A stretch of 34,093 nucleotides of DNA, from contig JAFDWT010000103.1 of assembly GCA_018268335.1 (NCBI GenBank), positions 1 to 34,093 on the forward strand, read 5' to 3'. A program made the translations under genes and the position numbers. The number at the start of each line of letters is the position of its first letter. The first letter of the stretch is position 1. Below the pieces are notes generated by a model. That model was not told where the DNA came from. It saw nothing but the letters and a program-made list of their open reading frames with translations, and ran no database searches. The stretch is from Armatimonadota bacterium. GTDB taxonomy: Bacteria > Armatimonadota > Fimbriimonadia > Fimbriimonadales > Fimbriimonadaceae. Shown piece after piece: positions 1 through 34,093 of the stretch.

Positions 1-495
1 ATCAGCGCAGGGGCCTTGCGGGTGAAAAAGGAGTGGCAGTCATTGGAGGAGCTGGTCGGAAGCGCGCTGGCCCGGACCGAGACCCTGTTGGCTGGACACT
101 CGGTCCACGTCGACCTTGCGCCAGACTTGCCGTTGATGGAGTTGGACGGAGTCCTGGTCGAGCAGGTTTTTGTGAACCTTCTAGAGAACGCCTCGCGGCA
201 CACATCGCCGGGCACCAGCGTCTGGATCGACGCCCGGCCAGTCGGGCAGGCTGTCCGAATCGCGTTCTCAAACGACGGCCCAACTCTCACGCAGCATGAA
301 ATCGCCAACGTCTTCGAGAAGTTTTCTCAAGGCAATCAGGCCAGCGGCGGATCAGGGCTTGGCTTAGCGATCTGCAAGGCGATCGTCGAAGCCCATGGCG
401 GCACGATCAGCGCCGAGCCAAGGGAAAGCCAGGGTGTCCGGTTCCTCATCGACCTGCCCGCTAGTAAAGGCGCACCGGAGGTGCCCGTTGGCTGA
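1..495 (+). CDS. kdpD: Sensor histidine kinase KdpD, C-terminal fragment
   Basis: This is the 3' end of a histidine kinase gene; the reading frame is open to the left edge, so the true start lies outside the window. About 164 residues are visible. They contain the end of the dimerisation region ('EWQSLEELVGSAL'), the N box ('NLLENASRHT'), a short G1-like stretch ('FSNDGPTL'), an F box ('VFEKFSQ') and the G2 box ('GSGLGLAICKAIVEAHGG'). The pattern 'LPLMELDGVLVEQVFVNLLENA' is split by family-typical residues and is characteristic of KdpD, the membrane kinase that responds to potassium limitation and osmotic stress and phosphorylates KdpE. The kdpE start lies inside its last codons, so the pair is translationally coupled. 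The kdpFABC pump genes are not in the window and may lie upstream. Family assignment is firm; function in this organism is inferred. Confidence 0.9.
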   Translation: MSAGALRVKKEWQSLEELVGSALARTETLLAGHSVHVDLAPDLPLMELDGVLVEQVFVNLLENASRHTSPGTSVWIDARPVGQAVRIAFSNDGPTLTQHEIANVFEKFSQGNQASGGSGLGLAICKAIVEAHGGTISAEPRESQGVRFLIDLPASKGAPEVPVG

Positions 496-1183
496 GCCCA
501 TGCGGATCGTCGTCATCGAGGACGAGCGGGCGATATCCCGCCTCATCAGAACTGGCTATGGCCGTGACGAGGCTGAGGTGCTCGACGCCACCACCGGCGA
601 GGCCGGAATGCAACTGGTGGCCAAGGCGAACCCAGATGTCGTGCTCCTGGACCTTGGCCTCCCCGACATGGACGGCCAGGAAGTCTGCCGCAGGCTGCGC
701 GAGTGGACCGACGTGCCGATCATCGTGGTCTCAGCCCGCGGGAAAGAGGACGACAAGGTGCTCGCCCTCGACAACGGGGCCGACGACTACATGACCAAGC
801 CTTTCGGTCTCAACGAATTGCAGGCCCGAGTGCGGGCCTCGTTGCGCCACTCCCTCCGCCGCAAAGCGGCTGAGCCAGAGCCGGTCTTCCGGTCTGGCGA
901 CATTGAAGTTGACCTCCAGGCCCGCGTCGTGCGCCTAACTGGAGAGGAGGTCCGTCTGACTGCCACTGAGTACAAACTGCTCGCCATGCTCGTCCGGCAT
1001 GCCGGCATGGTCTTGACCCACAAGCAGATCCTCGAGGAAGTTTGGGGCCCCGCCTATGTCGACGAACTGCACTACCTTCGGGTCTACATGGGCCAGCTAC
1101 GCCACAAACTCGAACCCGACCCCACGCGCCCAAGGCTCTTACGGACAGAAAGCGGTGTCGGCTATCGGCTGATGGCCGAATAG
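488..1183 (+). CDS. kdpE: Response regulator KdpE (OmpR family)
   Basis: This is a 231-residue response regulator, close to the usual length of KdpE. The receiver domain (about residues 5-120) is complete: acidic pair E11-D12, phospho-acceptor D55 in 'VVLLDLGLPDMDG', S82, and K104 in 'TKPF'. A winged-helix DNA-binding domain follows (about 135-231), ending with the KdpE-like 'LHYLRVYMGQLRHKLE' and 'GVGYRLM'. It is expected to activate the potassium-uptake operon kdpFABC after phosphorylation by KdpD. I chose the TTG at 488 because GGAGGTG (477-483) sits just in front of it; an ATG at 500 is in frame but 16 bases away from that site. The start overlaps the kdpD stop by 8 bases. Family identity is secure, while the exact start is less so. 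Confidence 0.93.
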   Translation: MAEPMRIVVIEDERAISRLIRTGYGRDEAEVLDATTGEAGMQLVAKANPDVVLLDLGLPDMDGQEVCRRLREWTDVPIIVVSARGKEDDKVLALDNGADDYMTKPFGLNELQARVRASLRHSLRRKAAEPEPVFRSGDIEVDLQARVVRLTGEEVRLTATEYKLLAMLVRHAGMVLTHKQILEEVWGPAYVDELHYLRVYMGQLRHKLEPDPTRPRLLRTESGVGYRLMAE

Positions 1184-1281
1184 CAGTTCCCGCGCGGTCG
1201 CTCAGACTCAAGAGTTCGTCAAGACCAGGCTCCCCTTCCATGGTGTGCGGTTAACTTCCCAATGCAGGAGACTTCTGCCAC

Positions 1282-1740
1282 ATGAGACTGCAATACGACC
1301 ACCAGAGCCATCCCCACGTTGAGGAACGCAAGAAGACGGGACCGGTGAAGCAAAAGGGGCGCAACCAAGGCGAACACCTAGACACCAACGCCAAAGTGGC
1401 GATCATCCTGACCAAGACAGTCGGCACCATGTGGTGTGCTTACTTCTTCACCGGGTTGGCGCTGGTCGCTTTGCCCGACGCGATCAAGTCCGGCAACATG
1501 ATCACCATTGTGCAATGGGTGAGCCAAACGTTCATCCAGCTTGTGATGCTCAGCGTCATCATGGTCGGGCAGAACATCCTGGGCCAGGCGGCGGACAAAC
1601 GCGCGGAGATGACCTACAAAGACGCCGAGGCCACGTTCCACGAGGCATGCGAGATTCAGAAGCACCTGAAGGAGCAAGACGACGCCATCAACGCCATCCT
1701 TGACCGCCTGGAAAGGCTAGACCAGACTCCATCGAAATAG
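1282..1740 (+). CDS. Small two-helix membrane protein, function unknown
   Basis: This 152-residue protein starts with a charged, Lys/Arg/His-rich cytoplasmic-looking stretch (residues 1-40). Two probable transmembrane helices follow (about 44-68, 'GTMWCAYFFTGLALVALP', and about 79-101, 'TFIQLVMLSVIMVGQNIL'). The tail is a charged helix that is probably a short coiled coil ('AEATFHEACEIQKHLKEQDDAINAILDRLERL'). The arrangement recalls small bacterial membrane proteins of the DUF1003 type, but I cannot assign it firmly. AGGAG at 1266-1270 precedes the ATG by 11 bases. It lies 98 bases downstream of kdpE on the same strand, so it may be co-transcribed with kdpDE or controlled by KdpE, but no operator was identified. 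A GTG at 1345 is a possible alternative start. Confidence 0.72.
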   Translation: MRLQYDHQSHPHVEERKKTGPVKQKGRNQGEHLDTNAKVAIILTKTVGTMWCAYFFTGLALVALPDAIKSGNMITIVQWVSQTFIQLVMLSVIMVGQNILGQAADKRAEMTYKDAEATFHEACEIQKHLKEQDDAINAILDRLERLDQTPSK

Positions 1741-1776
1741 AAAAGGCGCCCCCGCACCTCGTTGTGCAGGGACGCC
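1741..1776 (-). terminator. Rho-independent terminator after the first metalloprotease gene
   Basis: An imperfect hairpin spans 1745-1776: GGCG/CGCC, CCC/GGG and GCAC/GTGC pair around the loop CTCGTT, with two single mismatches. On the minus strand it is followed by TTTTCTATTT, the U-rich tail expected of an intrinsic terminator. It lies 25 bases beyond the stop of the minus-strand gene ending at 1801. Confidence 0.65.
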
Positions 1777-1790
1777 AATATTGACTTGTC

Positions 1791-1812
1791 AGCCTGAAAG
1801 TCAGGCTTTCTT
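1791..1812 (+). terminator. Possible weak terminator for the plus-strand membrane-protein gene
   Basis: A short hairpin, AGCCTGA - AAG - TCAGGCT (1791-1807), is followed on the plus strand by TTCTT. It lies 51 bases downstream of the plus-strand stop at 1740 and overlaps the end of the convergent gene. The stem is short and the T-run poor, so this is only a candidate. Confidence 0.3.
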
Positions 1813-2733
1813 GCGGCGGCGGTACGCAGCAATCGCGCCGAGACCGAGCAGGCCCATGGTCGTCGGCTCCGGAACGGACTTGACATCCCAGCCTATTCCG
1901 TCACCAGCCATGACCTCCTCGTTCGAGTAGTTGATCAGCTGGCCCGATGTGCCGAATGCGTCTTGGACGTGCGGATTGGCGTCGCTGGCCCAGTCAGCAT
2001 AGTCGCCGCCAAACAAACCGTTATTGTAATCTCGTACCTTGGTCACACCATTGTCGTAGGAAAGGTAGTTCCCCACAGAGTTGGAGTTCAGGTTCGTCCG
2101 TACGCCAGCAGCAGAATATCGGAACAAGTCGGCAGCACCCACAAAGGTATTGATAAAGCCAGAGCCGATCAGCGAGGCTGGCCCACCAATGCCCATGGAC
2201 TCATCAATCTCGTGCTGGGCGACAGCATGTAGATCGTATTTGCCAACCTGTGCCCCCTGAGAGCGCGTGAAGCAAAGACTGGCGTTCAGGGAAATGTAAC
2301 AGTCAAAGCCGTTCCCATCGGAACCGATCGACTGTCCAAGGGCACGGATTTGTGCACGGGTCAATGCGACGCCTCGAGCCCCAAAGGGGTTGCCACCCGG
2401 AAGACTGGCTACGGCAGTGTTGTCCAACGCCGACTTAGCATCTGCAGCGAGCAACGACTTAAACGCGCCGTAAGTAAAACCGAAAAGACTTTGGCTGCTA
2501 CCTCCCAAGCCAGAGTTCACGTTAGTAAACTTGAGATTGACTGTCACATTGTCAGTGTATCGGCCAGAAATGTCGTTCAGGGCGTCCTGGATCGTGGCCT
2601 GTTGGTCAGCGCTGAATCCGACGAACGTGGGGTTGAAGACAAGCCCAGCGGCGAAAGCGCCGGAGGACAAAGCGGAGGCACCGAGCACGAAAAACGCTGA
2701 ACGGAGGGCCTTTGATAAGCACGGAGAGTTCAT
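1801..2733 (-). CDS. PEP-CTERM metalloprotease-like protein (NF038122-like), copy 1
   Basis: This is a 310-residue secreted protein. A signal peptide (about residues 1-29, hydrophobic 'SAFFVLGASALSSGAFA') is followed by a domain carrying 'AVAQHEIDESMGIGG' (H174, E175, E178). That is the HExxE-type signature of a family of PEP-CTERM-associated putative metalloproteases, in which the third position of the usual HExxH motif is Glu. The C-terminus has a classical PEP-CTERM tag: 'VPEPTTMGLLGLG', a short hydrophobic segment and a basic tail 'RRRKKA'. Such tags are recognised by exosortases, which cut the protein and deliver it to the cell surface; no exosortase gene is in the window. I chose the ATG at 2733 over a longer frame from 2793 because AGGA precedes it and a signal peptide begins there. 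A paralogue lies directly upstream in transcription order. Proteolytic activity is inferred, not shown. Confidence 0.8.
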   Translation of the reverse strand: MNSPCLSKALRSAFFVLGASALSSGAFAAGLVFNPTFVGFSADQQATIQDALNDISGRYTDNVTVNLKFTNVNSGLGGSSQSLFGFTYGAFKSLLAADAKSALDNTAVASLPGGNPFGARGVALTRAQIRALGQSIGSDGNGFDCYISLNASLCFTRSQGAQVGKYDLHAVAQHEIDESMGIGGPASLIGSGFINTFVGAADLFRYSAAGVRTNLNSNSVGNYLSYDNGVTKVRDYNNGLFGGDYADWASDANPHVQDAFGTSGQLINYSNEEVMAGDGIGWDVKSVPEPTTMGLLGLGAIAAYRRRKKA

Positions 2734-2787
2734 AGTTGCGATCCTAGCTTGGAGCAACTTCACAAAATTGACTCCAAAGCAATTCGG

Positions 2788-2808
2788 GTTCATTAAATAA
2801 CAATGAAC
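2788..2808. promoter_or_regulatory. Inverted repeat upstream of the first metalloprotease gene
   Basis: The sequence GTTCATT - 7 bases - AATGAAC forms a perfect 7-bp inverted repeat about 55 bases before the ATG at 2733. The region 2734-2917 is clearly richer in A and T than its surroundings. It could be an operator or an mRNA hairpin; no known motif was recognised. Confidence 0.3.
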
Positions 2809-2917
2809 GAACCTTTTCGTGCAATCGACCGAAATAACGGCCTACTTACCAGCAAATACTGGCCACTATGCCATGGCAATACTGCTGGGACAATCCATAG
2901 TCCTTTATAGATCCTCA

Positions 2918-2959
2918 TTCCAAAATATAGTGGGTGCTGGCCTTCGCCAGCACCCACTA
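2918..2959 (-). terminator. Strong Rho-independent terminator after the second metalloprotease gene
   Basis: A perfect 14-bp stem (2928-2941 with 2946-2959) closes over the tetraloop CTTC (GAAG in the minus-strand RNA). On the minus strand it is followed by TATTTTGG, a U-rich tail. It lies 26 bases past the stop of the gene at 2986-3933, so the two paralogues appear to be separate transcription units. Confidence 0.85.
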
Positions 2960-2985
2960 ATAAGTTTCAGAGAATTGATTTGCTC

Positions 2986-3933
2986 TTAGGCTTTCTTGCG
3001 TCGCTTGGCGAACGCCGCGACACCCAGGCCGAGCAGGGCCATGGTCGACGGCTCGGGCACAGCCTTGACGTCCCAGCCGACGGCATCGCCGACCGAGATT
3101 TCCGGAGTGCCATAGTTGACCAGCGTGTTTGGCGTCGCAAAGGCGTCTTGGACGTTCGGGCCACTGCCTGCCCAGTCAGCGTAGTCGCCACCGTTGTTGC
3201 CATTGTTGAAGCTGCGGATGTTGGTCACGCCGCCATCAACTGAGAAATAGTTGCCGACTGAGTTGGTGCTCAGAGTCGACCGGACGCCAGCGCCTGTCCA
3301 GCGGAAAAGATCCTCGACACCAACCCGAGTCGTCGAACCGATGCGAGATCCAGGCCCGCCGATTCCCATGGCTTCGTCGGCCTCGTGCTGGGCGACAGCG
3401 TGCAGGTCATATTTGTTAGCCTGCGGGCCTACCGACCGCGTGAAGCAAATGCCAGCGTTCAGGAAGAGCGTGGCGTCGAAGCCATCCGGCGTTGCCCCCA
3501 CGTTGTAGCCCAGCGCACGGGCGCTGGCCCACGTCATATTGACCTTTTTCTCGGCACCAGTTGCGTCCAAGAATGGCATAGCTGCGGCCAACGATGCGAC
3601 CGCCGTATTGTCCAAAGCCGACTTCTTGTCGGCCGTCAAAGCCGCCTTGACGTTGGCATAGCTGTCGACAGCAAGCCAAGTGCTGCTGCCACCCAGGCCA
3701 CTGCCAGAGTTCAGAATCTGCAGCTTGACTGTCACGTTGTCGGTGTAAATGCCCTTCAGTTCGGCCAACGCAGCGTTTATGGTGGCTTTCTGATCCGCAC
3801 TAAAGTCGGCGGCCGAGCCGTCGTTGCCAAACGTGACGCTGAAATCAAGCGCGTGGGCGTTGGCCGCCAGGGCCAATCCGGTGCCCGCAACGAACGCACA
3901 GCGGAAGCATCGAGAGAATCTCTTGGAATTCAT
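2986..3933 (-). CDS. PEP-CTERM metalloprotease-like protein (NF038122-like), copy 2
   Basis: This 315-residue paralogue of the neighbouring gene has the same order of parts. There is a signal peptide (about 1-28, ending 'AANAHA'), a domain with 'AVAQHEADEAMGIGG' (H183, E184, E187), and a C-terminal sorting tag 'VPEPSTMALLGLG' followed by a hydrophobic helix and 'KRRKKA'. Shared blocks such as 'SALDNTAVASL', 'YTDNVTV' and 'GGDYADW' show that the two genes arose by duplication. The protein is predicted to be exported and processed by an exosortase. The start at 3933 is supported by AGGAG 11 bases upstream. Its GC content is more like the rest of the window than that of copy 1. The HExxE signature suggests metal binding, but substrate and activity are unknown. 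Confidence 0.82.
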   Translation of the reverse strand: MNSKRFSRCFRCAFVAGTGLALAANAHALDFSVTFGNDGSAADFSADQKATINAALAELKGIYTDNVTVKLQILNSGSGLGGSSTWLAVDSYANVKAALTADKKSALDNTAVASLAAAMPFLDATGAEKKVNMTWASARALGYNVGATPDGFDATLFLNAGICFTRSVGPQANKYDLHAVAQHEADEAMGIGGPGSRIGSTTRVGVEDLFRWTGAGVRSTLSTNSVGNYFSVDGGVTNIRSFNNGNNGGDYADWAGSGPNVQDAFATPNTLVNYGTPEISVGDAVGWDVKAVPEPSTMALLGLGVAAFAKRRKKA

Positions 3934-4259
3934 GTCTGTTACCGTCTCCTAGCAATCACGGGGCTCCGAAGCTCGACGACTGGCACATCGGTCAACCAAA
4001 TCTGCATCTAACAACGGCCCCACATCAAGAGCCGACTGAACATGGCCAATCACGAGTCGCACGGCCCCCCGTACAACTGACATCGTAGATTCTAACAGGT
4101 TTTTTTCCAGATCGCCGGAATTGGCACCTGTATTTTTGCCGGATTGACTTCCATTTGACACTCCTATAACATCCAGCCAGATTGATGAACCGAAGTCAAT
4201 TGCCGCTAATCTGAATCCGATCACAGGACGCGCAGCGAAAAATCGGGCAGAATCCAAGA
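3934..4259. other. Divergent intergenic region between the metalloprotease and sugar-transporter genes
   Basis: These 326 bases separate a minus-strand and a plus-strand gene, so they should hold both promoters. I see an inverted repeat ACAGGT (4095-4100) with ACCTGT (4126-4131) that encloses a run of seven T, and one sigma-70-like candidate on the plus strand (4144-4170). No open frame in it looks like a gene, and no convincing minus-strand promoter or riboswitch was found. Confidence 0.6.
4144..4170 (+). promoter_or_regulatory. Candidate sigma-70 promoter of the sugar ABC operon
   Basis: TTGACT (4144-4149) and TATAAC (4165-4170) resemble -35 and -10 boxes, but the spacer is only 15 bases. 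A second -35-like TTGACA lies at 4155-4160 without a matching -10. The predicted leader would be about 80 bases. This is weak evidence from consensus matching only. Confidence 0.3.
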
Positions 4260-5255
4260 ATGTCCAGCCGAATCGTGCTTGCCGGCCTCCTCGCCACCGC
4301 CATAGCCCTCGCCGGATGCGGCAACGAAGCGGCCGCGCCCAAGGGACCGGAATCGTCCGCCTCCGCAACCAACGGCAATAAACTCAAGCTGGCCTTCATC
4401 ACCAACAACGCCTCTGACTTTTGGACCATCGCTCGCAAAGGCGTGGAGAAGGCTGAAAAAGAGATGCCCAATGTCAAAGTCGAGTTCCTCATTCCTGGCG
4501 ACGGTTCGGCCACGGAGCAGAAGCGCCTGATCGACGACCAATTGGCCAAGGGAATCGACGGCATCGCGATCAGCCCGAATGACGCGGCAAACGCCACGGA
4601 GACTCTCAACAAGGTAGCCAAACAAGCCATCCTGGTCACCCAAGACAGCGACGCGCCAAAGAGCGACCGCGCCGCCTACGTCGGCACGGACAACAAGGCA
4701 GCCGGCGTCCAAGCGGGCGAAGAATTGAAGAAGGCTCTGCCCAACGGCGGAAAGGTCATGGTCTTCGTTGGCAAGATGGACGTCCAGAACGCCCAAGACC
4801 GCGTCGCCGGTCTGCGCGAAGCCGTGGCCGGAACCAAGATCGAGATCATCGACGTCCGCACCGACGACACCGACCACGCCCGTGCCAAGGCCAACGTGGC
4901 GGACACCTTGGTCAAGTATCCCGACATCGCCGGACTCGTCGGCATTTGGAGCTACAACGGCCCCGCGATCCTGAACGCCGTCAAGGAAGCCAACATGGTC
5001 GGGAAGGTCAAGATCGTTTGCTTCGACGAAGAGGACGACACCCTCGCTGGCGTCAAGGACGGCTCCATCGAGGCGACGATCGTCCAGCAGCCGTTCGAGT
5101 TCGGATACCAGTCCGTCAAGGTCATGGCTGCTCTCAAGGAAGGCAAAAAGGACGTGGTCCCCGCTAACAAGCTCATGATCGTCCCCACCCAGGTGATCGA
5201 CAAGGCCGGTGTCGACGCCTTTGCTGCCAAGCTCAAAGAGCTCCGGGGCAAATAA
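4260..5255 (+). CDS. Sugar ABC transporter substrate-binding lipoprotein (RbsB-like)
   Basis: This 331-residue protein binds the substrate outside the membrane and delivers it to the importer encoded by the next two genes. A lipoprotein signal peptide ends in 'LAGC' with the lipidated Cys at residue 20. The mature part is a type I periplasmic-binding fold of the ribose/xylose class: 'LAFITNNASDFW' at the start, 'LIDDQLAKGIDGIAISPND' in the first lobe, and 'YVGTDNKAAG' and 'CFDEEDDTLAGVKDGSIEATIVQQP' in the second. The sugar cannot be told from sequence. The gap to the ATPase gene is 6 bases, so the three genes form an operon. No strong ribosome-binding site precedes the ATG at 4260. Confidence 0.88.
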   Translation: MSSRIVLAGLLATAIALAGCGNEAAAPKGPESSASATNGNKLKLAFITNNASDFWTIARKGVEKAEKEMPNVKVEFLIPGDGSATEQKRLIDDQLAKGIDGIAISPNDAANATETLNKVAKQAILVTQDSDAPKSDRAAYVGTDNKAAGVQAGEELKKALPNGGKVMVFVGKMDVQNAQDRVAGLREAVAGTKIEIIDVRTDDTDHARAKANVADTLVKYPDIAGLVGIWSYNGPAILNAVKEANMVGKVKIVCFDEEDDTLAGVKDGSIEATIVQQPFEFGYQSVKVMAALKEGKKDVVPANKLMIVPTQVIDKAGVDAFAAKLKELRGK

Positions 5256-5261
5256 GTCAGC

Positions 5262-6734
5262 GTGCTACTGGCGTCCGGGATCACCAAGCGCTATCCAGGC
5301 GTGACTGCGCTCGACGGGGTGGACTTCTCCATCTCGTCGGGCGAGGTTGTCGGCCTTGTCGGTGAAAACGGCGCGGGCAAATCCACGCTCATCAAGATCC
5401 TTGGCGGCTTGGTCCAGCCTGATTCTGGCCAGGTCGTGATGGAGGGACGTCAGGTCAAAATCGACGGCTCCGCGACAGCCCGGAGGCTCGGGATCGGCGT
5501 CATCCACCAAGAACTGAGCGACCTCGACAACCTTGACGTCGCGGGCAACGTGATGCTGGGCCGCGAACCGACGAAATTTGGCTTAATCGACCGCCCGGCC
5601 CTGCGAGCCATGGCGCTCCGTGCCCTGGAGCGGCTTGGGATGGGGCAGCTTGTCGACGAACCGCAGTCCAGCCTGTCCATCGGCCAACGGCAGTTGGTCG
5701 AGATCGCCAAGGCACTTTCGCTCGAGGCCAAGGTCCTCATCATGGACGAGCCCACCTCCAGCCTGACAGCTGGTGAAACGGAACGCCTGATCGAAGTCGT
5801 GCGTGATCTGAGAGCGCAGGGCGTGGCCGTCGTCTACGTCTCGCACCGGCTGAACGAAGTCAAGGAACTTGCCGACCGGGTCGTCGTGTTCCGCGACGGC
5901 AAGAACGCAGGCGCGCTCGACAAGGAGCAGATCACCCCCCAAGCGATGGTCCGGCTCATGATCGGTCGCGACGTAGCAGTCGCCAACGAGCACACCCACC
6001 TAGCTGGTGCAGCAGTTCTGGAGCTTCAGGCCGTCAGAACGAAGCGATTTCCCAGTCACAGTGTCTCGTTCACCGTCCATAGCGGGGAGATCGTCGGCAT
6101 AGCTGGTCTTGTCGGGGCGGGGCGGACTGAACTGGCCCAAGCCGTTTGCGGTGTGGATCCCCTTGCTGGTGGCAATGTGCGCCTCGACGGGAAGAGCCTT
6201 GGAAACTCAGTGAGGGCGGCTATTTCGGCCGGTCTCTACCTCGCACCGGAGGACAGGCGGCGTACCGGGCTTGTGACCAGGTCCAGCGTCCGCGAGAACA
6301 CGACACTGCCCGATCTGCCCCACTACGCACGCATCGGGCTCCTTGAGCGAGGGGCCGAAACCCAGACTGCCGCGAAGATGCTCGAAGAACTCAACATCAA
6401 GTCGCCCAGCGTCGAGACCACAGTGAGCGGCCTGAGCGGTGGCAACCAGCAGAAAGTGGTCATCGCCAAGTGGTTGGCTATGTCCCCGAGGTGCATCGTC
6501 TTTGACGAGCCGACCCGGGGAATCGACGTCGGCGCCCGTGCCGAGATCTACTCGCGGATGCGGGAATTGGCCGATTCCGGTGTAGCGGTCCTCATGGTCA
6601 GCAGCGACATGGAAGAAGTCCTCGCCGTCAGCGACCGGGTCTTGGTCATGCACGAGGGCCGGTTAGCTGGCGAACTGCCGCGCGCCGCAGCGACTGAAGA
6701 GGCCATCATGGCTCTGGCGGTGGGACATGCCTAA
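5262..6734 (+). CDS. Sugar ABC transporter ATP-binding protein, double-domain (RbsA/XylG/MglA type)
   Basis: This 490-residue protein carries two fused nucleotide-binding domains, as is usual for CUT2-family sugar importers. The first domain has Walker A 'GENGAGKST', signature 'LSIGQRQL' (atypical compared with LSGGQ) and Walker B 'VLIMDEPTSSL'. The second has a degenerate Walker A 'GLVGAGRTE', in which Lys is replaced by Arg, an intact signature 'LSGGNQQK', and Walker B 'CIVFDEPTRGID'. A degenerate second site is normal in this family, so one ATP site is expected to drive transport. It starts with GTG 6 bases after the binding-protein gene, and its last 8 bases overlap the permease gene, showing tight translational coupling. 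Confidence 0.93.
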   Translation: MLLASGITKRYPGVTALDGVDFSISSGEVVGLVGENGAGKSTLIKILGGLVQPDSGQVVMEGRQVKIDGSATARRLGIGVIHQELSDLDNLDVAGNVMLGREPTKFGLIDRPALRAMALRALERLGMGQLVDEPQSSLSIGQRQLVEIAKALSLEAKVLIMDEPTSSLTAGETERLIEVVRDLRAQGVAVVYVSHRLNEVKELADRVVVFRDGKNAGALDKEQITPQAMVRLMIGRDVAVANEHTHLAGAAVLELQAVRTKRFPSHSVSFTVHSGEIVGIAGLVGAGRTELAQAVCGVDPLAGGNVRLDGKSLGNSVRAAISAGLYLAPEDRRRTGLVTRSSVRENTTLPDLPHYARIGLLERGAETQTAAKMLEELNIKSPSVETTVSGLSGGNQQKVVIAKWLAMSPRCIVFDEPTRGIDVGARAEIYSRMRELADSGVAVLMVSSDMEEVLAVSDRVLVMHEGRLAGELPRAAATEEAIMALAVGHA

Positions 6735-7683
6735 GTTCAAATTCGGGAAGGAGGCGGGGATCTTCCTGCTTCTCGTCGTCCTTTGCGTGGTCGTGACGGT
6801 CATGAACCCACGGTTCCTATCGCCGATCAACGTCCAGAACACGGCACGCCTCATCGGCATGTTCGGAATCCTCAGCCTCGGCCTGGCAGTTGTCATCGTC
6901 ACCGGTGGAATCGACCTCTCAGTCGGCTCCCTCGTGGCGCTTCTGGGCGCCCTGTTGTCGATCGGTTTGGTCGACAAGCACATGTCGCCGGTCGTCGTCG
7001 TCGTAGGCGTGCTGCTCGTCGGGGCTGGGTTGGGGCTCGTCCACGGCCTGCTCGTGACGCGGGCCAAGCTCCAGCCGTTCATCGTCACGCTCTGTGGACT
7101 TCTCATCTACCGAGGAGCTGCCCGGTTCGTGGCCGAAGACCAGTCCAAGGGTTTTGGCGACTCGGCCGGTTTCATGTGGTTGCACGACCTGGCGGTCGGG
7201 AACTTCCTGGGAGTGCCCTGGCCGTTTGTCATCTTTGCCGTCTTCGCCGTCGCTTTAGGGGTGCTCCTGCACAAGTCGGTCTACGGCCGATACCTTTACG
7301 CGATTGGCCGCAACCCTGAAGCAGCACGGTACTCGGGCGTCAACGTGAAAAGGGTCGAGACCCTAGCGTATGTTGTCGCCGGCGGGTTCACCGCGGTCGC
7401 GGCGATCCTCTTTGCGTTCTACACCAACTCGATCTCGCCTTCCTCGCACGGCAACTTCTATGAGCTCTACGCCATCGCGGCGGCAGTCTTGGGCGGTTTC
7501 TCACTCCGTGGCGGAGAGGGCTCGGTAGTCGGTGTGGTGCTGGGCGCCATTTTGCTCCAGATCCTTCAGAATCTGGTCAACCTCTTGGGCATTCCCAGTT
7601 CGCTCAATTTCGCCGTAATGGGCGCGGTGATCCTGCTTGGGGTGCTTGCCGACAACCTCGTCCTCCGACGCAAACAGGCTTAG
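6727..7683 (+). CDS. Sugar ABC transporter permease (RbsC type)
   Basis: This 318-residue integral membrane protein has about eight to ten hydrophobic helices and belongs to the BPD_transp_2 permease family (CUT2 importers). Typical stretches are 'LAVVIVTGGIDLSVGS', 'IGRNPEAARYSGVNV' and 'AVLGGFSLRGGEGSV'. It would form the channel through which the sugar delivered by the lipoprotein passes. The ATG at 6727 overlaps the ATPase gene by 8 bases. Its TAG stop interlocks with the TAA stop of the convergent gene at 7680, so the two genes share four bases (TTAG) with no space for a terminator between them. Confidence 0.93.
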   Translation: MPKFKFGKEAGIFLLLVVLCVVVTVMNPRFLSPINVQNTARLIGMFGILSLGLAVVIVTGGIDLSVGSLVALLGALLSIGLVDKHMSPVVVVVGVLLVGAGLGLVHGLLVTRAKLQPFIVTLCGLLIYRGAARFVAEDQSKGFGDSAGFMWLHDLAVGNFLGVPWPFVIFAVFAVALGVLLHKSVYGRYLYAIGRNPEAARYSGVNVKRVETLAYVVAGGFTAVAAILFAFYTNSISPSSHGNFYELYAIAAAVLGGFSLRGGEGSVVGVVLGAILLQILQNLVNLLGIPSSLNFAVMGAVILLGVLADNLVLRRKQA

Positions 7684-8354
7684 GCTTGCTCGGTCGGTCC
7701 GCCGCCGGCGTACTTACTCGCCCCGACGTCCTGGGTGAAGAACTCGATCACGTCGTCGAGACGCTCCGACTCGTCGGTACATGACTTGGTCGCTGACTCC
7801 AACATCTGCCGCGTGTTGTCGATGTCGGTTTTGTGCTCAGCGATCTGCCGCTCGAGATCAGCAATTTGCCCTTGGACTTTGGTGCAGTACGCCTCTGTCT
7901 GCCCCTTGAGAAGATCCTCATAGGCAGCCAAGGCAGCCAACTTCCGGGTCGCGTCGCTCAGCACGGCGTCGGTGCCGACGCCCATGGCTTTGCCCATGGT
8001 TTGCAGCGTCGCCTGGACGGTCTTGCGGCGCACGTCGATCGGCAAGTCGGCGGGAAGGGAGTGGATGACTTCCAGCGCCTGCTCGGCGGTGAACGGAACG
8101 ACCGGCAGCCCGGCCCGCTGATAGACCGCATTAAAGTCTGGTGCTCCGCCTGGAGCTGGCACGGCTGGCGCAGGCTCGGTTCCCAAGTTGATCTCCTCCA
8201 ACTTCGGGCCCGGTGTCGAAGCCACGATCTCTTCGACTGTCCGGGGCGTCGGCGTGGGCGTCGTGTAGGTGCTGGCCGGCGATGCCGCCGCCTCGTCTTC
8301 CGGAAACTCGGCGAAGAGGGACAGCCCCTTTCTCAGGACGTTCTTGATGCTCAT
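7680..8354 (-). CDS. Uncharacterised coiled-coil protein at the end of the OmpA/ABC operon
   Basis: This 224-residue protein does not match a family I know. It begins with a short amphipathic segment (1-17). A Pro/Ala/Thr-rich, probably disordered linker follows (about 25-85), then a helical domain (about 88-150, 'AEQALEVIHSLPADLPIDVRRKTVQATLQTMGKAMG' in part). The end is a probable coiled coil (about 150-205, 'VQGQIADLERQIAEHKTDID'). There is no signal peptide or membrane helix, so it is probably cytoplasmic. It is the last of five closely spaced genes and starts only 10 bases after the preceding one, which suggests a role with the ABC complex, for example as a scaffold or regulator. That role is inferred from context alone. 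Confidence 0.68.
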   Translation of the reverse strand: MSIKNVLRKGLSLFAEFPEDEAAASPASTYTTPTPTPRTVEEIVASTPGPKLEEINLGTEPAPAVPAPGGAPDFNAVYQRAGLPVVPFTAEQALEVIHSLPADLPIDVRRKTVQATLQTMGKAMGVGTDAVLSDATRKLAALAAYEDLLKGQTEAYCTKVQGQIADLERQIAEHKTDIDNTRQMLESATKSCTDESERLDDVIEFFTQDVGASKYAGGGPTEQA

Positions 8355-8364
8355 GGATGCTCTT

Positions 8365-9336
8365 CTATGATGTGATCGGTTGCGAAGTGACCAGGTCTTC
8401 GAGCGGCGTCATCGCCTCGATCGCTTCGGTCATGGAGTTGGTCTGGATGACGACTTCGTCAATGTCCGCCAGCACCTGCTCCGGCGAGCGGGCGCGGATT
8501 TCGTCGTTGATCAGGCCGAACGTGTCGGCCATGAGCGCCATCTGGTGGCCCAAGTTCGAAAGGATTTCGGCGATCTTGCCGACGTATTCGTGCCGCCGGT
8601 TGAGGATCTCCTGCCGCTTCTGCAGGATCGCCTTGGTCGCATAGACCTGTTCGGTCTCCATCCTCTCGGCTAGCTTGGCGTTCTCGTCGTCGTAGTGGCC
8701 CTTGATGACGCCCACCACCCCGTCGACCCACTGGTCGGTCGGTTCTATATAGCCGCGTGACGGGCTGGAATAGCTACCGATCGTAGGCGGTCGCTGCACG
8801 CGCACGTCGACACGGCTAAGGGTCTTGCGACGGTCCATCGAGAGGTCGCCCGAGATCTCCTGGAGTAGAGAGTCCAGGTACTCGCAGAACCACGCCTCTT
8901 TTTGGGCGAACTGGAGGTACTTCTCCAGCAAATAGTCCAACTTGCGCAGGGCCTCGCGGAACCATGGCTGCTCCGACTGCGCCTGGTTTTGGATCTGGTC
9001 ACGCACGCGCTCCAGACGGTCGAACTGGGTGGAGACGTCAGGACGGACCTGCGGCAGCACCTGTGCCCGCAGAGCCTTGCGCCGAGCGATGACTTCGGCG
9101 TCAAACTTCGCGTCGAGCCGTTTGGTGAACCAGGCGCTGTCGGGGACGAACAGCAGGTATGCGACTTCGCCGACGATGCCCACCAGAAGCGGGATAGGGT
9201 TGAACGTCGCGATGGAGAGCGCGGCCGCCGTGGCCAGGCCAATGAGGTTGCCGTTTTCCTTGAACGCCTCGGCGTACCGCTGCCGGACACTCCGGTGCGG
9301 CGGCCGTGAGGGATCAAAGGGCTGCTGGTCGCTCAT
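8365..9336 (-). CDS. Uncharacterised membrane protein with long helical domain, OmpA/ABC operon
   Basis: This 323-residue protein of unknown family has one or two hydrophobic helices near the N-terminus (about residues 31-65, 'LIGLATAAALSI' and 'LLVGIVGEVAYLLFV'). A long, highly charged and mostly helical remainder follows, with likely coiled-coil stretches ('RLERVRDQIQNQ', 'AILQKRQEILNRRHEYVGKI'). This makes it look like a membrane-anchored cytoplasmic rod. It lies 31 bases downstream of the ABC ATPase gene and 10 bases upstream of the last operon gene. Together with that gene it may form an accessory module absent from ordinary ABC importers. No catalytic motif was seen. Confidence 0.7.
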   Translation of the reverse strand: MSDQQPFDPSRPPHRSVRQRYAEAFKENGNLIGLATAAALSIATFNPIPLLVGIVGEVAYLLFVPDSAWFTKRLDAKFDAEVIARRKALRAQVLPQVRPDVSTQFDRLERVRDQIQNQAQSEQPWFREALRKLDYLLEKYLQFAQKEAWFCEYLDSLLQEISGDLSMDRRKTLSRVDVRVQRPPTIGSYSSPSRGYIEPTDQWVDGVVGVIKGHYDDENAKLAERMETEQVYATKAILQKRQEILNRRHEYVGKIAEILSNLGHQMALMADTFGLINDEIRARSPEQVLADIDEVVIQTNSMTEAIEAMTPLEDLVTSQPITS

Positions 9337-9367
9337 CGGAGACGAACCCTAGTATGGACGTTTTCGC

Positions 9368-10195
9368 TTAAAGCGTGGCGAAACGGTCATGGACCTCAGT
9401 CTCGGTGGCGAAGAACTCCGGACTCTTGTGGATGTCGGGCCGCCACGCCAGTCCGCGGGCGATCAGGTCCACGACCTCTTGGATGCGCGCACCGGGCACT
9501 GGCTTGCCGTCCGGCCCTCGGTCTCGTCCAAGCAGCCAAAGCGTGTCGCAAACGCGCAGAGCGGACGTGATGTCGTGGGTGACGATGATGAAAGTGCGCA
9601 TCTCGTCGGCAGCGGCTATCTCGCTGATCAGGTGGCATAAGGCGTCGACTGCGATAGGGTCGAGGCCACTGAAAGGCTCGTCCATCAGCAGGTAGTGCTC
9701 GCTGCACATGAACTGCTGGGCGATCGCCACCCGCTGCTTCTGCCCGCCACTCAGTTGGACAGGGTACTTGTCTCCGTGCTCGGCCAGGTCGAAGCGCGAG
9801 AGGAGTTCTTTGGCCCTCTCTTCTGGTGAGCCTAAACTCGACCCGCTCAGCCGACCTGCCAGAAGGAGGTTCGACATAACTGTCCGGTTCTGGAACAACG
9901 GATAGTCCTGCGCGACGACGCCGACCTGGCCGGCGGCAATAGGCTGCAAGGGGTCTCCGACTTCCACCGTGCCCTCGTCTGGTGTGTTCAGGCCGGCCAA
10001 CAGGCGGAACAGCTGGGTCTTGCCCATGCCGGACGGCCCGAGCAGACCGACGACTTGGCCCTGGGTCTTCCCGGGTCGGACGATGTTGTCGATCTGCAGG
10101 TTCACGTCGCGAAGGATCTTCTTCTCGCCCAAAGTCAGATGCACTCCGGTCGCGCGGAGGACGCACTGGTGCTTTTCGAAATGGTAGTCGCTCAC
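9368..10195 (-). CDS. ABC transporter ATP-binding protein (SsuB/TauB-like)
   Basis: This 275-residue ATPase powers the importer formed with the permease encoded just upstream. Walker A is 'GPSGMGKT', the Q-loop region 'VGVVAQDYPLF', the signature 'LSGGQKQRVAIAQ', Walker B 'YLLMDEPFSGLDP' and the H-loop 'IIVTHD'. All are intact, so ATP hydrolysis is expected. Similarity of style is to nitrate/sulfonate/taurine importers, but the substrate is not readable. I chose the GTG at 10195 because it overlaps the permease stop in a GTGA junction, with GAGG a few bases upstream; a longer frame reaching 10228 would run further into the permease gene. The C-terminal 50 residues after the H-loop are longer than in a minimal ATPase. 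Confidence 0.9.
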   Translation of the reverse strand: MSDYHFEKHQCVLRATGVHLTLGEKKILRDVNLQIDNIVRPGKTQGQVVGLLGPSGMGKTQLFRLLAGLNTPDEGTVEVGDPLQPIAAGQVGVVAQDYPLFQNRTVMSNLLLAGRLSGSSLGSPEERAKELLSRFDLAEHGDKYPVQLSGGQKQRVAIAQQFMCSEHYLLMDEPFSGLDPIAVDALCHLISEIAAADEMRTFIIVTHDITSALRVCDTLWLLGRDRGPDGKPVPGARIQEVVDLIARGLAWRPDIHKSPEFFATETEVHDRFATL

Positions 10196-11004
10196 CTTCT
10201 CTCCCTCGTCAAGTCGGCATAGGGGCAAACAATCGACCTAGCCAGGCCGATCAGAAAGTCTTGGAGCAAGCCGATCAGCAAGATGAGGATCTGGAGGGCA
10301 AAGATGCTCGGCAATTGGAAGTGCTTTTGATAGTTGAGCAGCATGGCCCCGATTCCGCCTTCAGAGCGGTTGATCCCCTCAACCAGAGTGAGCATCAGCC
10401 ACCCCATCGCGGCGTTCTGGCGCATGACTTCGAACGCCTGGTCTACTGTCCCCAAGACGACGACCTCCCACACGACTCGCCATTCCTTCATCCGCAGCGT
10501 GCGGGCGTAGTCGAACCGTGCTTGCGGGATCGACTCAACAACGCTGGCCATTGAGGTCAGGAAGAAGACCGTCATACCAAAAGTCAGGAGCGCGAGCTTG
10601 AGTGGATGGCCGCCGCCGACCATCATCGTGAAGACGAGCGTGAAGCCGACCATGCTCAGAAAGCGCATCTTGCTGAGTGCAGCCACTACTGGCCGGAAGA
10701 ACGGCAAGACCGTCAGGTAGGCGAGCCCAATAGAGATCACCGACGTGATCAGCAGAGCCTCAACGTTGAGCGTGACGCTCGACATCAGTTCTTGGGCCAG
10801 GCCGTCCTTCAGCCACAAGGTCTGGAACGCTGAGAAGACTTCGCCAGGCTTAGGCAAGACCTTGTAGGGCGAAAGCGTCCAGACGATCAACAAGACGACC
10901 AGTTGGAACACCACCACCAGACGCATTGCGCCCGGAGAGACGAGCCGATTGGGCCGGAAAACGTCTGTGATCCGGCCCGGTCGCTTGGAAGCTGCCTCGG
11001 CCAC
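10192..11004 (-). CDS. ABC transporter permease (SsuC/TauC-like)
   Basis: This 270-residue inner-membrane permease of the BPD_transp_1 type has about six helices. The first is at residues 28-44 and the last near 240-258. A cytoplasmic EAA-like loop occurs at 'DYARTLRMKEWRVVWEVVVLG', the contact site for the ATPase. The family imports nitrate, sulfonates, taurine or similar small molecules. It starts with GTG 3 bases after the stop of the substrate-binding gene, with GGAG inside the end of that gene, and overlaps the ATPase start by 4 bases. The genes are therefore translated as a coupled unit. The substrate is unknown. Confidence 0.88.
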   Translation of the reverse strand: MAEAASKRPGRITDVFRPNRLVSPGAMRLVVVFQLVVLLIVWTLSPYKVLPKPGEVFSAFQTLWLKDGLAQELMSSVTLNVEALLITSVISIGLAYLTVLPFFRPVVAALSKMRFLSMVGFTLVFTMMVGGGHPLKLALLTFGMTVFFLTSMASVVESIPQARFDYARTLRMKEWRVVWEVVVLGTVDQAFEVMRQNAAMGWLMLTLVEGINRSEGGIGAMLLNYQKHFQLPSIFALQILILLIGLLQDFLIGLARSIVCPYADLTRERR

Positions 11005-11007
11005 CCG

Positions 11008-12813
11008 TTATTCTCCGACCGCTCTGATCTTGATTTCGACCCGTCGGTTAGCCGCTCGCCCCGCGTCGGTCGAGTTCGATTCGATCGGCTCGGTCTGGCC
11101 ATGGGCAAACACCCGGAGACGGCCTTCCATTTGTGAGGGCGCCTGCTGCTCCAGCCACTTCTTGACGGCAAAGGCCCGATCCTCGCTCAGCTTCATGTTC
11201 GCCTCGCTGTTGCCCACGCTGTCGGTGTGGCCGTGGATCTCCACAAAGGTGTTGCTGGCGACCAGAAGGTCGTTCAGCAACTTCTTCAGTTCCTGCCCTG
11301 CATTGCCGGTAAAGGCAGCGCGGCCGGTCTCGAAGGTGATCTTCCAGTTGCGTCGACCAATCGTCGCGCCCGGCTGAGCCTTCTGATCGACGATGGGCGG
11401 ACTGACGGGCTTGATGCCCCCTGGATTGGGGTTCACCGCACTAGCAAGCGCCACCACGTACTGCGTGTCGATCGCCTCGGCTGGCGGCGGATAGTGCGGC
11501 ATCAGGTTCGGATATTGCGACTTGGCAATATCACCAAAGACCGTATACGTCGCTTGCACGACGTTCTGAGATCCTGGCACAAGGCCGAAAATCTGAAGCT
11601 CTTCGGCGAGCGTGACCACGCTCGAGCCGCCGAGTTCAACGTCGAGCCCTTGACGGTCCTTCTGCGTCACGCCCTTGTAGTACTTTTCCCAATAGGAGCC
11701 GTCGGCTCCCTGCTCGTTGTAGACGACCGCACTGATGTCAGCCGCCTTCCGAAGGGCGTCGGGGTTGCCCCGGACCGCTTCGTTGCCCAGGAGCACCGCC
11801 TTGATCAGGCCCTGCACCGTCTCCTTGTTCGCCTTCATCCACTTGTCGATGCCGATGATCACGCATGGCATCTGCGAGGCGTATTCCTTAGTCGAAACGA
11901 TGGAAACGATGCCGCCCTTCTTCTCGGCGACAGTGACGTCAGCCGGGGTCCAGGTGGCCACGGACTGCACGGTGATGCGCTTCTTTTCGCCCGTCAACTT
12001 GCCGTTGCGGACGACCGGTCGCTCTTCGCTGTAGCCGGCGATGTACTTTTCAGCAGCGTCGACATAGTCGTTGGCCGCCACCCAGTTCATGGCGTCTGGG
12101 TCGTAGGTTTTCTCGTCGGGGTTGGTCTTGAGGCCATTGTCACCCAGCCACTTCTGGACGATGTTCCAGTCGCCGTCGCGGAGGTAAGCGGCGCAGACGC
12201 CACCCATGGCCGACCGCGGGTTCTTCTTCCACTCTGGGGGCCCCATGAACTTGTCTTCGCCATGTGAGAACCCAGCGACGCCGACGATCTTGGCCTTATA
12301 TTCCGGCCCGAGTTTGCCCAAGGCGTCGTTCAGGCCGGCGAGGAACGCTGCACCGCCGTCGCCCATGATCGTCACGAAGTGGGCGCCGTTCTTGGGGTCG
12401 GGGTTGCCTTTGCTCAGTTCAGTCGCAAAGGTCACCAGGGCCTCCTGCATCTTGCTGACGTCGTCTTGGCGGGTGAACTTGACGCTGATGCCTTGCCCCG
12501 CCATCAGGCTTCCCTTCGTGGTCTCCTTGCCGCCGTTGGCGAACATCAATCCCATCTGGGCGTTCCAGGCCCAGTGCAGCCATCGGACTTCTTTTCCGGT
12601 GCCGACAGGGGCGTCCGATGGCATGCCGATGTTGGAGACGGTCACCTCGCCCGACGGAGTGAAGTTGACCAGTTCTGCCTTTGTGGGGACGACAGATTCC
12701 TTGCCGACTGCCCCCGGCAGCACGCCCGACTTGTTCAGCACCTGATAACCCCCGAACAAGATCCCGATGACGATGATGAGGATGGCAATTTTGCCGGCTG
12801 GTTTTATTCTCAC
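11008..12813 (-). CDS. ABC substrate-binding protein fused to OmpA-like peptidoglycan-binding domain
   Basis: This 601-residue fusion begins with one uncleaved-looking transmembrane helix (residues 8-27, no lipobox). A periplasmic-binding-protein-like domain of the NMT1/SsuA type follows (about 70-430; 'FTRQDDVSKMQEALVTFA', 'VATWTPADVTVAEKKGGI', 'VIIGIDKWMKANKETVQGL'). A proline-rich linker (about 435-470) leads to a C-terminal OmpA-like domain (about 475-601) with the peptidoglycan-binding pattern 'GHTDSVGNSEANMKLSEDRA' (D531) and 'NRRVEI'. The binding domain would thus be tethered both to the inner membrane and to the cell wall. It is the first gene of a five-gene operon (GTG start, AGGA upstream). 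I recall similar fusions annotated in databases as 'substrate-binding/OmpA family protein', without known function. The ligand is unknown. Confidence 0.88.
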   Translation of the reverse strand: MRIKPAGKIAILIIVIGILFGGYQVLNKSGVLPGAVGKESVVPTKAELVNFTPSGEVTVSNIGMPSDAPVGTGKEVRWLHWAWNAQMGLMFANGGKETTKGSLMAGQGISVKFTRQDDVSKMQEALVTFATELSKGNPDPKNGAHFVTIMGDGGAAFLAGLNDALGKLGPEYKAKIVGVAGFSHGEDKFMGPPEWKKNPRSAMGGVCAAYLRDGDWNIVQKWLGDNGLKTNPDEKTYDPDAMNWVAANDYVDAAEKYIAGYSEERPVVRNGKLTGEKKRITVQSVATWTPADVTVAEKKGGIVSIVSTKEYASQMPCVIIGIDKWMKANKETVQGLIKAVLLGNEAVRGNPDALRKAADISAVVYNEQGADGSYWEKYYKGVTQKDRQGLDVELGGSSVVTLAEELQIFGLVPGSQNVVQATYTVFGDIAKSQYPNLMPHYPPPAEAIDTQYVVALASAVNPNPGGIKPVSPPIVDQKAQPGATIGRRNWKITFETGRAAFTGNAGQELKKLLNDLLVASNTFVEIHGHTDSVGNSEANMKLSEDRAFAVKKWLEQQAPSQMEGRLRVFAHGQTEPIESNSTDAGRAANRRVEIKIRAVGE

Positions 12814-12822
12814 AGAGTCAAT

Positions 12823-12868
12823 CCTGGCCCGTAGGGCTACTAGTCATCAAGTATGCCCGCCTGGCCCG
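12823..12868. repeat. Short direct repeat upstream of the OmpA/ABC operon
   Basis: CCTGGCCCG occurs at 12823-12831 and again at 12860-12868, 37 bases apart, within the 153-base gap before the operon start at 12813. The spacing and location would fit paired regulator sites, but a 9-base GC-rich repeat can arise by chance. Confidence 0.2.
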
Positions 12869-12966
12869 CCAAATTGGAAATATCCATGAAAAGCCTACCG
12901 GGTTACGCACCTAGGACTTAGTGTTCTGCCTGCGCGTTTTCGACCCCTTGTCCACAATTGGAGTTC

Positions 12967-14310
12967 TTACCGCCGAGACATGAAGACCCTGGTGTTCTCT
13001 AGGACGACACGGACAAAGACCGCCGGATATTCGCAGTACTTCTCCGTGCCGAACGGCTCGACGCCGGCAGGCACTGCGTGATAGCGCTCGCGCCAGAAGC
13101 CGCCTTTGGCCATCCTCGCGACCGCACGGGCCGATTCGAGCAGCCGCCTGTCCGCACCCATCCGCTTGCAAGCTAACGCCTCCACGTACCAAGTCCTTCC
13201 CATGGCAGCGACGTCGTTTGTGTAGGGTGGCGTTCCAGAGAACGGCACGACCTCATGCTCCCAGTCCTCATAGGTTTTAGGCTTGGTCGCTGTAATCGTC
13301 GGCATCCCGCCTGGCCACCAGCCCTTATCGCCTACCAACTTGGGCCAAACCGTCTTCGCCTGTTTGTCGGTAGCCACTCCTAAACCGACGGCCGCCCAGT
13401 TGGTGTCGGTCAAGCCGTGGGCGTCAACCAGGCCTCTTTCACGGTGGATGTATTCGGCGAAGTGGTCGCGGACCCAGAACTTCTGGCGGAAAGACGACGC
13501 CAATCGAGAGCCCGCGGTCTGCCAAGCCGCCGCGCTACGTGAGTCTCCCAGAGCGGCATGCATCTTGGCTAGACGCTTGAACGCGAACGCGCCATAACAC
13601 TGCGTCATGCCGTCCCAGCCGTCCCGCGGCGGCCGCTCGGTATAGAAGCCGGAACCAGACAGCAGACCACTGGACGACACCTGCGACATGAGATAGGCCC
13701 CGGCCTCGTCGATCGAGCCGATCCGTGACCGTAACCACTTCTTGTCTTTGGTCGCATCGAAGATCTCGGCTGCCGTTAGTAAGTGGCAGATCGGCCCCAA
13801 GACGCTGAGCGGGTTCGACTTCAGCTCCCAATGCGTGAACAGGCCGAACCACTTCTTGGTCACCTGGCTACCCGGCGGCGCCGACGGTCGGACAGGAGGT
13901 TTGTATTCAAACACATCGTCGGGCCACTTCATGCCCCTCAAGAACGCCCCATCGTTCTTTGTGTCGCCAGAAAAGATGGCGAACGGAATGTTCCCGTCCT
14001 TCCGCTGAGAGGCGCAGACAAAGTCAAAGTAGTCGATCGCGGTCTGCTTCTTGCCGATGAGCAAGTAGGCACCGGCCATCTGCCAAGAGTCCAGTCCCGG
14101 CCAAGTCGTGTCATTGCCATAGCCGCCCCCGTCGGCGTTGATCGTGAAGTGGCCCGGATAGACCTTCTCGGTGGCAGCGGGCAGCAGGTTGCTGTTGACC
14201 GCCGCAGAAAACCCGTCGCGCACCACCGAGTCTCGGACTTGTTCGGTGAGATGCCTCAGGTGCGCAGCTTGAGCGTCGATTTGACCTAATAAGAGGGCTG
14301 CCAAAACCAT
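12967..14310 (-). CDS. Secreted six-hairpin glycosidase-like protein
   Basis: This 447-residue protein begins with a short hydrophobic stretch that may be a signal peptide ('MVLAALLLGQIDAQA'). The rest has the look of an (alpha/alpha)6-barrel carbohydrate-active enzyme. Repeated helix pairs carry aromatic motifs such as 'WPGLDSWQMAGAYLLIG', 'CASQRKDGNIPFAIF', 'GWDGMTQCYGAFAFKRLAKMHAALGD' and 'YTNDVAAMGRTWYVEAL'. These resemble GH63, trehalase or rhamnosidase-like six-hairpin proteins, but I cannot place it in a specific family or name the catalytic acids. I chose the ATG at 14310 because a longer frame from TTG 14388 would begin inside a terminator hairpin. CATAAT lies 6 bases before the ATG, so the mRNA may be leaderless. 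The gene stands alone between two minus-strand operons. Confidence 0.7.
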   Translation of the reverse strand: MVLAALLLGQIDAQAAHLRHLTEQVRDSVVRDGFSAAVNSNLLPAATEKVYPGHFTINADGGGYGNDTTWPGLDSWQMAGAYLLIGKKQTAIDYFDFVCASQRKDGNIPFAIFSGDTKNDGAFLRGMKWPDDVFEYKPPVRPSAPPGSQVTKKWFGLFTHWELKSNPLSVLGPICHLLTAAEIFDATKDKKWLRSRIGSIDEAGAYLMSQVSSSGLLSGSGFYTERPPRDGWDGMTQCYGAFAFKRLAKMHAALGDSRSAAAWQTAGSRLASSFRQKFWVRDHFAEYIHRERGLVDAHGLTDTNWAAVGLGVATDKQAKTVWPKLVGDKGWWPGGMPTITATKPKTYEDWEHEVVPFSGTPPYTNDVAAMGRTWYVEALACKRMGADRRLLESARAVARMAKGGFWRERYHAVPAGVEPFGTEKYCEYPAVFVRVVLENTRVFMSRR

Positions 14311-14370
14311 GCGTGCATTATGCGAATCGTCGCAAATCCGCTCTACAGCGCCGTACGACAAACAAACAAG

Positions 14371-14405
14371 AAAAAAGGGCGTTGCCAAACTAGACCGGCA
14401 ACGCC
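14371..14405 (-). terminator. Strong Rho-independent terminator of the LacI-prepilin-lipoprotein operon
   Basis: GGCGTTGCC (14378-14386) pairs perfectly with GGCAACGCC (14397-14405) over a 10-base loop. On the minus strand the stem is followed by CTTTTTTCTTG. It lies 57 bases past the lipoprotein stop at 14463. It separates this operon from the glycosidase-like gene downstream. Confidence 0.9.
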
Positions 14406-14462
14406 TGACTCATCCCAAAGGCAAGGAGAAACGTGCGTTCACAAAATCGATGTACTGGCTGT

Positions 14463-14747
14463 CTATCCCCCGCCAAGAGGAGCCCGGCCCATCTTCGCCC
14501 TCTCGGCGTTGATCTTGGCGGCCTCCTCCGGATGGGTCTTGGCCCATTCGGCTTGGCTAGAGAGTCGCTTTTCGCCACCCGCCTTCATCGCGCTGCCGAC
14601 CTTGTTCCAGTCTTTTTCTGTCATTGGCGGAGAGTTCTTGATCGAATCGATCTCCTTTTTGGACATGCCCTCGTCCCCACAACCGGCCAACGGCACAACC
14701 ACGACGACGCCGAGCACGGCACACCACAGACTCAATCTCTTGTTCAT
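14463..14747 (-). CDS. Small lipoprotein, function unknown
   Basis: This is a 94-residue predicted lipoprotein. The signal peptide (about 1-22, 'LWCAVLGVVVVVPLAGC') ends in a lipobox with the lipidated Cys at residue 23. The mature 71 residues are charged and helix-prone ('MSKKEIDSIKNSPPMTEKDW', 'EEAAKINAERAKMG') and end in 'PLGGG'. I know no function for it. It follows the prepilin-like gene by 71 bases, with a stable hairpin in between, and is closed by a strong terminator. It therefore appears to be the last gene of the LacI-prepilin operon and may work with that protein at the cell surface. Position 14762 is a possible alternative ATG start. No clear ribosome-binding site is seen. Confidence 0.72.
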   Translation of the reverse strand: MNKRLSLWCAVLGVVVVVPLAGCGDEGMSKKEIDSIKNSPPMTEKDWNKVGSAMKAGGEKRLSSQAEWAKTHPEEAAKINAERAKMGRAPLGGG

Positions 14748-14773
14748 GTTCAAATTGACCATCAGCGGTCGAT

Positions 14774-14811
14774 GGTTCCCCGCACTGCACCAAAGGGCAG
14801 CGCGGGGAACC
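14774..14811 (-). other. Stable intercistronic hairpin between prepilin and lipoprotein genes
   Basis: GGTTCCCCGC (14774-14783) pairs with GCGGGGAACC (14802-14811), and an inner CTGC/GCAG extends the stem over the loop. It begins 7 bases after the prepilin stop. On the minus strand no U-run follows, so it is unlikely to be a full terminator. It may protect the prepilin message from 3' decay or reduce readthrough into the lipoprotein gene. Confidence 0.65.
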
Positions 14812-14818
14812 GTTCTTC

Positions 14819-15763
14819 TTAGTTGGTGTTCGGTCGCAGGCAGTCCCACATGTTCTTGCCTGGGTTGTTGTCCGGGTCGGGGTTGGTGGCCGTGATGACC
14901 ATGACCTTGGCGTGCGTGTCAACGAACGAGAAGTTCGACTTGTTCTTGCCGGTCTGGCTGACAGCACCGTTGCCGCCTTGCGGAGACTTATCGTCGATCG
15001 CGCGCAGGCCGTTGGGCATTTGCGCGCCGCCGCACCAGTCAAGGTCATAGACGTCCGAGCCGTCAGTCGCCGGAACGGCTTCAAAGATGCCGCCGCATTG
15101 GAACTGGATCTGGTTGCCAGGACCGTTGCCGCTCCACTTCAGCGCGTCACCGTTGAACTTCACCGCAAAAGCGATGGAGCTTGACGGGTTGGTCACCTGG
15201 GTCTGCGCCAACGAAGCCAAATCGAGCTCGCCACCGTTCTCACCGTTGATCTGCGCGTACGGGGCCATGATGCCGCGGAGTTTGCAGTTCGGGGCGTCCG
15301 TGTAGGAGTCAGCGAAGCAGCGACCCTGCCAGGACGACGGAGCAACGCCGATGAAGTTGACCGCTGCGGCAGCCGTCGGTGCAGTGAATCCGTTGAAGCC
15401 GTAGGAAACGGTCAATCCCATCCAGTCTCCCCAACTTCCGCCGGCCGAGTTGGTCTCCAGCGGACTGCGCATCAAGGCGAACGACTTCATGTACGGCTGG
15501 ACGTTGAACGACCAGCTGAGCGAGGCACTTCCCCATGCGGGTGCCCCAGACCAGTCGTGCGGGATACCGTAGGAGTAGCGGTCTTCGTTGTCAGCAGTGT
15601 AAAGCAACATCGCGGTGCCGATTTGCTTGATGTTGGACAGGTCTCCCGTGGCCTTGGCGGCTGCCTTCGCTTGGGCAAAAACAGGGAAAAGGATCGCAGC
15701 GAGGATCGCAATGATCGCAATGACGACGAGCAGTTCTATAAGGGTGAAACCTCTGCGTTTCAT
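14819..15763 (-). CDS. Prepilin-like protein with type III signal (type II secretion/pilin family)
   Basis: This 314-residue protein starts '[18 protein letters not shown]', a type IV prepilin leader cut by prepilin peptidase after Gly5, with the conserved Glu at mature position 5. The helix leads into '[12 protein letters not shown]' and '[18 protein letters not shown]', typical of the large pseudopilin-like proteins that are abundant in Armatimonadota and Planctomycetes (DUF1559-like). The C-terminal '[13 protein letters not shown]' is a variant of the H-x9-DG motif of that family. The protein is anchored by its N-terminal helix and exposes a globular domain; its partner is unknown. I prefer ATG 15763, because the leader then has normal length, over TTG 15775, which would overlap the regulator stop as TTGA. 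The gene directly follows the LacI regulator, so the two are co-transcribed. Confidence 0.88.
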
Positions 15764-15771
15764 GATAGTTT

Positions 15772-16839
15772 TCAAGTGCGGGCGGACGTGGTGGAGCCTC
15801 GGATGTCAAGGCCACACGGGAAGACGAGGGTCGGGGGGTCGGGCATCTCGCCGCTGATGCTGCGCACCAGCAATGAGACTGCGCTGCGTCCCATGACGAC
15901 AAGCGGTTGATGGATGGAAGACAAACCGGGTTGGACTTGGTCGCAATACGATGTGGAGTCGAAACCCACGACCGAAAGCTGTCCGGGAACGTTGACGCCG
16001 TATTGGTGCGCCAAAGCGATCACTTTGGAGCCGACGTCGTCGTTGGCACCGATGATCGCCGTATGCCGGACACCTGAGGCGAAGTACATGTGCAGTCCGG
16101 TCAAATCGGCGCGAATGTCGATGATGTCGGAGTCGTCGACCGACAGGCCACGCTGCTCCATGATCTCGATAAACGCGTCTCGGCGAAAAACACCTTCGAC
16201 CGACGGATACTCGTTCTCCAGGGCAAAGGCAATGCGGGTGTGACCCAACTCGGCCAGCTTGTCGAGGGCAATGCCGATCCCCTGGTGGTTGTCACAGATG
16301 ACCGCAGGGAACTTGTTGCCAAACTCACTGGCCGGTGTATGGATCAAGACGAGCGGCACCGAGCACTTCTCCAGCAGCTCTCGGTTGCCACCGGTCAGGT
16401 GGGTGCTGTACCAAACGAGTCCGTCGAACCGGCCGTCCGCCATCGCGTCCTCCGGCGTGCTGCCATAGAGCTGCGGGCAAAGCGTCACGGAATAGCCATG
16501 GCTGAAAGCACCGTCGACGATGCCGTCCATCAAACAGGAGAAGTACTGCGACGTGCCGGAAAACAGAGGCTTGCCAAAGCCCATGCCGTGCAGAACGCCG
16601 ATCATCATGGTTTGGCGTTCGCGGAAGAGCGTGGCCAGCACGTTGCGGCGGTATCCCAGCTCCTCGGCGGCGCGGCGCACCCGTTCTGCCGTGGCCTCAC
16701 TGACCCTGATCGCGTTGGCCTTGTTGTGCAGCACACGAGAGACAACGGTCGGGCTCACGCCCGCCCTTTCGGCCACGTCACGCACGGTGACATTGCCGCT
16801 ACTCTTTTCGCCCTCACGTCGCGGAGAATCTTGATACAT
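15772..16839 (-). CDS. LacI-family transcriptional regulator
   Basis: This 355-residue regulator has an N-terminal helix-turn-helix (about residues 17-36, '[21 protein letters not shown]') and the hinge region 'LGYRRN'. A periplasmic-binding-like ligand domain follows (about 77-345), with '[23 protein letters not shown]', split here by normal family variation, and '[21 protein letters not shown]'. It should bind a palindromic operator and respond to a sugar or similar ligand. I chose ATG 16839 because TATAAT lies only about 17 bases upstream. That -10 box excludes the longer frame, whose ATG at 16857 overlaps it. The leader would be under 10 bases. A near-palindrome overlaps the start codon, which suggests autoregulation. 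It is the first gene of a three-gene operon with the prepilin-like protein and the lipoprotein. Confidence 0.9.
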
Positions 16840-16850
16840 CGGTGTACCAA
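16831..16850. promoter_or_regulatory. Putative LacI-family operator overlapping the regulator's own start
   Basis: TTGATACATCGGTGTACCAA is a 20-base near-palindrome; the two 10-base halves match at 8 of 10 positions. Its size and central CG-type core fit LacI-family operators. It covers the start codon and the predicted transcription start of the regulator gene, where binding would block transcription. Binding has not been shown. Confidence 0.6.
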
Positions 16851-16855
16851 GGAGC

Positions 16856-16885
16856 ATTATAGCGGAGAATTGGCAAAATTGTTCA
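16856..16885 (-). promoter_or_regulatory. Promoter of the LacI-prepilin-lipoprotein operon
   Basis: On the minus strand a perfect TATAAT (16856-16861) lies 18 bases after the -35-like TGAACA (16880-16885). Transcription would begin only a few bases before the ATG at 16839, leaving an almost leaderless message. This agrees with the lack of a Shine-Dalgarno sequence there. Confidence 0.6.
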
Positions 16886-16940
16886 GTTGTTTCGCGCGAT
16901 TTTGCGGTCAGCATTGCTCGCGGCACATGGTCTGTATATG

Positions 16941-16979
16941 TGTATCAAGAAGGATTTAGGAAGTTCACCGTTGTATCAT
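16941..16979. promoter_or_regulatory. Additional half-sites resembling the LacI operator
   Basis: TGTATCAA (16941-16948) is the exact reverse complement of the operator half TTGATACA, and TGTATCAT (16972-16979) differs at one base. They are 31 bases apart, about three helical turns, in the gap between the regulator and the decarboxylase gene. They could be auxiliary sites, so the regulator may also control the divergent gene; chance is possible. Confidence 0.35.
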
Positions 16980-17067
16980 GGACACTTCATGCTGCCGTGG
17001 ACCGCTCTTCCAAGCAACCTAGGCCCGCACCGGGCTCGGGATATGCTCCTGACCAGAGAGTGACGAT

Positions 17068-18960
17068 GTGGTCCCTTCTGACGCAGATTCCAGCGCTTGG
17101 TTTGCCGGCCCGAAAGGTGAGAACGCAGAATGGTTCGCCGCGCTTCTGAGCCAGGTGACGTGGGACTACTATTTCTGGCGTCGTAACTACTATCCAGAAG
17201 ACGGAGTGGTCGTCGGAGCTGAGTACAGACGACATCAAGACGGATTTCGCGACCGGTTCGAAGACCGGCTCAACGAGCTCCTGGGCCGGCTCAAGGCCGA
17301 CTGCCCCTTCTACAGCCCCCGCTATGCCGGCCATATGATCAGCGAGCAGACGCTGCCCAGCATCGCCGCCTACTTCGCGGCGATGCTCTACAACCCCAAT
17401 AACGTCGCCTATGAAGCCGCGCCGGTGACTGTCGACCTGGAACTGGAAGCAGCGACCCTCGTGTCGCGCATGCTCGGCCACGGCGGGCGGGCCTGGGCGC
17501 ACCTGGCCAGTGGCGGCACCATGGCCAACTTCGAGGCTCTTTGGACTGCGCGGAACGTCCAGTACTTGCCGTTCGCGTTAGCGGCCGCTCGTCAGCGCCT
17601 CGGCCTGCCCGCGGCGGTGGCCCGGTTGGGCCAGTCCGCTCGCAAGACCTTAGAGGACTTTGCCTCTCTTTACCAGTCGCACGACATCCGCAGCGACCTT
17701 TCCAGTTCGCCGACCAATGTCGCCGACCGAGGCGTCGCTGCGGTAGAGCGTGAACTGGGCTCGACCGGCGTCGTCCTCGTCCCCGAAACCCACCACTATT
17801 GCTTCAGTAAGGCCATGGACTTGCTAGGTCTGGGGCGCGACAACTTAGTCCGCGTGTGTGTCGACGACCAGTTCCGCATGGTCGTCGCGGACCTGGCTGA
17901 CAAACTGGACGAAGTCGAGAACTCCGGACGACACGTCCTCATGGTCGTCGCCGTCGTCGGGACGACAGAGGAAGGCGCCGTCGACCCCGTCGACCAGATC
18001 GTCGCCCTTCGCGAGCAACGAGAAGTATCTGGGCGACCCTCCTTTTGGCTCCACGCAGACGCTGCCTATGGCGGGTACCTGCGGACGGTCGTGGTCCCCG
18101 AGAGGATCGGTCTGGGCGAGCCAATGTCCGAAGTGAGGTTTGGGGACAGCCCGTGCAAAATCGATCTCCAGCTACCGGTCGGCGACGCATGCGACGCCCT
18201 AGCCGCCTTGGGAGAATGCGACTCAGTGACGGTCGACCCCCATAAGTTAGGCTATGTGCCCTACCCGGCGGGCCTTGTCAGCTTCCGTGACCGCGCCGTC
18301 AAGCCACTCGCACGCCAAGCCGCGCCCTATATTGACGAAGACTCCGTGTCGCTGCTCGATGACGAAGTGTCGGACCAGATCGGCATGTTCACCCTCGAAG
18401 GCAGCAAGCCAGGTGCAGCGGCGGCTTCCGTCTGGCTGAGCCACAAGGTGATCCCGCTGGACACTTCTGGGCTCGGCGTCGTCGTCCGCGAGTCCATCCG
18501 GAACGCCTGTGAGCTATACGAATTGCTGCGACGCTTCCCAGACGAATCCCCTGGGCAAACCGCCCAGGCAGTGACACTTTGTCCTCCCGGATCAAACATC
18601 GTCTGCTACGCCTTTCGTCCGGCAGAGAGCGCCTCGCTACGAGACATCAATGAGCTCAGCCAGGCCCTATACAAACGGTTTAGCTTGGCGCGTGACGGCA
18701 AGCACTCAGTCTACGAACAAGGGTTCTTTGTCAGCCGGACGACCCTCGATCCGCACCGGTACTCGATCGCGGCCGTCACGCCGTTCCTGGACCGGCTTGG
18801 CGTCACGGCCGAAGAGTTCCAGCGAGAAGGAGTGTTCCTTTTGCGTTCCGTGCTCATGAACCCCTGGTACGGAGCGGCAAAAGAGAGAGGCCGCTACTTT
18901 CTGAGCGACCTCGTCCAGGAGCTTTACGGCGAGGCCGGCAGGCTCTTGGTCAAACCCTAA
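17068..18960 (+). CDS. PLP-dependent decarboxylase, tyrosine-decarboxylase-like
   Basis: This 630-residue pyridoxal-phosphate enzyme of the group II decarboxylase type removes the carboxyl group from an amino acid. Its length and layout match bacterial tyrosine decarboxylases (about 620 residues) rather than the shorter glutamate enzymes: '[12 protein letters not shown]' and '[10 protein letters not shown]' at the start, '[13 protein letters not shown]', '[15 protein letters not shown]' and '[15 protein letters not shown]'. The PLP-binding Lys is K393 in '[15 protein letters not shown]', and 'HADAAYGGY' supplies the Asp that contacts the PLP ring. The substrate (tyrosine, aspartate or glutamate) cannot be decided by eye. 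No amine antiporter gene is adjacent. The GTG start is supported by GAGAG at 17056-17060. The 3' end overlaps gltD by 11 bases on the opposite strand. Confidence 0.85.
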
Positions 18961-20353
18961 GGAAAGTATCGACTACTGCCGCTGCGTCGCGCCCTTCTCG
19001 GATCGCCCAGACGACCAGCGACTGGCCCCGTCGCATGTCGCCGGCAGAAAAGATTCCAGGCACCGACGTGGCATAGGGCGTCGGTGTGGCGACCGTGCTG
19101 TTGGCGTTTGTCTCTAGTCCAAGTTCGGCGACCAATCCAGGAAGCACTGGACCCTGGAAGCCAATGGCAAGCAGCACCAGGTCGGCTTCCAGCGTTCGAC
19201 CGGTGTTCGGGAACGTTTTGAACTCAGGCGGTGGCCCCACTTGCTCGACTTTGATGCCAGCCACATTGCCGCTGCCGTCGTTCACAAACTCCAGTGTCTT
19301 CATGCCCCAATAGCGTTGGCCGCCTTCCTCGTGCGAAGACTCCGACCGCAGCATGAGCGGCCACATCGGCCACGGCGTCAGCGGGCTGCGCTCGGCGGGC
19401 GGGGTCGGCATGATCTCGACCTGCCGGACCGACTTCGCCCCTTGGCGCAAGGAGGTGCCTAGGCAGTCGGCCCCTGTGTCGCCGCCGCCGATGATGACGA
19501 CCCGCTTCCCCTCTGCCAAGATCGGATCGGCCTCCACCGGGTCGCCCTCACAGCGCCGGTTGGCTTGCGTCAGAAAGTCCATTGCGAAGTGGATGCCGCG
19601 AAGGTCTCGCCCAGCGATCGGCACATCCCGGGGCGCTTCGGCCCCGCAGGCAAGCAACACAGCGTCGAAATCCTGGCGCAGTTGCTCCGCCATGATGTCC
19701 GCACCGACATGGACGCCGCAGCGGAATTCGACTCCCTCCGCCTCCATTTGAGCCAATCGGCGGACCACCAGGTGCTTCTCCAACTTGAAGTTGGGAATAC
19801 CGTATCGCAACAACCCACCCGGCCGAGGTGCCTTCTCAAAGACAGTCACCGCATGCCCAGCCCTAGCCAGCTGTTGGGCCGCTGCCAGGCCTGCAGGACC
19901 CGAACCGACGACGGCGACCTTCTTGCCGGTCATCTTCTTGGCCGGTCGAGGGGTCACCCAACCGTTCTCGAAGCCCATGTCGACGATGTTCTTCTCGACC
20001 AGTTTGATCGCCACTGCAGGTTCAATCAACCCGAGGACGCACGAAGCCTCGCACGGTGCCGGACAGACCCGTCCCGTGAACTCCGGGAAGTTGTTCGTCG
20101 CGTGCAAAGCTTCTAGCGCGTCGTACCAGCGGTCTTGATAGACCAAGTCGTTCCAATCGGGGATGGAGTTGTTGACCGGGCAACTGGGCTGACAGAACGG
20201 CACACCGCAGTCCATACACCGGGCCGACTGCACCTTGATCTTCGACTCGGGAGTCTTCAGATAGACCTCGTTCCAGTCGGCGATGCGCTCACGGGCCGAG
20301 CGCTTGCGCTCGGTTTCGCGGCTGTACTCAATAAAGCCGGTGGTCTTACCCAT
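18950..20353 (-). CDS. gltD: Glutamate synthase small subunit
   Basis: This 467-residue subunit passes electrons from NADPH to the large subunit for glutamate synthesis. The N-terminal iron-sulfur region has the Cys patterns '[17 protein letters not shown]' and '[15 protein letters not shown]', giving 4Fe-4S sites. The FAD-binding Rossmann fold is '[20 protein letters not shown]', and the NADPH fold is '[20 protein letters not shown]'. The end '[19 protein letters not shown]' is typical of the family. Length is normal. The ATG overlaps the last 8 bases of gltB, so both subunits are made in a coupled way. Identity is very secure. Confidence 0.97.
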
Positions 20354-23300
20354 TGTAGGTCACCTCTGGTTCAAATGGCAGCGACTGCGGGATCGGCGAC
20401 GGCCCGCTGACCGCACTACGGACGGTCACGACCGCCCGCGAACCGACGTTGAGCACCCGCTTGAACTCGTGCGGGAACACCTTGACAAATTTCGGCAGCG
20501 CCCTGTCCCACGAGTCCAGCAATCGGTGCGCTTTCTCGCTGTTGGTGAACTGGAAATGCCGCTCGACCAGCTTGCGGAGTTCGGCGCCGTCCTCGGTCGT
20601 CAGTGGATCCAGATCCACGGTCTGCTTGTTGCAGCGGAGCGACCTGAAGTCGTCTTGCTCGTCCAGCACGTAGGCGACACCGCCCGACATGCCGGCAGCG
20701 AAGTTGCGCCCAACCGGCCCAAGCACCACGACGACACCGTTCGTCATGTACTCGCACCCATGGTCGCCGACACCCTCGACCACCGCCGTGGCCCCCGAGT
20801 TGCGCACGGCGAACCGTTCGCCAGCCAAGCCGCTCAAGAACGCCTCACCGCTTGTGGCCCCATAGAGAGTCGTGTTCCCCACGATCACGCTTTCGTCGCT
20901 GCTGTAGCTGGCGTCCAGCGGCGGGTGGACGATAATTCGGCCACCCGAGAGCCCCTTGCCGACATAGTCGTTGGCGTCGCCAGTCAGCTCCATCGTCACG
21001 CCACGGGCGAGAAACGCACCGAAGCTCTGCCCGGCCGAGCCCTCCAACCGGATGCGGACAGTATCGTCCGGCAGCCCGGCCGCGCCGTACCGCTTGGCAA
21101 TCTGGCCGCTTAAGCGGGTGCCGACCGACCGGTCGGTGTTCGCCACTGGAGTGTAAATCCGGATCGGCCGTCCCGATTCGACCGACTCGGCGGCTGCCTC
21201 GTCGATCGCCTTGACCGCCCGGCTCAAAGGCTCGTCCATGACACTGCCCAAGAATCGCCTTCCAACGCTCGGCGCGGTCGTCGGCACGTGCAGCATGGCG
21301 GAAAGGTCGATATGCTTGGCCTTCCAGTGGGCGTCCATTGGGCGCTGCGTGAGTAAATCGGCCCGCCCAACGATCTCGTCCAGCGACCGGAACCCCATCT
21401 TGGAAAGCAGCACCCGAACTTGCTCGGCGACGAAGAAGAAGAAGTTGACCACGTCCTCGGGCGTGCCCTTGAACTTGCGGCGCAAGTCCGGGTCCTGCGT
21501 GGCAATGCCGACTGGGCACGTGTTGAGATGGCACTTGCGCATCATCACGCAGCCGATGGCGACCAGCGGCATCGTAGCGAAGCCGAACTCCTCGGCCCCC
21601 AACAAGGCGGCGACGACCACGTCCCGTCCCGTTTGCAGCTTCCCATCGGTCTGAACGACCACCCGGCTGCGCAGATCGTTCAGCACTAGCGTCTGCTGGG
21701 TCTCGGCCAGACCAAGTTCCCAAGGCATACCGGCGTAGCGGACCGAACTGACCGGCGAAGCGCCGGTGCCCCCGCTGTCGCCGCTGATCAAAATCACGTC
21801 GGCCCCCGCCTTGGCCACCCCAGCAGCGACAGTTCCGACGCCGACTTCACTGACCAACTTGACCGAAATCCGCGCCTCGGGGTTGGCCTGCTTCAGGTCA
21901 AATATCAGCTGGGCCAGGTCTTCGATGGAATAGATGTCGTGGTGCGGTGGCGGCGACACAAGGCCGACACCGGGCACCGAGTGCCGGACACGAGCGATGA
22001 CGCTGTCGACCTTATGGCCCGGCAACTGTCCGCCCTCACCGGGCTTCGCGCCTTGGGCGATCTTGATTTGGATCTCATCTGCGTTTACCAGGTAGTGGGC
22101 GGTCACGCCGAACCGACCGCTGGCGACCTGTTTGACAGCGCTCCGGCGCCAATCGCCGTTCGCGTCTTTCTCAAACCGGGCCGGGTCTTCGCCGCCCTCT
22201 CCGCTGTTACTGCGCCCGCCGATGCGGTTCATTGCGACAGCAAGCGTCTCGTGAGCCTCCTTGCTGATGGAGCCAAACGACATCGCGCCGGTAGCGAACC
22301 GCTTGACGATCGCGCTCGCTGGCTCGACCTCTTCGATCGGGATGTGGGTACCTTCCTTGATCTCGACGATGCCGCGGATCGAGGTCAGCGCGGTGCCTTG
22401 TTCGTCGATCTTATTGGCGTATTGCTCGTACGTCGCGTAGTCCTTACGCAGCAAGGCGTGCTGCAGCTTGGTGATCGTGTCTGGGTCGATCAGGTGGCGC
22501 TCGCCTTGGGTGCGGAACGCATATTCGCCGCCCGGATCCAGCAGTGTCGATGTCTTGTCCGCAAAGGCGTCGGCATGTCGCATCGCCACTTCCTCAGCGA
22601 CCACGTCCAGGCCGATCCCGCCAATGCGCGACGAGGTGCCGGCAAAGTACTCGTCGACCAGGGCTTGCTCCAGACCGACCGCTTCAAACAGCTGGGCGCC
22701 CTTATAGCTTTGCAGCGTGGACACCCCCATCTTGCTCATGACTTTGAGCAGACCCTTGTTGACGGCCCGGATCGCGTTGGCCACGGCTTGCTCGAAAGTC
22801 ACCGAGCCGGCCAGAGGCGGCTTCTGGCACAGGTCTTCCAGAGTCTCGATAGCCAAGTAGGGGTTGACCGAGCTGGCACCGTAGCCGATCAGGAGCGCAA
22901 AATGCATCACCTCACGCGGCTCGCCGCTCTCGACGACCAATGCGACCTGCGTGCGGCGTCCTTCGCGCACCAGGTGGTGGTGCACAGCCGAAAGAGCCAA
23001 GAGAGATGGAACCGGGGCATGGTCAACGTCGACCCCCCGGTCCGACAGGACTAAAAGCGTTTGGCCAGCGTCGCAGGCCTCAACCGCGCGCTGGCACAAT
23101 CCCCGGACTGCCGCCGCTAATCCTGCGCCGCCTTCCTTCGGATCGTAAAGCGTCGGCAAGGTGCAGGCTTGGAGGCCCGCCGAATCGATGCTGCGCAGCT
23201 TCTCCAAGTCCAGGTTGGTCAGGACCGGGTGCGCCAAGCGCAGTGTCCGACAGAGGTCAGGCTCTTCGACCAGGATGTTCCCCTCCTTGCCGATTGGCGA

Positions 23301-24911
23301 GATCAAAGACATCACCATCGATTCCCGCAGGGGGTCGATGGGAGGGTTTGTCACCTGGGCAAATAGCTGTCGGAAGTAGCTGAACAGAAGCTGAGGCCGG
23401 TCGCTGAGACAAGCCAGTGGAATATCGCTTCCCATCGAGCCGATCGGCTCCTCGCCAAGCTTCGCCATCGGCGTCAGGATCGTCTTGATGTGTTCCTGCG
23501 TGTAGCCAAAGAGCCGTTGCCGCCACAGAAGACTCTCCGGATCAGCCCCGTGGACGGTCTCGGGCTCGGGCATCTGGCCAAGAGTCCGCTGGCTGGCCCG
23601 CAGCCAATCCTCATAGGGTTGGCGGCTGCTTAATTCCTCTTTGATCTCGCGGTCGCTGACCACCCGCCCCTTCTCTGTGTCCACAAACAGGAGCTTCCCA
23701 GGCTGCAAGCGGCCTTTGTTGACGATTTTGTTAGCGGGCAGGTCGAGCACGCCAGTCTCGGACGCCATCACCAACCGCCCTTCGGTGGTGACGACGAACC
23801 GCCCAGGGCGTAGTCCGTTGCGGTCCAGGGTCGCCCCAATGCTTCGACCATCGGTAAAGGCGATAGCCGCCGGCCCGTCCCACGGCTCGATCAGAGAGGC
23901 GTGAAATTCATAGAAAGCCCGCTTCTTGGTGCTCATGTGCAGGTCACCTGCCCAGGCCTCAGGGATCATCATGGCAATCGCGTGGGGAAGCGATCGTCCT
24001 CCCAAGACGAGCAGTTCGAGCACGTTGTCGAACGACGCCGAGTCGCTATTGCCTGGCTGGACGATGGGCAGACACTTCTCCAAGTCAGAGCCGAAGAGCT
24101 CGCTCGCCAACAGGCGCTCTCGTGCCGCCATCCAGTTGACGTTCCCGCGCACGGTGTTGATCTCGCCGTTGTGGGCGATGTAGCGGTAGGGGTGGGCGAG
24201 CTTCCAACTGGGGAACGTGTTGGTCGAAAATCGCTGGTGCACCAAACAGAGGGCGCTGACTAGGTGCGGGTTGGTGAGGTCTTTGTAAAAGCCGCCGAGC
24301 TGTCGGGCAAGCAAGAGGCCCTTGTAAACCACCGTCCGACACGACAGCGACGGGGCACAAAAACCACCGTCCAATTCGGCTCGCGCCGCCTCGTTTTCGA
24401 TGAGCCGCCGGCAAACATAAAGCTTTCGCTCGAGGTCGTCTTCGGCCAAGCCGTCCTTTGAGGTCATGAACACCTGGCGGATGACCGGCATCGTCTCGCG
24501 CGCTACCCGTCCTGCGCTCGAAGCGTCGACCGGCACGTCGCGCCATCCCAATACCTCCAGCCCAGTCGCCTCCGCTGCACCCGCGACGATTGCTTCACAT
24601 GCCTCCCGCTGATCAGCCTCCTCGGGCAGGAACAGCATGCCGACGCCATAACGGCCCCTCTCTGGCAACGCGAAGGCGCAATCGACGAGAAAAAGCTCGT
24701 GCGGCAACTGGATCAAGACGCCTGCACCGTCTCCCGTCTCGGGGTCGCACCCGCTAGCGCCCCTATGCTCCAGCCGAGTTAGAACGGCGACGCCCTGGGT
24801 CACCACGTCATGACTGCGCCGACCTTTGATGTCGACGACGAAGCCCATGCCACAGGCGTCGTGCTCGTTTTGGGGATGGTAAAGACCTTGGGGTGCGGGG
24901 GGTCCAGGCAT
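20346..24911 (-). CDS. gltB: Glutamate synthase large subunit
   Basis: This 1521-residue enzyme converts 2-oxoglutarate and glutamine into two glutamates. The N-terminal class II glutaminase domain has its catalytic Cys at residue 20 in 'HDACGMGFVV', exposed after loss of a short propeptide. The FMN-containing synthase domain follows ('GGRSNSGEGGEDPARF', 'GAKPGEGGQLPGHKV', 'ISGDSGGTGASP'). The 3Fe-4S cluster loop is 'CVMMRKCHLNTCPVGIA', and the C-terminal GXGXG domain includes 'DYVGKGLSGGRIIVHPP'. All domains are complete. It is transcribed away from ppc and overlaps gltD by 8 bases. A TATAAT promoter lies about 55 bases upstream of the ATG. Confidence 0.98.
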   Translation of the reverse strand: MPGPPAPQGLYHPQNEHDACGMGFVVDIKGRRSHDVVTQGVAVLTRLEHRGASGCDPETGDGAGVLIQLPHELFLVDCAFALPERGRYGVGMLFLPEEADQREACEAIVAGAAEATGLEVLGWRDVPVDASSAGRVARETMPVIRQVFMTSKDGLAEDDLERKLYVCRRLIENEAARAELDGGFCAPSLSCRTVVYKGLLLARQLGGFYKDLTNPHLVSALCLVHQRFSTNTFPSWKLAHPYRYIAHNGEINTVRGNVNWMAARERLLASELFGSDLEKCLPIVQPGNSDSASFDNVLELLVLGGRSLPHAIAMMIPEAWAGDLHMSTKKRAFYEFHASLIEPWDGPAAIAFTDGRSIGATLDRNGLRPGRFVVTTEGRLVMASETGVLDLPANKIVNKGRLQPGKLLFVDTEKGRVVSDREIKEELSSRQPYEDWLRASQRTLGQMPEPETVHGADPESLLWRQRLFGYTQEHIKTILTPMAKLGEEPIGSMGSDIPLACLSDRPQLLFSYFRQLFAQVTNPPIDPLRESMVMSLISPIGKEGNILVEEPDLCRTLRLAHPVLTNLDLEKLRSIDSAGLQACTLPTLYDPKEGGAGLAAAVRGLCQRAVEACDAGQTLLVLSDRGVDVDHAPVPSLLALSAVHHHLVREGRRTQVALVVESGEPREVMHFALLIGYGASSVNPYLAIETLEDLCQKPPLAGSVTFEQAVANAIRAVNKGLLKVMSKMGVSTLQSYKGAQLFEAVGLEQALVDEYFAGTSSRIGGIGLDVVAEEVAMRHADAFADKTSTLLDPGGEYAFRTQGERHLIDPDTITKLQHALLRKDYATYEQYANKIDEQGTALTSIRGIVEIKEGTHIPIEEVEPASAIVKRFATGAMSFGSISKEAHETLAVAMNRIGGRSNSGEGGEDPARFEKDANGDWRRSAVKQVASGRFGVTAHYLVNADEIQIKIAQGAKPGEGGQLPGHKVDSVIARVRHSVPGVGLVSPPPHHDIYSIEDLAQLIFDLKQANPEARISVKLVSEVGVGTVAAGVAKAGADVILISGDSGGTGASPVSSVRYAGMPWELGLAETQQTLVLNDLRSRVVVQTDGKLQTGRDVVVAALLGAEEFGFATMPLVAIGCVMMRKCHLNTCPVGIATQDPDLRRKFKGTPEDVVNFFFFVAEQVRVLLSKMGFRSLDEIVGRADLLTQRPMDAHWKAKHIDLSAMLHVPTTAPSVGRRFLGSVMDEPLSRAVKAIDEAAAESVESGRPIRIYTPVANTDRSVGTRLSGQIAKRYGAAGLPDDTVRIRLEGSAGQSFGAFLARGVTMELTGDANDYVGKGLSGGRIIVHPPLDASYSSDESVIVGNTTLYGATSGEAFLSGLAGERFAVRNSGATAVVEGVGDHGCEYMTNGVVVVLGPVGRNFAAGMSGGVAYVLDEQDDFRSLRCNKQTVDLDPLTTEDGAELRKLVERHFQFTNSEKAHRLLDSWDRALPKFVKVFPHEFKRVLNVGSRAVVTVRSAVSGPSPIPQSLPFEPEVTYNG

Positions 24912-24944
24912 AGCCGATCACAGACCCGCAGCTTCGAGGGTGAC

Positions 24945-24959
24945 ACTCAGTCGATGAGT
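24945..24959. promoter_or_regulatory. Small inverted repeat at the predicted gltB transcription start
   Basis: ACTCA - GTCGA - TGAGT lies where transcription of gltB should begin. It could be an operator for nitrogen control or a chance repeat; I recognise no known regulator motif. Confidence 0.25.
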
Positions 24960-24965
24960 CCGAGC

Positions 24966-24995
24966 ATTATAGACCAGTCAAGTCGCGTTTGTACA
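24966..24995 (-). promoter_or_regulatory. Probable gltBD promoter
   Basis: On the minus strand TATAAT (24966-24971) is preceded, 18 bases away, by the -35-like TGTACA (24990-24995). The leader would be about 45 bases. The -10 box and the following bases (TATAATGCTC) are identical to those of the LacI operon promoter near 16856. Confidence 0.55.
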
Positions 24996-25060
24996 GGTTT
25001 TTTCCTCCTCCCTTTCCTGGAAGTGACCAGTCCGTCCGTCTACATCGAACTCCAGCCAAG

Positions 25061-27856
25061 ATGTCGGACATGCGACCACACAGCGACGGACTTCTTGGGT
25101 TTGATCCCGCCGCGCACGGCCTGAGCGAGCCCCTCGGGAAACAGCTACAGCTGGTCGACAGGCTCTTAGGCGAGGTCGTCGCCGAGTTCGAGGGCCCGGA
25201 GTTCGTGGCCCTCGTGCGCCGGTTACAGGAACTGTCGCTAAACAACCCAGAAGCTGATCCGCTGGAAGCCATTCCTGAACTCCGCGACCCCCAGAAAGCC
25301 GAGCGGGTCGCTCGCGCCTACACTGTCCTTTTCCAACTGGTCAACCACGCCGAGCAGGTCGAGATCGTCCGCGTCAATCGGTCACGCGAACGTCGCCCCG
25401 AATCGATCCGCGAAGTCATCCGCACATTGGCGGAGCGGGGCCAATCCGTCGACGACATCGTCGAAACGCTCCACCGCCTGTTCGTCTGCCCCACCTTGAC
25501 CGCCCACCCCACCGAAGCCAGGCGCCGGGCTGTTCTCGATCGGCTCAACGCCATTTGTGGTTCTCTCAGCCGCCTGGGCCAGCCGCGCAACCTCGTCGAT
25601 TTGGAGCGACCGCTGGACGACAAAGAGTGGGATCTCACCGACCTGCGCCGCAACCTGATCAACCTTTGGCAAACGCCGGAGATCAACAGCGACTCGCTGC
25701 ACGTCAGCGACGAGGTCGCCAACGCTCTCTACTATTTCGAGTCGACGATCATGCGCGTGGCCTCCTGGCTGCGCCGCGACATCGAGATGGCGCTCAAGGA
25801 ATTGGCGGGCCACGAGGTCGCCGTGCCCCGTGTTCTGAGCTACCGGTCGTGGGTCGGCGGAGACCGGGACGGCAACCCCTACGTCACCGCCGACGTGACT
25901 TGGCAGACGATCCTGCAACACCGCAGACTCGCCATCAGCGCCTACCGTGACATTGCCGAGAGACTCCGCAGCGAGCTCACCCAAGACGCCAAGGACTTGG
26001 ACAAGAAGCACCCGTTCTGGGCCATGTCACGCCATGCCTCGCTGGCCGCCGACCTGGACGGAGACACTGTACGACGACACGCCCAAGAGCCCTTCGCCCT
26101 CTATCTGGCGGCCCTGTCGTCCACCTTGTCCGGCGAGTTGACTGCCTTGTCGCGCATGGAACAGGGGGTTGGCCCGACCCGGGTCTGGCTCGACGAAGCG
26201 ACACTGCTGCGGGACCTGGAATGCCTGCAGGACGCCGTCGCCTGCTGCGGCGGCGAGCTTGCGGCCAGGACCGGTCTTCTTGCTCGGTTTGTCCGGCAAG
26301 CGCAAATCTTCGGAGTCAGCCTTGCTGCCTTGGACATCCGCCAACACTCCGAAGTCCATGCCCCCACCGTCGGCGCCCTGCTCGCGCAGGCGGGCAGGAT
26401 CAGGTCGGCCAAAGAATATGTCGAGGCCGACGAAGAGCAAAAGGTCGAGTGGTTGACCCTCGAACTGCTAGATAGACGGCCCTTGGTCGGCCCCAGTTGG
26501 CGCTCCAACGCCAAGGACGAGGCGGTGCGGGATGTGTTCCGGACGATCAAACACGCCCACGACACCTTCGGCAAAGACTGCGTCCGTTGCCACGTCGTCA
26601 GCATGACGCACGGGGTGAGCGACCTTCTGGAAGTGCTCGTGCTCGCCAAGGACGCAGGCCTCGTCGAACACGTCAAAGGCCATCCCTCCGGTTCTCTGGA
26701 CATCGTCCCACTGTTGGAGACCATCGACGACCTGAAAGCCAGTCGCCAATTGGTGGAGTCCCTCTGGTCCAACCCAGCTTATGCCGGATACCTCAAAGGC
26801 CGGAACATGCGGCAAGAGGTCATGTTGGGCTACAGCGACAGCAGCAAGGACGGCGGCTACTTGGCTGCCAACTGGGAGTTGCACGTGACCCAGAGTGAAC
26901 TGGCCGCCGCCGCCCGCGAGAACGGTGTCCGGCTCCGCCTGTTCCACGGCCGCGGTGGCACCGTCGGGCGCGGTGGCGGCCGGGCGAACCGGGCCATCCT
27001 CAGCCAACCGGCGGGGTCGTTTGACGGCCAAATCAGGTTCACCGAACAGGGTGAGGTCGTTTCTTTCCGCTACGGCCTCCGCCCCATCGCCCATCGGCAC
27101 TTGGAGCAGATCATCTCTGCCTCGATGCTGGCCGCCAGCCACGGCGGCCCGGCCAAAGAAGAGCCGAGGCCCTGGTGGGACGCCATGGACGAGCTCGCCG
27201 CCGCCTCAATGGCCTGCTACCGCCGGTTGGTCCACGAAGACCCGGAGTTCTGGCCGTTTTATCTCCGTTCGACCCCGATCCGCGCCGTCGGCCGTATGAG
27301 TATCGCGAGCCGCCCGGTCTCGCGCCCCGGTAAGGCCGACCTCGGTCTGGACGGCCTGCGTGCGATCCCCTGGAACTTCGCATGGGTGCAAAGCCGCCTG
27401 CTTGTGCCTGGTTGGTTTGGGCTCGGTACAGCCATCGAGAGCTTTCTCTCTGCTCACGCCGACGGGCTCGAAAGGCTGCGTGAGATGCACACCAACTGGC
27501 CGTTCTTTCAGACGATCGTCGAGAACGTCGAGTTGGAGCTTATGCGAACGCACTTGCCCACAGCCGAACTCTATTCTCGCCCCGGCGACGACGGCGCGAC
27601 TGGGCGGATCATGGGTTTGATTGAACGGGAGTTCCAACGGACCGTCCGAGCGGTCACCGGCATCCTGGGCACGAACCAGTTGATGGAAGGAGCTAAGATG
27701 GTCCGGAACACCATCGCGTTCCGCAACCCAGTCGTCTTCCCGCTCAACATGCTGCAAGCGTCGCTGCTCCGCCGTGTCCAGGCGGACGAGGCCTATGAAG
27801 GTGCCCTATTGCAAAGCGTGGCCGGAGTCGCAGCCGGCATGCAAAGCACCGGCTAG
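25061..27856 (+). CDS. ppc: Phosphoenolpyruvate carboxylase
   Basis: This 931-residue enzyme adds bicarbonate to phosphoenolpyruvate to form oxaloacetate, refilling the citric-acid cycle when intermediates are drawn off for amino acids. Key motifs are complete: 'TAHPTEARRR' with the catalytic His, 'SYRSWVGGDRDGNPYVT', 'LDIRQHSEVH', 'GYSDSSKDGGYLAANWEL' and the mobile loop 'HGRGGTVGRGGG'. Length is normal for the bacterial family. I chose ATG 25061; an open frame extends to 24989, but the added residues look unlike the family, and no ribosome-binding site favours them. The gene is divergent from gltBD and shares its stop (CTAG) with the convergent regulator gene. Confidence 0.97.
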   Translation: MSDMRPHSDGLLGFDPAAHGLSEPLGKQLQLVDRLLGEVVAEFEGPEFVALVRRLQELSLNNPEADPLEAIPELRDPQKAERVARAYTVLFQLVNHAEQVEIVRVNRSRERRPESIREVIRTLAERGQSVDDIVETLHRLFVCPTLTAHPTEARRRAVLDRLNAICGSLSRLGQPRNLVDLERPLDDKEWDLTDLRRNLINLWQTPEINSDSLHVSDEVANALYYFESTIMRVASWLRRDIEMALKELAGHEVAVPRVLSYRSWVGGDRDGNPYVTADVTWQTILQHRRLAISAYRDIAERLRSELTQDAKDLDKKHPFWAMSRHASLAADLDGDTVRRHAQEPFALYLAALSSTLSGELTALSRMEQGVGPTRVWLDEATLLRDLECLQDAVACCGGELAARTGLLARFVRQAQIFGVSLAALDIRQHSEVHAPTVGALLAQAGRIRSAKEYVEADEEQKVEWLTLELLDRRPLVGPSWRSNAKDEAVRDVFRTIKHAHDTFGKDCVRCHVVSMTHGVSDLLEVLVLAKDAGLVEHVKGHPSGSLDIVPLLETIDDLKASRQLVESLWSNPAYAGYLKGRNMRQEVMLGYSDSSKDGGYLAANWELHVTQSELAAAARENGVRLRLFHGRGGTVGRGGGRANRAILSQPAGSFDGQIRFTEQGEVVSFRYGLRPIAHRHLEQIISASMLAASHGGPAKEEPRPWWDAMDELAAASMACYRRLVHEDPEFWPFYLRSTPIRAVGRMSIASRPVSRPGKADLGLDGLRAIPWNFAWVQSRLLVPGWFGLGTAIESFLSAHADGLERLREMHTNWPFFQTIVENVELELMRTHLPTAELYSRPGDDGATGRIMGLIEREFQRTVRAVTGILGTNQLMEGAKMVRNTIAFRNPVVFPLNMLQASLLRRVQADEAYEGALLQSVAGVAAGMQSTG

Positions 27857-28566
27857 GCCGTGAAGTGCCGGACATTGGCCGCCACGTCGACCTGCCCGGT
27901 GGCACGGTATCCGCGCCCGGGTTCGGTGACGATGTACCGCGGCTGCGACGGCTCGAGCTCGATCTTCTGGCGCAGTTGGCCGACAAAGACGCGCAGGTAG
28001 TGGGTCTCCTCAGCATACGCCGCACCCCACACTTTGCCCAGCAGATCACGGTGGCCGACCACCTGGCCTTCGTTCCGCACGAGGGTCCAAAGGAGTTTGA
28101 ACTCCGTCGGCGTCAAGTGGACTTCGCGGCCACGAACCATCACGCTCTTGCTTGTGGGGTCCACCACGAGCCTGTCTTCGTCCACCGGGTGACCTTCGAT
28201 GTACTCCTCACCGCGACGGCGTCGCAGCGTGACCCGGATGCGGGCAAGGAGCTCGCCGAGGGCAAACGGCGTGGTCAAATAGTCGTCAGCACCAGACTCG
28301 AGGGCGGCCACGATCTCAGTCGTTCCCGACCGATCGGACACGACGAGCAACACGGCTTGCGACTTCTGTCGCAGGATTTTCAGGCGCTGCGTGTCAGGCA
28401 GGTCGAGGATCCGGGTCGGCAAGACGACAACGTCCGGGTTGACGCTGTCCAAAGTGTCCAATGTTTGTGGCAGGTCGGCAGCTTCGACAACGGCGTAGCC
28501 TGACCGCTCCAATGCGGACGCAACGCGCCTTCTCTCTGCCGATTCTGGTTCGACGACCAATACCAT
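27853..28566 (-). CDS. KdpE-like regulator with degenerate receiver domain
   Basis: This 237-residue OmpR-type regulator has an intact winged-helix DNA-binding domain (about 140-237). It is close in style to KdpE ('LTPTEFKLLWTLVRNEG', 'EETHYLRVFVGQLRQKIELE', 'GRGYRA'). The receiver domain (1-115) keeps its fold pattern but lacks the phosphorylation residues: the acidic pair is E6-P7, the phospho-acceptor position is P50 ('VVVLPTRILDLP'), and the conserved Lys is T99 ('LTTPF'). S77 is retained. It therefore belongs to the atypical, aspartate-less receivers and cannot be controlled by ordinary phosphotransfer. No histidine kinase is adjacent. GGAG lies 7 bases upstream of the chosen ATG 28566. 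It is divergent from mscL and convergent with ppc. Confidence 0.85.
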   Translation of the reverse strand: MVLVVEPESAERRRVASALERSGYAVVEAADLPQTLDTLDSVNPDVVVLPTRILDLPDTQRLKILRQKSQAVLLVVSDRSGTTEIVAALESGADDYLTTPFALGELLARIRVTLRRRRGEEYIEGHPVDEDRLVVDPTSKSVMVRGREVHLTPTEFKLLWTLVRNEGQVVGHRDLLGKVWGAAYAEETHYLRVFVGQLRQKIELEPSQPRYIVTEPGRGYRATGQVDVAANVRHFTA

Positions 28567-28609
28567 GCTCTTCTCCGAAACAGTTTCCACCGGGCTTATC
28601 ACTCCGGCC

Positions 28610-28627
28610 AACCGGTACCGTCCGGTT
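28610..28627. promoter_or_regulatory. Inverted repeat upstream of the KdpE-like regulator
   Basis: AACCGG - TACCGT - CCGGTT is a 6-bp inverted repeat 44 bases before the regulator's ATG, within the divergent gap to mscL. It could be an operator, possibly for the regulator itself, or an mRNA hairpin. Confidence 0.3.
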
Positions 28628-28677
28628 AGACCGCTCTCCTATTGGTCTTGTTCCATAGCTTTTTCGTCGGAATCTAG

Positions 28678-28689
28678 TTGACCCGTCAA
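28678..28689. promoter_or_regulatory. Palindrome TTGACCCGTCAA upstream of mscL
   Basis: TTGAC - CC - GTCAA lies 50 bases before the mscL ATG. Its left half also resembles a -35 box, but no -10 box with proper spacing was found. It is a candidate regulator site for mscL. Confidence 0.3.
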
Positions 28690-28738
28690 GCTTTTGGGAG
28701 GGCTGACAATCCTGCGGGGAACCAGGTACCGTCGCGGC

Positions 28739-29170
28739 ATGGGAATGGTCCAGGAATTCCGCGACTTCGCCGTCAAGGGCAACGTGATCGATCTGGCCGT
28801 CGGTGTGATCATCGGCGGTGCCTTCGGCAAGATCGTCGATTCGATGGTCAAGGACGTCGTCATGCCGCCCATTGGCATGGTGCTCGGCAAGGTCAATTTC
28901 AACGACATGTACGTGTTGCTGTCGACCGAGAAGGGCTCCAGCTTCGCTTCCTTGGCCGACGCCCAAAAGGCTGGCGCGCCAGTCTTGGCTTACGGCGCCT
29001 TCATCAACAACATCATCAGTTTTCTGATCCTGGCCTTTATTGTCTTCTTGATGGTCAAAGCAATCAACTCCGCCAAGAAGGCCGAGCCAGAAGTGGCCGC
29101 CACGCCAGAACCGACGCCAAGCGAAGCCCTACTTTCCGAAATTCGTGACTTGCTGAAGAAGGGCAGCTGA
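28739..29170 (+). CDS. mscL: Large-conductance mechanosensitive channel
   Basis: This 143-residue channel opens when membrane tension rises and lets solutes out during hypo-osmotic shock. The first helix contains 'DLAVGVIIGGAFGKIVDSMVKD', shown here in the family's typical form, and 'MPPIGMVLGKVNF' follows. The second helix is 'FINNIISFLILAFIVFLMVKAIN'. The C-terminal part is a charged helix after a Pro-rich linker ('PEPTPSEALLSEIRDLLKK'). Length and pattern match MscL well. I chose ATG 28739; 28745 is also possible, and the frame reaches 28694 without family-like residues. Its neighbour on the other strand is a KdpE-like regulator, which may control it. Confidence 0.96.
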   Translation: MGMVQEFRDFAVKGNVIDLAVGVIIGGAFGKIVDSMVKDVVMPPIGMVLGKVNFNDMYVLLSTEKGSSFASLADAQKAGAPVLAYGAFINNIISFLILAFIVFLMVKAINSAKKAEPEVAATPEPTPSEALLSEIRDLLKKGS

Positions 29171-29194
29171 AGATTGGCCTCGGCATAGCCAACC

Positions 29195-29226
29195 GGTGTC
29201 CCGACAATTCCCTTTGTCGGGGCACC
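29195..29226 (+). other. Stable hairpin directly before the HDOD gene start
   Basis: GGTGTCCCGACA (29195-29206) pairs with TGTCGGGGCACC (29215-29226), 12 base pairs including one G-U, over an 8-base loop. The stem ends one base before the ATG at 29228. No T-run follows, so it is a poor terminator for mscL. If co-transcribed with mscL, the stem would block ribosome access to the HDOD start. Confidence 0.6.
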
Positions 29227-29227
29227 T

Positions 29228-30073
29228 ATGGCACAGACTTTTGACCAACTCGTGCGCGCGTTCAACGGCGCGTCCAACCTGCCCCAACCCTCCAAGTCGC
29301 CTTTGCGCCTGTCGGCCTTGCTGGAGTCCGGAGACCCTTCGCCAGCTGAAATCGAGGCGATCGTCCACTCCGACCCCGCGCTGACGGCCGGGCTGCTCAA
29401 GACAGCCTCTGCCGCGGCCTTCGGTCGGACGCGCCCCGTCGGCTCGATCCGCGAGGCCGTAATGGTCTTGGGCTTCCGCGCGCTCCGTTCCGTTGCCATT
29501 GCCCTTTGGACACAGGCCCTTGTGTGTGAAGGTAAGCACAAGTCTCGCCTAGATTTGGTCCGGTTCAGCACGGGCAGCTACTTCACCGGCATCCTCGCCA
29601 GTGAGCTGAGCAGCGTCTCGCCAGAGCCAAAAGGCGAGGGGGCCTGGTCGAGCGAGGAAGTCTTCGCGTTCGGAGTCCTCGGTCGACTAGGAGTCGGTCT
29701 TCTGTCTCTCTTGGCCCCCGACGAGTTCGACCGTGTCTATGCCAAGGCTGAGTCGGACAAGACGTCCCTGGAGACTGCTTTCCAAGCCCTCCATGGTCGG
29801 TCATTGCACGAATTGGCATTGGTCGGCGCTCGCTCTATGGCTCTGCCTGAGTCTCTCTGCGCGGCCTTGGAGACGCTCAGCACCGGGCAGGGTCTGCCGG
29901 GTGCCGTAGCCGCGACCTCCTTCGTCACAACTGCCCTCCAGGTCGCCGACTCCAATGGCATGGGCATTGGGAAGTGGGATGTGTCCCTGGACTTGCCAGA
30001 TGATCACGAACTGGCCGAACTCATCGAGCGGGCCAAGGCCTCGTCAACTGGCACTTTGCTCAAGTCGGCCTAG
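29228..30073 (+). CDS. HDOD-domain protein
   Basis: This 281-residue protein is built around an HDOD domain (about residues 20-215), a relative of HD phosphohydrolases that lacks their metal-binding residues and usually acts in signalling. Typical stretches are 'IVHSDPALTAGLLKTASAAAFG' split by normal variation, 'VGSIREAVMVLGFRALRSVAIALW' and 'EEVFAFGVLGRLGVGLL'. No output or other catalytic domain is seen. HDOD proteins are reported to influence motility, biofilm and stress responses in other bacteria, but its role here is unknown. It starts 57 bases after mscL, directly behind a stable hairpin, and has no visible ribosome-binding site. The 3' end overlaps argH on the other strand by 14 bases. 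Confidence 0.85.
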   Translation: MAQTFDQLVRAFNGASNLPQPSKSPLRLSALLESGDPSPAEIEAIVHSDPALTAGLLKTASAAAFGRTRPVGSIREAVMVLGFRALRSVAIALWTQALVCEGKHKSRLDLVRFSTGSYFTGILASELSSVSPEPKGEGAWSSEEVFAFGVLGRLGVGLLSLLAPDEFDRVYAKAESDKTSLETAFQALHGRSLHELALVGARSMALPESLCAALETLSTGQGLPGAVAATSFVTTALQVADSNGMGIGKWDVSLDLPDDHELAELIERAKASSTGTLLKSA

Positions 30074-31268
30074 ACTCTTCGTCCGCCAACCTGGCTGCGA
30101 CGGTGCGATAGGCCTCCCTGAACGACACGCCGGTCTCGACGACCAGGCGGTACGCCTCCTCAGTCGCTTGGATGGGCCCCTGCACAGCCATCGCGCACAC
30201 CTCTTCGTCGAACTCGACGGCGGGGAGCGCGGCGACCATCACCTGGCAACACGCTTCTGTCCTGTCCAGGACACGGAACAGTGGCGCTTTGATGAGCTGG
30301 AGGTCGCGATGATAACCCGAAGTCATCTTCGCCGTCGTCGCCAGAACCGCCATCAGATCGCCCTGCGCTTGCCCGCTATGTCCGCGCACCAACTCGAAAA
30401 CGTCAGGGTTCCGCTTCTGCGGCATGATCGACGAGCCCGTGGTGAATGCCGCCGGCAGACGGACGAACCCAAATTCCTGGCTGTTGTAAAGGCACAGATC
30501 AGCAGCCAGCCGGCCAAGGTCTTGCAAAAGCAATGTGCACTGGAACGCAAGGTCGGCCTCGGCCTTGCCGCGGCTCAGCTGAGGAGCCGTGACCGGATCG
30601 TGCACCTTGTCAAAACCAAGCTCTTCTGTCGTTTGTTCTCGGTCTAGTTTCAAGCCCGGCGTCCCATATCCGGCAGCGCTTCCAAGCGGATTGACAGACA
30701 GGCGGCGCCGAGATGCGGCCACGCCCTGGCCCGAATCCCGCACTTCGGTGGCAAAGCCACCCGCCCACAGCGCGACCGAACTGGGCATCGCCCTCTGCAT
30801 GTGTGTGTAGCCAGGCAGAGGCTTGGCACCCTGTCTTTGCGCCAAGCTGTCGAGTGCTTCAGCGACTTGCCCCGCCAGTCCACAGATCTCGGCGACACGG
30901 TCGATTAAGTAGAGCCGGAGCGCCACCAAAACTTGGTCATTGCGCGACCGACCCAGATGCACGCGACCACCGAGGTCGTCCAGCTTTTCAACCAAACGGT
31001 TCTCAATGGCGGTATGGCAGTCTTCTTCTTCCAGGGTGACGTTCCACTCGCCAGTCGCATGCGATGCACCAATTTCAAGTAATGCCCGTTCCAGAGCTGT
31101 GAACTGCGCGGCCGTCAAATATCCTTGTTTCGACAGCATCCGCGCATGGGCGATCGAAGCACGGATGTCGTATTCAACCAGTCTGTCGTCCAGCACATGG
31201 TCGTCACCCACGGTGAACCGGAGCACCGCCTCGTTCATCGGCACGCCCTTGTCCCAAAGCCTACGCAT
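30060..31268 (-). CDS. argH: Argininosuccinate lyase
   Basis: This 402-residue enzyme splits argininosuccinate into arginine and fumarate, the last step of arginine synthesis. Family motifs are present: 'LWDKGV' at the start, 'DIRASIAHARMLSKQGYL', 'VHLGRSRNDQV', 'PGYTHMQRAMP' and the signature 'GSSIMPQKRNPDV' with the catalytic Ser loop. It is shorter than the E. coli enzyme (457 residues) because the sequence ends soon after 'GVSFREAYRTVAARLA', lacking the last C-terminal stretch. The N-terminus resembles the shorter enzymes of Bacteroidetes. The ATG at 31268 overlaps the deacetylase stop by 8 bases. It is the last visible gene of the arginine operon. Confidence 0.95.
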   Translation of the reverse strand: MRRLWDKGVPMNEAVLRFTVGDDHVLDDRLVEYDIRASIAHARMLSKQGYLTAAQFTALERALLEIGASHATGEWNVTLEEEDCHTAIENRLVEKLDDLGGRVHLGRSRNDQVLVALRLYLIDRVAEICGLAGQVAEALDSLAQRQGAKPLPGYTHMQRAMPSSVALWAGGFATEVRDSGQGVAASRRRLSVNPLGSAAGYGTPGLKLDREQTTEELGFDKVHDPVTAPQLSRGKAEADLAFQCTLLLQDLGRLAADLCLYNSQEFGFVRLPAAFTTGSSIMPQKRNPDVFELVRGHSGQAQGDLMAVLATTAKMTSGYHRDLQLIKAPLFRVLDRTEACCQVMVAALPAVEFDEEVCAMAVQGPIQATEEAYRLVVETGVSFREAYRTVAARLADEESRPT

Positions 31269-32322
31269 GTGCTGCAAACTCCTTCACCAATTGGTTGTAA
31301 AACATCAGTCCTTCCTCGAGCTCGCTTTCCAGAACATATTCATCCGCCGTGTGCGATCTTGCCGTGTCGCCCGGCCCACATTTGATCGCTGGCCAACCGG
31401 CGAAAAAGACCTGGTCGCTCATCGTGCGACTGCCAAAGGTGCCACGTCCTCCAGCAGACAGGGCGGCACGAACAACCACGGCATCCTCAGGACACTGATA
31501 AGGCTGCAACCGAATCGAGCGGGCCCTTATTTCTCCCGACACATGCGCCCGCAAAAGTTCGACGATCTCCTCATGTAACACGCCCGGAACTGAACGGATG
31601 TCAAGCACACACTGCGCCACGTCAGACACCTGGTTCCTCGCTTCGGCCGCCGACAAGGAGGTCGGTTGCAAGGTCGTCTTGCCCAGCTGTGGATGCTCGG
31701 GCCCTAGCGACACGCCTTGCAAGGCGACGAGATCAGCCGCAAGTCCCCACACCGGATTGACCGCCCCCAACTCCGCCGCGTTGGCCGCATGGCAAGCCTG
31801 CCCGCGAGAGACCAACTCCAACACGAGCATCCCCTTCTGCGAAGTGCCCACGGCAAGCCCAGTCGGCTCACCGACAACAATGCCCTCTGGTCGATACCCT
31901 GACTGCTGGAGCCGAGGCCAAACCACCTCGGTGCCCCGCCCTCCCGTCTCCTCTTCTTGCACCAAGGTCAACGTGACCTCGCAAGGCCCGCCCGACTTTG
32001 CCACTTCAAGAAGAGCAAGGGCCATGCAGGCGGCCGAGGCTTTCGCGTCGTTCGAACCGAGCCCAATAACCTTGTCCCCGTCGCGCCGGATCTTCCAAGG
32101 ATCATCGGTCCATGAAGGCGTCGGCGGCACAGTGTCCAAATGGGTGTTAAACAGCAACTTCGGCCCGCTGCCAGCCCGGGCGACGACATTGTTCTCCCAG
32201 CGCTCGACCCAAACGCCATGGTCGCGAAAAAAAGCCTCGGCCACATCGGCCACCGCCGTCTCGTCGTGCGAGACCGACGGCGTTTCGACCAACGCCCGAT
32301 GGAATTCGGCGACCAAACCCAA
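31261..32322 (-). CDS. argE: M20 deacetylase of the arginine pathway (ArgE-like, probably acting on N-acetylcitrulline)
   Basis: This 353-residue zinc amidohydrolase of the M20 family carries metal and catalytic residues in 'FNTHLDTVPP', 'GLGSNDAKAS', 'VQEEETGGRGTE', 'VVGEPTGL' and a C-terminal 'RSHTADEYV'. In the usual pathway ArgE removes acetate from acetylornithine. Here the adjacent transcarbamylase looks like the N-acylornithine type, so the more likely substrate is N-acylcitrulline, as in Xanthomonas. The TTG start at 32322 is supported by GGAGGA 6 bases upstream, inside the end of argB. The operon order and the overlap with argH support a role in arginine synthesis; the exact substrate is inferred. 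Confidence 0.85.
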   Translation of the reverse strand: MGLVAEFHRALVETPSVSHDETAVADVAEAFFRDHGVWVERWENNVVARAGSGPKLLFNTHLDTVPPTPSWTDDPWKIRRDGDKVIGLGSNDAKASAACMALALLEVAKSGGPCEVTLTLVQEEETGGRGTEVVWPRLQQSGYRPEGIVVGEPTGLAVGTSQKGMLVLELVSRGQACHAANAAELGAVNPVWGLAADLVALQGVSLGPEHPQLGKTTLQPTSLSAAEARNQVSDVAQCVLDIRSVPGVLHEEIVELLRAHVSGEIRARSIRLQPYQCPEDAVVVRAALSAGGRGTFGSRTMSDQVFFAGWPAIKCGPGDTARSHTADEYVLESELEEGLMFYNQLVKEFAAHA

Positions 32323-32324
32323 CC

Positions 32325-33218
32325 CTATCCTCCGCCTTTGCCTTCTAGCGACTCGACGCTGCGGACAATCATCGTCCCGCTCCCTTCGTTGGTGAAAACC
32401 TCTGTCAGCAAGGCGTCCGCCGGCGCATGGCCGATCACATGGACGCGCTCAACACCACCTTCAATGGCTCGCCTGATCGAAGCCGCCTTGGGGTTCATCC
32501 CCGCGGCCAACACACCGCTGGCCTCCAGGTCTTGCAATCCAGCCAGATCCGTGTAGCTGACGAGCGACGAAGGGTCAGCAGGATCGCGAAGGATGCCCGG
32601 CGCACCGGTCATCGAAACCAGCTTGTCCGCCCACAGGGCGACCGCCAGCTCGGCGGCGACAGTATCGGCGTTCACATTCAGGGCCTGTCCGTCCGCGTCA
32701 GCGCAGATTGGGCTGACGACTGGCATGATTCCGGCGGCAAGAAGTGTGTTCAAAACACTCGCGTCCACTTTCTGAATGTCGCCGACCATGCCAAAGTCCG
32801 CGCCCTTCTTGGCCGGTCGCTTCTTGGCGGTCACCAGCCCGGCGTCCATTCCCGAGACGCCAACGGCGGTCAAGCCGATCTGCCGGCAGACCGCAAGGAT
32901 CTCCGCCCGGACAGTGCCGTTCAGCGCGAAGACCATCGCCTCCAGCATGCCGCTGTCGGTGACGCGACGGCCTTCGATGAACTGACTTGCGTGCCCCAAG
33001 CGCTTACCGGTCTCGGTCGCCTGTGGCCCACCACCGTGTACCAAGACGATCTTGATCCCAAGTTGGGCAAGGAGCGAGACCTGGCGCAAGACGTTGAACG
33101 TCGACTCTCGGGCCAAAAACGCCTCGCCACCGACCTTGATGACAAAGGTCTTGCCTTGGTACAAGCGCAGGTAGGGCGTCGCCTCCAAGAGGGCTTTCAT
33201 GGTTTGGTTGCTGGGCAT
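32325..33218 (-). CDS. argB: Acetylglutamate kinase
   Basis: This 297-residue kinase phosphorylates N-acetylglutamate, the second step of arginine synthesis. Motifs of the amino-acid kinase fold are clear: 'FVIKVGGEAFL' for ATP, 'VLVHGGGPQATETGKRLG' with the glycine-rich loop, 'RRVTDSGMLEAM', 'LNVNADTVAAELAVALWADKLVSMT', split by family-normal residues, and 'GGVERVHVIGH' near the C-terminus. The ATG at 33218 lies 1 base after the transcarbamylase stop, and the next gene starts 2 bases after its own stop. A second ATG (33200) is possible. No N-terminal arginine-sensing helix is obvious, so feedback control cannot be judged. Confidence 0.95.
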   Translation of the reverse strand: MPSNQTMKALLEATPYLRLYQGKTFVIKVGGEAFLARESTFNVLRQVSLLAQLGIKIVLVHGGGPQATETGKRLGHASQFIEGRRVTDSGMLEAMVFALNGTVRAEILAVCRQIGLTAVGVSGMDAGLVTAKKRPAKKGADFGMVGDIQKVDASVLNTLLAAGIMPVVSPICADADGQALNVNADTVAAELAVALWADKLVSMTGAPGILRDPADPSSLVSYTDLAGLQDLEASGVLAAGMNPKAASIRRAIEGGVERVHVIGHAPADALLTEVFTNEGSGTMIVRSVESLEGKGGG

Positions 33219-33219
33219 A

Positions 33220-34093
33220 TCAGTGGGAGTCCTCGGCTAGCGCGGCCAGCACGGCCTTCTGCACGTGCAACCGGTTGGCGGCTTGCTGGACGACCACACT
33301 GCGCGGACCGTCCAACACTTGGTCAGATACTTTCACATTGCGCCTGACGGGCAGGCAGTGCATGAACTTCGCGTCGGGAGCGGCGTTGTGGAACCATGGT
33401 TCGTCGACAGTCCAGTCGGCAAACTGCTTGCGCAGTTCGTCGTCCTGCTCCGACTGGCCATACAGCTGCGGCGCCGCCCAAGACTTGCAATACATGACGT
33501 GGGCACCGTCGAGCGCAGCGTCGCGATCGTCCGTCTCGATAACAGTGCCACCGCCGGCAAGGGCCGCCGCGTCGATTCTGGCCCGACCCTGCGCCGGAAG
33601 CGCGTAGGGAGCGGGACGCAATATGCGGACATCCATGCCCCTTCTCGCTGCCATTGAGGCGGCAGCCAGCGGTACCGCATACGCCAGCGCTTTAGGGTGG
33701 TATGCCCAGCTCAACACGAACCGACCATTTGGTGGAATCTCTAGGTCGTCAAGAGTCTTCCAATCGGCGAGAGCTTGGCACGGATGGTCGCTGGCCGATT
33801 CCATGTTCACAAACGGTACCGGGCTCAGACCGGTGATTCGCTTGAACAGTGTCTCGCCAAGGTCTTCATCCAAAACCTTGCCTGCAGCAAAACAGCGGAC
33901 TGCGAGAATATCGCAGTACTGTCCAAGCACTGGAAAGGCTTCGTTGATATGCTCCTGCGCCGCGCCGTCCATGCGGACACCGTCGCGGGTCTCCAGTTGC
34001 CAACTCCCGGCGCCGGGCTGGATCACGAAACTCGAGCCCCCAAGATGCGCGACTGCCGTCTGGAACGATGCCAGGGTGCGCAGCGACGGGTTC
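33220..34093 (-). CDS. argF': N-acylornithine carbamoyltransferase (ArgF'), N-terminus outside window
   Basis: This transcarbamylase transfers the carbamoyl group to an ornithine derivative. About 290 residues are visible and the frame is open to the window edge; the first residues seen are 'NPSLRTLASF', the phosphate-binding loop. Instead of the STRT motif of ordinary ornithine transcarbamylases it has the NPS(L/M)RT form, and 'MDGAAQEHINEAFPVLGQY', 'VLSWAYHPKALAYAVP', 'MYCKSWAAP', 'HCLPVRRNVKVSDQVLDGP' and 'ANRLHVQKAVLAAL'. These match the acetylornithine and succinylornithine enzymes of Xanthomonas and Bacteroides. The position I align with the acyl-selecting Glu92 of the Xanthomonas enzyme is Gln, so the acyl group is uncertain. 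It heads the visible argF'-argB-argE-argH operon. A frame beginning at GTG 34026 is too short and cuts the phosphate loop. Confidence 0.88.
   Translation of the reverse strand, partial: NPSLRTLASFQTAVAHLGGSSFVIQPGAGSWQLETRDGVRMDGAAQEHINEAFPVLGQYCDILAVRCFAAGKVLDEDLGETLFKRITGLSPVPFVNMESASDHPCQALADWKTLDDLEIPPNGRFVLSWAYHPKALAYAVPLAAASMAARRGMDVRILRPAPYALPAQGRARIDAAALAGGGTVIETDDRDAALDGAHVMYCKSWAAPQLYGQSEQDDELRKQFADWTVDEPWFHNAAPDAKFMHCLPVRRNVKVSDQVLDGPRSVVVQQAANRLHVQKAVLAALAEDSH

Follow-up and report, generated by a model that had tools for sequence, protein, structure and literature searches.

A KdpE-type regulator with an aspartate-less receiver encoded divergently from mscL in Fimbriimonadaceae

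The gene at positions 27853–28566 (minus strand) encodes an OmpR/PhoB-type regulator of the KdpE clade with an aspartate-less receiver. We concluded that the protein is a KdpE descendant that functions as a regulator and is not the product of a decaying gene. The gene lies in a window of 34,093 nucleotides from an Armatimonadota bacterium of the family Fimbriimonadaceae, and an earlier note, prepared from the sequence alone, gave its coordinates and reading frame correctly; translation yields 237 amino acids and a stop. We lean towards the reading that it is a phosphorylation-independent dimeric regulator that acts on the intergenic region shared with mscL, with its activity set by its abundance or by a ligand or partner.

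Both domains were recognized above the Pfam cut-offs; Response_reg (PF00072) scored 50.2 bits (cut-off 30.2), and the C-terminal winged helix, Trans_reg_C (PF00486), scored 83.4 bits (cut-off 26.2). The Pfam search gave no match to PF21695 (GlnR_1st, GlnR-type atypical regulator). The closest solved structure was KdpE (4kny, E 1e-47), and the recognition helix, HYLRVFVGQLRQK, resembles that of KdpE. The regulator scored 180.3 bits, below the NCBIfam KdpE equivalog cut-off of 325 bits, but the canonical KdpE in the window (261.5) also fell below it, so this comparison discriminates only weakly. In a maximum-likelihood tree, the regulator and its orthologue fell inside a KdpE-type clade of 68 rows (support 100/100). 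The position of the pair within this clade had a support of 93/38 and its sister group was not settled; the stem of the pair was long (1.67) and its tips were short (0.19 and 0.09).

The pseudo-receiver domain comprises residues 1–117 (28216–28566, minus strand) and aligns with KdpE without gaps. Its pocket positions were read against the canonical KdpE encoded in the same window (488–1183, plus strand; Pfam and NCBIfam), which stands beside the 3' end of kdpD (16–495) at the contig edge. The catalytic quintet, E-D/D/S/K in that KdpE, is E6-P7/P50/S77/T99 in the regulator and E-P-P-S-K in its orthologue. The canonical D-D-D-T/S-K pocket is absent, and proline occupies both the phospho-acceptor (P50) and the second acidic position (P7). 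Among the five residues of the quintet, two are retained, namely, Glu6 at acidic-1, where Glu also occurs in canonical KdpE-like relatives, and Ser77; the coupling/switch residue Tyr96 is also kept. The earlier note described all phosphotransfer residues but one as changed, which was confirmed for P7, P50, and T99 and was an overstatement with regard to Glu6 and Ser77. Its central claim, that the usual mode of phosphorylation is closed to the protein, is supported; P50 and P7 are also present in the orthologue, and selection is purifying.

Approximately 145 KdpE-like relatives, drawn from named species as well as the phylum, all kept the acidic-2 Asp, the phospho-Asp, and the Lys wherever the column was covered. 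Judged from this alignment, the changes in the receiver go far beyond chance. Fifty receiver columns show at least 80% conservation among the relatives, and 20 of these were changed in both orthologues; the corresponding figure was 2 of 34 in the winged-helix DNA-binding domain (residues ~135–223; 27898–28164, minus strand). The latter domain is intact by Pfam match and alignment, as had been noted previously.

The sole orthologue was found in the other examined species of the genus (G001 contig 7; L138:9053–9772) and is approximately 80% identical. Searches of the family (85 genomes), order (113), and phylum (291) did not reveal any further orthologue, and the pair scored 514–516 bits in the phylum search versus 216 bits for the next best match. 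The orthologue has E6-P7, P50, and the PTRIL-x-LPD segment in common with the regulator, which argues that the key receiver changes are older than the split of the two species. E6 and P7 were preserved across synonymous codon changes, and the DNA of codons 45–53 (28408–28434; 27 nucleotides that include the P50 codon) is identical between the species; elsewhere, synonymous divergence is approximately 0.6–0.7 per site. The dN/dS ratios of the two species (Nei-Gojobori) were approximately 0.13 for the receiver, 0.05 for the DNA-binding domain, 0.14 for ppc, and 0.11 for mscL, and are rough because dS was approximately 1.4–1.8, with synonymous sites near saturation. The receiver underwent a single remodelling and was held afterwards, and its dN/dS ratio argues that the gene is not decaying.

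Position 99 differs between the two species, with Lys99 (AAG) in the orthologue and Thr99 (ACG) in the window, one base apart. Of the two substitutions singled out for comparison in the earlier note, Pro50 is kept in the one orthologue, whereas Thr99 is not. Thr99 appears to be private to the window species and not a family trait, the loss of Lys alone being recent, and a one-base sequencing or assembly error may have occurred at this position. Orthologues that retain both Asp and Lys had been regarded as a sign of recent loss in a decaying gene. The Lys was indeed retained; however, the orthologue carries Pro50 and Pro7, and selection was purifying. Gene decay was rejected on the basis of dN/dS and the conserved gene order. 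It is very improbable that the regulator is a silenced or decaying leftover of a KdpE paralogue: Thr99 represents a further loss in the window species that is absent from the orthologue, but both copies have intact frames and low dN/dS in both domains, and the gene order and leader are conserved.

The remodelled β3-α3 segment (residues 50–58; 28393–28419, minus strand) reads PTRILDLPD in the alignment, replacing D-L-G-L-P-D-x-D-G, and is the same in both species except for residue 55, which is Asp in the window regulator and Glu in the orthologue. The loop after P50 has also lost both the D+4 Pro and the D+8 Gly. In an AlphaFold2 model of the regulator (29-row alignment, mean pLDDT 81, pTM 0.51, relative domain placement unreliable), the receiver forms a complete (βα)5 fold with a short helix at residues 51–54, where canonical receivers have the β3-α3 loop. 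The main rival to the dimer reading concerns this region. On that reading, DNA binding may be switched by a small molecule or a protein partner bound by the remodelled loop and pocket, in the manner of JadR1 or RedZ. The near-invariance of the loop and the identical DNA of codons 45–53 are consistent with ligand control, and pseudo-receivers that bind ligands often use the α2, β3-α3, and α3 regions (PMC12632262). However, the conservation of the loop may be merely structural, no ligand, biosynthetic cluster, or partner gene adjoins the regulator, and JadR1 and RedZ belong to antibiotic pathways, whereas the regulator does not. We regard ligand control as a tentative possibility. We are doubtful of a more specific history in which a kinase-driven K+ regulator became, in this genus, a kinase-independent, ligand- or ion-gated controller of mscL with a new proline-centred pocket.

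The regulator has no adjacent kdpD or kdpABC and adjoins mscL and ppc instead. The divergent neighbour mscL (28739–29170, plus strand) encodes a large-conductance mechanosensitive channel (Pfam MscL, 156 bits; NCBIfam MscL above the cut-off). The convergent ppc (24989–27856, plus strand; Pfam and NCBIfam) encodes phosphoenolpyruvate carboxylase and overlaps the stop of the regulator by 4 bases. The gene order argH, HDOD gene, mscL, divergent regulator, convergent ppc, gltB, and gltD-like gene is common to both species. Neither the regulator nor a related regulator was found beside mscL at 28 other mscL loci in other genera of the family. The HDOD gene (29228–30073) is located downstream of mscL, and another genus of the family has the same arrangement in several of its genomes (five loci), so the mscL-HDOD pair is older than the arrival of the regulator. 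The earlier note suggested mapping bound sites near mscL and ppc; mscL and the regulator's own promoter are sensible targets, whereas ppc is linked to the regulator by convergent adjacency only.

The intergenic region between the regulator and mscL (28567–28738; L138:8889–9052 in the other species) is strongly conserved in its regulator-proximal half. The conserved block is TAGGAGAGCGGTCTAACCGG(A)CGGTACCGGTTGGCCGG. A conserved near-palindrome, CTAACCGG-(A)CGGTA-CCGGTTGG followed by CCGG (28604–28629), is a candidate operator or 5'-leader hairpin, and its spacer differs by one base between the species. A further conserved element, TTGAY-GG-GTCAA, is located upstream (28678–28689). Two single-base indels break the reading frame of the block between the species; it is therefore noncoding and would be a DNA site or an RNA leader. 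A search for AACCGG-N4-7-CCGGTT returned 4 and 3 sites versus 4 and 14 in the controls and did not reveal a regulon, and a search for CGGTACCGGTTGGCCGG with 2 mismatches allowed showed no excess over the control. The leader did not match Rfam at either threshold, and a sigma-70 scan found no promoter. The energy of the leader hairpin was unexceptional (z approximately -1.4 to -1.5), and the folds of the two species differ outside the central hairpin.

The modelled receiver matched the KdpE receiver 1zh2 in Foldseek with a TM score of 0.89 (target length) and an rmsd of 2.1, and the best full-length matches were KdpE-DNA complexes. The dimer face of KdpE comprises Ile88, Leu91, Ala110, and Val114 and the pairs Asp96-Arg118 and Glu107-Arg111 (PMC4773095). 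All of these have matching counterparts in the regulator (V86, L89, A108, and V112; D94-R116 and E105-R109). The interface is not identical because Lys87 of KdpE corresponds to Ile85, the sole clear change in α4. We propose that the regulator takes no phosphate from a histidine kinase and that its receiver acts, most likely, as a preformed dimerization module through the α4-β5-α5 face. The regulator would bind DNA without phosphorylation, in analogy to ChxR and HP1043, presumably as a constitutive dimer. The probable DNA target is the intergenic region shared with mscL, through which the regulator may act on its own gene and on mscL. Its activity may be set by the amount produced, with probable autoregulation, or, alternatively, by a ligand or partner on the remodelled β3-α3 side. 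If the regulator controls mscL, it would be a regulator of an osmotic safety valve.

This dimer reading is supported by P7 and P50, which both orthologues carry and all of the approximately 145 relatives lack, and by purifying selection. The long stem and short tips of the pair, the receiver fold, the dimer-face residues, the gene order, and the conserved upstream block also support it, as do 15 solved pseudo-receiver domains that are dimers without phosphorylation (PMC12632262). The reading is weakened by its basis in two species only, by Ile85 at the interface, and by Phe101 at the K+2 position; in CheY, the model receiver, Phe at K+2 favors inactive conformations (PMC12632262). The near-palindrome without a regulon above the control count and the rough dN/dS ratios also weaken it. 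Between the ligand control and constitutive binding that had been suggested for this protein, we favored phosphorylation-independent binding as a dimer and placed ligand control second.

Pseudo-receivers account for approximately 6% of bacterial receivers, and their switching mechanisms have been called a mystery (Bourret 2025, PMC12632262). OmpR-type aspartate-less receivers (ALRs) numbered 609, or 2% of that architecture (Maule 2015, PMC4395418). In that survey, approximately 77% of ALRs had Glu, Asn, Ser, Gly, or Ala at the phospho-site and 21 sequences had Pro; acidic-1 was usually kept (65%), acidic-2 was usually lost, and the Lys position was basic in 70% (PMC4395418). By sequence, the regulator fits the ALR/pseudo-receiver class in every respect tested, as a member with a rare substitution from the KdpE lineage. 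It shares with the class a replaced phospho-Asp, a kept acidic-1 and lost acidic-2, the Ser/Tyr coupling pair, and an OmpR-type output, and differs in the Pro at the phospho-site, which is rare among ALRs. Neither its lineage nor its mscL context was described in the literature found on ALRs. ChxR of Chlamydia and HP1043 of Helicobacter are similarly OmpR/PhoB-type regulators without Asp phosphorylation and are dimeric and DNA-binding without it (PMC3960148, PMC12632262). In contrast, their lineages and substitutions differ from those of the regulator, ChxR has Glu at the site, and the dimer of the regulator is only inferred. RitR of Streptococcus is also an OmpR-type ALR, and RitR structures were among the Foldseek matches (24% identity). 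The redox-type control proposed in the earlier note, a disulphide switch such as that of RitR or Hp1021, has a negligible probability here. A linker cysteine confers redox dimerization on RitR, whereas inspection of the regulator and its orthologue found no cysteine in either protein, which excludes thiol chemistry.

KdpE (4kny and 4kfc of E. coli, and the copy at 488–1183) shares with the regulator its domain order, approximately 40% identity, the recognition helix, the dimer-face residues, and its clade. In contrast, the regulator lacks the phospho-Asp and acidic-2, has lost the Lys in the window copy, has a remodelled loop and no adjoining KdpD, and lies beside mscL instead of kdp. KdpA of the window species is encoded on another contig (C72, 44048–45721), and its kdpDE genes are at the edge of the window contig (16–1183). 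The second species has no KdpA match and no orthologue of the window kdpE and nonetheless keeps the regulator. The window KdpE, put forward as a direct comparison, is thus a useful yardstick with all residues present, but is not conserved as a partner. A second KdpE-type regulator is present in both species (G000 contig 96, 721–6184, and G001 contig 8). In the window genome, it is accompanied by a sensor kinase, an amino-acid/potassium-type permease, and a TrkA-like protein, and this locus is apparently a separate K+ system.

Phosphorylation at another site (Asp55, Asp58, or Ser/Thr by a protein kinase) or heterodimerization with a canonical KdpE-type paralogue is unlikely. Asp58 and several Ser/Thr residues are common to both orthologues, GlnR provides a precedent for Ser/Thr modification (PMC12632262), and the second KdpE-type protein occurs in both species, with an adjoining sensor kinase in the window genome. 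However, acidic-2 is lost, Asp55 is Glu in the orthologue, and the window KdpE is missing from the other species. The co-occurrence of a Pro-type pseudo-receiver and a canonical KdpE-type paralogue in one genome represents a natural experiment, which is completed by the second species with its pocket Lys and by one obvious target, mscL, on the shared intergenic region.

Elsewhere in the window, an arginine cluster (30060–34026, minus strand) encodes an N-acetylornithine carbamoyltransferase-like protein (283 bits, cut-off 288), ArgB, an M20 deacetylase, and ArgH, which suggests an acetylated arginine route. Two adjoining genes (1801–2793 and 2986–3933, minus strand) encode PEP-CTERM secreted proteins.

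Follow-up and report, generated by a model that had tools for sequence, protein, structure and literature searches.

An arginine operon of putatively acylated type in Armatimonadota and a P-loop protein as candidate N-acylglutamate synthase

The locus described here raises the question of whether its arginine genes serve a pathway that keeps an acyl group up to citrulline and, if so, which enzyme acylates glutamate in the first step. It lies in an Armatimonadota bacterium of the family Fimbriimonadaceae (assembly GCA_018268335.1; 3.09 Mb, 93.6% complete), on contig JAFDWT010000103.1, positions 1-34,093 (the whole stretch of 34,093 nucleotides is called the window below). A tight run of four genes occupies positions 30060-34092 of the reverse strand, encoding an acylornithine transcarbamylase, ArgB, an M20 deacylase and ArgH, with intergenic gaps of 1-2 nt and with overlapping M20 and argH genes. 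The window truncates the operon, the contig end falling inside the transcarbamylase gene. The missing part is located on a second contig (C39, locus L007). The features are:

33220..34092, reverse strand: acylornithine transcarbamylase (AOTC/SOTC family), residues 45 to the end; 5' end cut by the contig end
L007:7344-7498, contig C39: first 44 codons of the transcarbamylase, supplied via a 24-nt contig-end overlap
32325..33218, reverse strand: argB, N-acylglutamate kinase, 297 aa (TIGR00761)
31261..32322, reverse strand: M20 metallohydrolase, presumed N-acylcitrulline deacylase (function inferred; PF01546 and operon position)
30060..31277, reverse strand: argH, argininosuccinate lyase (TIGR00838); likely start ATG at 31268
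L007:5289-6344, contig C39: X, uncharacterized P-loop protein, 351 aa, between argG and argC

The end of contig C39 shares 24 identical bases with the window end and supplies the first codons of the transcarbamylase; a third, partial OTCace_N match in the genome is this missing 5' end. Upstream of the transcarbamylase, C39 encodes argC (TIGR01850, 248.7 bits; cut-off 233.6), the P-loop protein X, argG (with an internal run of N) and argR (Pfam Arg_repressor match), which gives the joined order argR-argG-X-argC-transcarbamylase-argB-M20-argH. Genome G165 of the same genus carries all eight genes in identical order on a single contig (74-89% identical), and we consider the join sound because of this shared order and the 24-nt overlap.

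A preliminary description of the window had claimed a four-gene arginine run at 30060-34093. This claim held: the genes are present as placed and the curated models agree. ArgB scores 207.8 bits with TIGR00761 (cut-off 151.3) and ArgH 308.9 bits with TIGR00838 (cut-off 279.5). ArgB consists of the kinase domain only, without an acetyltransferase domain; the ArgA model TIGR01890 is covered over just the first 280 of its 429 positions. The M20 protein scores 81 bits with PF01546 (cut-off 24.6) and reaches the cut-off of none of the named ArgE/DapE models listed. Its role as acylcitrulline deacylase, both activity and substrate, is inferred from its place in the operon and its membership of the M20 family.

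The transcarbamylase reaches 314.5 bits with NF003384 (curated cut-off 288) despite 44 missing residues, and only 150.7 bits with NF001986, a model for ordinary ornithine transcarbamylases (OTC), which has a cut-off of 306. Its best PDB matches are the Xanthomonas campestris AOTC (3kzc, E 1.5e-61), next the B. fragilis SOTC and then OTCs. The carbamoyl-phosphate motifs SLRT, HPCQ, and HCLP are present and fit SxRT, HPxQ, and HxLP, while the conserved columns E144 and K252 (X. campestris numbering) are occupied by E and K (motif list and positions from PMC4581275). The motif DxxxSMG, an OTC mark according to the same paper, is absent from the window transcarbamylase translation. The preliminary description had identified an N-acylornithine transcarbamylase from the forms NPSLRT and HCLPVRRNVK. 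Both are found, but they make a weak argument because the phylum's ordinary OTCs have KPSLRT or KQSLRT, and NPSLRT was dropped as a deciding mark. The assignment rests on the family score and the tree, not on motifs.

Used as a query, the transcarbamylase retrieved at least 80 loci (the list stops at 80 and more exist). We distinguish 48 near loci (L008-L055), which are 42-63% identical over the best segment and whose record titles name Gammaproteobacteria, other Proteobacteria, Myxococcota, Acidobacteria, Planctomycetota, a Chthonomonas, and a Diapherotrites archaeon, from the remaining loci (L056-L087), which are 38-43% identical and chiefly from Bacteroidota. A tree of 106 rows, built with a quick method and without the partial L054, splits the 102 acyl-type rows from the four OTCs with an SH-aLRT support of 100. 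The window protein falls inside a clade of 60 rows (support 100), all from near-clade and Armatimonadota loci; another clade contains 29 Bacteroidota-type rows including the B. fragilis SOTC.

The preliminary description had proposed such a tree and a search of the genome for another OTC. The protein groups outside the OTCs with full SH-aLRT support, and no ordinary OTC was found in the window's genome (93.6% complete), where the sole other OTCace protein is one which we take to be PyrB, with PyrR-like and dihydroorotase-like neighbors (named from their translations). A rival explanation holds that the operon encodes an ordinary ornithine transcarbamylase, with the M20 enzyme acting as a conventional acetylornithine deacetylase. 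The OTCace domains common to both types speak for it, but the OTC models stay below cut-off where NF003384 exceeds its own, the tree separates the two types, and DxxxSMG is missing, which together leave it hardly any room. The transcarbamylase is very likely of the acylornithine type, and this identification by the preliminary description stands on NF003384, the PDB matches and the tree.

The acyl group is a separate matter. According to PMC4581275, AOTCs have E92, N185, and K302, while SOTCs have A, S, P, V, or Q at position 92, P185, and V, I, or E at position 302. The window transcarbamylase and its sister have Q92, A185, and K302. They thus meet neither the signature of AOTC proper (Glu92, Asn185, Lys302) nor that of SOTC proper, for which only Q92 of the three residues fits. 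Elsewhere in the X clade position 92 is mostly A or V and position 185 mostly P, as in SOTCs, and E92 is absent from the whole clade; GapMind (PMC7311316) considers S, P, A, or V succinyl-preferring. Because of these residues and the lack of E92, an acetyl substrate is unsupported and succinyl is weakly favored, an inference from sequence alone that leaves another acyl group possible. The preliminary description was right to leave the acyl group open, as the signature residues do not read as acetyl. The NCBIfam name was likewise dropped as proof of an acetyl substrate, since a Bacteroidota SOTC relative also passes NF003384 (297.7 bits versus 288). The equivalog named N-acetylornithine carbamoyltransferase takes in enzymes that work with succinyl or with an unidentified acyl group.

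Protein X is tied to this transcarbamylase in the near clade. It is encoded upstream of the transcarbamylase in 42 of the 48 near loci and in 42 of the 42 with enough flank; the six loci without a visible X (L018, L021, L032, L043, L049, L050) have less than 2 kb before the match. None of the other 32 loci has X, and a genome-wide search of these 32 comparison genomes found it in three (Planctomycetota, L056-L058) and not in the other 29. In the two planctomycete regions read (L093, L094), X adjoins argG. All 20 Armatimonadota regions fetched carry X among arginine genes, in several orders but usually beside argC. The M20 gene is in the operon in 15 of these 20 regions, as in the window, and in that of the near loci from outside the Proteobacteria (L008-L012, L019, L040, and L055); it was not found within the proteobacterial near loci, where only the loci themselves were searched.

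The phylum is represented by 291 genomes. Of these, 34 have an X scoring at least 283 bits and G171 has a contig-edge fragment of it (35 in total); the transcarbamylase is over cut-off in 34 and partial in G158 (again 35). The two sets overlap in 34 genomes. The exceptions are G170, with X only (72% complete), and G172, with the transcarbamylase only (77% complete). Distant X homologs in G107 and G117 (105-111 bits) and short weak matches in four more genomes were excluded from the count; homologs of this distant kind exist where the operon is lacking, in the ArgJ-bearing G107 and on plasmids. Over 55 loci, the distances of X correlate with those of the transcarbamylase, ArgB, and ArgC at r 0.93-0.95, a level reached in none of 500 shuffles. 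Six of the 60 clade rows come from loci too short to reveal X. Eight X-bearing rows fall outside the clade and the association is therefore not confined to one branch, although a single origin remains possible.

We should note that the genomes are related and the co-occurrence counts are therefore not independent. More telling is a swap within one genus (g6, 20 genomes), in which four genomes encode X and the transcarbamylase, 15 encode ArgJ, and one encodes neither. ArgJ is present in 211 of the 291 phylum genomes and absent from all 36 Armatimonadota genomes with X and/or the transcarbamylase (lists intersected by reading), as well as from the 48 near-clade genomes. PF01960 (ArgJ) has no match in the window's genome, while 10 of 14 control genomes match. 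Classical ArgA (TIGR01890) does not exceed its cut-off in any of the 84 clade genomes (48 near-clade, 36 Armatimonadota); in the control search it did so in one of 14 genomes. The strong TIGR01890 matches are ArgB-type kinase domains and the rest are mostly weak GNATs of up to 58.7 bits.

Bacteroidota arginine operons encode a GNAT (alignment A4) in the equivalent place. From this place we infer that it belongs to the same family as BT3761, a relative of the synthase Cabys_1732 and a probable N-succinylglutamate synthase according to GapMind (PMC7311316). Of 20 non-planctomycete comparison genomes, 18 carry the A4 GNAT, against none of four from Planctomycetota. Seven of the 18 contributed sequences to the alignment A4 itself, so that their match is built in; among the other 13 genomes, 11 match. 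None of the 56 X-clade genomes searched (all 36 from Armatimonadota, including G172, in which no X was found, and 20 of the 48 others) has it. Neither X nor the A4 GNAT is found in comparison genomes G342 and G366 and the planctomycete G344. We conclude that X and the Bacteroidota operon GNAT replace one another. The absence of known synthases covers ArgA, ArgJ, and the operon GNAT; ArgO, C-NAGS, and LysW/ArgX were outside the search.

In a second rival explanation, the acylated pathway is right and an unrecognized GNAT or other acetyltransferase encoded elsewhere performs the first step, X being an accessory such as a regulator or metabolon protein. According to a review (PMC4490483), the short GNAT N-acetylglutamate synthases are a widely divergent group, and some X genomes contain weak GNAT matches, the window's own at 25 bits, so that an unrecognized GNAT is not excluded. 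Against this, no GNAT is consistently recognized, the presumed first-step GNAT of Bacteroidota is in the operon and lacking from the X clade, and X is always there instead, with the conservation of an enzyme (invariant GKT, K192, D201, E251). We regard this alternative as unlikely.

X proteins have about 350 aa and resemble P-loop proteins of the BioD/CTP synthetase/DUF1611 kind, all below every Pfam cut-off. An alignment of 37 full-length members has a mean column identity of 73%, with invariant features including the phosphate-loop GKT, K192, D201, D207, D218, E251, and T311-D312-N313. Among NCBIfam models only mobB is listed, below cut-off, and TIGR01890 (ArgA) gives no match. PF07755 (DUF1611) scores 15.8 bits on the X of the window's genome (gathering score 25) and matches 30 of the 37 relatives at E 0.1 or better (best 1.9e-4); with all Pfam matches weak and under cut-off, designation of X as an outright DUF1611 protein was not upheld. 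Searches of PDB sequences with an X profile and with single sequences returned no match.

The AlphaFold2 model of the L012 protein (pLDDT 92.4, pTM 0.90) has the P-loop domain at its C-terminus. This domain matches the DUF1611 structures 2g0t (Z 17.1, rmsd 2.9, 184 aligned) and 2obn (Z 17.0, rmsd 2.7, 184 aligned), CTP synthetase 1s1m (Z 16.8), BioD 3of5 (Z 16.7), and 7xrj, titled N-acetyltransferase DgcN (Z 15.6, rmsd 3.0, 182 aligned, 10% identity). Differences in Z under 1 count as ties, and the DUF1611, BioD, and CTP synthetase matches are tied. When the N-terminal 150 residues were folded alone, none of the solved chains set against them proved related (best Z 2.8), which does not show a new fold.

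The fold class of X includes one known glutamate N-acetyltransferase, DgcN, which acts on D-glutamate in a pathway turning it into N-acetylglutamate (PMC11747546, PMC10845958). X resembles DgcN and DUF1611 proteins (7xrj, 2g0t, 2obn; Z 15.6-17.1) in the fold of its P-loop domain, at scores tied with BioD and CTP synthetase, and differs from them in scoring below the Pfam cut-off, in an N-terminal domain without a solved match, and in its arginine-operon setting. With BioD and the synthetase domain of CTP synthetase it has in common the fold (Z 16.7-16.8) and the phosphate loop GT-x4-GKT, a form known from BioD; unlike these, it has an extra N-terminal beta domain and its own TGVSLRRD-like and ELGDG motifs. 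We should stress, against X as a synthase, that the likeness to DgcN concerns the fold only and is tied with ligases of other function.

A third rival explanation assigns X to another step of the acylated pathway, either acyl or carbamoyl transfer or a BioD-like amine carboxylation. It is supported by the fold common to BioD and CTP synthetase, by argC as the most frequent neighbor of X, and by the proteobacterial loci without M20. However, complete operons already have genes for all later steps, M20 included, and X is present nonetheless, which makes this explanation very improbable.

The reading we prefer is that X performs the first step. It is the best candidate because of its place in the operon, its near-perfect co-occurrence with the transcarbamylase, and its replacement of known synthases. 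In the proposed pathway, glutamate would be N-acylated first, by X and not by ArgA, ArgJ, or a GNAT, the BioD/CTP synthetase-like P-loop domain placing the acyl group on glutamate from either acyl-CoA or a free acid plus ATP. The acyl-CoA option is modeled on DgcN, which has a related fold and is thought to use that donor. The N-acylglutamate would be phosphorylated by ArgB, reduced by ArgC, and transaminated to N-acylornithine, which the transcarbamylase would carbamoylate to N-acylcitrulline; the M20 enzyme would then strip off the acyl group, and ArgG and ArgH would complete arginine. Gene content, linkage, co-occurrence, absence of the tested known first enzymes, and fold class are shown by computation. 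That X is an N-acylglutamate synthase within such a pathway is likely, while what it does, which donor it uses, which acyl group is carried, and what the M20 enzyme acts on are inferred. The preliminary description had predicted an acyl group kept until citrulline and an M20 enzyme acting on acylcitrulline; both are supported, by inference and without an assay. The continuation of the operon on another contig, X, and the missing classical first-step enzymes lay beyond its view, and what is new is X as candidate first enzyme.

The Xanthomonas campestris AOTC pathway uses the same transcarbamylase family, and the acyl group is presumed to be kept to citrulline here as well, but its E92/N185/K302 contrasts with Q/A/K in the window protein. 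In bacteria with a Xanthomonas-type AOTC the synthase is fused to ArgB (PMC4490483), unlike the kinase-only ArgB and separate X found here. The Bacteroides SOTC pathway has the same gene set, and most of the window's clade has the SOTC-like A/V92 and P185; it differs in its separate tree branch and in the A4 GNAT of its operon, which the tested X-clade genomes lack. A bolder reading, which we favor by a small margin, is that X founds a new class of N-acylglutamate synthases, unrelated to ArgA, ArgJ, and GNAT, in part of the Armatimonadota, many uncultured Gammaproteobacteria, and others. X may use ATP to ligate a free acid, and its pathway would count as a third variety of the acylated-citrulline route, next to the Xanthomonas and Bacteroides ones. 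A search of the open-access literature found no paper tying an X-like P-loop protein or DUF1611 to arginine synthesis, which is weak evidence as subscription journals were mostly uncovered. Should X be the first enzyme, it would close a gap on account of which these genomes would otherwise pass for arginine auxotrophs, and the short list of glutamate-protecting enzymes would gain an unrelated fold.

The NCBIfam model NF003384 is named N-acetylornithine carbamoyltransferase and has a cut-off of 288 bits. The Bacteroidota relative of N-succinylornithine transcarbamylase at L062:8869-9816 also passes it (297.7 bits), and the name thus claims too much on the acyl group. In most of the near-clade loci L013-L039 and the other proteobacterial loci, argH lies closely 3' of argB. 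No M20 gene was found within these loci, to which the search was confined, and we infer that their acylcitrulline deacylase is encoded elsewhere or is of a different kind.

Immediately 5' of argR, on the contig with the upstream operon part (L007:3670-3700, contig C39), TGCATAA-like repeat units are spaced by about 10 bases, and they are retained in a genome of the same genus (L095). They likely represent an ArgR operator. The genes adjoining the arginine operon in the window appear ordinary, their identities being assigned by eye from translations:

24989-30073, PEP carboxylase-, response regulator-, MscL- and HDOD-domain-protein-like genes

Distant homologues of X, the P-loop protein of the arginine operon, were found outside such operons:

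L123:4899-5960, Priestia megaterium plasmid NZ_CP085446.1, 25% identity to X
L122:3872-4969, Sulfitobacter plasmid, labelled DUF1611 domain-containing, 28% against X
L120:5985-7079, genome G107

The cluster around the Priestia homologue also encodes an enzyme of the PEP-mutase family, TPP enzymes, a pair of ATP-grasp ligases, an M20 protein and an ornithine transcarbamylase. It resembles a phosphonate natural-product cluster, in which the transcarbamylase could serve self-protection. The Sulfitobacter protein can be aligned to X across both domains but, despite its label, scores below the Pfam DUF1611 cut-off; the label could conceal a separate family. Genome G107 encodes ArgJ, and no arginine genes were found around its homologue, from which we infer that other roles exist in the wider X family.
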